DNA from: Serinicoccus sediminis
Lineage (GTDB): Bacteria > Actinomycetota > Actinomycetes > Actinomycetales > Dermatophilaceae
Direction of reading: 5' to 3'
Assembly: GCF_004153545.1 (NCBI RefSeq)
Contig: NZ_SDVA01000012.1
Span: 1 to 64,000 of the forward strand
Length of the DNA stretch: 64,000 bases
The notes beneath the pieces are model-generated. The model saw only the letters and a program-made list of their open reading frames with translations, had not been told where the DNA came from and did not search any database. Of the stretch, positions 1-64,000 are shown piece after piece. The translations under genes were made by a program, and so were the position numbers. Within the stretch, counting starts at the first letter, position 1; every line of letters starts with the position of its first letter.

Positions 1-115
1 ACCGAACAGATAACGATCCCAACAAAAACCACAACCAGCACCCGGGGGCGGGCACCAGCCATGGCAAACAAAACATGGCATCAAAAAACAAACACGCTGT
101 TGAGTTCTCAAGAAT
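1..115 (-). promoter_or_regulatory. rRNA operon leader (16S gene lies just off the left edge)
   Basis: Read on the minus strand, positions 112-93 give CTTGAGAACTCAACAGCGTG, the boxA-like antitermination/processing element of actinobacterial rRNA leaders. It is followed by the usual T-rich stretch (GTTTGTTTTTTGATGCCAT). In known operons this block sits shortly before mature 16S rRNA. No 16S sequence is inside the window, so the rRNA genes should begin just left of position 1, transcribed leftward. That placement is inference from the leader alone. Confidence 0.8.
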
Positions 116-174
116 CGGACACACACCTGCGGTCCAGACCTGGTCGGTCCTTACCCGCTCGGGGCAACCTCTCC

Positions 175-313
175 AGCCTACCTCATCTCCGACCCCGGTG
201 TCACATCCGTGGACGTGATCGTGTGCGGGGATGGTGCGGTTGTGCTGGCGCGTCCTCCGCTCTTGCGTCGGCCGCGAGGTACGACTCTACACGCCCCTCG
301 GCGCAGGGTGCAA
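175..313 (-). promoter_or_regulatory. Tandem candidate promoters for the rRNA operon
   Basis: Two sigma-A-like promoters read leftward towards the rRNA leader. The distal one has -35 TTGCAC (313-308), an 18-bp spacer and -10 TAGAGT (289-284). The proximal one has -35 GTGACA (204-199), an 18-bp spacer and -10 TAGGCT (180-175). The distal -35 begins right after the stop of the MDR oxidoreductase gene. Tandem promoters are common for rRNA operons. Start sites are not proven. Confidence 0.6.
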
Positions 314-315
314 AC

Positions 316-1308
316 TCACTCCCGCGCCGCCGCCTGACGGACCTGGATGCCCACCTGTCCGCTGCTCTCACCTGCAGACATCCGCGCCAGGGCGTGGTCC
401 GTGCGCGCCAGGGGGAACACCTCGTCCATGGCCGGCCGCAGACCCTCGCGGGAGACGAACCGGCACAGACCCGACAGCTCCGCCCGGCTGCCCATCGTGG
501 AGCCCTGCACGCGCAGCTGCTTGAAGAAGATCTTGGTGAGCTCGGCCTTCTGCGGCGCGTCCCCCGAGGTGGCGCCGCAGACGACCACGGTGCCGCCCGG
601 CCGCAGGGCGTTGACCGAGTGCGACCACGTGGCCGCGCCCACGCTGTCGAGGACGGCGTCCACCCGACCGGGCAGCCGTTCACCCGTCTCGAAGGTCGCC
701 GCCGCCCCCAGGTCCGCAGCGCGCGCCCGCTTGGCCTCCGAGCGGCTCGTCGCCCACACCGTGAGTCCGGCGGCACTCCCCAGCTGGATGAGCGCGGTCG
801 CCACGCCACCCCCGGCCCCCTGCACCAGCACGGTGTCCCCCGGCCGGACCTGCGCCTGGGTGAAGAGCATCCGGTAGGCCGTCAGCCACGAGGTGCACAG
901 GGCCGCCGCCTCCACCGCGCTCAGGTGCCCGGGGCGCGGCACCCAGGAGCCCTCTGGCACGCACACCCACTCGGCCAGCGTCCCCTGGTGGTGCTCGGAC
1001 AGCAGGGTGCGACGCGGGTCGAGCGTGGGATCCCCCTCCCAGGCGGGGGTACCGGTCACCACCGGGTGGACGACCACCTCCCCCAGCTCCGGGTGCTCCG
1101 CCACGGCGTCGCACCCGAGGATCATCGGCAGCTGCTCCGTGGCCAGGCCCACCCCGCGCAGCGACCACAGGTCGTGGTGGTTGAGGCCGGCGGCCACGAC
1201 GGGAAGCACGCGCCACCCGGGCCGCTCCTCCGGCTCCGGCCGCTGGCCGACCACCAGACCGCTGAGGGGCTCGTCCGGGTGGAGGCTGTGGGCGTAGGCG
1301 GCCAGCAT
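316..1308 (-). CDS. Zinc-less MDR-family NAD(P)H quinone oxidoreductase-like protein
   Basis: A 330-residue medium-chain dehydrogenase/reductase. The N-terminal GroES-like half carries the NHHDLW segment at 43-48. The nucleotide-binding half has a glycine-rich GAGGGVA at 164-170. The structural-zinc cysteine loop is absent, as in quinone-oxidoreductase branches, so NAD(P)H-dependent reduction of an enone or quinone is the likely chemistry; the substrate is unknown. The ATG at 1308 is chosen because the family starts close to this point; a TTG four codons upstream is also open. The gene begins 17 bp after truA on the same strand and ends just before the rRNA promoters. Confidence 0.85.
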   Translation of the reverse strand: MLAAYAHSLHPDEPLSGLVVGQRPEPEERPGWRVLPVVAAGLNHHDLWSLRGVGLATEQLPMILGCDAVAEHPELGEVVVHPVVTGTPAWEGDPTLDPRRTLLSEHHQGTLAEWVCVPEGSWVPRPGHLSAVEAAALCTSWLTAYRMLFTQAQVRPGDTVLVQGAGGGVATALIQLGSAAGLTVWATSRSEAKRARAADLGAAATFETGERLPGRVDAVLDSVGAATWSHSVNALRPGGTVVVCGATSGDAPQKAELTKIFFKQLRVQGSTMGSRAELSGLCRFVSREGLRPAMDEVFPLARTDHALARMSAGESSGQVGIQVRQAAARE

Positions 1309-1325
1309 GCGCCTATACAACCAGA

Positions 1326-2165
1326 TCAGCCGGGACGCGGCTCCCGGACGGCGCGGCTCTCCCTGCCGCGACGCCGCTGACCCTCCTCGGTGTCGGGGTA
1401 GGTGATCTCCTCCAGGCAGAGACCGTGCGCGGGCATGACCCGCACCCCGGGGTCACGGCCCCCGGCCTGCTGGACCTCCAGCGGCCAGCCCGGGGGTCGG
1501 CGCCCCTCCCCCACCGGCACGACAGCACCCACGAGCGCCCGCACCATGCTGTGGCAGAAGGCGTCCGCGACCACCGTCGCGACGACGACGCCGGCCTCGT
1601 CGCGCTGCCAGGTGAACTCCAGCAGCGTGCGCACGGTCGTGGCGCCCTCCCGCGGCTTGCAGAAGGCGGCGAAGTCGCGGAGACCGACCAGCGGGCGAGC
1701 CGCCTGGTCCATGGCCTCCACGTCGAGCGGGTGCCGCACCACGACCGTGTCGCGGCGACGCAGCGGGTCGGCGCTGCGCGGCCGGTCCTGCAGCCGGTAG
1801 CTGTAGCGCCGCCGCAGGGCCGAGAAGCGCGCGTCGAAGTCGGGGTGCACCTCCGTGGCCGCGCGTACCGCGACGTCGTCGGGCAGCACCCCCCGAAGCC
1901 GCGTCACCAGCGCCTCACCCGGCGCCCGGTCGGACCGGCCCGGGACGCGACGCCACGCCTCGTCGGCGACGTCCAGGTGACAGACCGACCCCCGGGCATG
2001 GACCCCCGCGTCCGTCCGCCCCCCGACCACCAGCCGCGGTGGCTCCACCCGCAGCACCCGGCCCAGCCCCTGCGCCAGCGTCTCCTCCACGGTGCGCAGC
2101 CCCGGCTGGCGGGCCCAACCGGAGAAGTCGGTGCCGTCGTAGGCGAGGTCGATCCTGATGCGCAC
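1326..2165 (-). CDS. truA: tRNA pseudouridine(38-40) synthase TruA
   Basis: A 279-residue pseudouridine synthase that isomerises uridines 38-40 in the anticodon arm of tRNAs. The catalytic signature GGRTDAGVHA lies at residues 48-57, with Asp52 as nucleophile, and the N-terminal AYDGTDFSGW segment matches the family. The frame is open further upstream into rplQ, but the GTG at 2165 is preferred: it opens the conserved RIRIDLAYDG sequence and has an AGGA box at suitable distance. truA after rplQ is a conserved actinobacterial order. A strong hairpin separates the two, so truA may depend on read-through. Confidence 0.95.
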   Translation of the reverse strand: MRIRIDLAYDGTDFSGWARQPGLRTVEETLAQGLGRVLRVEPPRLVVGGRTDAGVHARGSVCHLDVADEAWRRVPGRSDRAPGEALVTRLRGVLPDDVAVRAATEVHPDFDARFSALRRRYSYRLQDRPRSADPLRRRDTVVVRHPLDVEAMDQAARPLVGLRDFAAFCKPREGATTVRTLLEFTWQRDEAGVVVATVVADAFCHSMVRALVGAVVPVGEGRRPPGWPLEVQQAGGRDPGVRVMPAHGLCLEEITYPDTEEGQRRRGRESRAVREPRPG

Positions 2166-2202
2166 CCGTCCATCCTGCCCTGCTCGACGAGGAGGGGACG
2201 AC

Positions 2203-2240
2203 GAGGGCCGCCCACCCCCCGCGGGGGATGGGCGGCCCTC
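2203..2240 (-). terminator. Strong hairpin after rplQ
   Basis: A perfect 12-bp stem (GAGGGCCGCCCA at 2203-2214 with TGGGCGGCCCTC at 2229-2240) with a 14-nt loop starts 24 nt after the rplQ stop. There is no T-run, which is usual for actinobacterial terminators. It probably ends or attenuates the alpha operon before truA. Confidence 0.7.
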
Positions 2241-2263
2241 AGGTGCGTCCGGGACGCGACGGC

Positions 2264-2941
2264 TCACTTCGCGGAGTCGTCGCCCTCCGCCGGCTGCTGC
2301 GCGTCGTCGGCCCCGCCGGAGACCATCGCGGCCTCGGTGGTGTCGTCGGCGGCCTCGTTGTCGGCGACCTCGGTGAGCTCGCCGTCGGCGGCCGGCTCGG
2401 CACCCCGCTCGGCGGCGTCGTCGGCGGCCTCGACCTCGGCCTGGGCCTGGTCGACCTCGGCGGCGTCGCTCGTGGTGGGCTCCTCCGCCTCGAGCTCGGC
2501 GTCGCTGATGGCCGCGGCCTCGCGGTCCTTGGCCGAGCGCTTGGTGGCACCCTCGGCCTGGGTCACCACGGCCTGGCGGGCGACCGGCTCGCGGACCAGC
2601 TCGATGACGGCCATCGGGGCGTTGTCACCCTTGCGCGGCGCGATCTTGGTGATCCGGGTGTAGCCACCCTGGCGCTCCGCGACGTCCGGGGCGATCTCGG
2701 TGAACAGCCGGTGCACCACGCCCTTGTCCCGGACGATGGCCAGGACCTTGCGACGGTTGTGCAGGTCGCCGCGCTTGGCGAAGGTCACCAGCCGCTCGGC
2801 GAGCGGGCGCAGCCGCTTGGCCTTGGCCTCGGTGGTCGTGATCCGGTCGTGCTCGAACAGGGCGGTCGCCAGGTTGGACAGCATCAGGCGCTCGTGCGCC
2901 GGACCGCCACCGAGGCGCGGACCCTTCTTGGGTGCAGGCAT
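2264..2941 (-). CDS. rplQ: 50S ribosomal protein bL17 with long acidic tail
   Basis: Residues 1-120 are a canonical bL17 of the large subunit, starting [19 protein letters not shown]. The protein is 225 residues, roughly 100 longer than the E. coli form. From about residue 140 to the end it is a low-complexity tail rich in Ala, Glu and Asp, predicted disordered. Such tails occur in actinobacteria; their role is unknown. The gene closes the alpha operon, 26 nt after rpoA. Confidence 0.97.
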
Positions 2942-2967
2942 GAGGTCTCCTTAAGCCTTCTCGTATC

Positions 2968-3990
2968 TCAGTACTGCTCGTCCTCGGCGAAGGCGGCGTC
3001 GCCCTCGTCGTCGTACGCGCCGTCCTCGTAGGCGGCGGCACCCTCGAACCCGGGCGGGCTGTCCTTGAGGGCCAGGCCCATCTCGGCCAGCTTGTCCTTG
3101 ACCTCGTCGATCGACTTGGCGCCGAAGTTGCGGATGTCGAGCAGGTCGGCCTCGCTGCGTCCGACGAGCTCGCCGACGCTGTGGATGCCCTCACGCTTGA
3201 GGCAGTTGTAGGACCGGACGGTGAGGTCCAGCTCCTCGATCGGCAGCGCCAGGTCGGACGCCAGGGCGCCCTCCCCCGCGGACGGGCCGATCTCGATGCC
3301 CTCGGCCTCGACGTTGAGCTCACGGGCCAGCCCGAAGAGCTCGACGAGGGTGCGGCCCGCCGAGGCCACGGCGTCGCGCGGGGCGATCGAGCTCTTGGTC
3401 TCGACATCGATGACCAGCCGGTCGAAGTCGGTGCGCTGCTCGACACGGGTCGCCTCGACCTTGTAGGTCACGGCCAGCACCGGGGAGTAGATCGAGTCGA
3501 CCGGGATCCGGCCGATCTCCTGCTCCCCCGACTTGTTGAGCTGGGCGGAGACGTAGCCACGGCCGCGCTCGACCGTCATCTCCATCTCCAGGGAGGCGGA
3601 CTCGCCGAGCGTCGCGATGTGCAGGTCCGGGTTGTGGACCTCCACGCCGGCCGGCGGGGCGATGTCAGCGGCGGTGACGGCACCGGCACCCTGCTTGCGC
3701 AGGTACATGACGACCGGCTCGTCGAACTCGCTGGACACGACCAGGGACTTCAGGTTGAGGATGACCTCGGTCACGTCCTCCTTGACCCCGGGGATCGTGG
3801 AGAACTCGTGGAGCACGCCGTCGATCCGGATGCTGGTCAGCGAGGCGCCGGGGATGCTGGACAGCAGGGTCCGGCGCAGGGAGTTGCCGAGGGTGTAGCC
3901 GAAGCCCGGCTCGAGCGGCTCGAGGGCGAACCGCGAGCGGGTGTCCGAGACGACGTCCTCGGTCAGGGTGGGGCGCTGTGCGATGAGCAC
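2968..3990 (-). CDS. rpoA: DNA-directed RNA polymerase alpha subunit
   Basis: A 340-residue alpha subunit that dimerises to nucleate RNA polymerase assembly. The N-terminal domain holds [18 protein letters not shown] and the C-terminal domain holds the helix-hairpin-helix segment [16 protein letters not shown], which contacts UP elements and activators. The chain ends in an acidic tail. The start is GTG at 3990 (VLIAQRP), fixed by an AGGAAG box seven nt upstream; a GTG six codons earlier would destroy that spacing. Confidence 0.98.
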
Positions 3991-4039
3991 TGGTGTCTTC
4001 CTTTCCACGGGCGACCGCTATATGACGCCGCGTGCGGGA

Positions 4040-4069
4040 GCCCGGCATACCTCTGTCCGTATGCCGGGC
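4040..4069 (-). terminator. Hairpin between rpsD and rpoA built from an inverted GGTATGCC-type pair
   Basis: An 11-bp perfect stem (GCCCGGCATAC at 4040-4050, GTATGCCGGGC at 4059-4069) with an 8-nt loop lies in the 123-bp rpsD-rpoA gap. Being inside an operon it more likely tunes rpoA expression than ends transcription. Its arms contain the word that is over-represented across this window. Confidence 0.5.
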
Positions 4070-4113
4070 GCGGACCCTGCGGGTCCGGGGCGGTGGGGCG
4101 CTGCCCCACCGGA

Positions 4114-4722
4114 TCAGTTCTTCGAGTAGAGCTCGACGATGAGCTGCTCGGTGAGGATCGTGTCGATCTGCTCACGGGTGGGCAGCTGGTGGATGAGGAT
4201 CTTCAGCGAGCCGGGCACGACCTTCATCCAGGCCGGGACCGGACGGTCGCCGTAGGTCTGGCGGGCCAGCTCGAAGGGGAAGGTCTCCACCGACTGCGGG
4301 CGGACCTCGATGATGTCGTACTGCTCCACGCGGTAGCTGGGCACGTCCACCCGGGTGCCGTTGACCAGGAAGTGACCGTGGGTCACCAGCTGGCGGGCGG
4401 CGCGACGGGTGCGGGCCAGGCCGGCGCGGTACACGACGTTGTCGAGGCGCGACTCCAGGATGATGAGCAGGTTCGCACCGGTCTTGCCGGGACGGCGGGC
4501 CGCCTCGGCGTAGTAGCGACGGAACTGCTTCTCCATGACGCCGTAGGTGAAGCGGGCCTTCTGCTTCTCCTGCAGCTGGGTGAGGTACTCCTTCTCCTGG
4601 CTGCGGCGGCGGCCGTGCTGCCCCGGGGGGAAGGGGCGCAGGTCGAAGTTCTTGTCGCCGCCGACGAGGTCGACCTTGAGCCGGCGGGACTTCTTGGTGA
4701 TGGGTCCGGTGTAGCGGGCCAT
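4114..4722 (-). CDS. rpsD: 30S ribosomal protein uS4
   Basis: A 202-residue primary 16S-binding protein, the usual length. The S4 RNA-binding domain is visible at the segment RRAARQLVTHGHFLVNGTR in the second half. In E. coli uS4 also represses the alpha operon; no equivalent target was identified here. It lies between rpsK and rpoA as in other actinobacteria. Confidence 0.98.
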   Translation of the reverse strand: MARYTGPITKKSRRLKVDLVGGDKNFDLRPFPPGQHGRRRSQEKEYLTQLQEKQKARFTYGVMEKQFRRYYAEAARRPGKTGANLLIILESRLDNVVYRAGLARTRRAARQLVTHGHFLVNGTRVDVPSYRVEQYDIIEVRPQSVETFPFELARQTYGDRPVPAWMKVVPGSLKILIHQLPTREQIDTILTEQLIVELYSKN

Positions 4723-4751
4723 GTTGTTCTACCTTGTTCCTTCCGGGGCGG

Positions 4752-5159
4752 TCAGTTGCGACGCTTCTTGGGCGGGCGGACTCCGTTGTGCGCCTGGGGC
4801 GTCACGTCGGAGATCGCGCCGACCTCCAGGCCGGCCGCGGTCAGCGAGCGGATCGCGGTCTCGCGACCCGAGCCCGGGCCCTTGACGAAGACGTCGACCT
4901 TCTTCATGCCGTGGTCCATCGCGCGGCGCGCGGCGGCCTCGGCGGCCATCTGCGCGGCGTAGGGGGTCGACTTGCGCGACCCCTTGAAGCCGACCTGGCC
5001 CGAGGAGGACCAGGCGATGACGGCACCGGTCGGGTCGGTGATCGAGATGATGGTGTTGCTGAACGTGCTCTTGATGTGAGCCTGCCCGAAGGCGACGTTC
5101 TTCTTCTCCTTGCGGCGCACCTTGCGGGCGCCGGTGGCCTGACGGCTCTTGGGGGGCAT
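4752..5159 (-). CDS. rpsK: 30S ribosomal protein uS11
   Basis: A 135-residue platform protein of the small subunit. The conserved segments [22 protein letters not shown]-like core (residues about 41-62) and the C-terminal [12 protein letters not shown] are intact. ATG start follows an AGGAG-like box. It belongs to the alpha operon between rpsM and rpsD. Confidence 0.98.
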
Positions 5160-5215
5160 GTGTTTCTCCTAGCGGAAGAGCAAGCTGAGGTGTCGGGGCG
5201 TGACGCCCGGACGGA

Positions 5216-5593
5216 TTACTTGCCGGCCTTCTTCTTGCCGGCGACGGTGCGCTTGGGGCCCTTGCGGGTCCGCGCGTTGGTCTTGGTGCGCTGACCGTGC
5301 ACCGGGAGACCGCGGCGGTGCCGCAGGCCCTGGTAGCTGCCGATCTCCACCTTGCGGCGGATGTCGGCGGCGACCTCGCGGCGGAGGTCGCCCTCGAGGC
5401 GGAAGCTGCCCTCGAGGTGGTCGCGCAGAGAGACCAGCTGCTCTTCCGTCAGGTCCTTGACGCGGGTCGACGGGTCCACGCCCGTGGCCTCCAGCGTCTG
5501 GACGGCGCGGGTACGGCCCACGCCGAAGATGTAGGTGAGAGCGACCTCGACGCGCTTGTCGCGCGGCAGGTCGACACCGATGAGTCGTGCCAT
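5216..5593 (-). CDS. rpsM: 30S ribosomal protein uS13
   Basis: A 125-residue head protein contacting the P-site tRNA and 23S rRNA. It starts [16 protein letters not shown]; the ATG at 5593 is preceded by AAGGAG, which rules out the longer upstream frame. The basic C-terminal tail (GKKKAGK) that reaches the P site is present. The 216 bp between rpmJ and this gene contain no other gene. Confidence 0.98.
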
Positions 5594-5809
5594 GTGGCAG
5601 TGCTCCTTGGGGTACGTGCGAGAGTCTGGTGCAGCACCGGTCCGCATCGTCTGGTGGGCTCGATCGCCCGCGGTCCCCGGCTCTCGCGGCCGGAGGTGAC
5701 GTCCCGCCGGTCGGCGGGGGTCGGGTGCTGCGTCATCTGGGTCGTGACGGTATGCAGTTGTGGTCGACGCATCGAAGACGCGACGCGCGCGCGGCTCGTG
5801 GCGCTCTGC

Positions 5810-5923
5810 TCAGCCCTGACGCTGCTTGTGGCGCAGGTTGTCGCAGATCACCATGACCCGCCCGTGACGGCGGATCACCTTGCACTTGTCGCAGATCTTC
5901 TTCACGCTCGGCTGAACCTTCAT
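5810..5923 (-). CDS. rpmJ: 50S ribosomal protein bL36
   Basis: A 37-residue protein, [17 protein letters not shown] at its start, carrying the zinc-ribbon ligands Cys-x2-Cys, Cys and His of the zinc-binding C+ form. It lies between infA and rpsM, the conserved actinobacterial position, and is short enough to be missed by length cut-offs. Confidence 0.96.
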
Positions 5924-5992
5924 GGCTTCCTGCCTTCGGTGGAGTGGATCTGTGCGGGATGTGCGTGGTCCTCGGCCCGGGGGCCGCGGACC

Positions 5993-6214
5993 TCAGCGGT
6001 AACGGAAGACGATGCGACCGCGGGTCAGGTCGTACGGGCTGAGCTCCACCACGACCCGGTCCTCGGGGAGGATCCGGATGTAGTGCTGCCGCATCTTCCC
6101 GGAGATGTGAGCCAGCACCACGTGACCGTTGGTGAGCTCGACCCGGAAGTTCGCGTTCGGGAGGGCCTCGACTACCGTGCCCTCGATCTCAATGACGCCG
6201 TCCTTCTTCGCCAT
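5993..6214 (-). CDS. infA: Translation initiation factor IF-1
   Basis: A 73-residue OB-fold protein that occupies the A site during initiation. It starts [20 protein letters not shown] and ends [10 protein letters not shown], both fully typical. A GGAGGA box precedes the ATG at 6214. infA opens the infA-rpmJ-rpsM-rpsK-rpsD-rpoA-rplQ unit and has its own candidate promoter in the map-infA gap. Confidence 0.98.
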
Positions 6215-6269
6215 GTCCTCCACATTCCCTGAATTGCACTGGACTCGGCCCACGCAGGGCCGACGCACT

Positions 6270-6299
6270 ATCCTACGGGACGGGCAACCCCAAGGCCAA
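6270..6299 (-). promoter_or_regulatory. Candidate infA (alpha operon) promoter
   Basis: Read leftward: -35 TTGGCC (6299-6294), 18-bp spacer, -10 TAGGAT (6275-6270). The predicted 5' leader is about 50 nt and contains a small CGGCCC/GGGCCG hairpin. The same -35 and spacer recur before rpsL, and TTGGAC with the same spacer occurs before rpoB and rplJ. Confidence 0.5.
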
Positions 6300-6319
6300 T
6301 CCGCCGGGACGGGTGGAGC

Positions 6320-7195
6320 TCAGTCGGCGAGCGGCGCCCAGGGCGCACCGACGGCCGCCAGCCCCGCCTCGCCACCGTCCGTCGCCGTCAGCACCCACAG
6401 CCCGTCGTCGGTGACCGCGACCGTGTGCTCCCAGTGGGCCGCCCGGCTGCCGTCGCCGGTGACGACCGTCCAGTCGTCGGCCAGGGTGCGCGTCTCGATG
6501 GAGCCGAGCGTCACCATCGGCTCGATGGCCAGGGTCGCCCCCGAGGGCACGGTCGGGCCGCTCGAGGTGACCCCGTAGTTGGGGACGTGCGGGTCCATGT
6601 GCATCTCCCGCCCGATCCCGTGGCCGGTGTAGTCCTCCAGGATGCCGTAGACCTCGACCCCCGGGACACCCTGCTGGCGACGGTGCTCCAGGGCGGCATC
6701 CACCGACGCCTCCACCGCGTCCCCCACGGCATACAGCCGGCCACCCGGTCGCAGCGCCGCGATGCCCGCCCAGAGCGAGGCCTCCGTGTCGTCCATGAGC
6801 GCGAGGTCGGCGGCGCTCCCCCGGTCACGGCCCCCGACGACCAGGGTCAGTGCCGCGTCCCCGTGCCACCCCTCGACGATCGCGCCGCAGTCGATGGAGA
6901 CGAGGTCACCGTCGACGAGCACCCGCTCCCCCGGGATGCCGTGCACGACCTCGTCGTTGACCGAGATGCACAGGCTCCCGGTGAACCCGTGGTAGCCGAG
7001 GAAGCTCGGTGTGGCGCCCGCCCCGCGGATCGCCTCCTCGGCCAGCGCGTCGAGCGCCCCGGTGGAGGTGCCGGCGACGGCGCTGTCCCTGGCCAGGGAC
7101 AGGGTGTCCGCCACGACCCGACCGGCCCGCCGCATGGCGACCAGCTGCTCGGGCGTCTTCGTCTCGATCCGGGGACGACGACGGAAGATGGACAT
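6320..7195 (-). CDS. map: Type I methionine aminopeptidase
   Basis: A 291-residue metalloenzyme that removes initiator methionine. The five metal ligands of the pita-bread fold are recognisable: Asp in SIDCGAIV, Asp in WHGDAALT, His in TGHGIGREMH, Glu in AIEPMVTLG and Glu in HWEHTVAV. Its ATG overlaps the adk stop by one base (TGATG), indicating coupling. secY-adk-map is the standard end of the spc operon. Confidence 0.97.
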   Translation of the reverse strand: MSIFRRRPRIETKTPEQLVAMRRAGRVVADTLSLARDSAVAGTSTGALDALAEEAIRGAGATPSFLGYHGFTGSLCISVNDEVVHGIPGERVLVDGDLVSIDCGAIVEGWHGDAALTLVVGGRDRGSAADLALMDDTEASLWAGIAALRPGGRLYAVGDAVEASVDAALEHRRQQGVPGVEVYGILEDYTGHGIGREMHMDPHVPNYGVTSSGPTVPSGATLAIEPMVTLGSIETRTLADDWTVVTGDGSRAAHWEHTVAVTDDGLWVLTATDGGEAGLAAVGAPWAPLAD

Positions 7196-7791
7196 CAGGC
7201 GGTGTCGGTGGCGTCCGAGGAGTCCACGGCATCCGCCAGGGCCGCCTCGATCCGCGCGGTGACCTCGCCCACCTCGCCCATGCCGTCGACCCGTCGCAGC
7301 AGGCCACGCGTCTTGTAGTGGGCCGAGAGGGGGGCCGTCTCCTCGGCGTACAGTCGCATCCGCTCCCGGATGACGTCCTCGGTGTCGTCGGCGCGGCCCT
7401 GCTCGTGGGCCCGGGTCAGCAGTCGCTGCACGACCTCGTCGGTGTCGACCGTCAGCTCGACCACGACGTCCAGCTGGTGACCGGCGTCGCCCAGCATCTC
7501 GTCCAGCGCCTCGACCTGTCCGGTCGTGCGGGGGTAGCCGTCGAGGAGGAAGCCGTGCTCGGCGTCGGGCTGGGCCAGCCGGTCACGCACGATCGCGTTC
7601 GTGATCTCGTCGGGCACGTAACCACCGGAGGCCGTGATCTGCTTGACCTGGAGCCCGAGGTCGGTCTCCTCCCGGATGTTGGCCCGGAAGATGTCGCCGG
7701 TGGAGATCGCCGGGACGCCGTGGGTGGTGGACACGTGGGCGGCCTGGGTGCCCTTGCCGGCACCGGGGGGCCCGAGCAGGATGAGGCGCAT
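7195..7791 (-). CDS. adk: Adenylate kinase
   Basis: A 198-residue enzyme for AMP + ATP = 2 ADP. The P-loop GPPGAGKGTQ is at residues 7-16 and DGYPRT, an AMP-site segment, follows in the middle. The LID domain is the short form without zinc cysteines, as in other actinobacteria. Both ends share single bases with neighbours (TGATG with secY upstream and map downstream). Confidence 0.97.
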   Translation of the reverse strand: MRLILLGPPGAGKGTQAAHVSTTHGVPAISTGDIFRANIREETDLGLQVKQITASGGYVPDEITNAIVRDRLAQPDAEHGFLLDGYPRTTGQVEALDEMLGDAGHQLDVVVELTVDTDEVVQRLLTRAHEQGRADDTEDVIRERMRLYAEETAPLSAHYKTRGLLRRVDGMGEVGEVTARIEAALADAVDSSDATDTA

Positions 7792-9116
7792 CAGCGGAGG
7801 AACCCTTCGTAGTCGTGCTGCTGGAGCTGGGACTCGATCTGCTTCACCGTCTGCAGCCCGACCCCGACGATGATGAGGATCGAGGCGCCGCCGAGCGGGA
7901 AGTTGGCCACGCCCATGACGTTGAACGCGATGAGCGGGATGACCGCCAGACCGGCGAGGTAGAGCGCACCGGGGGTGGTGATGCGGTTGATGACGTACTC
8001 GAGGTACTCGGCCGTCGGGCGGCCGGCCCGGATGCCGGGGATGAAGCCGCCGTAGCGCTTCATGTTGTCCGCCACCTCGGTCGGGTTGAAGGTGACCGAG
8101 GTGTAGAAGAAGCAGAAGAAGATGATCATGGCCGCGTACAGCAGCATGTAGACCCAGTGGGTGCCGGACCCGGTGGCGCCCATCGACAGGTAGCGGTCGA
8201 TGAAGCTGACCCAGCCGGGGGCCGTGGCCCCTGCCTCGGTCGGCCGGTTGAAGTTGGCCAGCAGCGAGGGCAGCATCAGGATCGAGCTGGCGAAGATGAT
8301 GGGGATGACGTTGGCCATGTTGAGCTTGAGCGGGATGTAGGTCGAGGTCCCGCCGTACTGCCGACGCCCGACCATCCGCTTGGCGTACTGCACCGGGATG
8401 CGCCGCTGGCACTGCTCGACGTAGACGACCAGCGTCATGATGACCAGCCCGAGCAGCATGACGAGCACGAAGGTGGTCACCGAGCTCTGGTAGATCGCCC
8501 CGAGCGCGGCCGGGAAGCCGGCGGCGATGGAGATGAAGATGAGCAGCGACATCCCGTTGCCCACGCCCTTCTCGGTGATGAGCTCCCCCAGCCACATGAT
8601 CAGGCCGGTGCCCGCGGTCATGGTGAGGACCATGAGCGCCAGCGTCCCGATGCTCTCGTCCGGCATCACCGAGGTGCACGTGGCTCCGAAGAGCCGCGCC
8701 GGCTCCCGCGCGATCGTCACCAGGGTGGACGCCTGCAGCACCGCGAGCCCGATGGTGAGGTAGCGGGTGTACTGGGTCATCTTGGTCTGACCCACCTGCC
8801 CCTCCTTCTTCAGCTGCTCGAAGCGGGGGATGACGACGGTGAGCAGCTGCACGATGATCGCCGCGGTGATGTACGGCATGATGCCGAGCGCGAAGATCGA
8901 CAGCTGCACCATGGCCCCGCCGGAGAACAGGTTGACCATGCCCAGCACGTTGCCGGACAGCTCGGCGGTGTTGAGGCACTGCTGCACCAGGCCGTAGTCG
9001 ACGCCGGGCGTGGGGATGTGCGTCCCGAGCCGGTAGAGCGCCATGATCGCGAGCGTGAAGAGGATCTTCTTGCGAAGATCAGGCGTCTTGAACGCGCGCA
9101 CGAAGGCGGAGAGCAT
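7791..9116 (-). CDS. secY: Protein translocase subunit SecY
   Basis: The 441-residue channel of the Sec translocon with the expected ten membrane segments. The N-terminal plug region and the cytosolic loop QCQRRIPVQYAKRMVGRR are conserved. Its stop overlaps the adk start. A 171-bp gap with a hairpin separates it from rplO, so secY-adk-map output may be set apart from the ribosomal protein genes upstream. Confidence 0.98.
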   Translation of the reverse strand: MLSAFVRAFKTPDLRKKILFTLAIMALYRLGTHIPTPGVDYGLVQQCLNTAELSGNVLGMVNLFSGGAMVQLSIFALGIMPYITAAIIVQLLTVVIPRFEQLKKEGQVGQTKMTQYTRYLTIGLAVLQASTLVTIAREPARLFGATCTSVMPDESIGTLALMVLTMTAGTGLIMWLGELITEKGVGNGMSLLIFISIAAGFPAALGAIYQSSVTTFVLVMLLGLVIMTLVVYVEQCQRRIPVQYAKRMVGRRQYGGTSTYIPLKLNMANVIPIIFASSILMLPSLLANFNRPTEAGATAPGWVSFIDRYLSMGATGSGTHWVYMLLYAAMIIFFCFFYTSVTFNPTEVADNMKRYGGFIPGIRAGRPTAEYLEYVINRITTPGALYLAGLAVIPLIAFNVMGVANFPLGGASILIIVGVGLQTVKQIESQLQQHDYEGFLR

Positions 9117-9235
9117 TCAGGTCCTCCTGTGGGGTCCCCCCTGGCGCCGCTCGTCGCGGGCGACGACGCGCCCGGGGAGGCGAGCTTGAGTCGCCCCCGA
9201 CGATAACACCACGGGTGATGGGGGTGGGGAGCAGC

Positions 9236-9268
9236 GAGGCCCTGCGCCGCGGGGCGACGCAGGGCCTC
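9236..9268 (-). terminator. Hairpin between rplO and secY
   Basis: An 11-bp perfect stem (GAGGCCCTGCG at 9236-9246, CGCAGGGCCTC at 9258-9268) with an 11-nt loop starts 20 nt after the rplO stop. No T-run follows. Likely a partial terminator or RNA-stability element inside the spc operon. Confidence 0.55.
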
Positions 9269-9287
9269 ACTCGAGGTGGGTCGGGCC

Positions 9288-9758
9288 TCAGGCCTCGGTG
9301 GTGGTCCCGCCGGCGGCCTCGATCTTCTCCTTGGCGGAGGCCGAGAACCGGGTGGCGGTGACGTCGAGCTTGACGGAGACCTCGCCGGTGCCGAGCACCT
9401 TGACGGGCTGGCCCTTGCGGACCGCGCCCTTGGCGACGAGCTCCTCGGTCCCGACCGTGCCACCCTCGGGGAAGAGGGTGGCCAGGGTGTCGAGGTTGAC
9501 GACCTGGTAGGTCACCTTGAACGGGTTCTTGAAGCCCCGCAGCTTGGGCAGCCGCATGTGCATCGGCGTCTGACCGCCCTCGAAGGTCTCCGGAACCTGG
9601 TACCGGGCCTTCGTGCCCTTGGTGCCGCGACCCGCGCTCTTGCCCTTGGACGCCTCACCGCGACCCACACGGGTCTTCGCGGTCTTGGCGCCGGGGGCCG
9701 GACGCAGGTGGTGCACCTTCAGCGCGGCCGCCTCACGACGGGTGGTGCTGTCGGCCAT
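9288..9758 (-). CDS. rplO: 50S ribosomal protein uL15
   Basis: A 156-residue large-subunit protein with the conserved basic [17 protein letters not shown]-type loop near residues 33-48. ATG at 9758 is preceded by GGAGG inside the end of rpmD and lies one base after the rpmD stop; an upstream TTG is open but less likely. Part of the spc operon. Confidence 0.97.
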
Positions 9759-9759
9759 T

Positions 9760-9942
9760 TCAGTCAACCTCCTCCACGGTCACCAGGTGGGCGACCGTGC
9801 GGACCATGCCGCGGAACTCCGGGCGGTCCTCCTTGACGACGGTGTCACCGATCCGCTTGAGGCCCAGGCTCCGGACGGTCTCCCGGTGCATGTGCTTCGT
9901 GCCGACGGTGGACTTGATCTGGGTCACCTTGAGCTTGGCCAT
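9760..9942 (-). CDS. rpmD: 50S ribosomal protein uL30
   Basis: A 60-residue protein beginning [14 protein letters not shown] and ending VEEVD, the normal bacterial uL30 length. Its ATG overlaps the rpsE stop as TGATG and its stop is one base before rplO, so rpsE-rpmD-rplO are probably translationally coupled. Confidence 0.97.
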
Positions 9943-10616
9943 CAGGCACCCGCCTTCGCCTCGGCCGCGGCTTCCGCACGTGCCCTCAGCATGGCGTGCG
10001 GCGCGACCTCCTCGAGCGACTTGCCGCGGCGGGCCGCGACGGCCTCGGGCTGCTCCAGACCCCGCAGCGCCGCGACGGTGGCGTGCACGATGTTGATGGA
10101 GTTGCTCGACCCGAGCGACTTGCTCAGGACGTCGTGGATGCCCGCGCACTCCAGCACGGCGCGCACCGGGCCACCGGCGATGACACCGGTACCGGGGCTG
10201 GCCGGCTTGAGCATGACGACGCCGGCGGCGTCCTCGCCCTGGATCGGGTGGGGGATGGTGCCGGCGATCCGGGGGACGCGGAAGAAGTTCTTCTTCGCCT
10301 CCTCGACGCCCTTGGAGATCGCCGCGGGCACCTCCTTGGCCTTGCCGTAGCCGACGCCCACGGTGCCGTCGCCGTCACCCACCACGACGAGCGCGGTGAA
10401 GCTGAAGCGACGGCCACCCTTGACGACCTTGGCCACGCGGTTGATCGTCACGACCCGCTCCAGGTACTGGTTGCGGTCGTCGTCCCGACCCCCGCGGCCA
10501 CCACGGCCGTCACGGTTGTCTCGGTTGTTGCTGTCCCGGTTGCCCCGACGGTTGTCGCGGGCGTCACCGGACGTGGAACCGGACCCGGCTCCACGTCGCT
10601 GGAAGTCACCAGCCAT
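9942..10616 (-). CDS. rpsE: 30S ribosomal protein uS5 with Arg/Asn/Gly-rich N-terminus
   Basis: A 224-residue small-subunit protein important for decoding fidelity. The double-stranded-RNA-binding domain starts near residue 50 ([17 protein letters not shown]) and the conserved [11 protein letters not shown] and [13 protein letters not shown] follow. Residues 1-48 are an extension of R, N, G and D residues. A short alanine-rich tail ends the chain. Confidence 0.97.
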
Positions 10617-10652
10617 CGAAAAGTCCTCTTTCCTCGTTCTCGCAGGTCCGAA

Positions 10653-11027
10653 TCAGAGCGCCAGGCCGCCCTCGCGGGCGCCCTCCGCGATCGCGGCCAC
10701 ACGGCCGGCGTAACGGTTGCCGCCGCGGTCGAAGACCGCCGCGTCGACGCCCACGGCCTTGGCGCGCTCGGCGAGGAGCTCGCCGACCCGCCTGGCCTTG
10801 GCGGTCTTGTCGCCGTCGAGGGCTCGCAGGTCCGCCTCCATGGTGGAGGCGGAGGCCACGGTGGCGCTCCTGGTGTCGTCCACGAGCTGGACGAAGACGT
10901 GACGGGAGGACCGGTTGACGACGATGCGCGGGCGCTCCGTCGTGCCGGTGACCTTCTTGCGCAGCCGCACGTGGCGGCGGCCCCGTGCTGCGCTCTTGCT
11001 CTTGGCGCGCTTGACGATCTGTGCCAT
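10653..11027 (-). CDS. rplR: 50S ribosomal protein uL18
   Basis: A 124-residue 5S rRNA-binding protein with the conserved [17 protein letters not shown] segment at about 18-34 and [12 protein letters not shown] near the end. The usual length and the usual place between rplF and rpsE. Confidence 0.97.
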
Positions 11028-11030
11028 GGC

Positions 11031-11570
11031 TTACTTACCAGCCTTTCCGACCTTGCGGCGGATGCGCTCACCCTCGTAGCGCACGCCCTTGCCCTTGTAG
11101 GGGTCCGGCTTGCGCAGCTTGCGGATGTTCGCGGCGACCTCGCCGACCTGCTGCTTGTCGATGCCCGTGACCGAGAACCGCGTCGGGTTCTCGACCTGGA
11201 AGGTGATGCCCTCCGGGGCCTTGATGAGGATGGGGTGGCTGTAGCCGAGCGCGAACTCGAGGTCGCTGCCCCGGGCCACCACGCGGTAACCGGTGCCGTG
11301 GATCTCCAGCTTCTTGGTGTAACCGTTGGTCACACCCTCGACCATGTTGGCGATGAGGCTGCGGGTGAGACCGTGCCGCGAGCGCGAGTCGCGCTCGTCG
11401 TCGGGCCGGGTCACCTCGATCCTGCCGTCCTCGCCCGCGGCCACGGAGATCGGCTCGACGACGTCGAGCGCGAGCTGGCCCTTCGGGCCCTTGACCGTGA
11501 CGGTCGAGCCGTCGATCGCCACGTCCACACCGGAGGGGACCGTGACGGGGAGTCGTCCGATACGAGACAT
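11031..11570 (-). CDS. rplF: 50S ribosomal protein uL6
   Basis: A 179-residue two-domain protein near the sarcin-ricin loop. It starts [17 protein letters not shown]; the C-terminal signature [15 protein letters not shown] is complete. The ATG at 11570 is chosen over a longer open frame because this start matches the family. It stops 3 nt before rplR. Confidence 0.98.
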
Positions 11571-11601
11571 TTCTCTAAAGCTCCTTACCTTCTGCTCCGG
11601 G

Positions 11602-12000
11602 TCACCAGACGTAGGCGAGCACTTCGCCGCCGACGCCCTTCTCGGCCGCCTGGCGGTCGGTGAGCAGGCCGGAGGACGTGGAGATGATCGCCACGCCCAG
11701 GCCGCCCAGCACGCGGGGCAGGTTGGTGGACTTCGCGTAGACACGCAGGCCCGGCTTGGAGACGCGGCGCACACCGGCGATGGAGCGCTCCCGGTTGGGG
11801 CCGTACTTGAGGTCGATGATCAGCGTCGTGCCCACCTCGGCGTCCGCAGAGGACCAGGAGGCGATGTAGCCCTCGGCCTTGAGGATGTCGGCGATGGTCG
11901 CCTTCAGCTTGGAGTACGGCATGGAGACCTGGTCCTTGTGCGCCGAGTTGGCGTTCCGGATCCGGGTCAGCATGTCCGCGATCGGGTCGGTCATGGTCAT
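11602..12000 (-). CDS. rpsH: 30S ribosomal protein uS8
   Basis: A 132-residue primary 16S-binding protein, starting [18 protein letters not shown] and ending GGEVLAYVW, both typical. In E. coli it regulates the spc operon by binding mRNA near rplE. The ATG at 12000 gives the family length. Confidence 0.98.
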
Positions 12001-12031
12001 GGGCTTCGTGCCCTTTCTCATCGCGGTTTCC

Positions 12032-12052
12032 CCCCGGGCGTGGAGCCCGGGG
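12032..12052 (-). terminator. Small GC hairpin between rpsN and rpsH
   Basis: An 8-bp stem, CCCCGGGC (12032-12039) with GCCCGGGG (12045-12052), loop of five, sits in the 123-bp rpsN-rpsH gap. It is internal to the operon and may be a processing or attenuation site rather than a true terminator. Confidence 0.35.
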
Positions 12053-12123
12053 CGACCTTCGATGTTCCAGGTGGTGGTTACGTCAGTGAGGGGTGTGCCG
12101 GGGGGCGGGTGGAAGGACCCGCG

Positions 12124-12309
12124 TCACCAGCTCGACTTGGTGACACCGGGCAGCTCGCCACGGTGCGCCATCTCGCGCAGGCAGATCCGGCACAGGCCGA
12201 ACTTGCGGTAGACCGAGTGGGGGCGGCCGCACCGCTGGCAGCGGGTGTAGGCGCGGACCTTGAACTTCGGCTTGCGGTTGGCCTTGTTGATGAGAGCGGT
12301 CTTGGCCAT
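12124..12309 (-). CDS. rpsN: 30S ribosomal protein uS14, zinc-binding type
   Basis: The short 61-residue form with four zinc ligands: C24-x2-C27 (CQRC) and C40-x2-C43 (CRIC). This is the C+ variant usual inside spc operons; the zinc-free paralogue is not in this window. It ends 3 nt-scale away from rplE. Confidence 0.98.
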
Positions 12310-12311
12310 GC

Positions 12312-12908
12312 TCAGTTCTCCTTGAACGGGAAGCCCAGGTGCTTGAGCAGCGCCCGACCCTCGTCGTCGGTCGTGGCGGTGGTCACGACGGTGATGTCCA
12401 TGCCGCGCACCCGGTCGATCTTGTCCTGGTCGATCTCGTGGAACATCGACTGCTCCACCAGACCGAAGGTGTAGTTGCCGTTGCCGTCGAACTGCCGCGC
12501 CGACAGCCCGCGGAAGTCACGGATCCGCGGCAGCGCCAGGGCGAGCAGCCGGTCCAGGAACTCCCACATGCGGTCGCCGCGCAGCGTCACGTGGGCGCCG
12601 ATCGGCATACCCTCGCGCAGCTTGAACTGGGCGATGGACTTGCGGGCCTTGGTCACCGACGGCTTCTGGCCGGTGATCGTCGCCAGGTCGCGGATCGCGC
12701 CCTCGATGAGCTTGCTGTCGCGAGCTGCCTCGCCGACACCCATGTTGACGGTGATCTTGACCAGGCCGGGCACCTGCATCGGGTTGGCGTACCCGAACTG
12801 CTCGGTCATCGCCGGGACGATGTCCTGCCGGTAGCGGGTCTTCATGCGCGGGGCCGGGGCGGCGCTGCCGCCCTGGGCCTCGGTGGTCTCGCTGATGGTG
12901 TCAGTCAT
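12312..12908 (-). CDS. rplE: 50S ribosomal protein uL5
   Basis: A 198-residue 5S rRNA-binding protein. An actinobacterial N-terminal extension of about 20 residues precedes [13 protein letters not shown]. The ATG at 12908 has AAGGA at workable distance; a GTG two codons upstream overlapping the rplX stop (GTGA) is an alternative. Confidence 0.97.
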
Positions 12909-12910
12909 GC

Positions 12911-13255
12911 TCACAGGTCCTTACCCGAGCGCACCGCCACGCGGGTGCGCACCGTCTTGTCGCGGCCATCGCGGTCCACCTGCTCGACGCGGGTCTTGAT
13001 CCGGGTCGGCTTCTTGGTCTCCGGGTCGACCACCATCACGTTGGACACGTGGATGGGGGCCTCCTGGACCTGGATGCCTCCGGTGTTGACGCCACGCTGA
13101 CCACCGGCACGCGTGTGCTTGGTGATGCGGTTGACGCCCTCGACCAGCACGCGGCCGGTGTCGGTGTGCACGGCGATGACGCGGCCCTGCAGGCCCTTGT
13201 CCTTGCCGGCGATGACCTGCACCAGGTCGTTCTTCTTGATCTTCATCTTCGCCAT
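12911..13255 (-). CDS. rplX: 50S ribosomal protein uL24
   Basis: A 114-residue assembly-initiator protein with the KOW motif in [19 protein letters not shown] (residues about 8-26). ATG at 13255 begins [10 protein letters not shown]. It follows rplN by 3 nt and touches rplE. Confidence 0.97.
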
Positions 13256-13258
13256 GTC

Positions 13259-13627
13259 TCAGATCACCTCCGGCGCGAGCGAGACGATCCGCATGAATCG
13301 CTTGTCGCGCAGCTCACGGCCCACCGGGCCGAAGATGCGGGTACCGCGGGGGTCACCGTCGTTCTTGAGGATGACCGCGGCGTTCTCGTCGAAACGGATG
13401 TAGCTGCCGTCCGGGCGACGGCGCTCCTTGCGGGTGCGGACGACGACCGCCTTGACGACGTCGCCCTTCTTGACGTTGCCGCCGGGGATGGCGTCCTTCA
13501 CGGTCGCCACGATGGTGTCCCCGATGCCCGCGTAACGGCGGCCGGAACCACCGAGCACGCGGATGCACAGGAGCTCCTTGGCACCGGTGTTGTCGGCGAC
13601 GCGCAGTCGCGACTCCTGCTGGATCAC
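13259..13627 (-). CDS. rplN: 50S ribosomal protein uL14
   Basis: A 122-residue protein starting [18 protein letters not shown] and ending IVSLAPEVI, the exact bacterial length. A 114-bp gap with a hairpin separates it from rpsQ upstream. Confidence 0.98.
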
Positions 13628-13706
13628 TGTTCGATCTCCTACTGCCGGCTGGTTCTCGACCGACGGGTCGAGCCTGGCCAGACGTCGTGGATGAAAGGGT
13701 TCGGTC

Positions 13707-13726
13707 GCGGGGTCCGGGGACCCCGC
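13707..13726 (-). terminator. Hairpin between rpsQ and rplN
   Basis: GCGGGGTC (13707-13714) pairs with GACCCCGC (13719-13726) over a 4-nt loop, starting 16 nt after the rpsQ stop. It marks the S10/spc operon boundary found in other bacteria, so partial termination is plausible. Confidence 0.5.
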
Positions 13727-13741
13727 ACGTGAGGGTGGGGC

Positions 13742-14083
13742 CTACTTGGCCTTCTCGAGGATCTCCACCAGCCGCCACCGCTTGGTGGCGGACAGGGGGC
13801 GGGTCTCCATGATGAGGACCCGGTCGCCGACGCCGGCGGCGTTGTCCTCGTCGTGCGCCTTGACCTTGTTGGTCGTGCGGATGACCTTGCCGTAGAGCGC
13901 GTGCTTGACACGGTCCTCGACCTGGACGACGACGGTCTTGTCCATCTTGTCGCTGACCACGTAGCCCTGACGGGCCTTGCGGTAGTTGCGGTCGCCGCCG
14001 TGCCCGAGCGAGCTCTCGCTGGGCTCGTGCGCCTGGACCGGTGCGGCGGCCGTCCCGGCCGGGGTCTGGGTGCTCTCGCTCAT
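13742..14083 (-). CDS. rpsQ: 30S ribosomal protein uS17
   Basis: A 113-residue OB-fold 16S-binding protein. The core starts near residue 33 ([18 protein letters not shown]) after an N-terminal extension rich in Ala, Ser and Thr. Ends [10 protein letters not shown]. It is the last gene of the S10 operon. Confidence 0.97.
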
Positions 14084-14085
14084 GC

Positions 14086-14334
14086 TCAGCCCACCTTCTC
14101 GTTCTCGTCGGACTCACGGCCGATGCCGAGCTCGCGCTCGCGCATCTCGGTGTAGATGCGCGCGATGTCCTTGCGGACGGCGCGCAGCCGGCCATGGCTC
14201 TCCAGCTGCCCGGTGGCGGACTGGAAGCGCAGGTTGAACAGCTCCTTCTTGGCCTCGGCCAGGGCGTCGGCCAGAGGACCGTCCTCCAGGCCGCGCAGCT
14301 GCTCGGGGGTCAGGTTCGCGGAACCGACAGCCAT
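14086..14334 (-). CDS. rpmC: 50S ribosomal protein uL29
   Basis: An 82-residue helical protein near the exit tunnel with the family segment [19 protein letters not shown] at about 27-45. Its ATG overlaps the rplP stop as TGATG, and its stop is 2 nt before rpsQ. Confidence 0.97.
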
Positions 14335-14753
14335 CAGATGTCACCACCCTCACGGGAGACGAAACGGGTCTTCATGGGCAGCTTGTGCATCGCCAGACGC
14401 AGCGCCTCGCGGGCGACGTCCTCGGACACACCCGACAGCTCGAACATGACGCGGCCGGGCTTGACGTTGGCCACCCACCACTCGGGCGAGCCCTTGCCGG
14501 AACCCATGCGGGTCTCGGCCGGCTTCTTGGTCAGCGGGCGGTCCGGGTAGATGTTGATCCACACCTTGCCGCCACGCTTGATGTAGCGGGTCATGGCGAT
14601 ACGCGCGGACTCGATCTGCCGGTTGGTGACGTAGGCGGGGGCCAGGGCCTGGATGCCGTAGTCACCGAACGCCAGCTGGGTGCCGCCCTTGGCCATGCCG
14701 GTGCGGTCGGGGTGGTGCTGCTTGCGGTGCTTGACGCGACGGGGAATCAACAT
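14334..14753 (-). CDS. rplP: 50S ribosomal protein uL16
   Basis: A 139-residue A-site-proximal protein starting [19 protein letters not shown] and containing the conserved [17 protein letters not shown]. It shares one base with the stop of rpsC and one with the start of rpmC. Confidence 0.98.
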
Positions 14754-15601
14754 CAGGACTGCTCTCCCTCGGTGGTAGCGGGGGCGGTCGCCGAGCCGTC
14801 CTGCGCCGTCGCGGTGGCCTGCTCGGAGGTCGCCGCCTCGTCGCGCCGCGGGGCACGACCGCGACGCTCGCCACGGTCACCCCCGGGGCCGCCACGGCCA
14901 CCGCGGCCGCGGCGGTCGCCGCGCCCGCTGGGGGCCTGGGCCTCCTCGCGGGCCAGCTCCTTGGCGGTCAGGTCGCCCTTGTAGATCCAGACCTTCACAC
15001 CGATCCGGCCGAAGGTCGTCTTGGCCTCGTAGAGGCCGTAGTCGATGTTGGCGCGCAGCGTGTGCAGCGGCACCCGCCCCTCGCGGTAGAACTCCGAGCG
15101 CGACATCTCGGCGCCGCCGAGACGGCCGGAGCACTGGATCCGGATGCCCTTGGCGCCGGCGCGCAGGGCAGACTGCATGCCCTTGCGCATCGCCCGCCGG
15201 AAGGTCACCCGGGCCGCCAGCTGCTCGGCGATGCCCTGGGCCACCAGCTGTGCGTCCACCTCGGGGTTCTTCACCTCGAGGATGTTCAGCTGGACCTGCT
15301 TGCCGGTGAGCTTCTCCAGCGCACCGCGCAGCCGGTCGGCCTCGGCGCCGCGGCGACCGATGACGATCCCTGGGCGGGCGGTGTGGATGTCCACCCGGAC
15401 GCGGTCGCGGGTGCGCTCGATCTCGACCTTGGAGATGCCGGCGCGGTCCATACCGGTGGAGAGCAGCTCGCGGATCGCGACGTCTTCCTTCACGTAGTCG
15501 CGGTAGCGCTGACCCTCCTTGGTGGAGTCGGCGAACCAGCGGCTGCGGTGGTCGGTCGTGATGCCCAGGCGGTAGCCGTTCGGGTTGATCTTCTGCCCCA
15601 T
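14753..15601 (-). CDS. rpsC: 30S ribosomal protein uS3 with RG-rich tail
   Basis: A 282-residue mRNA-entry protein. KH-2 domain [19 protein letters not shown] lies in the first half. From about residue 222 the tail is rich in R, G and D, then Ala, Thr and Glu, making it roughly 50 longer than E. coli uS3. The start shares one base with the rplV stop. Confidence 0.98.
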
Positions 15602-16005
15602 CAGCGGGCACCTCCCTTGGTCTGCTCGGCGACGACCACGGTGATGTGGCTCGTGCGCTTGTTGATACGGCTGGCGCGGCCCTGGGCCCGCGGCCGGAAC
15701 CGCTTCATGGTCGGGCCCTCGTCGACGTAGGCGGACGCGACGACGAGACGCGTCTCGTCGATGCCGGAGCCGCTGTTGTCGGCGGCGTGGCGGGCATTGG
15801 CGACCGCGCTGTTCAGGACCTTGAGCACCGGCTCGCTGGCGCTCTGCGGCGCGAACCGCATGAGGGCCTGCGCCTCCGGGACGCTCTTGCCCCGGATGAG
15901 GTCGACGACACGGCGGGCCTTCATCGGCGTCACGCGGACGTACCGCGCCTGCGCCCTGGCTTCCATGACGAATCCTTCTTCCGTGGTGTTCGTGGTGGTC
16001 GTCAT
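15601..16005 (-). CDS. rplV: 50S ribosomal protein uL22
   Basis: A 134-residue exit-tunnel protein containing [19 protein letters not shown]. The ATG at 16005 overlaps the rpsS stop (ATGA); a second ATG 13 codons downstream (MEARAQARY) is preceded by AGAAGGA and could be the true start. The beta-hairpin tip that reaches the tunnel is in the second half. Confidence 0.96.
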
Positions 16006-16283
16006 CGGCGGCGACCCTTCCTGTCGTCCTTCTCGTGACCCTTGAACGTGCGGGTCGGAGCGAACTCACCGAGCTTGTGGCCGACCATCGACTCGGTCAC
16101 GAAGACCGGGACGTGCTTGCGGCCGTCGTGCACGGCCAGCGTGTGGCCGAGCATGTCGGGGGTGATCATCGACCGGCGGGACCAGGTCTTGATGACGTTC
16201 TTGGTACCGGCCTCGTTCTGCGCGTCCACCTTCTTGGTGAGGTGGTCGTCGACGAACGGGCCCTTCTTCAGGCTGCGAGGCAT
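16002..16283 (-). CDS. rpsS: 30S ribosomal protein uS19
   Basis: A 93-residue head protein, [19 protein letters not shown] at the start and [11 protein letters not shown] at the end. The ATG sits in a GTATGCC word, the motif discussed under findings. Four-base overlap with rplV. Confidence 0.98.
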
Positions 16284-16303
16284 ACTTCGGACTGCTCCTA
16301 AAC

Positions 16304-17140
16304 TCAGCGCTTCTTGCCGGTCCGGCGACGACGCACGATGAGCTTGTCGCTGGGCTTGTTGGGCTTGCGGGTACGACCCTCGGGCTGACCCCAGGGACTC
16401 ACCGGGTGGCGGCCACCGGAGGTGCGTCCCTCTCCACCACCGTGCGGGTGGTCGACCGGGTTCATGACGACACCACGGACGGTCGGGCGCTTGCCCTTCC
16501 ACCTCATGCGGCCGGCCTTGCCCCAGCTGATGTTGCTCTGCTCGGCGTTGCCGACCTCGCCGATGCTGGCGCGGCAGCGGGCGTCCACGTTGCGGATCTC
16601 GCCGGAGGGCATGCGCAGCTGCGCCATGCTTCCCTCCTTGGCGACGAGCTGCACGCGGGCGCCGGCCGAGCGGGCGATCTTCGCTCCCCCACCGGGCCGC
16701 AGCTCGATGGCGTGGATGACCGTACCGACCGGGATGTTGCGCAGCGGCAGGTTGTTGCCCGGCTTAATGTCCGCGGACGGGCCGTTCTCGATCGTGTCAC
16801 CCTGCTTGAGGCGGTTCGGCGCGATGATGTAGCGCTTCTCGCCGTCGGTGTAGTGCAGCAGGGCGATGCGGGCCGTGCGGTTGGGGTCGTACTCGATGTG
16901 GGCGACCTTGGCGTTGACGCCGTCCTTGTCCGCGCGACGGAAGTCGATCACCCGGTAGGCGCGCTTGTGTCCACCACCGATGTGACGGGTGGTGATGCGT
17001 CCGGAGGCGTTGCGACCACCGGTCTTGGACAGCGGCTTGACCAGCGACTTCTCGGGGGTCGTCCGGGTCACCTCGACGAAGTCGGCCACGCTCGAGCCAC
17101 GTCGGCCCGGCGTCGTCGGCTTGTACTTGCGAATAGCCAT
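16304..17140 (-). CDS. rplB: 50S ribosomal protein uL2
   Basis: A 278-residue core protein close to the peptidyl transferase centre. The conserved [18 protein letters not shown] loop with its essential histidine is intact. Starts [18 protein letters not shown]; the ATG at 17140 follows an AGAGGA box. Confidence 0.98.
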
Positions 17141-17180
17141 TCTCGAAAGTCCTCTAGCTTCTCGTCTCGTGCCCCGGCGC

Positions 17181-17483
17181 TCAGAGCGTGCCGAAGATGT
17201 CGATGGAACCCTCACGCAGCGTGACGATCGCCCGCTTCGTGTCCTTGCGCCGGCCCATGCCGAACCGCGTACGGCGGGCCTTGCCCTGGCGGTTCATGGT
17301 GTGGACCGAGGAAACCTTGACGTCGAAGATCGCCTCGACGGCCTTCTTGATCTCCGACTTGTTGGCGCGCGGGTCGACGAGGAAGGTGTACTTGCCCTGG
17401 TCCAGCAGCGCGTACGACTTCTCCGACACGACCGGCGACAGCAGGATGTCGCGGGGGTCCTTCTGGGTGCTGAAGGTGCTCAT
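17181..17483 (-). CDS. rplW: 50S ribosomal protein uL23
   Basis: A 100-residue exit-site protein that docks trigger factor and SRP. It contains [19 protein letters not shown] and the extended loop with [20 protein letters not shown] at 17483 lies 2 nt after the rplD stop. Confidence 0.97.
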
Positions 17484-17485
17484 GC

Positions 17486-18136
17486 TCACTTGGTCTCCTC
17501 GGCAGTCGTGGCGCTCACGCCGGAGATGAAGGTGTCCAGGGCGGCCTGGGTGAAGACCACGTCGTCCGAGCACAGCACGTCGTAGGTGTTGAGCTGGTCG
17601 ACGAACAGCACGTGCACGTCCGGCATGTTGCGCACGCTGCGCAGCCCGAGGTCGTCGGCGCGGTCCAGGACCACGAGGAAGTTCGGGCGGTCCGAGAGCG
17701 CCTGCAGGGCCGTGCGCGCGGTCCGGGTGGAGGGGGCCTCCCCCTCGACCAGCGCGGACAGCACGTGGATGCGCCCGTGGCGAGCCCGGTCCGAGAGGGC
17801 ACCGCGCAAGGCGGCGGCCTTCATCTTCTTGGGCGTCTTCTGGGCGTAGCTGCGCGGCTGCGGGCCGTGCACCGTGCCACCGCCGGCGAACTGCGGGGCG
17901 CGCGTCGAGCCCTGGCGGGCGCGGCCGGTGCCCTTCTGGCGGTACGGCTTGCGGCCACCACCGCGGACGTCCCCGCGGGTCTTGGTGGCGTGCGTGCCCT
18001 GGCGGGCCGCGGCCAGCTGGGCCACGACGACCTGGTGGATCAGCGGCACGTTCGTCTGCACGTCGAAGAGCTCGGCGGGCAGGTCGACCGTGCCGGCGTC
18101 GCCACCGGCAGGCTTGGTGATGGTGATGGTGGTCAT
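17486..18136 (-). CDS. rplD: 50S ribosomal protein uL4
   Basis: A 216-residue protein that lines the exit tunnel; in E. coli it also represses the S10 operon. The tunnel loop with [19 protein letters not shown] is present. The ATG at 18136 starts [12 protein letters not shown], 7 nt after the rplC stop. Confidence 0.97.
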
Positions 18137-18143
18137 GTGAGGT

Positions 18144-18830
18144 TCACGCACCCTTCGCGGCCGTGCGCACGAGGACGACGCCGCCGCGGGGGCCGGGGAC
18201 GGCACCCTTGATGAGCAGCAGGCCCTTGTCCGCGTCCACGGCGTGGACGGTCAGGTTCGAGGTGGTCTGGCGCTCGCCGCCCATCCGGCCGGCCATGCGC
18301 AGACCCTTGAAGACGCGGCCCGGGGTGGCGCAGCCACCGATGGAGCCGGGCTTGCGGTGGTTGCGGTGGGCACCGTGGGAGGCGCCGACGCCGGAGAAGC
18401 CGTGCCGCTTCATGACGCCCGCGAAGCCCTTGCCCTTCGTGGTGCCGGTGACGTCCACCTTCTGGCCGCCCTCGAAGGTCTCCGCGGTGATCTCCTGGCC
18501 GAGCTCGTAGTCGGCGGCGTCGGCGGTGCGCAGCTCGGCGACGTGGCGCCGCGGCGTGACGCCGGCCTTGGCGAAGTGCCCCTTGAGCGGCTGGGTCACC
18601 TTGCGCGGGTCGATCGCACCGAACGCGATCTGGACCGCGTCGTACCCGTCGGTCTCCGCGTTGCGGACCTGGGTGACGACGGCGGGCCCCGCCTTGATGA
18701 CCGTGACCGGCACGAGGCGGTTCTCGGCGTCCCAGACCTGGGTCATGCCCAGCTTCTCCCCGAGCACGCCCTTGACGGTGCGCCGGGTGGTCGATGCAGT
18801 GGTCGCAGTAGTCATCGTCGTCACACTCAC
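18144..18830 (-). CDS. rplC: 50S ribosomal protein uL3
   Basis: A 228-residue protein with the conserved [15 protein letters not shown] near residue 19 and the [14 protein letters not shown] loop that approaches the catalytic centre. The GTG at 18830 overlaps the rpsJ stop (GTGA); an ATG five codons later is an alternative. No clear Shine-Dalgarno box, consistent with coupling to rpsJ. Confidence 0.97.
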
Positions 18831-19135
18831 AGCTTGATCTCGATGTTGACGTCCGCCGGGAGGTCGAGACGCATCAAGGAGTCGACCGCCTTGGGGGTGG
18901 GGTCGACGATGTCGATCAGCCGCTTGTGGGTTCGCATCTCGAAGTGCTCGCGGCTGTCCTTGTACTTGTGCGGCGACCGGATGACGCAGAAGACGTTCTT
19001 CTCCGTCGGCAGCGGCACCGGGCCGACCACCGTGGCGCCGGCACGGGTCACCGTGTCAACGATCTTGCGCGCCGAGCTGTCGATGACCTCGTGGTCGTAC
19101 GACTTCAGCCGGATGCGGATCTTCTGTCCCGCCAT
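18827..19135 (-). CDS. rpsJ: 30S ribosomal protein uS10 / NusE
   Basis: A 102-residue protein, first of the S10 operon, which also acts with NusB in rRNA antitermination. It starts [19 protein letters not shown] and contains [19 protein letters not shown]. The ATG at 19135 gives the family length. Confidence 0.98.
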
Positions 19136-19413
19136 CGCTTGTCTGACTCTCTCTCGTCGTCCGTCTGGAACATTCGTGGTCCGGTCCGACGGGCCTTCCA
19201 CCGACCCCCGCGGTCGGGCGTGTCGCGCCTCCCGCGGACGTCACCCAGCGATCCTCAGATCTTTCTGGGCGGTGTCCGTGCCCGGCTCGGCCGGGGCTTG
19301 CGCTGCCGTCGCCCGCGCCCTGGGGGCGCGTGCCGGACGGCCGGCGACGTACACATGGGTGTATGCCGCGCGTCAAGCAACCTGTCCAGTGTGCCATGCG
19401 GCCTCGGCATACC
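19136..19413 (-). promoter_or_regulatory. S10 operon promoter and leader region
   Basis: A 278-bp gene-free stretch before rpsJ. Two overlapping promoter-like arrays read leftward: TGGACA (19388-19383), 17-bp spacer, CATACA (19365-19360); and TTGACG (19376-19371), 17-bp spacer, TGTACG (19353-19348). The leader would be about 200 nt and contains GC-rich stems such as CGCGCC/GGCGCG near 19315-19331. Whether uL4 regulates it is unknown. Confidence 0.45.
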
Positions 19414-20031
19414 TCAAATCGGTGCCGCCAGGCACTCCCGCAGCTCCCCGGCCGACCAGGCCCCGCGGACGACCGGGCTCTCCCGCAGGTAGTCCACGAC
19501 GGCCTCGTCGTCCAGGCCGTGGCTCTGCCGAAGCCCTGCGGCCATGGTGCGCAGGTACGGGGCGGTCGGCGCCAGCCCGCCCAGGGCGTCCGGGTCCTCG
19601 GCGGTGAAGGTGAGCACCGCCCGGTCCCCGATGGTGCCCACCCGGTGGATGGTCTCGTACCGCCCGGGGCCGGCGACGTCGTAGCCGTGGGCCAGGACGC
19701 GGGCGAGGTCCAGCCCTCCCCCGGTCTCCCGGTGCATCTCCTGGGCGGCGACGTCGGCGAACTGGCCCTCGGTGAGCAGGTAGGCCCTGGCCCGCACCGT
19801 GCCCTCGCCCTCCCCGGGCACGTAGAAGGCCACCCCGCCACCCCAGGTCGAGGACCGCCACCCGAAGTGCAGCCGTCCGGGGAGGCTCACGGGGCGGTCC
19901 CCCGTCGGGGCGGCCGTGTCCCGGGCGCCCGTGTGCGACCGCAGGGCGCCGGCCGCCGCTCCCCCGGTGAGGTAGCGCTGGAACCGGTCCCGGTCGAGGT
20001 TGGAGCCGTACGCCGCATACCAGATCCTCAC
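19414..20031 (-). CDS. Gamma-glutamylcyclotransferase-fold protein
   Basis: A 205-residue protein with the GGCT-fold signature WYAAYGSNL at residues 4-12. Homologues in actinobacteria are often labelled gamma-glutamylcyclotransferase or, doubtfully, histone deacetylase. Real substrate unknown. The GTG at 20031 is chosen because family members start just before YAAYGSN; a CAGGCT -10-like box seven nt upstream would make it leaderless. It lies between the tuf terminator and the S10 promoter, an unusual place for a non-ribosomal gene. Confidence 0.75.
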
Positions 20032-20088
20032 CCGCCCCAGCCTGCCACGCCCCGGACCGTGCCGCGCCACCCGTTCCCCCGGCATACG

Positions 20089-20127
20089 AGCAGCCCCCGC
20101 CGCCGGTGACCGGCGACGGGGGCTGCT
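20089..20127 (-). terminator. tuf terminator
   Basis: A 39-nt near-perfect hairpin: AGCAGCCCCCG pairs with CGGGGGCTGCT and, after one mismatch, CGCCGG with CCGGCG, over a TGA loop. It starts 26 nt after the tuf stop and closes the rpsL-rpsG-fusA-tuf operon. No T-run. Confidence 0.85.
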
Positions 20128-20152
20128 GCTGCGGGACGGGGCCCGGGTCAGA

Positions 20153-21346
<1,194 letters not shown>

Positions 21347-21433
21347 TGGGGTGTCCTCCTGTTGGACTCGGGATGTGCGATCGTCACCGACCGGGGACCG
21401 GGGACGACGTCTGGATGGGTGTTGCTCGGTCCA

Positions 21434-21453
21434 TCACTCCGCGGACGGAGTGA
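21434..21453 (-). terminator. Small hairpin between fusA and tuf
   Basis: TCACTCCG (21434-21441) pairs with CGGAGTGA (21446-21453) over a CGGA loop, seven nt after the fusA stop. It could attenuate read-through or mark an RNA processing site, tuf being made in greater amounts than fusA. Confidence 0.4.
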
Positions 21454-21459
21454 GCGGGC

Positions 21460-23562
<2,103 letters not shown>

Positions 23563-23662
23563 AGTCTCTCTTCTCTGGTTGTCTCTCGTGGTCAGTGCGG
23601 TACCGGTGCGGGCCCGGTGCGGGGGGCGCGTCGTTCGCGCCGCGCCCGCACCAGCCCGGGGA

Positions 23663-24133
23663 TCACCAGCGGTAGTGCGCGAACGCCTTGTTGGCGTCGG
23701 CCATCTTGTGCGTGTCCTCGCGACGCTTCACCGCGGCACCCAGGCCGTTGCTCGCGTCGAGGATCTCGTTCATGAGGCGCTCGGTCATCGTCTTCTCGCG
23801 GCGCTGCCGGGAGTAGCCGACCAGCCAGCGCAGCGCCAGCGTGGTGCTGCGGTTGGGCTTGACCTCGATCGGCACCTGGTAGGTGGCGCCACCGACGCGG
23901 CGGGACTTGACCTCCAGCGCCGGCTTGACGTTGTCCAGCGCGCGCTTGAGGGTCTGCACGGGGTCGGTGCCGGTCTTGGCGCGGCAGCCCTCGAGGGCGC
24001 CGTAGACGATGCGCTCGGCGGTCGCCTTCTTGCCGTCCAGCAGGGTCTTGTTGACCAGCTGGGTCACCAGGGTCGAGCCGTAGACCGGGTCGTTGATGAG
24101 GGGACGCTTGGGAGCAGGGCCCTTACGAGGCAT
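23663..24133 (-). CDS. rpsG: 30S ribosomal protein uS7
   Basis: A 156-residue primary 16S-binding head protein starting [12 protein letters not shown] and ending NKAFAHYRW. The ATG overlaps the rpsL stop as TAATG. In E. coli uS7 regulates the str operon. Confidence 0.98.
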
Positions 24134-24507
24134 TACTTCTTCTCCTTCTTCGCGCCGTACCGGGAACGGGACTGGTTGCGGCCCCGGACGCCCTGGGTGT
24201 CCAGGGAGCCGCGGATGATCTTGTAGCGGACGCCGGGGAGGTCCTTCACCCGGCCGCCGCGGACGAGCACGATCGAGTGCTCCTGGAGGTTGTGGCCGAC
24301 CCCGGGGATGTAGGCCGTGACCTCGACACCGCTGGTGAGGCGCACACGGGCGACCTTGCGCAGGGCGGAGTTCGGCTTCTTGGGGGTGGTCGTGTAGACA
24401 CGGGTGCAGACGCCGCGGCGCTGCGGGTTGCCCTTGAGGGCCGGGGAGTTGGTCTTCTTGACCTTGTCCTGCCGGCCCTTGCGGACAAGCTGGTTGATCG
24501 TAGGCAC
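24133..24507 (-). CDS. rpsL: 30S ribosomal protein uS12
   Basis: A 124-residue decoding-site protein. Lys43 ([10 protein letters not shown]) and Lys88 ([10 protein letters not shown]) are wild type, so streptomycin sensitivity at this protein is expected. The start is GTG at 24507 ([11 protein letters not shown]); longer open frames upstream do not match the family. Confidence 0.98.
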
Positions 24508-24757
24508 TGATGCTCCGTCAGTCGTCGTTGGTCTTCGCTGGCCGCACGGGGGTCCGCACGGGTCACGCTCCTTGGGTTGCGCCGCCCCTCGACCCCCGTG
24601 TTCGGGTGTGTCGGACCGGCTGCCCTCCCCTGCACTTCCCGACCGGCTCCCTCGGCCGGTGAGGGCCGCGGGCGTCCCGGACGGGCTGCCCGGCGAGAGA
24701 TGGGTGCGGACCGTCAGGTCCGCGCGCGTGCAGGACCTAGCCCGCACACAGTTCTCC

Positions 24758-24787
24758 AGGATACCGGGAGCGGCGGTGCGGGGCCAA
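24758..24787 (-). promoter_or_regulatory. Candidate str operon (rpsL) promoter
   Basis: Leftward: -35 TTGGCC (24787-24782), 18-bp spacer, -10 TATCCT (24763-24758). It lies just after the rpoC terminator hairpin and predicts a 5' leader of about 240 nt. The rest of the 366-bp rpoC-rpsL gap has no gene. Confidence 0.5.
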
Positions 24788-24807
24788 ATCGTCGGGCCCG
24801 GGACGCG

Positions 24808-24849
24808 CCAGGGGCGGGTATGCCGTGTGCACGGCATACCCGCCCCTGG
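24808..24849 (-). terminator. rpoC terminator, perfect 20-bp inverted repeat
   Basis: CCAGGGGCGGGTATGCCGTG (24808-24827) and its exact reverse complement (24830-24849) are separated by two bases; the real hairpin loop would use the inner few pairs. It starts 25 nt after the rpoC stop. Each arm contains a GGGTATGCC word. No T-run. Confidence 0.85.
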
Positions 24850-24873
24850 TCGTCGGCCCGGTGGGGGTTCGAC

Positions 24874-28800
<3,927 letters not shown>

Positions 28801-28862
28801 GTGATTCCTTCTCTCGTGATCTCGTAGAAAGAGCGTTAGATCTAGCTATGCGGTGGAGGTGC

Positions 28863-28896
28863 CCGCACCGGCCGCACGTGGTGGCGGCCGGTGCGG
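28863..28896 (-). terminator. Hairpin between rpoB and rpoC
   Basis: A 13-bp perfect stem (CCGCACCGGCCGC at 28863-28875 with its complement at 28884-28896) and 8-nt loop starts six nt after the rpoB stop. Since rpoC depends on rpoB transcription, this is more likely an RNA-processing or pausing element than a full terminator. Confidence 0.5.
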
Positions 28897-28902
28897 CATA
28901 CC

Positions 28903-32376
<3,474 letters not shown>

Positions 32377-32542
32377 GGATGGTCCTTCCACGGGCCTATG
32401 TGTGTGCGGCGGTCGTGCGTCGCCCGGCCTGCTCACGGATGCAGCACGAAGGGATGGTGTCCAGCGCCTCGACGGGCCGGCCGGGGCGCGCACCGATCTC
32501 TTCAGTGGGATCGAGGGCAGGTGAAGGGCAGCGCAAAGAATT

Positions 32543-32572
32543 ATCGTACACGCCGTATGGCCCGACGTCCAA
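32543..32572 (-). promoter_or_regulatory. Candidate rpoBC promoter
   Basis: Leftward: -35 TTGGAC (32572-32567), 18-bp spacer, -10 TACGAT (32548-32543), the last lying in an AT-rich TACGATAATTC patch unusual for this DNA. Predicted leader about 160 nt. It follows the rplL terminator, so rpoBC can be transcribed apart from rplJL. Confidence 0.65.
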
Positions 32573-32780
32573 CCCTGGAACGACGGGGCGTCCTGGACGG
32601 CGGGGCGTCGGCTCAGGGGCGGACGCGCCCCTGGTGGAGTCCGACACCGGCCCGGCGGCAGGTGCGTGCGTCGATGGTGCTCCTCGGAGGCCCCGGGCGT
32701 CAAGCACGCCCGCTCCCCCAGGCGTGTCTCCCCGTGGCACGTCGCCGCTCACGTCCGCCGCGGCACTCCCCCCTGACGCA

Positions 32781-32830
32781 CCGCGGGCGGGGCCGCAGCA
32801 CCCGTGCGGGTGCCTCGACCCCGCCCGCGG
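32781..32830 (-). terminator. Two-tier GC hairpin in the rplL-rpoB gap
   Basis: CCGCGGGCGGGG (32781-32792) pairs perfectly with CCCCGCCCGCGG (32819-32830). Inside it GCACCCG (32798-32804) pairs with CGGGTGC (32807-32813). With the neighbouring hairpin at 32845-32884 it forms a double terminator or attenuator ahead of rpoB. Confidence 0.6.
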
Positions 32831-32844
32831 CGGAGGTGAGAGGT

Positions 32845-32884
32845 GTCGGTGGGACCTCACGGCATGCGCCGTGGCCCCACCGAC
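32845..32884 (-). terminator. rplL terminator/attenuator
   Basis: GTCGGTGGG (32845-32853) pairs with CCCACCGAC (32876-32884), enclosing a CACGGC/GCCGTG stem. It starts five nt after the rplL stop, the position where rplJL-rpoBC attenuators lie in many bacteria. Confidence 0.7.
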
Positions 32885-32888
32885 GGGC

Positions 32889-33278
32889 TCACTTGAGGGT
32901 GACGGTCGCGCCGGCGCCCTCGAGCTGCTCCTTGGCCTTCTCGGCGGCCTCCTTGTCGACCTTCTCCAGGACCGGCTTCGGCGCACCGTCGACGAGGTCC
33001 TTGGCCTCCTTCAGGCCGAGGGAGGTCAGCGCGCGGACCTCCTTGATGACCTGGATCTTCTTGTCACCGGCGGCCTCGAGGACGACGTCGAACTCGTCCT
33101 GCTCCTCGGCCGCGGCCTCGTCGCCGCCACCGGCGGCGGGGGCGCCGGCCGCGACGGCGACCGGGGCGGCGGCGGTGACCTCGAAGGTGTCCTCGAAGGC
33201 CTTGACGAACTCGGACAGCTCGATGAGGGTCATCTCCTTGAACTGGTCAAGGAGCTCCTCGGTGCTCAGCTTCGCCAT
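32889..33278 (-). CDS. rplL: 50S ribosomal protein bL12 (L7/L12)
   Basis: A 129-residue stalk protein that recruits translational GTPases. The N-terminal dimerisation helix ([13 protein letters not shown]), the Ala/Gly hinge near 40-55 and the C-terminal domain with [16 protein letters not shown] are all present. Confidence 0.98.
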
Positions 33279-33358
33279 GATGGGCGTTCCTTCCTGTTGT
33301 ATGCCGTGAGTGGCGTTGTGTGGATGCGCTGCTCGCGTGACCCGTGGGGCCGGCGCGG

Positions 33359-34003
33359 TCAGCCCTCGTCGCCACCCTCGGCGACGTCGGTGCCCGCCCC
33401 GGCCTCTGCCGGTGCGGTGGTGTCGACGGAGTCCGCCGACGGGGTCTCGTCGGCAGCCGCCGACGTCGCCCCGGAGAGGGGACCGCCCTGCTCCTCGACC
33501 TTCGCGCGCAGCGCCTCGACGACCCGGGCGGTCGACGACAGCGGAGCGGCGAACAGGCCGGCAGCCTTGGACAGGTTGCCCTTCATGGCACCTGCCAGCT
33601 TGGCCAGCAGGACCTCGCGGGACTCCAGGTCCGCGAGCGTGGTGATCTCGGCGGGGCTCAACGGGCGACCGTCGAGCACACCACCCTTGATGACCAGGGC
33701 CGGGTTGGCCTTGGCGAAGTCACGCAGCCCCTTGGCCGCCTCGACCGGGTCACCGGTGACGAAGGCGATGGCCGTGGGGCCCTGCAGGTGCTCGTCGAGG
33801 CCTTCGATGCCGGCCTCGGCAGCAGCACGCTTGGTGAGCGTGTTCTTCACCACGGCGTAGGTGGCGTGCTCTCGCATGGAGGCGCGCAGCTCGGTGATCT
33901 GGCTCACCCGCAGCCCGCGGTACTCCGTGAGCACGGCCCCACCGGAGCTGCGGAACTTCTCCGTCAGCTCGGCGATGGCAGCAACCTTCTCGGGCGTCGC
34001 CAT
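33359..34003 (-). CDS. rplJ: 50S ribosomal protein uL10 with acidic tail
   Basis: A 214-residue stalk base protein starting [17 protein letters not shown]. The L12-binding C-terminal helix is followed by about 40 residues rich in Ala, Asp, Thr and Glu. ATG at 34003 with AGGAGG-like box (GAAGGAGGCC). First gene of the stalk operon; uL10-L12 often autoregulates it. Confidence 0.97.
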
Positions 34004-34055
34004 ACTGGCCTCCTTCACGTCGTGGTGCCGGCTACCCCCCGGCCCGACATGACGA

Positions 34056-34083
34056 GAGCCCCGGCGCAGGCGCACCGGGGCTC
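34056..34083 (-). promoter_or_regulatory. Hairpin in the rplJ leader
   Basis: GAGCCCCGG (34056-34064) pairs with CCGGGGCTC (34075-34083), 10-nt loop, 53 nt upstream of the rplJ start. Position suits an uL10-L12 autoregulatory leader (known in other bacteria), but no L10-leader consensus was confirmed. Confidence 0.45.
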
Positions 34084-34231
34084 GCAGGACGTGTGTCGGC
34101 CAGGGCCGACGGTCGTGCTCGGTTCACCTGCGCTGGCGCCCGACGTGGTCGGAACCTTCGGCCGACGCCACCCGACCCGGCTCGCGCCGGACCCGGGCAC
34201 GCCGACAACCGGCGGTCTTGGGTATGTCCTC

Positions 34232-34261
34232 AGGGTAACGGCATACCCGGGGGTGGTCCAA
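34232..34261 (-). promoter_or_regulatory. Candidate rplJL promoter
   Basis: Leftward: -35 TTGGAC (34261-34256), 18-bp spacer, -10 TACCCT (34237-34232). Same -35 and spacer as the rpoB candidate. Predicted leader about 220 nt, containing the hairpin at 34056-34083. The divergent MFS gene starts 52 bp away on the plus strand. A GGGTATGtC/GGCATACCC inverted pair overlaps the -10. Confidence 0.5.
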
Positions 34262-34312
34262 ATCCCGCGGCCCGGCGGCAGGGGCGCTGCCGGCGGGCGG
34301 CATCATGGTCCG

Positions 34313-35638
34313 GTGAGCGAGCAGACGGCGCGGGAGCGGTGGTACCACCGGTTCGTCACCGCGGACGAGGAGGCCGAGAGCGACTTCGGGGGCACCGAGC
34401 GGGTGAGCAGCGGAGGACTGCGGCTCATCGGGGCCAACGCGTTGCAGAGCATCGGCGACCAGGTGGTCAACGCCAAGACGGTCCTGCCCTGGCTGCTCAC
34501 CCTGCTGGGCGCGCCCGCCGCGTTGGTCGGCCTGCTCGTGCCGGTCCGCGAGGCCGGGTCGATGCTGCCGCAGGCCGCGCTCACCCCCTGGGTGGTGTCC
34601 CGGCCCCGGCGCACGCGGGTGTGGATGGTCGGTGCGGCCGGCCAGGCGGTCGCGACGGCGGCGATGGCCGTGGGGGCGCTGCTGCTCGACGGCTGGGTGG
34701 CCGGCGTCGTGGTCCTGGTCGCGCTCGCGGTCTTCGCCCTGGCCCGCTGCCTGTGCTCGATGGCGGCCAAGGACGTGCAGGGCCGGACCGTGCCCAAGGG
34801 GCAGCGGGGTCAGGTGACCGGCGCCGCGACCATGGTCTCGGGGGTGGCCGCGCTGGTCCTCGGGGTGTCCCTGCAGCTGCTCGGTCCCGGCCTCGACGCC
34901 CCGGTGCTGGCAGCCTTCCTGCTCGGCGCGGCGCTGATGTGGGCGCTGGCGGTCGCCGTGTACGCCGGGATCCCCGAGCAGCCGCAGGAGCCGGAGGAGC
35001 GCCGTGAGCCCTGGTGGGCCGACACCGTGGGCCTCCTGCGCGACGACGCCGGGTTCCGCCGGTTCGTCCTCGCCCGGGGGCTGCTGCTGGTGTCGGCGCT
35101 GGCGCCGCCCTTCCTCGTGACCCTGGCGGTCGAGGCGGGCCGGTCGGGCGGCCAGGACGGGCTCGCCGCCCTGCTCGGGGGCCTGGGGTCGTTCGTCATC
35201 GCCCAGGGGGTCGCCTCGGTCGTCGGCGGGCGGGTCTTCGGGTCGCTCGCCGACCGGTCCAGCCGGCTCGTCATGGTGCTGGGCGCCCTCGTCGCCTCGC
35301 TGGTGGTCCTGCTGGCCGTGGTGGCGGTCCTGGTGCTGCAGCAGAGGCCGGCGGCGCTGCTCGGGGTGCTGGTCGCGGCATACCTCGTGCTGAGCCTGGT
35401 GCACGTCGGCGTCCGGGTGGCCCGCAAGACGTATGTCGTGGACCTCGCCGAGGGCGACCTGCGCACCCGGTACGTCGCGGTGTCGAACACCGCGATGGGG
35501 GTCATCCTGCTCGTCACCGGTGCCGTGAGCGCGGCCCTGGCCACGCTGGGGGCGGTCCCGGCGCTGGTCTTCCTGGCGCTGCTCGGCCTCGTCGGCGCCG
35601 CCGTGTCCTGGCGGCTGCCCGAGGTGTCCCGCGGCTGA
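34313..35638 (+). CDS. MFS transporter of unknown substrate
   Basis: A 441-residue integral membrane protein with about 12 hydrophobic segments in two halves split by a hydrophilic loop near 225-240 (PEQPQEPEERREP). It fits the major facilitator superfamily; substrate not predictable. The GTG at 34313 is the only sensible start; a CATCAT -10-like box ends six nt before it, so the mRNA may be leaderless. The only plus-strand gene inside the ribosomal cluster. Confidence 0.8.
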   Translation: MSEQTARERWYHRFVTADEEAESDFGGTERVSSGGLRLIGANALQSIGDQVVNAKTVLPWLLTLLGAPAALVGLLVPVREAGSMLPQAALTPWVVSRPRRTRVWMVGAAGQAVATAAMAVGALLLDGWVAGVVVLVALAVFALARCLCSMAAKDVQGRTVPKGQRGQVTGAATMVSGVAALVLGVSLQLLGPGLDAPVLAAFLLGAALMWALAVAVYAGIPEQPQEPEERREPWWADTVGLLRDDAGFRRFVLARGLLLVSALAPPFLVTLAVEAGRSGGQDGLAALLGGLGSFVIAQGVASVVGGRVFGSLADRSSRLVMVLGALVASLVVLLAVVAVLVLQQRPAALLGVLVAAYLVLSLVHVGVRVARKTYVVDLAEGDLRTRYVAVSNTAMGVILLVTGAVSAALATLGAVPALVFLALLGLVGAAVSWRLPEVSRG

Positions 35639-35735
35639 GCAGCCGGGGGGTTCGGCACGACCCCAGAGCTCCACTGCCCCTGCCCTTCGTCCCCGGAGTC
35701 CCACAGGCCCCACGATGCGACGACAGTGCCCGTGA

Positions 35736-35772
35736 GCGGGGATATGTCCCCGGCAGGTGGTCGTATCCCCGC
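35736..35772 (+). terminator. Possible terminator of the MFS gene
   Basis: GCGGGGATA (35736-35744) and TATCCCCGC (35764-35772) form a 9-bp stem over a 19-nt loop, about 100 nt after the MFS stop. The rest of the 277-bp MFS-rplA gap holds only the rplA terminator. Confidence 0.4.
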
Positions 35773-35844
35773 ACGCTGGGGCCCCTGTGAGACGTGGGGC
35801 CGATGAGACGGCACCCGGGGCGGCACGTCAGGCGTCCGCCGGGA

Positions 35845-35891
35845 CGACGACGCCCCCGGGAGCACACGAGGTGCTGCCGGGGGCGTCGTCG
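35845..35891 (-). terminator. rplA terminator
   Basis: A 15-bp perfect outer stem (CGACGACGCCCCCGG at 35845-35859, complement at 35877-35891) encloses AGCAC/GTGCT. It starts 24 nt after the rplA stop and ends the secE-nusG-rplK-rplA unit; it may also serve the convergent MFS gene. Confidence 0.8.
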
Positions 35892-35915
35892 ACGGCGGGG
35901 TGGCCGCTGCAGGCC

Positions 35916-36632
35916 TCACTCGGCCGGCGCGGTCTCCAGGACGCTCGAGACGCGGGCCGGGTCCATCGGGATGCCCGGGCCCATCGTCGTCGACATGGTC
36001 GCCTTGGTGACGTAGCGACCCTTGGAGCTGGTCGGCTTCAGCCGAAGGATCTCCTCGATCGCGACGGCGTAGTTCTGCGCCAGCGTCGCCTCGTCGAAGG
36101 AGGTCTTGCCGATGATGAAGTGGAGGTTGGCGTGCTTGTCCACGCGGAACTCGATCTTGCCGCCCTTGATGTCGGACACGGCCTTGGCGGTGTCCATCGT
36201 GACGGTGCCCGTCTTGGGGTTGGGCATGAGCCCGCGGGGGCCGAGCACCTTGCCCAGGCGGCCGACCTTGCCCATGAGGTCCGGCGTGGCGACGACGGCG
36301 TCGAAGTCCGTCCAGCCGCCGGAGACCCGCTCGATCATGTCGTCCGAGCCGACGTAGTCGGCGCCGGCGTCCAGGGCGGCCTGCGCCTTGTCGCCGTTGG
36401 CGAAGACCAGGACGCGGGCGGTCTTGCCCGTGCCGCCGGGCAGGTTGACGGTGCCGCGGACGAGCTGGTCGGCCTTGCGCGGGTCGACGCCCAGACGCAG
36501 GGCGACCTCGACGGTCGCGTCGTACTTCGTGGTGCTGGTCTCCTTGGCCAGGCGGATCGCCTCGCGCGGGGTGTAGAACGACCCCTCGCCGAGCTTCTCC
36601 GCGGAGGCGCGGTAGGCCTTGCTGCGCTTCAT
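35916..36632 (-). CDS. rplA: 50S ribosomal protein uL1
   Basis: A 238-residue L1-stalk protein with the two-domain pattern: [20 protein letters not shown] near 45-64 and [25 protein letters not shown] in the centre. In E. coli it represses rplK-rplA translation. 113 bp, with a hairpin, separate it from rplK. Confidence 0.98.
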
Positions 36633-36700
36633 GTGTCACTCCTCGTGGTGATGGTGGAGCTGTGGTCGGACGGGCCGAAGCGGGCCCTGCCACAGGGTTC

Positions 36701-36739
36701 GGGGTATGCCGTGCGCCCGGCCGGGCGCCGGCATACCCC
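36701..36739 (-). terminator. Hairpin between rplK and rplA built from an inverted GGTATGCC pair
   Basis: GGGGTATGCCG (36701-36711) pairs with CGGCATACCCC (36729-36739); after a one-base bulge GCGCCCGG pairs with CCGGGCGC. It starts six nt after the rplK stop. Likely attenuation between the two genes. Confidence 0.6.
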
Positions 36740-36745
36740 GGGGGT

Positions 36746-37174
36746 TCAGCTGGTGGTGATGCCCATCGACCGGGCGGTGCCGGCGATGATGCGCTTGGCC
36801 ATGTCCAGGTCGTTGGCGTTGAGGTCGGCCATCTTCATCTCGGCGATCTCGGTGAGCTGCGCGTCGTTCAGCGTGCCGACCTTGGTCTTGTGCGGCTCGC
36901 CCGAGCCCTTGCCGACGCCCGCGGCCTTCTTGATGAGCTCGGCGGCCGGCGGGGTCTTGGTGATGAAGGTGAACGAGCGGTCCTCGTAGACCGTGATCTC
37001 GACCGGGATGACATTGCCACGCTGGGACTCCGTCGCGGCGTTGTAGGCCTTGACGAACTCCATGATGTTGACGCCGTGCTGACCCAGCGCGGGGCCGACG
37101 GGCGGGGCCGGGGTGGCGGCGCCGGCCTGGATCTGCAGCTTGATGAAGCCGCTGACCTTCTTCTTGGGGGGCAT
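36746..37174 (-). CDS. rplK: 50S ribosomal protein uL11
   Basis: A 142-residue GTPase-centre protein, [18 protein letters not shown] at the start, with the proline-rich [19 protein letters not shown] (thiostrepton-contact region) intact. The usual length. Confidence 0.98.
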
Positions 37175-37248
37175 GGTGCTCTCCTTGGTTGCTGGGCCGA
37201 CGCCGTGGGCGATGACCCGGTTGCATGCCGCTCACCGGCTGGTGACGG

Positions 37249-37274
37249 CGGGGGTGTCCGGGGGCAGACCCCCG
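37249..37274 (-). terminator. Weak hairpin after nusG
   Basis: CGGGGGT (37249-37255) pairs with ACCCCCG (37268-37274) over a 12-nt loop, five nt after the nusG stop. Probably a minor attenuator in the nusG-rplK gap. Confidence 0.3.
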
Positions 37275-37279
37275 AAGGA

Positions 37280-38092
37280 TCAGATCTTGGCGACCTGGTT
37301 GAACGACAGCTCGACGGGGGTCTCGCGGCCGAAGATGGAGACCAGCACCTTGAGCTTGTTGCTCTCGGGCAGGATCTCGGAGATCGTCGCCGGCAGGGTC
37401 TCGAACGGGCCCTCCATGACGGTGACCGACTCGCCGACCTCGAAGTCGACGTGCGGCTGGGCCGGGCGGCTGAAGCCGTCGTCGGAGGTGGTGCCCGAGT
37501 CGTCCGCGGCGCTGGGGGCCGGGGTCGGGGTGTCGAACTTCGGGGCCAGCATGCTGACGACCTCGTCGATGCTCAGCGGCACCGGCTGGTGGGCGTTGCC
37601 GACGAAGCCGGTGACGCCCGGCGTGTGCCGGACGGCGCCCCACGACTCGTCGGTGAGCTCCATCCGGACCAGCACGTAGCCGGGCATCCGCACGCGGCGC
37701 ACCTGCTTGCGCTGGCCGTTCTTGATCTCGGTCACCTCCTCCATGGGGACCTCCACCTCGAAGATGTAGTCCTCCATGTTGAGGCTGGTGATGCGGGTCT
37801 CCAGGTTGTGCTTGACCCGGTTCTCGTAGCCCGCGTAGGAGTGGACGACGAACCAGTCGCCGTACTTGCCGCGCAGGACCGCGGTGAACTCCTCGAGCGG
37901 GTCCACCGCCTCGAGGACCTCCTCCGCGTCGGCGGGCTCCTCGGAGGTCACCTCCTCGTCCTCGCCGTAGACGGCCTCCTCCACGGGGTCGGCCGGGGCG
38001 TCACCGTCGAGACGCTCGGCGGCCTCCACGTCGGCGTCCTGCACGGACTGCTCGGCGGTGACCTCGTCGTGGTCGGGGGTCTGCTCGGACAT
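37280..38092 (-). CDS. nusG: Transcription termination/antitermination protein NusG
   Basis: A 270-residue RNA polymerase-binding factor. The NGN domain (about 75-185, with [20 protein letters not shown]) is preceded by an acidic extension rich in Glu, Asp and Ala. A Pro/Ser/Asp linker of about 35 residues separates it from the KOW domain (about 218-270, [19 protein letters not shown]). Long acidic N-termini are usual in actinobacteria. Confidence 0.97.
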
Positions 38093-38150
38093 GCCCTACT
38101 TCCTCAATGTCGTGTCCGCGGCGCCGAACGGCGCCGCGTGCTGCTCGCGG

Positions 38151-38396
38151 TCAGGCCCCGAAGACGAGACCGACCAGCCACTGGAACAGCTGGTCCAGGC
38201 CGAAGACGAACGCCATCATCACCAGCACGAAGACGAAGACGACGATCGTGTAGGTGATGAGCTCGTTGCGCGTGGGCTGGACGACCTTGCGCAGCTCGGC
38301 CATGACCTGCTCGACGAAGGTCGACGGGCGGCCGCCCTGGCCGGCGCCGGCCTGGCTGCGAGCGGCACCGTCGGTGTCGCGGGCGGGGTTCGCCAC
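38151..38396 (-). CDS. secE: Preprotein translocase subunit SecE
   Basis: An 81-residue protein with one C-terminal membrane segment (about 49-78) preceded by the conserved VMAELRKVVQPTRNELI amphipathic helix. It clamps SecY. Lies between tRNA-Trp and nusG, a widely conserved order. Confidence 0.96.
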   Translation of the reverse strand: MANPARDTDGAARSQAGAGQGGRPSTFVEQVMAELRKVVQPTRNELITYTIVVFVFVLVMMAFVFGLDQLFQWLVGLVFGA

Positions 38397-38455
38397 GGCT
38401 CGCCTTCCTGTCGCAGGTCTGGGTTCTCCGGCGGGCAGGATGCCTACCGGTCACG

Positions 38456-38528
38456 CAGGGCAAGAGGGACTCGAACCCCCAACCGCCGGTTTTGGAGACC
38501 GGTGCTCTACCAATTGAGCTATTGCCCT
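38456..38528 (-). tRNA. tRNA-Trp (CCA)
   Basis: A full cloverleaf on the minus strand: acceptor AGGGCAA/TTGCCCT, D arm GCTC/GAGC, anticodon stem CCGGT/ACCGG with loop CTCCAAA (anticodon CCA), T loop TTCGAGT. Discriminator G; CCA is not encoded. Directly upstream of secE, as in many bacteria. Confidence 0.95.
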
Positions 38529-38600
38529 TCACCAGGTCCTCGCGGTGCCGGCCTGCTGCTGGGGGGCAGGCTGGCGCCTCGTGCGAACACCCGAACAAGC

Positions 38601-38629
38601 AGTCTACGGGACGCCCGACAGGTGGGCAA
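38601..38629 (-). promoter_or_regulatory. Candidate tRNA-Trp/secE/nusG promoter
   Basis: Leftward: -35 TTGCCC (38629-38624), 17-bp spacer, -10 TAGACT (38606-38601), about 70 nt upstream of the tRNA. No other promoter-like array was seen in the 59 bp between the tRNA and secE, so they may share a transcript. Confidence 0.5.
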
Positions 38630-38681
38630 AAGCCGGACCGGGTTTGACCCTACGTGAACCCGCGGTGCCATGATGGGCGGC

Positions 38682-39899
38682 GTGAGCGAGCAGACCCGCA
38701 TCAGCACCCGCATCGGATCCATCGCCGAGTCGGCCACCCTGGCCGTCGACGCCAAGGCCAAGGCCCTCAAGGCCCAGGGCCGGCCGGTCATCGGCTTCGG
38801 TGCCGGTGAGCCCGACTTCCCCACCCCGGACTACATCGTGCAGGCCGCCGTCGACGCCTGCTCCGACCCGGTCAACCACCGCTACTCCCCCGCCGGCGGC
38901 CTCGCCTCCCTCAAGGACGCGATCGTCGCCAAGACGCGCCGCGACTCGGGGTATGCCGTGGAGCCGGCGAACGTGCTCGTCACCAACGGCGGCAAGCAGG
39001 CGGTCTACAACACCTTCGCCGCGCTGCTGGACCCGGGCGACGAGGTCATCCTCCCCACCCCGTACTGGACGACCTACCCCGAGTCCATCCGGCTCGCCGG
39101 GGGCACCCCGGTCGAGGTCTTCGCCGGCGCCGACGCCGAGGCCGGGGCGTACCTCGTCACCGTCGAGCAGCTCGAGGCCGCGCGCACGGACCGCACCAAG
39201 GCGCTGCTCTTCTGCTCGCCCTCCAACCCCACCGGCGCCGTCTACCCGTCCGAGCAGGTGGAGGCGATCGGCCGCTGGGCCCTGGAGCACGGGATCTGGG
39301 TCGTCACCGACGAGATCTACGAGCACCTGCTCTACGACGGGGCGCAGGCGCCGTCGATGCCGGTGCTCGTCCCGGAGCTGGCCGACACCTGCGTCGTGCT
39401 CAACGGGGTGGCCAAGACGTACGCCATGACCGGATGGCGGGTCGGGTGGATGATCGGCCCGACCGACGTCGTCAAGGCCGCGACCAACCTGCAGAGCCAC
39501 GCGACGTCCAACGTCGCCAACGTCTCGCAGCGGGCCGCGATCGCCGCGCTGGAGGGCAGCCTGGGCGCGGTGGAGGAGATGAAGGTCGCCTTCGACCGGC
39601 GCCGTCGCCGCATGGTCGAGATGCTGAACGCGATCGACGGGGTCGAGTGCCCGGTGCCTCAGGGCGCGTTCTACGCCTACCCCTCGGTCGAAGGGGTGCT
39701 CGGCACGGAGATCCGCGGCCGCACGCCCCGCACGTCGGTGGAGCTGGCCGCGCTCATCCTCGAGGAGGTCGAGGTCGCGGTCGTGCCCGGTGAGGCGTTC
39801 GGCCCCAGCGGCTACCTGCGGCTGTCCTACGCGCTCGGCGACGAGGACCTCGAGGAGGGCGTGGGCCGCATCCAGGCACTGCTGGCCGAGGCCCGCTGA
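38682..39899 (+). CDS. Class I/II PLP-dependent aminotransferase, probably aspartate aminotransferase
   Basis: A 405-residue fold-type I aminotransferase. Lys245 in the [10 protein letters not shown] motif is the PLP-binding lysine; Asp210 (TDEIYEHL) contacts the pyridine nitrogen; SNPTG is at 181-185. Best matches in memory are actinobacterial AspC-type enzymes next to secE. The GTG at 38682 is preferred to the ATGs 3-4 codons upstream, because CATGAT seven nt before it looks like the -10 of a leaderless gene. Confidence 0.9.
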
Positions 39900-39965
39900 C
39901 CGCGGCCAGGTCGTCGGGGCCGCCCACCAGCACCGGGTGAGCGGCCACCGCCACCACACCGGCAG

Positions 39966-40006
39966 GACGACCGCCCGCACCCCGGCCGGGGGTGCGGGCG
40001 GTCGTC
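39966..40006. terminator. Bidirectional terminator between the aminotransferase gene and argG
   Basis: An 18-bp perfect stem (GACGACCGCCCGCACCCC at 39966-39983 with its complement at 39989-40006) and 5-nt loop sits between two convergent genes, 13 nt past the argG stop. It can serve both strands. Confidence 0.85.
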
Positions 40007-40019
40007 GCGTCCGGGCCCG

Positions 40020-42920
<2,901 letters not shown>

Positions 42921-42937
<17 letters not shown>

Positions 42938-43631
42938 GCTGGAAGCGCGCGAGCCGCCACCCCGCGGCCGCGACCCCCACCAAGAGCAGGACGACGGACG
43001 CGACGACGGCATACGTCGTGGACAGGTCGGACACCGGCAGGTCGACGTCGGCGGCCACCTCCCCCAGGCGCTCGGCGATCGCCCGCACGGAGACGTAGCG
43101 GAAGCCGTCGAGGAAGCGGCCGAGCAGGCTCTCCACCACGGTGACGTAGACGAGCCCGGCGATCATGCCGTGCCGTGTGGCGGCCGCGATCGCGCTGAAC
43201 AGCGCGGTGTAGAGCACGGCCCCGGCCACGCCCACGACGAGGGACACCACCACCCACCGGCCGCTCAGTCCGCCGGCCAGCGTGGCCCCGAGCAGCCCGG
43301 CGACCGCGGCCACCGCGGCGACCCCGGCGGCGACGACGAACTTGGAGGCAGCCACGGCATACCTGCTGACGGGGGTCGACAGGAGGTAGACCACCGAGCC
43401 GTCGTCGATCTCCGGGCCCAGCACGCCGTTGGCCGCGAGCAGCGCCACGAGCGGCACCACGAGGGCGATGCCGACCTCGACGACGACGGCGTTGGCCGAC
43501 ACCGGCTCCCCGGTCAGCGCGCGCAGCACCCCGGCGAGGGCGACGAGGAGCACCGGGAGGGCCAGGATGACCAGCCCGCGGCGCTGGCCGACGAGGGCCT
43601 GCAGGGCGAGGCGCATGATGGTGAGATTCAT
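42921..43631 (-). CDS. ABC-2 type permease
   Basis: A 236-residue membrane protein with six predicted segments and the LGPEIDDGSVVYLLSTPVSR region typical of ABC-2 exporters. Partner of the ATPase immediately upstream, whose stop it overlaps (ATGA). Substrate unknown; drug, peptide or lipid export are all possible. Confidence 0.85.
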
Positions 43632-44551
43632 GACTGCACCAGGTAGGTGAACACCGACTCCAGGCTCTCGTCCGAGGGCGCGAGCTCGCGCACCGTGATG
43701 CCGGCCGACCGCGCCAGCCGGGGCAGCGCCAGGGTGAACTGGCCCATGTCGGTCACCTCCACCGTGATCGCCTCACCGGTCCCGACCCGGCCGAGCGCCA
43801 CCGAGCGCACCCCGGTGAGGCCCATGAGCAGCGCGGCGAGGCCCCGGTCGTCGGTGGAGCGGACGACGTAGTGGCTGGGGCGGTCGGTCATGAGCCGCCG
43901 GATGGCGCCGAAGTCGCCGCTGGCCGCGTGCCGCCCGGAGACCACGACCTCGATCTGCCGGGCGATCTGCTCGACCTCCTCGAGGATGTGGCTGGAGAAG
44001 AGCACGGTGCGGCCCTGCTCCCCCATCCGGGTCAGCAGCTCCATGAGGTGCATGCGCTGCCGGGGGTCGACGCCGTTGAACGGCTCGTCCAGCAGCAGCA
44101 CCGTGGGGTCGTGGACCAGGGCGGAGGCGAGCTTGGCGCGCTGCCGCATGCCCTTGGAGAAGGTGCTGATCGGCCGGTCCGCGGCGTCGACGAGGTCGAC
44201 CTCGGCCAGCGCCCGCGCCGTGGCGGCGCGGGGGTCGGAGAGCCGGTGCAGCTCGGCGGACGCCTGCACGAAGGCGCGCCCGGTGAGGTAGGAGAAGCTC
44301 ACCTCGCGCTCGGGCACCAGGCCGAGCTCCCGGTATGCCTCCACGTTGCGCCACACGGGCGCCTCGCCCAGCCGGATGTCCCCGGCGGAGGGGGCCAGGA
44401 AGCCGGCCATCATGGCGATGAGGGTGGACTTGCCTGCCCCGTTGGGGCCGAGCAGGCCGGTGACGCCCGGACGGATCGACATGGTGACGTCGTTGACGGC
44501 GACGACGTTGCCGTACCAGCGGGAGACGCCACTGAGGGTGAGGTCGGTCAT
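43628..44551 (-). CDS. ABC transporter ATP-binding protein
   Basis: A 307-residue ATPase. Walker A GPNGAGKST at about 36-44, signature FSKGMRQRAKLA, Walker B VLLLDEPFNGVD, switch His in LFSSHIL. A C-terminal domain of about 90 residues follows, as in DrrA/CcmA-type exporters. Start overlaps the preceding permease stop (TGATG). Confidence 0.92.
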   Translation of the reverse strand: MTDLTLSGVSRWYGNVVAVNDVTMSIRPGVTGLLGPNGAGKSTLIAMMAGFLAPSAGDIRLGEAPVWRNVEAYRELGLVPEREVSFSYLTGRAFVQASAELHRLSDPRAATARALAEVDLVDAADRPISTFSKGMRQRAKLASALVHDPTVLLLDEPFNGVDPRQRMHLMELLTRMGEQGRTVLFSSHILEEVEQIARQIEVVVSGRHAASGDFGAIRRLMTDRPSHYVVRSTDDRGLAALLMGLTGVRSVALGRVGTGEAITVEVTDMGQFTLALPRLARSAGITVRELAPSDESLESVFTYLVQS

Positions 44552-45435
44552 CACGCCCCCTTGCTGCGGTAGCGACGGACCAGCAGGGCCATCCCGAGGA
44601 ACATGAGGACCAGGGCCGCGCCGAGGAGGAGCAGACCGGTCGCCACGGTGTCGGCCGGGGCGGGGAACTGGGTGGAGGCGTCGCCGAGGGCCACCTGGAC
44701 CGAGTCGACGAGGACGAACGGGGACAGCAGCGCCGCCCAGTGCGCCAGCGTGGTGGCGCCCTCGGTGTCGGCGACCTCCTGCAGCCCGGCCGTGACCCCC
44801 AGCCCGACCAGCAGCACCATGATGGAGCCGGCGATGGCGAGCCCCCGGCGCAGCGTCCACGACGCCACGAGGGAGGACACCGTGGCGACCAGCATGGCGA
44901 GCAGCACGGCCCCGGCGAGCGCGACCGCGACCCGCGGCAGCTCCTCCCGCAGGCTGGCCCCGGCGGCGAGCCCGCCGATGAAGAGCACGAGCAGCGGGGT
45001 GAGCACGAAGGCGAGGATGGCCAGCACCAGGGAGGCCCAGCGGGTCAGCGCGAAGGCCGTGGCCCCGAGCGGCCGGGCGAGGTAGAGGCTGATGACGCCG
45101 GAGCGCAGGTCGCGGCTGAACAGCACGGGCGCCTGCGCGGCGACGAAGAGCACGACCAGGAAGGAGGAGCCGGCGTTGTAGGCGGAGTAGTTGAGCAGGT
45201 CCGCCGAGAGTCCGATGAGGCTCATGATCCCGACCTGGATGACGGCGGGGACCAGGGTCATGCCGAGGAGCGCGAACGGCAGCACCTTGGCCTTGCCGGA
45301 CCGGCCGAACCCGAAGACGGCCAGCACCCCGGAGAGCAGCAGCGCGCGGATGATGCCGGCGCGGGTGGTGCGGGCACCGGCATACCGGCGGTAGCCGATG
45401 TCGTGGATGACCCCGGTGCTGTCCTGGGCGCTCAT
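44551..45435 (-). CDS. ABC-2 type permease (second)
   Basis: A 294-residue membrane protein with six or seven hydrophobic segments; DLRSGVISLYLARPLG is the ABC-2 permease hallmark region. It overlaps the upstream ATPase gene (ATGA) and the downstream one (TGATG), placing four genes in one coupled operon. Confidence 0.85.
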   Translation of the reverse strand: MSAQDSTGVIHDIGYRRYAGARTTRAGIIRALLLSGVLAVFGFGRSGKAKVLPFALLGMTLVPAVIQVGIMSLIGLSADLLNYSAYNAGSSFLVVLFVAAQAPVLFSRDLRSGVISLYLARPLGATAFALTRWASLVLAILAFVLTPLLVLFIGGLAAGASLREELPRVAVALAGAVLLAMLVATVSSLVASWTLRRGLAIAGSIMVLLVGLGVTAGLQEVADTEGATTLAHWAALLSPFVLVDSVQVALGDASTQFPAPADTVATGLLLLGAALVLMFLGMALLVRRYRSKGA

Positions 45436-46424
45436 GCGGGCACCTCGTCCCGGAAGACGTCCTCGAGGCGGCCGGTGCGCGCCTGGATGCGCACGAGACC
45501 GAGGTCGAGGTCGGCCGCGGTGTCCCGGACCAGGTCGCGCAGCCGGTCGTGCGCCGCCGCTGCCGCGTCCTGACCGTCCGCCGCCGCTACGGGGTCGTCG
45601 CCCGAGCTGGGGCCGTCCACCGTGAGGGGGTCGATCTCGATGAGGCTGCCCTGCGGGCGGCAGGTGAGCCCGCGTGCCGCGAGCGCCTCCCCCATACGTC
45701 GCTGGGCATCCCCCTCGCCGGTGACCTCGACGAGCACCGTGCCCGTGTCGGCGAGGAAGGTGCGGGTCGCCTCGGAGCGCAGCAGCTGACCGCCGTCGAG
45801 GACGACGACGTGGTCGCTGATCCGCTCGAGCTCACCGAGCAGGTGGGAGGTGACGAGGACCGGAATGCCGAAGTCGTGCCCGATGCGCTGCACGAGCGCC
45901 AGCATGTCGTCCCGCGCGGCCGGGTCCAGCCCGTTGGTGGGCTCGTCGAGCATGACCAGCTCGGGGTCGTGCACCAGGGCCTGAGCGAGCTTGGCCCGCT
46001 GCTTCATCCCGGTCGAGTAGCCGCCCATGAGGCGGTACCTCTCCTCGGCGAGCCCCACGTGGCGCAGCACGTCGGCGGCCCGCTCGCGCGCCGGTGCGGG
46101 AGGCAGCCCCGACATGCGGCCCATGTGGACCACGAAGTCGATGCAGCGCATGTCGGGGGGCAGGCAGTCGTGCTCGGGCATGTAGCCGACGGCGCGGCGG
46201 ATCTGCTCCCCCGCCCTGCCGATGTCGTGGCCCAGCACGGTCGCCGACCCGGACGTCGGGGCGAGCAGTCCGAGAAGGAGCTTGATGAGCGTCGACTTGC
46301 CCGCGCCGTTCGCCCCGACGAGGCCGGTAACCCCGTCGCCGACCTCGATGGTGAGGTCGGCGAGCGCGGGCGCCTGCACGGAGCCGTAACGCTTGGTCAG
46401 CCCCTGCGTCTCGATCACGGTCAC
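45432..46424 (-). CDS. ABC transporter ATP-binding protein (second)
   Basis: A 330-residue ATPase. Walker A GANGAGKST, signature YSTGMKQRAKLA, Walker B LVMLDEPTNGLD, switch VLVTSHLL. The C-terminal part has an acidic, Ala-rich insertion (about 275-300). The GTG at 46424 is chosen because TACAGT ends seven nt upstream, consistent with a leaderless mRNA, and VTVIETQGLTKRYG suits the family. First gene of the operon. Confidence 0.9.
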   Translation of the reverse strand: MTVIETQGLTKRYGSVQAPALADLTIEVGDGVTGLVGANGAGKSTLIKLLLGLLAPTSGSATVLGHDIGRAGEQIRRAVGYMPEHDCLPPDMRCIDFVVHMGRMSGLPPAPARERAADVLRHVGLAEERYRLMGGYSTGMKQRAKLAQALVHDPELVMLDEPTNGLDPAARDDMLALVQRIGHDFGIPVLVTSHLLGELERISDHVVVLDGGQLLRSEATRTFLADTGTVLVEVTGEGDAQRRMGEALAARGLTCRPQGSLIEIDPLTVDGPSSGDDPVAAADGQDAAAAAHDRLRDLVRDTAADLDLGLVRIQARTGRLEDVFRDEVPA

Positions 46425-46489
46425 GCCGACGACTGTAGCGAGGCGCGGCGGCCCCACCCAGGGGGACACCCCCCGTCTAGGCTGGGGGG
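46425..46489. promoter_or_regulatory. Divergent leaderless-type promoters (ABC operon / ADA-like gene)
   Basis: Only 65 bp separate the two starts. Minus strand: -10 TACAGT (46437-46432) seven nt before GTG. Plus strand: -10 TAGGCT (46478-46483) six nt before ATG. Neither has a convincing -35 or a ribosome-binding site at the right distance. Confidence 0.5.
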
Positions 46490-47536
46490 ATGCCTGGACG
46501 CACGCGCTCGCTGCTGGCGCTGCCCAAGGCCCACCTGCACCTGCACTTCACCGGCTCGATGCGGGTGGACACGGTGCGCGAGCTCGCGGACAAGCACGGC
46601 CTGCGGCTGCCGCACGCGCTCCTGAGCCGGTGGCCGCCGCGCCTGTCGGGTCTGGACGAGCGCGGGTGGTTCCGGTTCCAGCGTCTCTACGACGCCGCCC
46701 GGGCGGTGGTGCGGGACGAGGCGGACATGCGTCGCATCGTCCGCGAGGCGGCGCAGGACGACGCCGCCGAGGGGTCGCGGTGGCTGGAGATCCAGATCGA
46801 CCCCACGTCCTACGCACCGTTCGTCGGCGGGCTGACCCCGGCCCTGGAGATCGTGCTGGACGAGGCGCGGGCGGTCTCGACGGTGGGCGGGACCCAGGTG
46901 GCGGTCGTCGTCGCGGCGTCCCGGATGCGGCACCCCCTGGACGCCAGGGCGCTCGCCCGGCTGGCGGCCAAGCACGCGGGCGAGACCGCGGGCACGGTCG
47001 TCGGCTTCGGTCTGTCGAACGACGAGCGCCGCGGCTGGACGGGCGACTTCGAGCCGGCCTTCCGCATCGCGGCCAAGGCGGGGCTGGCCAGCGTCCCGCA
47101 CGCGGGCGAGCTGCTCGGGGCCGATCACGTCGCCGTGGCCCTCGACCACCTGCTGCCGGACCGGCTGGGCCACGGCATCCGTGCCGTCGAGGACGAGGCC
47201 GTCCTCGCGCGGGTCGTCGAGGAGCAGGTGACCCTCGAGGTGTGCCCGGGCAGCAACGTCGCGCTCGGCGTCTACGGGGACCTGGGTGCAGTGCCCCTCC
47301 CCCGGCTGCTGGAGGTCGGGGCCCGCGTCGCGCTCGGCGCGGACGACCCGCTGCTCTTCGGCAGCCGCCTGGCCGACCAGTACGTCTCCGCCCGCCTCGA
47401 CCACGGGCTGGACGACGACGCCCTGGCCAGGCTGGCGCGTGGCTCCATCGAGGGCTCGGTGGCGGCGCCCTCCACGAAGCGTCAGCTCCTCGCCGAGGTC
47501 GACGCCTGGCTCGACACCCCCGCACCCCCGCCCTGA
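46490..47536 (+). CDS. Adenosine deaminase-family metal-dependent hydrolase
   Basis: A 348-residue TIM-barrel deaminase. The metal and catalytic set is visible: H15/H17 in AHLHLHFTGS, His204 and Glu207 in PHAGE, a DRLGHG segment, and Asp285/Asp286 in GADDP. In true adenosine deaminases the first motif is usually HLDGS and the last NTDDP, so FTGS and GADDP differ and the substrate (adenosine, adenine or other purine) is uncertain. Confidence 0.85.
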   Translation: MPGRTRSLLALPKAHLHLHFTGSMRVDTVRELADKHGLRLPHALLSRWPPRLSGLDERGWFRFQRLYDAARAVVRDEADMRRIVREAAQDDAAEGSRWLEIQIDPTSYAPFVGGLTPALEIVLDEARAVSTVGGTQVAVVVAASRMRHPLDARALARLAAKHAGETAGTVVGFGLSNDERRGWTGDFEPAFRIAAKAGLASVPHAGELLGADHVAVALDHLLPDRLGHGIRAVEDEAVLARVVEEQVTLEVCPGSNVALGVYGDLGAVPLPRLLEVGARVALGADDPLLFGSRLADQYVSARLDHGLDDDALARLARGSIEGSVAAPSTKRQLLAEVDAWLDTPAPPP

Positions 47537-47610
47537 CTCTCTCCTCTTCCTACGGCGTCAGCCCGGACGAGAGCGTCGCCGCCGTGGCCTGGCCGCCACT
47601 GCCCGATCTG

Positions 47611-47773
47611 GCCGGAGACGTCACACTGAGTCGTCTGCTGAATCAGCCCGCGGCTGAGTCTCCCGGTGACTCACTGGCGACCTGAGTCACCTACTCCCTC
47701 AGATCGCCACTGAGTCACGTCACGCCTCAGCGGCGGGCTGATCCGATGGGGGACTCAGTGTGACGTCTCGGGC
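47611..47773. repeat. Nested 163-bp foldback built from TGA(G/C)TCA-like words
   Basis: Three concentric inverted repeats: 47611-47632 with 47752-47773 (21 of 22 bp, 18 perfect), 47642-47658 with 47726-47742 (16 of 17) and 47666-47680 with 47704-47718 (14 of 15), plus CTGAG/CTCAG at 47682-47686/47698-47702. About 56 bp could pair. Seven GANTC sites lie inside. It sits in the 376-bp gap between the ADA-like and XRE genes. It could be a terminator, structured RNA, operator array or MITE-like element; no target-site duplication was seen. Confidence 0.8.
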
Positions 47774-47912
47774 GACATATGGTGCCGGTATGACACTGGT
47801 CCACACACCCGTCGGTCGTGCTGGGTTGTCCACAGGGTGTCGTCCGAGGGGTGACGGCGCGTGCGGGGCGGGTCAGGGTGGTCCCAGGACACATCGGGCG
47901 GGAGGCTCAGTG
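47774..47912 (+). other. Gene-free leader of the XRE gene with one DnaA-box-like site
   Basis: No open frame with support. TTGTCCACA at 47825-47833 matches the high-GC DnaA-box consensus, but only one copy is present, so it is not an origin. A GGAGG box at 47901-47905 serves the XRE start. Confidence 0.5.
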
Positions 47913-48473
47913 GTGAGCGAGGACATGGGCGGGTCGGGACCGGGCCGGGACGCGGGCGAGGAGGACCCCCTCGGCCCCCACCGGGACCGGGATGCGCCGG
48001 AGCCGCGACTGCCGGGCGCGGCTGAGCAGGTGGGGCTGGCGCTGCGCGCGTTCCGGCGGGCGGAAGGGTGGAGCCAGCGGGCGTTGGCAGACAGCTGGGG
48101 CGTGCACCAGACCCTGGTCGCCCGCGCTGAACGGCATGCCGGCGAGCTCAGCCTCGACCTGACCCTGGAGCTGCTCCGCCGGGCCGGCGTGAGCCTGGCG
48201 GTGGTGGGACCAGACGGTATGCCGGTGGCCGGCTGGGAGGAGACGGACCTCGTGGCGACGGACCGGTCCGGGCGCCGCTTCCCCGCCCATCGGGTCGTGC
48301 GCCCCAGCGCGAACGGGCCGACGTGGTGGTGGTTCCACGACTACTTCGGTCGACGGAGCTCGGGTCCTCGACCGCGGTGGACGGCGGAGGGCTTCGACAT
48401 ACCGCCGGGGACGCGCTACGGCAGGACGCCCCGGCCGTTCGCCCCGGGCGAGGAACCCCGGTGGCCCGCCTAG
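47913..48473 (+). CDS. XRE-family helix-turn-helix protein
   Basis: A 186-residue protein. Residues about 47-95 form a lambda-repressor-like HTH (RRAEGWSQRALADSWGVHQTLVARAE). The C-terminal half has DRSGRRFPAHRVVR and PTWWWFHDYFG, a Trp-rich domain seen in actinobacterial proteins of unknown role. N-terminal 35 residues are low complexity. The GTG at 47913 has GGAGG seven nt upstream. It could bind the foldback just upstream (inference). Confidence 0.75.
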   Translation: MSEDMGGSGPGRDAGEEDPLGPHRDRDAPEPRLPGAAEQVGLALRAFRRAEGWSQRALADSWGVHQTLVARAERHAGELSLDLTLELLRRAGVSLAVVGPDGMPVAGWEETDLVATDRSGRRFPAHRVVRPSANGPTWWWFHDYFGRRSSGPRPRWTAEGFDIPPGTRYGRTPRPFAPGEEPRWPA

Positions 48474-48489
48474 GCGATCAGCCTGTCGG

Positions 48490-48915
48490 TCATCCCTGGT
48501 CGATACGCAGCGGCGGGTATCCCTGCGGTTCGTCGGTGGTCAGCGGCTGGGTCAGGGTGAACGTGCCCTGCTCGCCACCCCCGGGCGAGTAGGTCCCGAC
48601 CCCGAAGTAGGTCTGGTCGGTCCACCGGACCTCACCCTGCTGCCGAGCCTCGACGTCGTCCCAGGAGAACTCCCCCGCCAGCACCGGCCCGCGGCACTGC
48701 GGGGGCATGGACTCAGCGACCGGGCCGACGCAGAACTCCGCGGGTGCATCGGCGAACGCCTGCATGACGATACCGACGCCGACGACCTCCTGGGCGGCGG
48801 GCGCCGGGTCCGAGGGCTGCGGCGGCGAGCCGCCGGAGGGTGCGGCCTCCCCCGCCCCGCACGCCGACACCACGAGCGCGACCACGAGGAGGGCGGACTG
48901 GCGCGGAAGTCTCAT
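48490..48915 (-). CDS. Putative lipoprotein
   Basis: A 141-residue protein with a short signal peptide and lipobox LVVSAC, Cys19 being the lipidation site. A Pro/Ser/Gly linker (about 21-40) precedes a small domain with two further cysteines (FCVG, PQCRG), perhaps a disulfide. No family recognised. AGGA precedes the ATG. Convergent with the XRE gene, 16 bp apart. Confidence 0.7.
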   Translation of the reverse strand: MRLPRQSALLVVALVVSACGAGEAAPSGGSPPQPSDPAPAAQEVVGVGIVMQAFADAPAEFCVGPVAESMPPQCRGPVLAGEFSWDDVEARQQGEVRWTDQTYFGVGTYSPGGGEQGTFTLTQPLTTDEPQGYPPLRIDQG

Positions 48916-49111
48916 GGGGTCATCCTGGCGCGCCGCGCCGGACGACGCATCCGCGTGGACCAGGCCCCCCCCCGGGGGGGGTAGGGCCGTGGGCTGAAGG
49001 CGAGGACCGGGGACCAGGTGCAGGGGCCAGGGGGCGGAGGCGAGGACCGGGGGACCGGGGACGCGGGCGGCCGAGGGGCCGAGGGGCCGGTCGACGGGTG
49101 GCCCGGTGCAC
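48916..49111. repeat. GC-homopolymer and repeat-rich spacer after murB
   Basis: Contains a C9 run (48965-48973) directly followed by G8 (48974-48981), a self-complementary tract, and two copies of GGCGAGGACCGGGG near 48999 and 49039 with further ACCGGGGAC-type words. No gene. It may act as the murB terminator and is prone to slippage and to sequencing error. Confidence 0.6.
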
Positions 49112-50290
49112 CTAGAGCGAGAGCCCCACCAGCACCGGCTCGTTGACCAGCCGTACCCCGAGCGTCTGCTCGACCCCGTCGCGGACCTCGCGAGCGACCT
49201 CCAGGACGTCGGAGGCCCGGGCGGACCCGCGGTTGGTGACGGCCAGCGTGTGCTTGGTCGACAGCCCGGCGGGTCGCCCGCTGAGCGACCCGAACCCCCG
49301 GCCGAAGCCGGCGTGCTCGATCAGCCACGCGGCCGACGTCTTGACCAGGTCCTCGCGGTCCGTCGGGTAGCACGGCGGGAGCGCCGAGCGCCGGTCCTGG
49401 CCCAGGCTCTCCTCCGCTCGCAGTCGCACCTGCTCCAGCTGCTCGCGCGGCAGCATCGGGTTGGTGAAGAAGGACCCGCACGACCAGGTGTCGTGGTCCT
49501 GCGGGTCGAGGACCATGCCGCGGCGGCGGCGCTGCTCCAGCACCGCCTCCCGTGCCTCCTCCAGCGGCACCCGCGCGCCCAGCTCCACCCCGAGGCCGTC
49601 GGCGAGCGCGGCATACCCGATCGGCTGCGACAGCTCGGTGGGGCGCAGCGAGAAGGTGACCGTGAGCACCACGTGGCGCGGGGTCACCGTGCCCGGCGCC
49701 GCGTCCGGCCCGACCATGGACTCCTTGAGCACCGAGTGCCGGTAGGCGAAGCCGAGGTCGCTCGCGAACATCGTGCGGACCCGCTGCTCGACCCGGTCCC
49801 AGACCCGCACCTGCGCCACCGTCTGCGCGACCTCCTGCCCGTAGGCACCGACGTTCTGCACCGGGGTCGCGCCGGTCGACCCCGGGATGCCCGAGAGCGC
49901 CTCGATGCCCGACCACCCCTGCGCGCAGGCCTGCGCGACCAGCTGGTCCCAGTCCTCACCGGCGGCGACGGTCACGCTGACCCCGCCGCAGGCAGAGTCG
50001 TGCGGCACCTCGACCCCCCGGGTGCGCACCAGGACGACGGTGCCGGGGAAGCCCTCGTCCGCGACCACGAGGTTGGACCCGCCGCCGACGACGAGCAGCG
50101 GCTCCCCGGCGTCGTCGCACGCGCGCAGGGCGTCGATGAGCTCGGTCTCGGTGCGGGCGGTGACGAGCCGCCGCGGCGCCCCACCGACCCGCATGGTCGT
50201 CAGCTCGGCGAGGGTCGTGCCCGACACGGCCGGCTCGTCCAGGGCCGGGGCGGACCCGGCCTCGACACCCCCGCGCTCCGGCGCGCTCAC
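49112..50290 (-). CDS. murB: UDP-N-acetylenolpyruvoylglucosamine reductase MurB
   Basis: A 392-residue FAD/NADPH enzyme completing UDP-MurNAc synthesis for peptidoglycan. FAD-binding segments VVGGGSNLVV and ALSGIPGSTGATPVQNVGAYGQE are clear; the catalytic serine is in CGSFFTNP. It has the longer type I C-terminus. The GTG at 50290 overlaps the hadB-like stop (GTGA). Confidence 0.96.
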   Translation of the reverse strand: MSAPERGGVEAGSAPALDEPAVSGTTLAELTTMRVGGAPRRLVTARTETELIDALRACDDAGEPLLVVGGGSNLVVADEGFPGTVVLVRTRGVEVPHDSACGGVSVTVAAGEDWDQLVAQACAQGWSGIEALSGIPGSTGATPVQNVGAYGQEVAQTVAQVRVWDRVEQRVRTMFASDLGFAYRHSVLKESMVGPDAAPGTVTPRHVVLTVTFSLRPTELSQPIGYAALADGLGVELGARVPLEEAREAVLEQRRRRGMVLDPQDHDTWSCGSFFTNPMLPREQLEQVRLRAEESLGQDRRSALPPCYPTDREDLVKTSAAWLIEHAGFGRGFGSLSGRPAGLSTKHTLAVTNRGSARASDVLEVAREVRDGVEQTLGVRLVNEPVLVGLSL

Positions 50291-50691
50291 GCCGTCGCCC
50301 CGGGCAGGCGGACCACGGCCTGGCAGCGCCCGAGCACCTTCTCCCCCTGGCAGGTCGCGGTCAGCTCCAGCGTCTGGGTGCCGGCGGCCTCGTCGACCTT
50401 CTTGACCACCCCGGTGACCTGCACCTCGACCGTCTCACCCTCGGGCACGACGACCATGCCGGTGAACCGGGTCTGGCAGGACAGGATGCGCCCCGGGTCC
50501 CCACCGACGTAGTCGGTGACGGCCTCCAGCGCAGCCCCCATGGTCCACATGCCGTGCGCGATGACGTCCGGGAGCCCGACCTCGCGCGCCACGTCCGCGT
50601 CCTGGTGGATGGGGTTCTGGTCGCCCGAGGCCTCGGCATACGCCACCAGCCGGGCGCGGTCGACCGTCACGGTGCGGGTGAGGTCGCTCAT
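50287..50691 (-). CDS. MaoC-family (R)-hydratase, HadB-like
   Basis: A 134-residue single hot-dog dehydratase. The hydratase-2 dyad is Asp24 and His29 (SGDQNPIH), followed by GLPDVIAHGMW. In mycobacteria HadB pairs with HadA to dehydrate beta-hydroxyacyl-ACP; the neighbouring gene is the likely partner. ATG shares a base with the hadA-like stop. Confidence 0.88.
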   Translation of the reverse strand: MSDLTRTVTVDRARLVAYAEASGDQNPIHQDADVAREVGLPDVIAHGMWTMGAALEAVTDYVGGDPGRILSCQTRFTGMVVVPEGETVEVQVTGVVKKVDEAAGTQTLELTATCQGEKVLGRCQAVVRLPGATA

Positions 50692-51137
50692 CAGCCCTCC
50701 CCCCGGACCACGATCGTGGAGGTCACCGTCGTGACCGCCGCCCCGTCGGCGTCGGTGAGCTCGACCCGGGTGGCCACCATCCCGTGCCCGCCCGCCTCGC
50801 GCATCGTGTCGACGTGCAGCGTCCCGGTCAGGGAGTCCCCGGCGACGATCGGGCGGTGGTGGACGAAGCCCTCCTGCCCGTGCACCACCCGCGAGAAGTC
50901 GATGCCCGCGTCGGGGTCCTGCACCAGCTGCGCCTCGCACTGCTGGGCAAGCCGGACCGCGAAGGTCGGCGGGGCGACGACGTCGGCGTGCCCCATCGCC
51001 CGGGCCACCTCCGGGTCGCGGTGCGCCGCACCGGTCGCGCCGACCGCGTCGGCGAAGGCGGTGAGCTGCTCGCGGGTCACCTCGAAGGGTCCGGCCGGAG
51101 GGTACTCGCGTCCGGCGTAGTCAGGGTTGACGGGCAT
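50691..51137 (-). CDS. MaoC-like dehydratase N-terminal-type protein, HadA-like
   Basis: A 148-residue hot-dog protein lacking the hydratase Asp-His dyad, so probably the substrate-binding half of a heterodimer with the downstream protein. rpmG-hadA-hadB order matches the mycobacterial rpmG2-hadA-hadB locus. The ATG at 51137 gives MPVNPDYAGREYPP, the family start. Confidence 0.86.
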   Translation of the reverse strand: MPVNPDYAGREYPPAGPFEVTREQLTAFADAVGATGAAHRDPEVARAMGHADVVAPPTFAVRLAQQCEAQLVQDPDAGIDFSRVVHGQEGFVHHRPIVAGDSLTGTLHVDTMREAGGHGMVATRVELTDADGAAVTTVTSTIVVRGEG

Positions 51138-51244
51138 ACTCCTCACCCTAGCGATCCACCCCTCTGACCCGGACCGCGGTCGGGTATGACGAAGGCCGCC
51201 ACCCGGTGCGGGTGACGGCCTGGTCGTCGTTGCCGACGGGGAGG

Positions 51245-51412
51245 TCAGCGGGTCTCGCGGTGCGCGGTGTGCTTGCCGCAGCGCGGGCAGAACTTCGCCA
51301 TGTCGAGCCGGTCGGGGTTGTTCCGCCGGTTCTTCTTGGTGATGTAGTTGCGCTCCTTGCACTCCGTGCACGCCATGGTGATCTTGGGGCGAACGTCGGT
51401 GGACTTAGCCAC
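51245..51412 (-). CDS. rpmG: 50S ribosomal protein bL33, zinc-binding type
   Basis: A 55-residue protein with two Cys-x2-Cys zinc pairs (CTEC, CPRC), the C+ form. It starts at GTG 51412 ([15 protein letters not shown]). It lies after two tRNA genes and before hadA. Confidence 0.95.
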
Positions 51413-51472
51413 GGTGCAACCTGCTCTCGGTGTGGATCTGTGCTGTGCGGTCCGTACCTGCGCGGTACGTGG

Positions 51473-51546
51473 TAGCGGAGGCGGGGCTCGATCCCGCGAC
51501 CTCACGATTATGAGTCGTGCGCTCTAACCAGCTGAGCTACTCCGCC
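51473..51546 (-). tRNA. tRNA-Met (CAT), elongator type
   Basis: Complete cloverleaf: acceptor GGCGGAG/CTCCGCT with a G-U first pair, D arm GCTC/GAGC, anticodon stem CACGA/TCGTG with loop CTCATAA (CAT), T loop ATCGAGC. The paired first base argues against an initiator tRNA. CCA not encoded. Confidence 0.93.
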
Positions 51547-51575
51547 TCGCGGCGCCCGGCGAACCGGCTCACCAG

Positions 51576-51648
51576 AGCCCCCAAACGGAATCGAACCGTT
51601 GACCTTCTCCTTACCATGGAGACGCTCTACCGACTGAGCTATAGGGGC
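51576..51648 (-). tRNA. tRNA-Thr (GGT)
   Basis: Complete cloverleaf: acceptor GCCCCTA/TGGGGGC, D arm GCTC/GAGC, anticodon stem TCTCC/GGAGA with loop ATGGTAA (GGT), T loop TTCGATT. CCA not encoded. 29 bp upstream of tRNA-Met, probably one transcript. Confidence 0.93.
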
Positions 51649-51751
51649 GGGCTGTGGATCCTGGCGGGCGGTGGCCCGCAGGCAGCGAGACGCAACTTTA
51701 CACGAGGCCGCCGGGCGATTCCAAAACGGGCAGAGCCCGCCCGGCGACCGC

Positions 51752-52717
51752 TCAGCCCAGCGGGCTGACCTGCATCGACACGTGGGTCCGCGACCCTTTC
51801 CGGTCGGTCACCGTGAGGTCGCCCAGGTCCTGAGCGCCGGTAAGCAGCACCACCGTGGAGGGCAGCAGGATCGGCTTGGCGAAGGCGGCGGAGACGGTGT
51901 ACCGCCGGGGCAGGCGGGGCTGGACCGCCGCCAGCACCCGGGCGTGCGTCCACATGCCGTGCGCGATGGCGCGCGGGAAGCCGAACGCCTTCGCGCTGAG
52001 CGCCGAGAGGTGGATGGGGTTGGCATCCCCCGCCACCCGGGCGTAGGAGCGGCCGAGGTCGGCGGGGAGGCGCCACAGCGCGAGCTGGCGGCCCGGCTCG
52101 GGCTCCGTGGCGGGTGCGCCCTCCTCGACGGGTGCCGGTGCACCAGGGGGCGTGTCCCCGCGCACGAGGTAGGTGCTGCGGCCCTCCCAGACCAGATCGT
52201 CCGCGACCCGGACCTCACCGACGACGTCGACCGTGCTGCCCTTGCGGTGCGGCGCGAGGCGCTCGGCCCGGACGGACAGCGTCAGCTCCTCGTGCACCCG
52301 CACGGGCCGGTGCACCGTCATCCGGTTGCCGACGTGGACCATGCCGAGCATCGGGAAGGGGAAGTCCTGCGCCGCCATCAGCCGCACCTGCAGCGGGAAC
52401 GTGAGCACGTGCAGCCAGGTGGCCGGCACGGTGTCCCCCAGCAGGCCGCCGGTGACCGAGCAGAACTCCGCGAGCCGGGACACGTCCTGGTGCACCCCAG
52501 GCAGGACCAGCCGGCGGGCCGGCAGCGTGCCGCGGGCCCCGGGCCGGCGCCACCCGGTCGCGACCCCGGTGGCGAAGGCGGCGGCCACCCGCGGGGCCCG
52601 GTCGAGCAGCTCCACGTCGACGTCCCTCGGTGTCTCGTCCGGCACCGCCGCCGCGGTCGCGGCAGCCGTCGGCGACGCGGCAGCCGCGTCGGTGGGCCGG
52701 TCGCTCTCGCCCTGCAT
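51752..52717 (-). CDS. Double hot-dog MaoC dehydratase, HtdX-like
   Basis: A 321-residue protein. The N-terminal hot-dog is degenerate; the C-terminal one has the hydratase-2 dyad in VAGDANPIHLSALSAKAFG and AIAHGMW. This architecture matches mycobacterial HtdX (Rv0241c). It follows fabG by 2 nt, as htdX follows fabG4. Likely acts on (R)-3-hydroxyacyl thioesters. Confidence 0.85.
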   Translation of the reverse strand: MQGESDRPTDAAAASPTAAATAAAVPDETPRDVDVELLDRAPRVAAAFATGVATGWRRPGARGTLPARRLVLPGVHQDVSRLAEFCSVTGGLLGDTVPATWLHVLTFPLQVRLMAAQDFPFPMLGMVHVGNRMTVHRPVRVHEELTLSVRAERLAPHRKGSTVDVVGEVRVADDLVWEGRSTYLVRGDTPPGAPAPVEEGAPATEPEPGRQLALWRLPADLGRSYARVAGDANPIHLSALSAKAFGFPRAIAHGMWTHARVLAAVQPRLPRRYTVSAAFAKPILLPSTVVLLTGAQDLGDLTVTDRKGSRTHVSMQVSPLG

Positions 52718-52719
52718 CC

Positions 52720-54141
52720 TCAGGCCCCGATCTGGCTCTGGCCGCAGACGCGCAGCACCTGGCCGGTCACCGCCGAGCTCGCCGGGTCGGCGAGGTAGCC
52801 GATGGCCTCGGCCACGTCGACCGGGCGGCCACCCTGCTGCAGGCTGTTGATGCGCCGCGCCACCTCCCGGGTGGCCACCGGCATGCGGCCCGTCATCTCG
52901 GTCTCGATGAAGCCGGGCGCCACCGCGTTGACGGTGATGCCCCGGGCCGCCAGGCGGGGGTCGGCCCCCATGGCCCGGACGAGACCGATGACGCCGGCCT
53001 TGGACGCGGCGTAGTTGGCCTGCCCGCGGTTGCCGGCGATGCCGGACGTCGAGGCGACGCCCACGATGCGGCCGCCCTCGTCGAGACCACCGGGCAGCTC
53101 GGCGTCGAGCAGCACCTGGTTGATGCGGATCTGAGCGGCCAGGTTGACCTCCAGCACGCTGCCCCAACGCTCCTCGTCGGTGTTGGCGAGCAGCTTGTCC
53201 CGGGTGATGCCGGCGTTGTGGACGATGGCGTGGATGCGCCCCATGTCGCCGAACCGCTGGGCGACGTGGGCCGCGATGCGCGCGCCCGCGTCCGGCGCCG
53301 TGATGTCGAGCTGCAGCGCGGTGCCGCCGATGCTGTTGGCCACCTCGGCCAGCCCCTGGCCACCGGCCGGCACGTCGACCGCCACCACCAGCGCCCCGTC
53401 CCGGGCCAGGGTGCGGGCGATCCCGGCCCCGATCCCCCGGCCGGCGCCGGTCACCACGACGACCCGCCCCTCGAACGGGCGGTCGGCCAGCACCTCCGCC
53501 ACCTCGGGCTCCCGGGAGCCGTGCCCGACGTGCAGCACCTGTCCGGAGACGTAGGCCGAGCGGCCCTGGAGGAGGAACAGCAGCGTGGACGCGAGCTCCG
53601 GCACCGAGGTGGGCTCGCCGGTCAGGAGGTCGACCCGCACGAGGTTGGCGGTGGCGCCGCCGCGCAGCTCCTTGCCGACGCTGCGCACGATGCCCTCGAG
53701 GGCCTGCTGGGTCGCCACCGCGGTCGGGGCCCCCGCGGTCTCGGGCTCGACCCCGAGGACCACGACCCGCCCCGAGCGCTCGAGGCCCTTCATCGCCGGC
53801 CGCAGCAGCCCACGGACCACCTCGAGGTCGGCGATCGAGGTGGCGCCGGTGGCGTCGACGACGAGGGCACCGATGCTGCCCAGGTATGCCTCGGGCACCT
53901 CGCGGGTGCGGCCGTCGTCGCTCGTCTCGGTCACCCGGGTCTCCGGGCGGTCGACGAGGGCCTCCCGGGTCGGCACCCCGAGCAGCTCGAGGGCGCGCCG
54001 GGCGGTCGAACCGCCCCCGGCGGCGCCCACGGCCACCGGGCCGGAGGGCAGCTCGCGGCCGCGGCGCAGGCGGGTCGCCTGCGGCACGCCGAGCTGCTTG
54101 GCGAGCGGGTTGGTCGTCAGCAGCTGCATCAGGTCGGCCAT
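52720..54141 (-). CDS. High-molecular-weight 3-oxoacyl-ACP reductase, FabG4-like
   Basis: A 473-residue SDR protein. The N-terminal 215 residues are a degenerate flavodoxin-like/SDR domain; the C-terminal domain has TGAGRGIGAGIA, NNAG-type VHNAG, and the Ser-Tyr-Lys set in STSGIAGNRGQANYAASK. Length and architecture match HMwFabG/FabG4 (Rv0242c), an NADH-dependent ketoacyl reductase. It sits between fadA- and htdX-like genes with 1-2 nt gaps. Confidence 0.88.
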   Translation of the reverse strand: MADLMQLLTTNPLAKQLGVPQATRLRRGRELPSGPVAVGAAGGGSTARRALELLGVPTREALVDRPETRVTETSDDGRTREVPEAYLGSIGALVVDATGATSIADLEVVRGLLRPAMKGLERSGRVVVLGVEPETAGAPTAVATQQALEGIVRSVGKELRGGATANLVRVDLLTGEPTSVPELASTLLFLLQGRSAYVSGQVLHVGHGSREPEVAEVLADRPFEGRVVVVTGAGRGIGAGIARTLARDGALVVAVDVPAGGQGLAEVANSIGGTALQLDITAPDAGARIAAHVAQRFGDMGRIHAIVHNAGITRDKLLANTDEERWGSVLEVNLAAQIRINQVLLDAELPGGLDEGGRIVGVASTSGIAGNRGQANYAASKAGVIGLVRAMGADPRLAARGITVNAVAPGFIETEMTGRMPVATREVARRINSLQQGGRPVDVAEAIGYLADPASSAVTGQVLRVCGQSQIGA

Positions 54142-54142
54142 G

Positions 54143-55429
54143 TCAGCACCCTTCCAGGATCGCGACGACGCCCTGGCCGCCGGCGGCGCAGATGGAGATG
54201 AGCCCGCGCGAACCGGGGCCCAGGTCGTGCAACGTCTTGGCCAGGGTGGCGACGATGCGGCCGCCGGTGGCGGCGAACGGGTGACCGGCCGCGAGCGAGG
54301 ACCCGTGAACGTTGAGCCGGGTGCGGTCGACGGTCCCGAGCGGCCCGTCCAGGCCCAGCCGCCCGGTGCAGAACTCCTCGGACTCCCAGGCCGCCATGGT
54401 GGCCAGGACCGTCGAGGCGAAGGCCTCGTGGATCTCGAACCGGTCGATGTCGTCCAGGGTGAGGCCCTGGCGGGCGAGGAGGCGCGGCACGGCATACGCC
54501 GGCGCCATGAGCAGCCCCTCGTCGCCGGACACGTAGTCCACGGCCGCGACCTCGGCGTCGACGAAGCGCGCGAGCGCCGGCAGCCGGTGCTCGGCCGCCC
54601 ACTGCGGGCTGCCGAGCAGCAGCAGCGCCGCGCCGTCGGACAGCGGCGTCGAGTTGCCGGCCGTCATCGTGGCGCCCTCGCCCTTGCCGAAGACCGGGGA
54701 CAGCGCCGCGAGCTTGTCGACCGAGGTGTCCGGGCGCAGCCCCTCGTCGCGGGTGAGGCGCAGGAAGCCGGTGGCCAGGTCGTCGAAGAAGCCGGAGTCC
54801 CACGCGGCGGCGAGGCGGTGGTGGCTGGCCGCCGCCAGCTCGTCCTGGGCCTCGCGGGTGATCCCCCACTCCCGCGCGGTGAGGGCCTGGTGCTCCCCCA
54901 TCGACAGCCCGGTGCGTGGCTCGGCGTTGCGCGGCGTCTCCGGCGCGAGGTCGCCGGGCCGGACCGCGGCGAGCGCCTTGGCGCGCGCCATCGGGGTGCG
55001 GGCCCTGCTGGCGCCGAGCAGGGCCTTGCGCAGCCCCTCCCCGACCGCGATCGGGGCGTCGCTCGCGGAGTCCACGCCACCCGCGACGCCGGAGTCGACC
55101 TGGCCCAGCCGGATCTTGTTGGCGACCTGGAGCACGGTCTCGAGGCCGGTGCCGCAGGCCTGCTGCAGGTCGTAGGCCGGGGTCGTCGCCGCGAGTGCCG
55201 AGCCGAGGACCGCCTCGCGGGTGAGGTTGAAGTCGCGGGCGTGCTTGAGCACCGCGCCGGCGGCGACCTCACCCAGGCGCTCGCCCGCCAGCCCGAAGCG
55301 GGCGACGAGCCCGTCGAGGGTGGCGGTGAGCATGGCCTGGTTGGAGGCGGCGGCGTAGGCACCGCCCGCCTTGCCGAACGGGATCCGGTTGCCGCCGACG
55401 ATGACGGCGTCGGTGAGCTGGTCGGGCAT
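54143..55429 (-). CDS. Acetyl-CoA acetyltransferase / thiolase, FadA2-like
   Basis: A 428-residue thiolase. The nucleophilic Cys is in LQQACGTGLE, the His in GSSLAAGHPFAATG and the second Cys in SICAAGGQG. Start ATG 55429 has GAGGAGA. Cleaves or forms 3-ketoacyl-CoA. First gene of the thiolase-fabG-maoC operon and probably controlled by the TetR operator upstream. Confidence 0.92.
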   Translation of the reverse strand: MPDQLTDAVIVGGNRIPFGKAGGAYAAASNQAMLTATLDGLVARFGLAGERLGEVAAGAVLKHARDFNLTREAVLGSALAATTPAYDLQQACGTGLETVLQVANKIRLGQVDSGVAGGVDSASDAPIAVGEGLRKALLGASRARTPMARAKALAAVRPGDLAPETPRNAEPRTGLSMGEHQALTAREWGITREAQDELAAASHHRLAAAWDSGFFDDLATGFLRLTRDEGLRPDTSVDKLAALSPVFGKGEGATMTAGNSTPLSDGAALLLLGSPQWAAEHRLPALARFVDAEVAAVDYVSGDEGLLMAPAYAVPRLLARQGLTLDDIDRFEIHEAFASTVLATMAAWESEEFCTGRLGLDGPLGTVDRTRLNVHGSSLAAGHPFAATGGRIVATLAKTLHDLGPGSRGLISICAAGGQGVVAILEGC

Positions 55430-55471
55430 GAGGTCTCCTCGCGTGCGGGTCACGATGGGGCAACTATGTGA

Positions 55472-55498
55472 TACCGACTGTAGCCGATACAGCCGGTA
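55472..55498. promoter_or_regulatory. TetR-type operator between divergent fadA- and tetR-like genes
   Basis: TACCGACTGTA (55472-55482) and TACAGCCGGTA (55488-55498) form an inverted repeat matching at 10 of 11 positions with a 5-bp centre. It lies 43 bp from the thiolase start and 18 bp from the tetR start, overlapping both probable promoters. The tetR -10 TACTCT (55504-55509) ends seven nt before its ATG. Confidence 0.75.
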
Positions 55499-55516
55499 CG
55501 CGGTACTCTGGCTGCC

Positions 55517-56191
55517 ATGACGATCCACACCGGCAGCCGTGGCCAGGCCGTCGCCGAGCCGCGTGACGGGCGGGACTCCCGGTGGGAGGCGCACCGCGCG
55601 CGCCGCCGCCGACAGCTCGTGGAGGCCGCCCTCAAGGCCATCCGTCGGCACGGCGCCGGCGTCGGCATGGACGAGATCGCCGCCCAGGCCGGCACCAGCA
55701 AGACGGTGCTCTACCGGCACCTGGGCGACCGCGCCGGGCTCTACGGCGCGGTCGTGCAGGCCGTCGACGAGAACGTCCTCACCGACCTGGAGGCCGCCCA
55801 GCAGCGGGGCGTCGACGTGGTGTCGCGCATCGAGGCGATGGTGCGCTCGTACCTCTCGCTAGTGCAGCGCGACCCGGAGATCTACCGCTTCGTCATGACC
55901 CGCCCCCTGGAGACCACGGAGGGTGACCCGGACGACCCCGTCCACCGCATCACCGACCGGGTGAGCGAGCAGATCGCCGCCGCCATCCGCACCCACCTCG
56001 TCGACACCGGCCGTGGCGCCGAGGCCGACACCCTCGCCCTGGCCTGGGGGCACGGCATCGTCGGGCTCGTCCGGGCGAGCGCCGACCACTTCCTCACCGG
56101 CCGCAGCACCACCCAGCTCGGCGTCGACGAGGCCACCTACGCCGTCGTCGAGCTCATCCGACCAGCACTCGCAGGAGGACCCCGCCCATGA
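55517..56191 (+). CDS. TetR-family transcriptional regulator
   Basis: A 224-residue repressor. Residues about 30-80 form the HTH (IRRHGAGVGMDEIAAQAGTSKTVLYRHLGDRAGLY), and the remainder a ligand domain. Divergent from the thiolase operon and overlapping the acyl-CoA oxidase gene by 4 bp (ATGA), so it probably senses an acyl-CoA and controls both sides. Start likely leaderless. Confidence 0.92.
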   Translation: MTIHTGSRGQAVAEPRDGRDSRWEAHRARRRRQLVEAALKAIRRHGAGVGMDEIAAQAGTSKTVLYRHLGDRAGLYGAVVQAVDENVLTDLEAAQQRGVDVVSRIEAMVRSYLSLVQRDPEIYRFVMTRPLETTEGDPDDPVHRITDRVSEQIAAAIRTHLVDTGRGAEADTLALAWGHGIVGLVRASADHFLTGRSTTQLGVDEATYAVVELIRPALAGGPRP

Positions 56192-58233
56192 CCACGTCCG
56201 CCCAGCCGCAGACCCACACCCCCCGACCGGACCCCGACGTCCCCATGCCGGCCAGCGCCGATGCGGGGGCGACCCGGCCCCGCTCCTCCGAGCAGCTGAC
56301 CGACCTCGGTGAGGCCCTGCGCCGGGCGACCGGTGGCCGCTACGGCCCGGTCCGCGACCTGGCCCGCGCCACCGTGCCGGTCGAGACGATGGTGCGCGAC
56401 CCCGAGCTCACCATGCCGCAGGCCCGCGAGTGGACCACGGACGCGCTGCGCCGGCTGGTCGACCTGGGCATGGCCGGCAGCGGCTTCCCCGTCGCCCAGG
56501 GCGGCCTGGACGACGTCGGCCGCTCCTGCGTCGACTTCGAGATGACCGCCCACGGCGACCTGTCGCTGACGGTCAAGTCCGGCGTTCACTTCGGCCTCTA
56601 CGGCGGCGCGGTGACCGCGCTCGGCACGCAGTGGCACCACGAGACCTTCCTGCCGCCCATCCTGTCGATGGACCAGATCGGGTGCTACGCCATGACCGAG
56701 TTCGGGCACGGGTCGGACGTCGCGTCGCTGGAGACCACGCATACCTATGACGCGCAGACCGACGAGATCGTCGTGCACTCCCCCACCCCGTCGGCCACCA
56801 AGACCTACATCGGGGCGGCCGCCCACGACGCGCACGTCGCCGCGGTCTACGGGCAGCTCGTCGTCGACGGCGAGTCGCACGGCGTGCACGTCGTCGTCGT
56901 GCCGATCCGCGACGAGGACGGCCGGCCGGCTCCGGGTGTCACCCTCGGCGACAACGGCGCCAAGGGCGGCCTCGCCGGGGTGGACAACGGGACCATCACC
57001 TTCGACCAGGTGCGGGTGCCGCGCCGCCACCTGCTCGACCGGTACGGCGGGATCGACGACGACGGGCGCTACGTCTCCGACATCGACAGCGACGGCAAGC
57101 GCTTCTTCACCATGCTCGGGACCCTCGTCCGCGGGCGCATCTGCGTGGCCGCCGGCGCGGCGACCGCGTCGAGGAAGGCGCTGTCGATCGCCACCCGGTA
57201 CGCGCTGCGCCGGCGCCAGTTCAGCGCGCCCGGGCACGACGGCGAGGTGCTGCTGCTGGACTACCTGGCCCACCAGCGCAAGCTGCTGCCCGGCATCGCC
57301 ACCGCCTACGCCCACATGTTCGCGGTCAACGAGCTGACCGAGCGGCTGCAGGAGCTGCACGAGATGCCGACCAAGGACCAGGAGGCCCAGCGCGAGCTGG
57401 AGACCCGGGCCGCGGGGCTCAAGGCGGTGACGACCCGCTTCAGCAACGACACGATCCAGATGTGCCGCGAGGCGTGCGGCGGCGCCGGCTACCTCGCCGA
57501 GAACGGCCTCACCACGTTGCGCGGCGACGCCGACGTCTTCGCCACCTTCGAGGGCGACAACACGGTGCTGCTGCAGCTGGTCGCCAAGGGGCTGCTGTCG
57601 GGCTACAAGGAGATGTGGGGAGACCTGGACATGCGCGGCATGGTGCAGTTCGCCGCGCGCGCCTTCGGCGGGCAGTTCGTCGAGGCCACGGCCGCCCGGC
57701 CGCTCGTCGAGCGGCTGCGCTCGGCCGCGGCCCGCAAGGGGGACGAGGACACCCTGCTGGACCGGGGGTGGCACCTCGCGATGTTCGCCGACCGGGAGCG
57801 GCACGTGCTGGAGACCCTGGCGACCCGGCTTCGCCGCCGGGCCGACGACCAGGACTCCTTCGAGGCCTTCAACTCTGCGCAGGACCACGTGCTCCTCGCG
57901 GCCCGCACCCACATGGACCGGGTCGTCCTGGAAGCCTTCGTCGCCGGCATCGACGCCTGCGAGGACGAGCAGGTGCGCGAGGTGCTCGAGCGGCTGTGCA
58001 CGCTCTACGCCCTGAGCTCCATCGACGCGGACTCCGGCTGGTTCCAGGCGCACAACCGGATGTCGGCCGGGCGCGCCAAGGCGGTCGTCGCCCAGGTCAA
58101 CACGCTGTGCGCCGAGCTGCGGCCGCAGGCGCTGGAGCTCGTCGAGGGCCTGGGCATCCCCGAGCCCTGGCTCAACTCGCAGATGCTGCGCGAGGAGACC
58201 GCTGAGCGCTGGACGCCCGGCGCGGCGGTCTGA
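56188..58233 (+). CDS. Acyl-CoA dehydrogenase/oxidase with ACOX C-terminal domain
   Basis: A 681-residue flavoprotein. The N-terminal acyl-CoA dehydrogenase domains contain CYAMTEFGHGSDV (FAD/substrate loop). The C-terminal portion matches acyl-CoA oxidases: CREACGGAGYLAENG and the base glutamate region FATFEGDNTVLLQ near residue 453. It could pass electrons to O2 (oxidase) or act as a dehydrogenase. Co-transcribed with tetR; completes a beta-oxidation set with the thiolase. Confidence 0.88.
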   Translation: MTTSAQPQTHTPRPDPDVPMPASADAGATRPRSSEQLTDLGEALRRATGGRYGPVRDLARATVPVETMVRDPELTMPQAREWTTDALRRLVDLGMAGSGFPVAQGGLDDVGRSCVDFEMTAHGDLSLTVKSGVHFGLYGGAVTALGTQWHHETFLPPILSMDQIGCYAMTEFGHGSDVASLETTHTYDAQTDEIVVHSPTPSATKTYIGAAAHDAHVAAVYGQLVVDGESHGVHVVVVPIRDEDGRPAPGVTLGDNGAKGGLAGVDNGTITFDQVRVPRRHLLDRYGGIDDDGRYVSDIDSDGKRFFTMLGTLVRGRICVAAGAATASRKALSIATRYALRRRQFSAPGHDGEVLLLDYLAHQRKLLPGIATAYAHMFAVNELTERLQELHEMPTKDQEAQRELETRAAGLKAVTTRFSNDTIQMCREACGGAGYLAENGLTTLRGDADVFATFEGDNTVLLQLVAKGLLSGYKEMWGDLDMRGMVQFAARAFGGQFVEATAARPLVERLRSAAARKGDEDTLLDRGWHLAMFADRERHVLETLATRLRRRADDQDSFEAFNSAQDHVLLAARTHMDRVVLEAFVAGIDACEDEQVREVLERLCTLYALSSIDADSGWFQAHNRMSAGRAKAVVAQVNTLCAELRPQALELVEGLGIPEPWLNSQMLREETAERWTPGAAV

Positions 58234-58240
58234 GCGCCGC

Positions 58241-58807
58241 TCAGCACAGACCGTGCGCCCAGAGGTCGCGCAGCAGCGCGACCTCGGCGAGGTGGTGGAT
58301 GACCTCGCGGTTGATGTGGAGGACCAGGGTGAGCATGGGCGCCGCGGCCCACGGTCCCTCCGCCGGGCCCACCGGCCGCTGCAGCGCCGCCTCGTCGAGC
58401 CCGTGCACCCCGGCCGACCAGCCGGCATACGCGGCGTCCAGCTGCTCGAGGGCGCCGGCCGCGGAGCCGGCGTAGTCCCAGGCGAGGACGTCCGCCGGAG
58501 GGCCGCCGAAGTGGCTGTGGGCGCGCGAGCCCAGCACCCCGACGACCACGTGCCCGAGCCGCCAGGCGATCGACGTGACGGGAGCCGGGGTCGGCTCCGG
58601 GTCGGCCCAGTCCAGCAGCCAGTCGCCGCCCCCGGCACGGGCCGTCACCGAGGCGGGTGGCGTGGCGCCGCGCGGCCGCGCGCTCCACGTGCCCGGCACC
58701 GGCTCCCAGAGGTACTCCTCGTCGGTCAGCCCGTCCAGCCGTGGCCTGGCGTGGTGGGTCCAGTGGAAGTCCAGCTGCTCCGCCAGCTCTCTCGTCAGTG
58801 GGTCCAT
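58241..58807 (-). CDS. DinB-superfamily protein
   Basis: A 188-residue four-helix-bundle protein of the DinB/mycothiol-dependent type. It starts MDPLTRELAEQLDFHWTHHARPRL, has SIAWRLGHVVVGVLGSRAHSHFGG, and ends with LVLHINREVIHHLAEVALLRDL; His residues in these helices are the likely metal ligands. Biochemical role unknown. Divergent from the WYL regulator, a frequent pairing for regulator and target. Confidence 0.82.
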   Translation of the reverse strand: MDPLTRELAEQLDFHWTHHARPRLDGLTDEEYLWEPVPGTWSARPRGATPPASVTARAGGGDWLLDWADPEPTPAPVTSIAWRLGHVVVGVLGSRAHSHFGGPPADVLAWDYAGSAAGALEQLDAAYAGWSAGVHGLDEAALQRPVGPAEGPWAAAPMLTLVLHINREVIHHLAEVALLRDLWAHGLC

Positions 58808-58829
58808 GGTGCGAGCACACCACGCGAGC

Positions 58830-58846
58830 CGGACAGGAGATGTCCG
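58830..58846. promoter_or_regulatory. Palindrome between dinB-like and WYL genes
   Basis: CGGACA (58830-58835) and TGTCCG (58841-58846) with a 5-bp centre lie in the 60-bp divergent gap. The plus-strand -10 candidate CACAGT (58856-58861) ends six nt before the WYL gene ATG. A likely binding site for the WYL protein. Confidence 0.5.
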
Positions 58847-58867
58847 CAGCCGTGGCACAGTGTCGCC

Positions 58868-59812
58868 ATGACCGATCCCACGACCCGGGTCCTGCGGCTG
58901 CTCGGGCTGTTCCAGACCCGGGCGCTGTGGACCTCCGAGGAGCTGGCCCAGCGGCTCGGGGTGACGACGCGCAGCATCCGGCGCGACATCGACCGGCTGC
59001 GTGAGCTCGGCTACCCGGTGCGCGCCAGCAGCGGGACCGGTGGGGGCTACCAGCTGGGCGCGGGCGGCTCGCTGCCGCCGCTCCTGCTGGCCGAGGACGA
59101 GGCGGTCGCCATCGCCGTGTGCCTGCGGCTGGCTGCCGGCGGCACCGTCGCCGGTGTCGCCGAGAGCGCCGTGCAGATCCTCGCCAAGCTGGACCAGGTG
59201 ATGCCCGCCCGCGCCCGCGAGCAGGTCTCCGCCCTCCACGACACCCTCGTGACGGTGGGCCGGCCCGCCGCGGTGGTCGACCCCGCGATCCTCATGGCGG
59301 CCTCGCGGGCCTGCCGCGACCGGCTCCGCGCCACGCTCCGGTATGCCGCCCGCAGCGGGGAGGAGACGACCCGCCGCATCGAGCCGGCGAGCCTCGTCGC
59401 GGTGAGCTACCGGTGGTACCTGCTCGCCTTCGACCTGGACCGGGACGACTGGCGCAGCTTCCGGCTGGACCGCGTCCTCGAGCTCACCGTGGGCACGCTG
59501 CGCGGTGCGGTGCGCGAGGTCCCCGACCCGGCGGCCTACATCACCCGGTCGGTGACCCGCTCCCCCTACCGCTACGTCGCCACCGCACGGGTGCGGATGG
59601 GGCTCGGTGACCTCGCCGAGCGGGTCTCGCCGCTGGCCGGGGAGATCCGCGAGCTGGGCGACGGGTGGTGCGAGCTCGTGACCGGCGGCGAGACGCTGGA
59701 CTACCTCGCGGTCGAGCTCATGCTGCTGGGCACCGAGGTCGAGGTGCTGGACCCGCCCGAGCTGGTGGAGCACCTCGAGGCCGTCTGCCGTCGGTTGCGC
59801 CCGGCCCGGTGA
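58868..59812 (+). CDS. WYL-domain transcriptional regulator
   Basis: A 314-residue regulator with an N-terminal DeoR-like HTH (LWTSEELAQRLGVTTRSIRRDIDRLRELGYPV, about 20-52) and a central WYL domain (SYRWYLLAFDLDRDDWRSFRLDRV) followed by a WCX-type C-terminus. WYL proteins often sense nucleic acids or nucleotides. Likely controls the divergent DinB gene. Confidence 0.92.
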   Translation: MTDPTTRVLRLLGLFQTRALWTSEELAQRLGVTTRSIRRDIDRLRELGYPVRASSGTGGGYQLGAGGSLPPLLLAEDEAVAIAVCLRLAAGGTVAGVAESAVQILAKLDQVMPARAREQVSALHDTLVTVGRPAAVVDPAILMAASRACRDRLRATLRYAARSGEETTRRIEPASLVAVSYRWYLLAFDLDRDDWRSFRLDRVLELTVGTLRGAVREVPDPAAYITRSVTRSPYRYVATARVRMGLGDLAERVSPLAGEIRELGDGWCELVTGGETLDYLAVELMLLGTEVEVLDPPELVEHLEAVCRRLRPAR

Positions 59813-59829
59813 CGCCGGTGCGGACGGTC

Positions 59830-59855
59830 GTGTCACCACCGTCGTCCGGTGACAC
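59830..59855. terminator. Hairpin between convergent WYL and ydcF-like genes
   Basis: GTGTCACC (59830-59837) pairs with GGTGACAC (59848-59855) over a 10-nt loop, midway between the two stops. Serves either strand. Confidence 0.55.
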
Positions 59856-59887
59856 CAGGTCCTGCGTGAGAAGACGCGCGAGGGCAC

Positions 59888-60796
59888 TCAGCGCGCGGCG
59901 AGACCGGCCAGAAGAGCCACGCCGACGACCAGGGCCGCGACGACGGCGTGCGCCCGACGGGCCTCCTTGAGCACGACGAGCAGCTCGCGCAGGTAGGTCC
60001 CCGCCGCGGAGTCCACCGGCGCCCGCACCCCGACCACGCGCAGCGGCAGCCGGTGCCGGCGGACGCGCCAGCTGGTCCGCGGTGCGTGGTAGGCGCTGGT
60101 GACCACCGCATAGGGCGGGGGTATGCCGCGCCTCCGCAGCAGGTCCGTGGAGAGCAGGAGGTTCTCCACCGTCGTGGTGGCCCGGTCCTCGAGCACGACG
60201 GGGACGTCGGGGTCGACCCCGCGGACCCACCGCTGCATGGCCACCGCCTCGGGAGGGCGACCCCGGGTGCCTCGGCCACCGGTGAGGACGAGCGGGACGT
60301 CGGCCCTCTCCTGACCTGCGCCGCCGCCGGTCGAGCCGCCCGAGCGGGTGCCACCGCGCCCGCCCGCCACCGAGGACAGCAGCCTGAGTCCGCCCTGCAG
60401 CCGAGCGGCGAGCTCCGGGCCCACCTCGCCGTGGGGCACGGGCATCCCGAGCACGACGACGGCGCCGCAGCGGGCTGCGGCGCCGGGGCGGCAGAGCCGC
60501 CACCGCACCGCCAGCAGGACCAGCATGACGAACCCGGGACAGGCGGCGAGCAGCAGCAGCCCCATGCCCAGGCCGACGGCCACGGGGCCGGCGGCGGCCG
60601 CCAGCAGGACCAGACCGACGACGGGGACGGAAAGGGCGAGCAGGCCGCCGACCAGGGCGCCCCGGGCGTCACCGTCGCGACGTCCCCGGACCAGCCGGGT
60701 GACGGCATACGTCAGCAGCAGCGAGGGGAGGACCAGCCCCAGCGCGGCGAGGACGACCCCGCTCCCGAGGAGCGAGGAGGAGAGCGCGTCGCTCAG
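59888..60796 (-). CDS. YdcF/SanA-like membrane protein (DUF218), probable CTG start
   Basis: A 302-residue protein with four hydrophobic segments in the first 110 residues, then a DUF218 domain: CGAVVVLGMPVPHGE, LVLTGGRG, EDRATTTVENLL and VVTSAYHAPRTSWRVRR. DUF218 proteins act in envelope or cofactor functions. No ATG, GTG or TTG precedes the first two membrane segments; a CTG overlapping the rocD stop (CTGA) with GAGG seven nt upstream is the best start. Confidence 0.75.
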   Translation of the reverse strand: MSDALSSSLLGSGVVLAALGLVLPSLLLTYAVTRLVRGRRDGDARGALVGGLLALSVPVVGLVLLAAAAGPVAVGLGMGLLLLAACPGFVMLVLLAVRWRLCRPGAAARCGAVVVLGMPVPHGEVGPELAARLQGGLRLLSSVAGGRGGTRSGGSTGGGAGQERADVPLVLTGGRGTRGRPPEAVAMQRWVRGVDPDVPVVLEDRATTTVENLLLSTDLLRRRGIPPPYAVVTSAYHAPRTSWRVRRHRLPLRVVGVRAPVDSAAGTYLRELLVVLKEARRAHAVVAALVVGVALLAGLAAR

Positions 60797-62013
60797 CCGC
60801 GCGCCTCGGCCAGCACCGAGGCCAGTGCGTCGGTGACCTGCCGCAGCTCGTCCTCGGTGATCGTCAGCGGCGGGGCGAGGCGGATGGTCGAGCCGTGGGT
60901 GTCCTTGGCCAGGACGCCCTTCTTGGCCAGCGCCTTGCACGCCTCCTTGCCGGTCATGAGCTCGGGGTCGATGTCGATGCCGGCCCACAGCCCCCGCACG
61001 CGGACGGCCTTGGCGCCGTGCCCGAGCAGCTTGCCGAGCTCCTCGGCGAAGACGCCCTCGAGCTGCTTGGCGTGCGCCTGGTGCTCCCCGGTGGCGAGCA
61101 GGTCGACGACGGCCTTGCCGACGGCGGCCGCCAACGGGTTGCCGCCGAAGGTGGACCCGTGGGTCCCGGGCGTGATGACGTTCATCACCTCGGCGTCGGC
61201 GGCGACGGCCGAGACCGGGACGATGCCGCCGCCGAGGGCCTTGCCCAGGGTGTACATGTCGGCCTCGACACCCTCGTACTCGCAGGCCAGCGAGGTGCCG
61301 GTGCGCCCGAGGCCGGACTGGATCTCGTCGGCGATCATGAGGACCTTGCGGCTGGTGCACAGCTCGCGCAGACCGGGCAGGAAGCCCTCCTCGGGGATCA
61401 TCACGCCCTGCTCGCCCTGGATCGGCTCGACGAGCACGGCGGCGGTGTTGTCGGTGATGGCCGCCTCGATGGCACCGAGGTCGCCGTAGGGCACCGCGAC
61501 GAAGCCCGGGGTGTAGGGACCGTAGTGGTCGTGCGCCTCCGGGTCGTCGGAGAAGGAGATGATCGTCGTCGTGCGGCCGTGGAAGTTGCCGTCCATGACG
61601 ATGATCTCGGCCTGCCCCTCGGGCACACCCTTGACCTGGTAGGCCCACTTGCGGGCGATCTTCAGGGCGGTCTCGACGGCCTCGGCGCCGGTGTTCATCG
61701 GCAGGATCATGTCCTTGCCGACGAGCTTCGCCAGCGCCTCGCAGAACGGGCCCAGCTGGTCGTTGTGGAAGGCGCGCGAGGTCAGGGTGGAGCGGTCCAG
61801 CTGGTCCTTGGCGGCCTGCACGAGCCCGGGGTGGCGGTGCCCGAAGTTCAGCGCCGAGTAGCCCGAGAGCGCGTCGATGTAGGTGCGTCCCTCGACGTCG
61901 GTCACGTGGATGCCCTCGGCGTGCCCCACGACCACCGGCAGCGGGCTGTAGTTGTGGGCGGCGACCTTGTCCTCGAGATCGATGTAGGCCTGGTTCGTGG
62001 ACAGCTCAGTCAT
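60793..62013 (-). CDS. rocD: Ornithine aminotransferase
   Basis: A 406-residue class III PLP aminotransferase converting ornithine and 2-oxoglutarate to glutamate semialdehyde. Lys258 in TLGKALGGGIVP binds PLP; DEIQSGLGRTG and NTGAEAVETALK are typical. ATG 62013 has AGGA; another ATG lies three codons upstream. Downstream DUF218 gene is coupled. An ArgR-like palindrome about 85 bp upstream links it to argG. Confidence 0.93.
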   Translation of the reverse strand: MTELSTNQAYIDLEDKVAAHNYSPLPVVVGHAEGIHVTDVEGRTYIDALSGYSALNFGHRHPGLVQAAKDQLDRSTLTSRAFHNDQLGPFCEALAKLVGKDMILPMNTGAEAVETALKIARKWAYQVKGVPEGQAEIIVMDGNFHGRTTTIISFSDDPEAHDHYGPYTPGFVAVPYGDLGAIEAAITDNTAAVLVEPIQGEQGVMIPEEGFLPGLRELCTSRKVLMIADEIQSGLGRTGTSLACEYEGVEADMYTLGKALGGGIVPVSAVAADAEVMNVITPGTHGSTFGGNPLAAAVGKAVVDLLATGEHQAHAKQLEGVFAEELGKLLGHGAKAVRVRGLWAGIDIDPELMTGKEACKALAKKGVLAKDTHGSTIRLAPPLTITEDELRQVTDALASVLAEARG

Positions 62014-62095
62014 GCTCGTCATCCTAGGGGTCGCGCGGGGGTGGGCAGGCAGCGCCCGGGGGCTGGTGGGCAGGACCACACCACGCCGTGTAGTC

Positions 62096-62121
62096 ATGCA
62101 TAGGTCAGTATAGCTATGCAT
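62096..62121 (-). promoter_or_regulatory. ArgR-like palindrome upstream of rocD
   Basis: ATGCATAG (62096-62103) and CTATGCAT (62114-62121) are a perfect inverted repeat with a 10-bp centre, one helical turn and a half apart. The TGCATA half-sites match those over the argG promoter. Arginine repressor control of arginine catabolism (rocD) is known in other bacteria. Confidence 0.6.
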
Positions 62122-62152
62122 CCGCTGTGACAGCGCAGCCGGCTCGCGGGCC

Positions 62153-62240
62153 GGAGCGCGCGTCCTGTGCGGTCGGAGCGCGCGTCCGGTGCGGCCGGAG
62201 CACGCGTCCGGTGCGGCCGGAGCGCGCGTCCTGTGCGGGT
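62153..62240 (+). repeat. Four tandem copies of a 22-bp repeat
   Basis: Units start at 62153, 62175, 62197 and 62219, each GGAGCGCGCGTCC(T/G)GTGCGG plus two bases, differing by one to three substitutions (third unit has GAGCACGCG). They fill the gap just after the MFS stop (unit 4 touches it) and before the rocD operator. Function unknown; copy number may vary among strains. Confidence 0.85.
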
Positions 62241-63580
62241 CAGGTGGTCTCGAGGGCGTCGCCCGCGTGCTCCGGCAGCAGCAGGTATGCCGCGAGGGCG
62301 CCGACGACGAAGGCGGCACCGAAGATCGCGAAGAGGGCGGCGTTGCCCCAGGCGCCGAGGATGACCGGCACCAGCAGCGGGGCCGCGATCGAGGCGATGC
62401 GCCCGAACCCGGCCGCGGCCCCCGCACCCGAGGCCCGGACGCTGGTGGGGTAGATCTCGGGGGTGATGGCGTAGAGGGCGCCCCAGGCGCCGAGGTTGAA
62501 GAAGCTCATCGCGCACCCGGCGGCGATGATCTGCCAGACCTCCCCGGCCATGCCGAAGCAGACCGCGGCCGCGGCGGACCCGAGCAGGAACGTCGCCAGC
62601 GTCACGCGGCGGCCCCACACCTCGACGAGGACGGCCGCGAGGGCGTAGCCCGGGAGCTGGGCCAGGGTGATGACCAGGGTGTAGCCGAAGGAGCGCACCA
62701 GGTCGAAGCCCTGGGCGTAGAGCAGGGTGGGCAGCCAGATGAACGCGCCGTAGTAGGAGAAGTTGACGCAGAACCAGACCACCCAGATGCCGGCGGTGCG
62801 GACCCGGTAGGCCGCCGACCACAGCGCCCCGGCCGTCTTCGGGGGCGCGTCGGGCAGCGCCCGGCTCTCCTCGTGCGGGACCCCGGCGGACTCCTCGAAC
62901 GAGCGCACCACCTCCTCGGCCTCGGCGGCCCGGCCCCGACGCTCGAGGAAGAGCGGCGACTCGGGCATACCCCACCGGATGACGACGGCGTAGAGCGCCG
63001 GGACGAGCCCCAGCGCGAAGGCCCAGCGCCAGCCGTCGTCGCCCAGCGGCACGACGAAGAAGCCGATGAGCGCGGCCAGGAGCCACCCCACCGCCCAGAA
63101 GGACTCGAGGATGACCACCATGCGCCCGCGGATCCGGGTCGGGGACAGCTCGCTCACCAGGGTGGAGGCGACCGGCAGCTCGGCGCCCAGGCCGATGCCG
63201 ACGAGGAAGCGCAGCACGAGCAGCGCGGCCAGCCCGGTCGCGAGCGCCGACGCCCCCGTCGCGAGGCCGTAGACCAGCAGGGTGAGGGCGAAGACGGTGC
63301 GCCGGCCGTAGCGGTCGGCGAGCATCCCGCCGAAGGTCGCCCCCAGGGCCATGCCGACGAAGCCGATGGACAGCAGCCAGGACTGCTCGGTGCGGGTGAG
63401 GTCCCACTGCGTGGCGACCGCGAGCCCGACGAAGGAGATGAGCCCGACGTCCATGGCGTCGAGGGCCCACCCGGCGCCCGACCCGAGCAGGACCCGGGTG
63501 TGCTGCCGGGTGTAGGGCAGCCGCCCCATCCGCTGCGGCCGGGTGGGCCGGGACTGGTCGGTCACCTGAGTGCTCACCAT
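62240..63580 (-). CDS. MFS transporter, sugar-porter/aromatic-acid-type
   Basis: A 446-residue 12-segment transporter with the MFS signature GMLADRYGRRTVF after segment 2 and the sugar-porter PESPLFLERRGR after segment 6. Substrates in this group include sugars, niacin, aromatic acids and amino acids; its place before rocD hints at an amino compound but this is weak. Start ATG 63580 (MVSTQVTDQ); TACCAT eight nt before it may be a -10. Another ATG lies two codons upstream. Confidence 0.88.
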   Translation of the reverse strand: MVSTQVTDQSRPTRPQRMGRLPYTRQHTRVLLGSGAGWALDAMDVGLISFVGLAVATQWDLTRTEQSWLLSIGFVGMALGATFGGMLADRYGRRTVFALTLLVYGLATGASALATGLAALLVLRFLVGIGLGAELPVASTLVSELSPTRIRGRMVVILESFWAVGWLLAALIGFFVVPLGDDGWRWAFALGLVPALYAVVIRWGMPESPLFLERRGRAAEAEEVVRSFEESAGVPHEESRALPDAPPKTAGALWSAAYRVRTAGIWVVWFCVNFSYYGAFIWLPTLLYAQGFDLVRSFGYTLVITLAQLPGYALAAVLVEVWGRRVTLATFLLGSAAAAVCFGMAGEVWQIIAAGCAMSFFNLGAWGALYAITPEIYPTSVRASGAGAAAGFGRIASIAAPLLVPVILGAWGNAALFAIFGAAFVVGALAAYLLLPEHAGDALETT

Positions 63581-63644
63581 GAGCATAGATGGTATGCCCT
63601 GACCGCCGGTCGACGCACCAGGCCCCCTCGCCCGGCGCCGCGGC

Positions 63645-64000
63645 TCAGCGCGGGAGGGAGGTGAGCAGGGCGAGGATCCGGTCGACCGCGTCGGCCGGCA
63701 CCGCGTCGCTGCCCCCGAGCGCGGTCCGCACGTAGATCCCGTCGCTGACCCGCAGCGCCAGGAAGGCGAGGTCGGCGTCACCCAGGGCGTCGGTCAGCGC
63801 CGCGAGGAAGTAGTCGTCGAGCAGGACGAGGGCGTCGCGCGCCGCCTGGTGCTCGTCGAGCTGCCCGAGCTTGAGCAGCGCGAGGTAGGTCCGGTCGAAG
63901 GGCCGGTCCGCGGCCACCGACTCGCGCAGGAAGACCTCGAGCGCGTCGGGCCGGGAGGACAGCCGGCGCTGCTCCGCCTCCCCGAACACCTCCAGCCGCT
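63645..64000 (-). CDS. Partial gene, possible TetR-family C-terminal domain
   Basis: Only the last 118 residues are inside the window; the reading frame runs off the right edge with no start. The helical sequence (ALEVFLRESVAADRPFDRTYLALLKLGQ, DDYFLAALTDALGD) resembles the ligand domain of TetR repressors, but without the HTH this is tentative. It precedes the MFS gene on the same strand and might regulate it. Confidence 0.5.
   Translation of the reverse strand, partial: RLEVFGEAEQRRLSSRPDALEVFLRESVAADRPFDRTYLALLKLGQLDEHQAARDALVLLDDYFLAALTDALGDADLAFLALRVSDGIYVRTALGGSDAVPADAVDRILALLTSLPR

Follow-up and report, generated by a model that had tools for sequence, protein, structure and literature searches.

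HipB of Escherichia coli binds four TATCCN8GGATA operators cooperatively, and this is the nearest described arrangement to the element analysed here (PMC3920265). Seven-base modules (NATCACN) arrayed as operators are known for the Omega repressor of pSM19035 (PMC3920265). In REP sequences associated with TnpA-REP/RAYT proteins there is one protein gene per palindrome family, the gene has its own element, and further intergenic copies of species-specific sequence are dispersed in the genome (PMC6006769). Operators are common among autoregulated HTH proteins, and arrays of them are already known. A described pair of an XRE gene and a palindromic array, or a family of such genes with their own fast-changing dispersed arrays, was not found in the open-access literature, which is weak evidence of absence.

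The present element shares with the hipBA operators the HTH type of the protein, the inverted half-sites with a 7-8 bp spacer and the position of several tandem, here putative, operators upstream of the gene. It differs from them in that no HipA-like partner gene is adjacent, the C-terminal region of the protein is of unknown fold, and the 10-12 half-sites form a strict 28-bp array with fixed inverted ends and copies elsewhere in the genome. With the Omega heptad arrays it has in common the seven-base modules, here putative operators, whereas the Omega protein is of the RHH type and plasmid-borne, and the present system is chromosomal, has an HTH protein and specifies every second heptad. The single protein gene per palindrome family, the element at the gene itself, the dispersed intergenic copies of the cognate palindrome (three in Serinicoccus and over 12 matches in certain relatives) and the species-specific sequence resemble REP/REPtron systems, but here the protein is of the HTH regulator type and has no HUH nuclease motif, the copy number is low, and the Serinicoccus sites are selected in place.

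The window, i.e. the whole stretch of DNA analysed, comprises 64,000 nucleotides of Serinicoccus sediminis. At 47611-47773 the first-pass annotation had described a 163-bp foldback of nested inverted repeats. Single-strand folding of a 186-nt stretch confirmed it: the predicted energies were -119 kcal/mol (plus strand) and -120 kcal/mol (minus strand) as compared with -73 and -72 kcal/mol for shuffled sequences (z -9.9 and -10.3), none of 200 shuffles was equally good, and a repeat search delimited arms of 81 nt with 77% complementarity. The foldback is real, but it is a by-product. The segment contains five 28-bp units (CTGAGTC-N7-GACTCAG-N7) in tandem, each of which is palindromic, and such an array must fold back on itself, which accounts for the nested inverted repeats. 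The direct repetition with its exact 28-bp period (unit starts at 47626, 47654, 47682, 47710 and 47738) had been overlooked in the first-pass annotation.

The five units occupy 47626..47758 and can be written as CTGA[GT][TC]C-N7-G[AG]nTCAG-N7; TGA and TCA words alternate every 14 bp along the array, giving 10 half-sites, and the 7-bp linkers between the units are rich in CCGCC or GGCGG. Between orthologues both the words and the linkers are conserved. The array is flanked by inverted ends, GGAGACGTCACA on the left and TGTGACGTCTC on the right. The left end (CCGGAGACGTCACA) spans 47612..47625, and such an end was present at all arrays of the five carrier genomes (5/5) described below; the right end (TGTGACGTCTC(GGG)) spans 47759..47772, as defined by reading the arrays and by comparison of orthologues. 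None of these three features has a strand assignment. The excess of GANTC sites noted earlier was also borne out: seven sites fall in the 163 bp, where about 0.26 would be expected from the 103 sites of the whole 64-kb window.

The array has as its neighbours a gene for adenosine deaminase (46490-47536) and, on the plus strand, one for an XRE-type protein (47913..48473), and it lies upstream of the latter, as the first-pass annotation had noted. The XRE gene starts about 150 bp downstream of the array, its start codon being uncertain (47910, 47913 or 47925), and is followed by an opposite-strand ORF without Pfam match and by MurB. The encoded protein has a HipB-like HTH (core from 48030) and a C-terminal region with the motifs RRFPAHR, WWW and WTAEGF. 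Its HTH is nearest to those of HipB, HigA and ClgR: it matched TIGR03070 with an E of 4e-7 (29.8 bits, below the curated cut-off of 71.65), and HigA and HipB as profile hits with 8e-7 and 1e-4, respectively, with HipB/HigA hits in the PDB. The matches point weakly but consistently to the HipB/HigA group. No hipA kinase gene was found beside the regulator gene. Pfam matches were to HTH families only and covered just the HTH part, the C-terminal region having no known relative; the H-x-H signature of HUH Y1 transposases was absent from the conserved core. The AlphaFold model obtained with two input sequences was poor (pLDDT 47).

Three arrays were found in this genome: the window copy (C8), C9:36648-36808 and C15:13568-13760, the last of which has six units. 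Five of the 32 genomes of the genus are carriers, each with exactly three arrays, and an exact-pattern search gave no array in the other 27; the pattern is not exhaustive, since it recovers all but one of the three present in this genome, and BLAST was in agreement. Gene neighbourhoods indicated that the same three orthologous sites are occupied in all five carriers, the S. chungangensis copy of site 1 (the fifth) having been placed by its flanks. Site 1 is the adenosine deaminase-XRE junction, site 2 follows a dihydrofolate-reductase-like gene, with an adenylosuccinate-lyase-like gene nearby, and site 3 is beside a GNAT-like gene, the names at sites 2 and 3 being judged from sequence. The genes on either side run in tandem at sites 1 and 2 and diverge at site 3, where three outgroups that share the gene pair have no array.

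The three copies are 70-76% similar. Two copies from a single genome resemble each other no more closely than do copies taken from two genomes at different sites, and homogenisation between them is therefore not seen. Serinicoccus had no array beyond the three fixed sites. A scan of 84,980 species revealed no genuine end-to-end array outside Serinicoccus, other exact matches failing the unit test, and no similar DNA was found in phage and plasmid collections. Flanks of the arrays, read by eye, had no target-site duplication that stood out. The suggestion that the element is a MITE is not supported by these data: five species share three fixed orthologous sites, with no further copies and no homogenisation. 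Similar copies at non-orthologous sites were not found.

Orthologous arrays of equal unit number were compared by segment. Identity was 94% in the ends, 84% in the words and 84% in the linkers, as against 56% in the inner N7 and 62% in the flanks, a comparison indicating that purifying selection acts on words, linkers and ends only and that the inner N7 drifts like flanking DNA. Of 144 half-sites, 143, 143 and 141 retained the T, G and A of the word (letters 2, 3 and 4), respectively, and 137 the last C. This conservation pattern is the apparent signature of protein-read sites, each kept in place by selection. The two positions between TGA and the last C vary, and for this reason GANTC methylation sites were rejected as the point of the element.

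The two half-sites of one unit vary independently. Words matched their own mirror at 77% and a mirror shifted by one unit at 74%; the inner loops matched their mirror at 35%. Linkers matched theirs at 46% as compared with 27% after the shift, an effect arising through sites 1 and 2, and the linkers of site 3 all have the same orientation and are unable to pair. With no covariation between half-sites and no gain from true over shifted mirror pairing, what is conserved is not a hairpin or structured RNA, and covariation was rejected as a conserved feature of the Serinicoccus arrays. What the first-pass annotation had asked of relatives, conservation or compensatory change, was thus found in part: the binding words are strongly conserved and base pairing is not.

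The XRE homologues were examined for elements of their own. At the same adenosine deaminase-XRE junction, a different array, composed of other words, is present in six outgroup species within the genus. Close XRE homologues usually have their own array or a single palindrome just upstream, again with different words. Homologues in other contexts, e.g. beside tRNA-Gly, have arrays of their own with a 28-30 bp period and ends of the type GGGGACGTGACATTGG...CCAATGTCACGTCCCC, and more distant paralogues have one palindrome, e.g. GAGACGGGTGT-CTGAGTC-N7-GACTCAG-ACACCCGTCTC. In other families of the order homologues are preceded by the single form TACGTCA-CTGAYCC-N7-GGRTCAG-TGACGTA. The single-form pattern with exact 7-N7-7 spacing was frequent in several gene-bearing genomes and rare and irregular in most others, with one exception (G044), which has seven single-form sites and no XRE gene above threshold. 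For one locus (L081) the assignment was ambiguous, and upstream of eleven distant homologues (L204-L210, L212, L213, L303, L304) no recognisable element was found.

Most genomes examined contained further, dispersed copies of their own element, with more than 12 matches in some relatives; the counts from one survey, in which nine candidates per genome were scored, are minima. Within the genus, outside Serinicoccus, 25/37 dispersed copies lie between convergent genes as compared with a baseline of 17%, which derives from 65 gaps in Serinicoccus loci and a simple, composition-based gene caller. In other families placement was mixed (11 tandem, 9 convergent and 7 divergent; 8, 7 and 3 in a second count), and the idea that copies always lie at the 3′ ends of convergent genes, which held inside the genus, was dropped. 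One genome (G244; L308, C1:427738-427852, and L310, C1:471406-471504) has two XRE genes, of which one follows an array with a 30-bp period and the other two single palindromes.

The word was compared with the recognition helix of the protein. Gln at one helix position was accompanied by a TGA word in 10/10 groups, and Lys, Arg or Pro at that position by TGC/TGG in 15/15 groups (Fisher p 3e-7); the 25 word calls behind this figure were made by eye and unblinded, from groups that are related by descent and not fully independent. L071, which has mixed words, and loci lacking a recognisable element are outside the table. An automatic search for TGabc-spacer-palindromes gave majority calls that agreed wherever a word was found, and was mostly empty downstream of the genes; in many loci it found no word, and it gave single minority TGA words in L073 (Arg) and L080 (Lys). 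Contacts between Gln and adenine are common among HTH proteins of this class. By this comparison, the word co-varies with the recognition helix.

We consider it probable (about 0.75) that the element is an array of ten HipB-like half-operators bound by the product of the adjacent XRE gene, with autoregulation at this locus and two more targets in the genome. This reading, one of several offered in the first-pass annotation, is drawn from the anatomy of the array, the selection on words, linkers and ends, the presence of an own element upstream of most close homologues and the co-variation of helix and word, and predicted binding is what this comparative evidence supports. XRE dimers would read CTGA..C / G..TCAG, with half-sites N7 apart, similarly to HipB on TATCC-N8-GGATA, and adjacent dimers would probably occupy neighbouring positions on the array. 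The array-bound protein would control the XRE gene itself, and the two other arrays, as well as the further sites in relatives, would be additional targets. That the protein binds, that it does so cooperatively, in which direction it regulates and what part the dispersed sites play is what we infer from the sequences. Several points count against the operator array: convergent-gene placement, as seen for the genus copies (placement is mixed in other families), is atypical of promoter operators, many of the more distant XRE homologues have no recognisable upstream element, the helix and word calls were unblinded and from related groups, and the C-terminal region lacks a known relative and a good model. 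The system represents a natural series: the members of a single protein family have no fewer than five binding words between them, their arrays range from 1 to about 10 units, and the dispersed copies share the word. The recognition code of a HipB-like HTH should therefore be directly readable, as should the concerted change of regulator and dispersed sites, and a small number of proteins should suffice for tests. A role for the dispersed copies can be tested as well, at convergent junctions in the genus and at origin-proximal sites in the complete genomes examined.

The very strong predicted hairpin, together with some perfect single hairpins in which a base pair has changed symmetrically and with the many genus copies at 3′ ends, would fit a long hairpin acting in the transcript as a structured RNA or bidirectional terminator. 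We regard this as highly improbable, since the Serinicoccus arrays lack covariation, their inner loops and the site 3 linkers are not complementary, Rfam gave no match up to E 1, and all three arrays lie in tandem or divergent regions, not convergent ones. A large terminator, as proposed earlier, is not required, and would leave the per-unit conservation and the recognition-helix correlation unexplained. In G254 single palindromes occur in tandem at a spacing of about 57-60 bp (L263, L265, L266, L319), and their arms are symmetric (CCC/GGG or TCC/GGA) at 13/13 sites, unlike the asymmetric Serinicoccus half-sites; this may reflect a pairing constraint, a symmetric-dimer constraint or recent duplication. 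Dispersed REP-like palindromes, spread by the XRE protein in a REPtron-like pair and tolerated mainly between convergent genes, would account for the single gene of each element family and the cognate element in front of it, for separate elements belonging to separate paralogues in one genome, for the several dispersed intergenic copies and their convergent bias in the genus, and for the outgroups in which site 3 is empty. This is nevertheless unlikely: the XRE protein lacks the HUH motif, and the Serinicoccus sites, fixed in five species, with no new copies or homogenisation and each still under selection, are unlike decaying mobile copies.

A purpose other than transcription could be read from two features that may be linked to replication. 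Between the array and the XRE gene there are two TCCACA boxes (47800 and 47829, 29 bp apart; 47800..47834, plus strand). The second lies inside TTGTCCACA (47826-47834), which matches the actinobacterial DnaA-box consensus (PMC4285127) and is the only TT[AG]TCCACA in the 64-kb window. TCCACA was found in 41/54 XRE upstream regions, often twice at a distance of 29-30 bp, and in 4/54 downstream controls, which suggests that the DnaA-like box is part of the XRE/array system. In five complete dnaA-first genomes the origin-proximal 30% of each arm holds 21/26 element sites (KS p 1e-6), in a test that was conceived after the positions had been seen, leaves out the single hairpins of G244, and uses sites related by descent, one site list being a BLAST minimum. 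The clustering and the box pairs would fit a replication-linked site to which the XRE protein binds and which is centromere-like or organises the chromosome, a reading we hold to be improbable because the test was post hoc, shared ancestry and local spread make the sites non-independent, the list is incomplete for at least one genome and the single hairpins of G244 show no origin bias. It is likewise quite doubtful that a previously undescribed HTH family with the RFPA/WW region at its C terminus, each member with a fast-evolving palindromic array and a DnaA-box promoter and marking the origin-proximal chromosome, constitutes a replication-linked organising system. The arrays of G244 are near the origin and its listed single palindromes mostly are not.

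Some homologues of the XRE protein are joined to further domains. As judged by eye, the reading frame of the homologue continues into a pyridoxamine-5′-phosphate-oxidase-like domain in L085 and L086 (G018 and G008, respectively), and the homologue in L083 (G007) is continuous with a glyoxalase-like domain.
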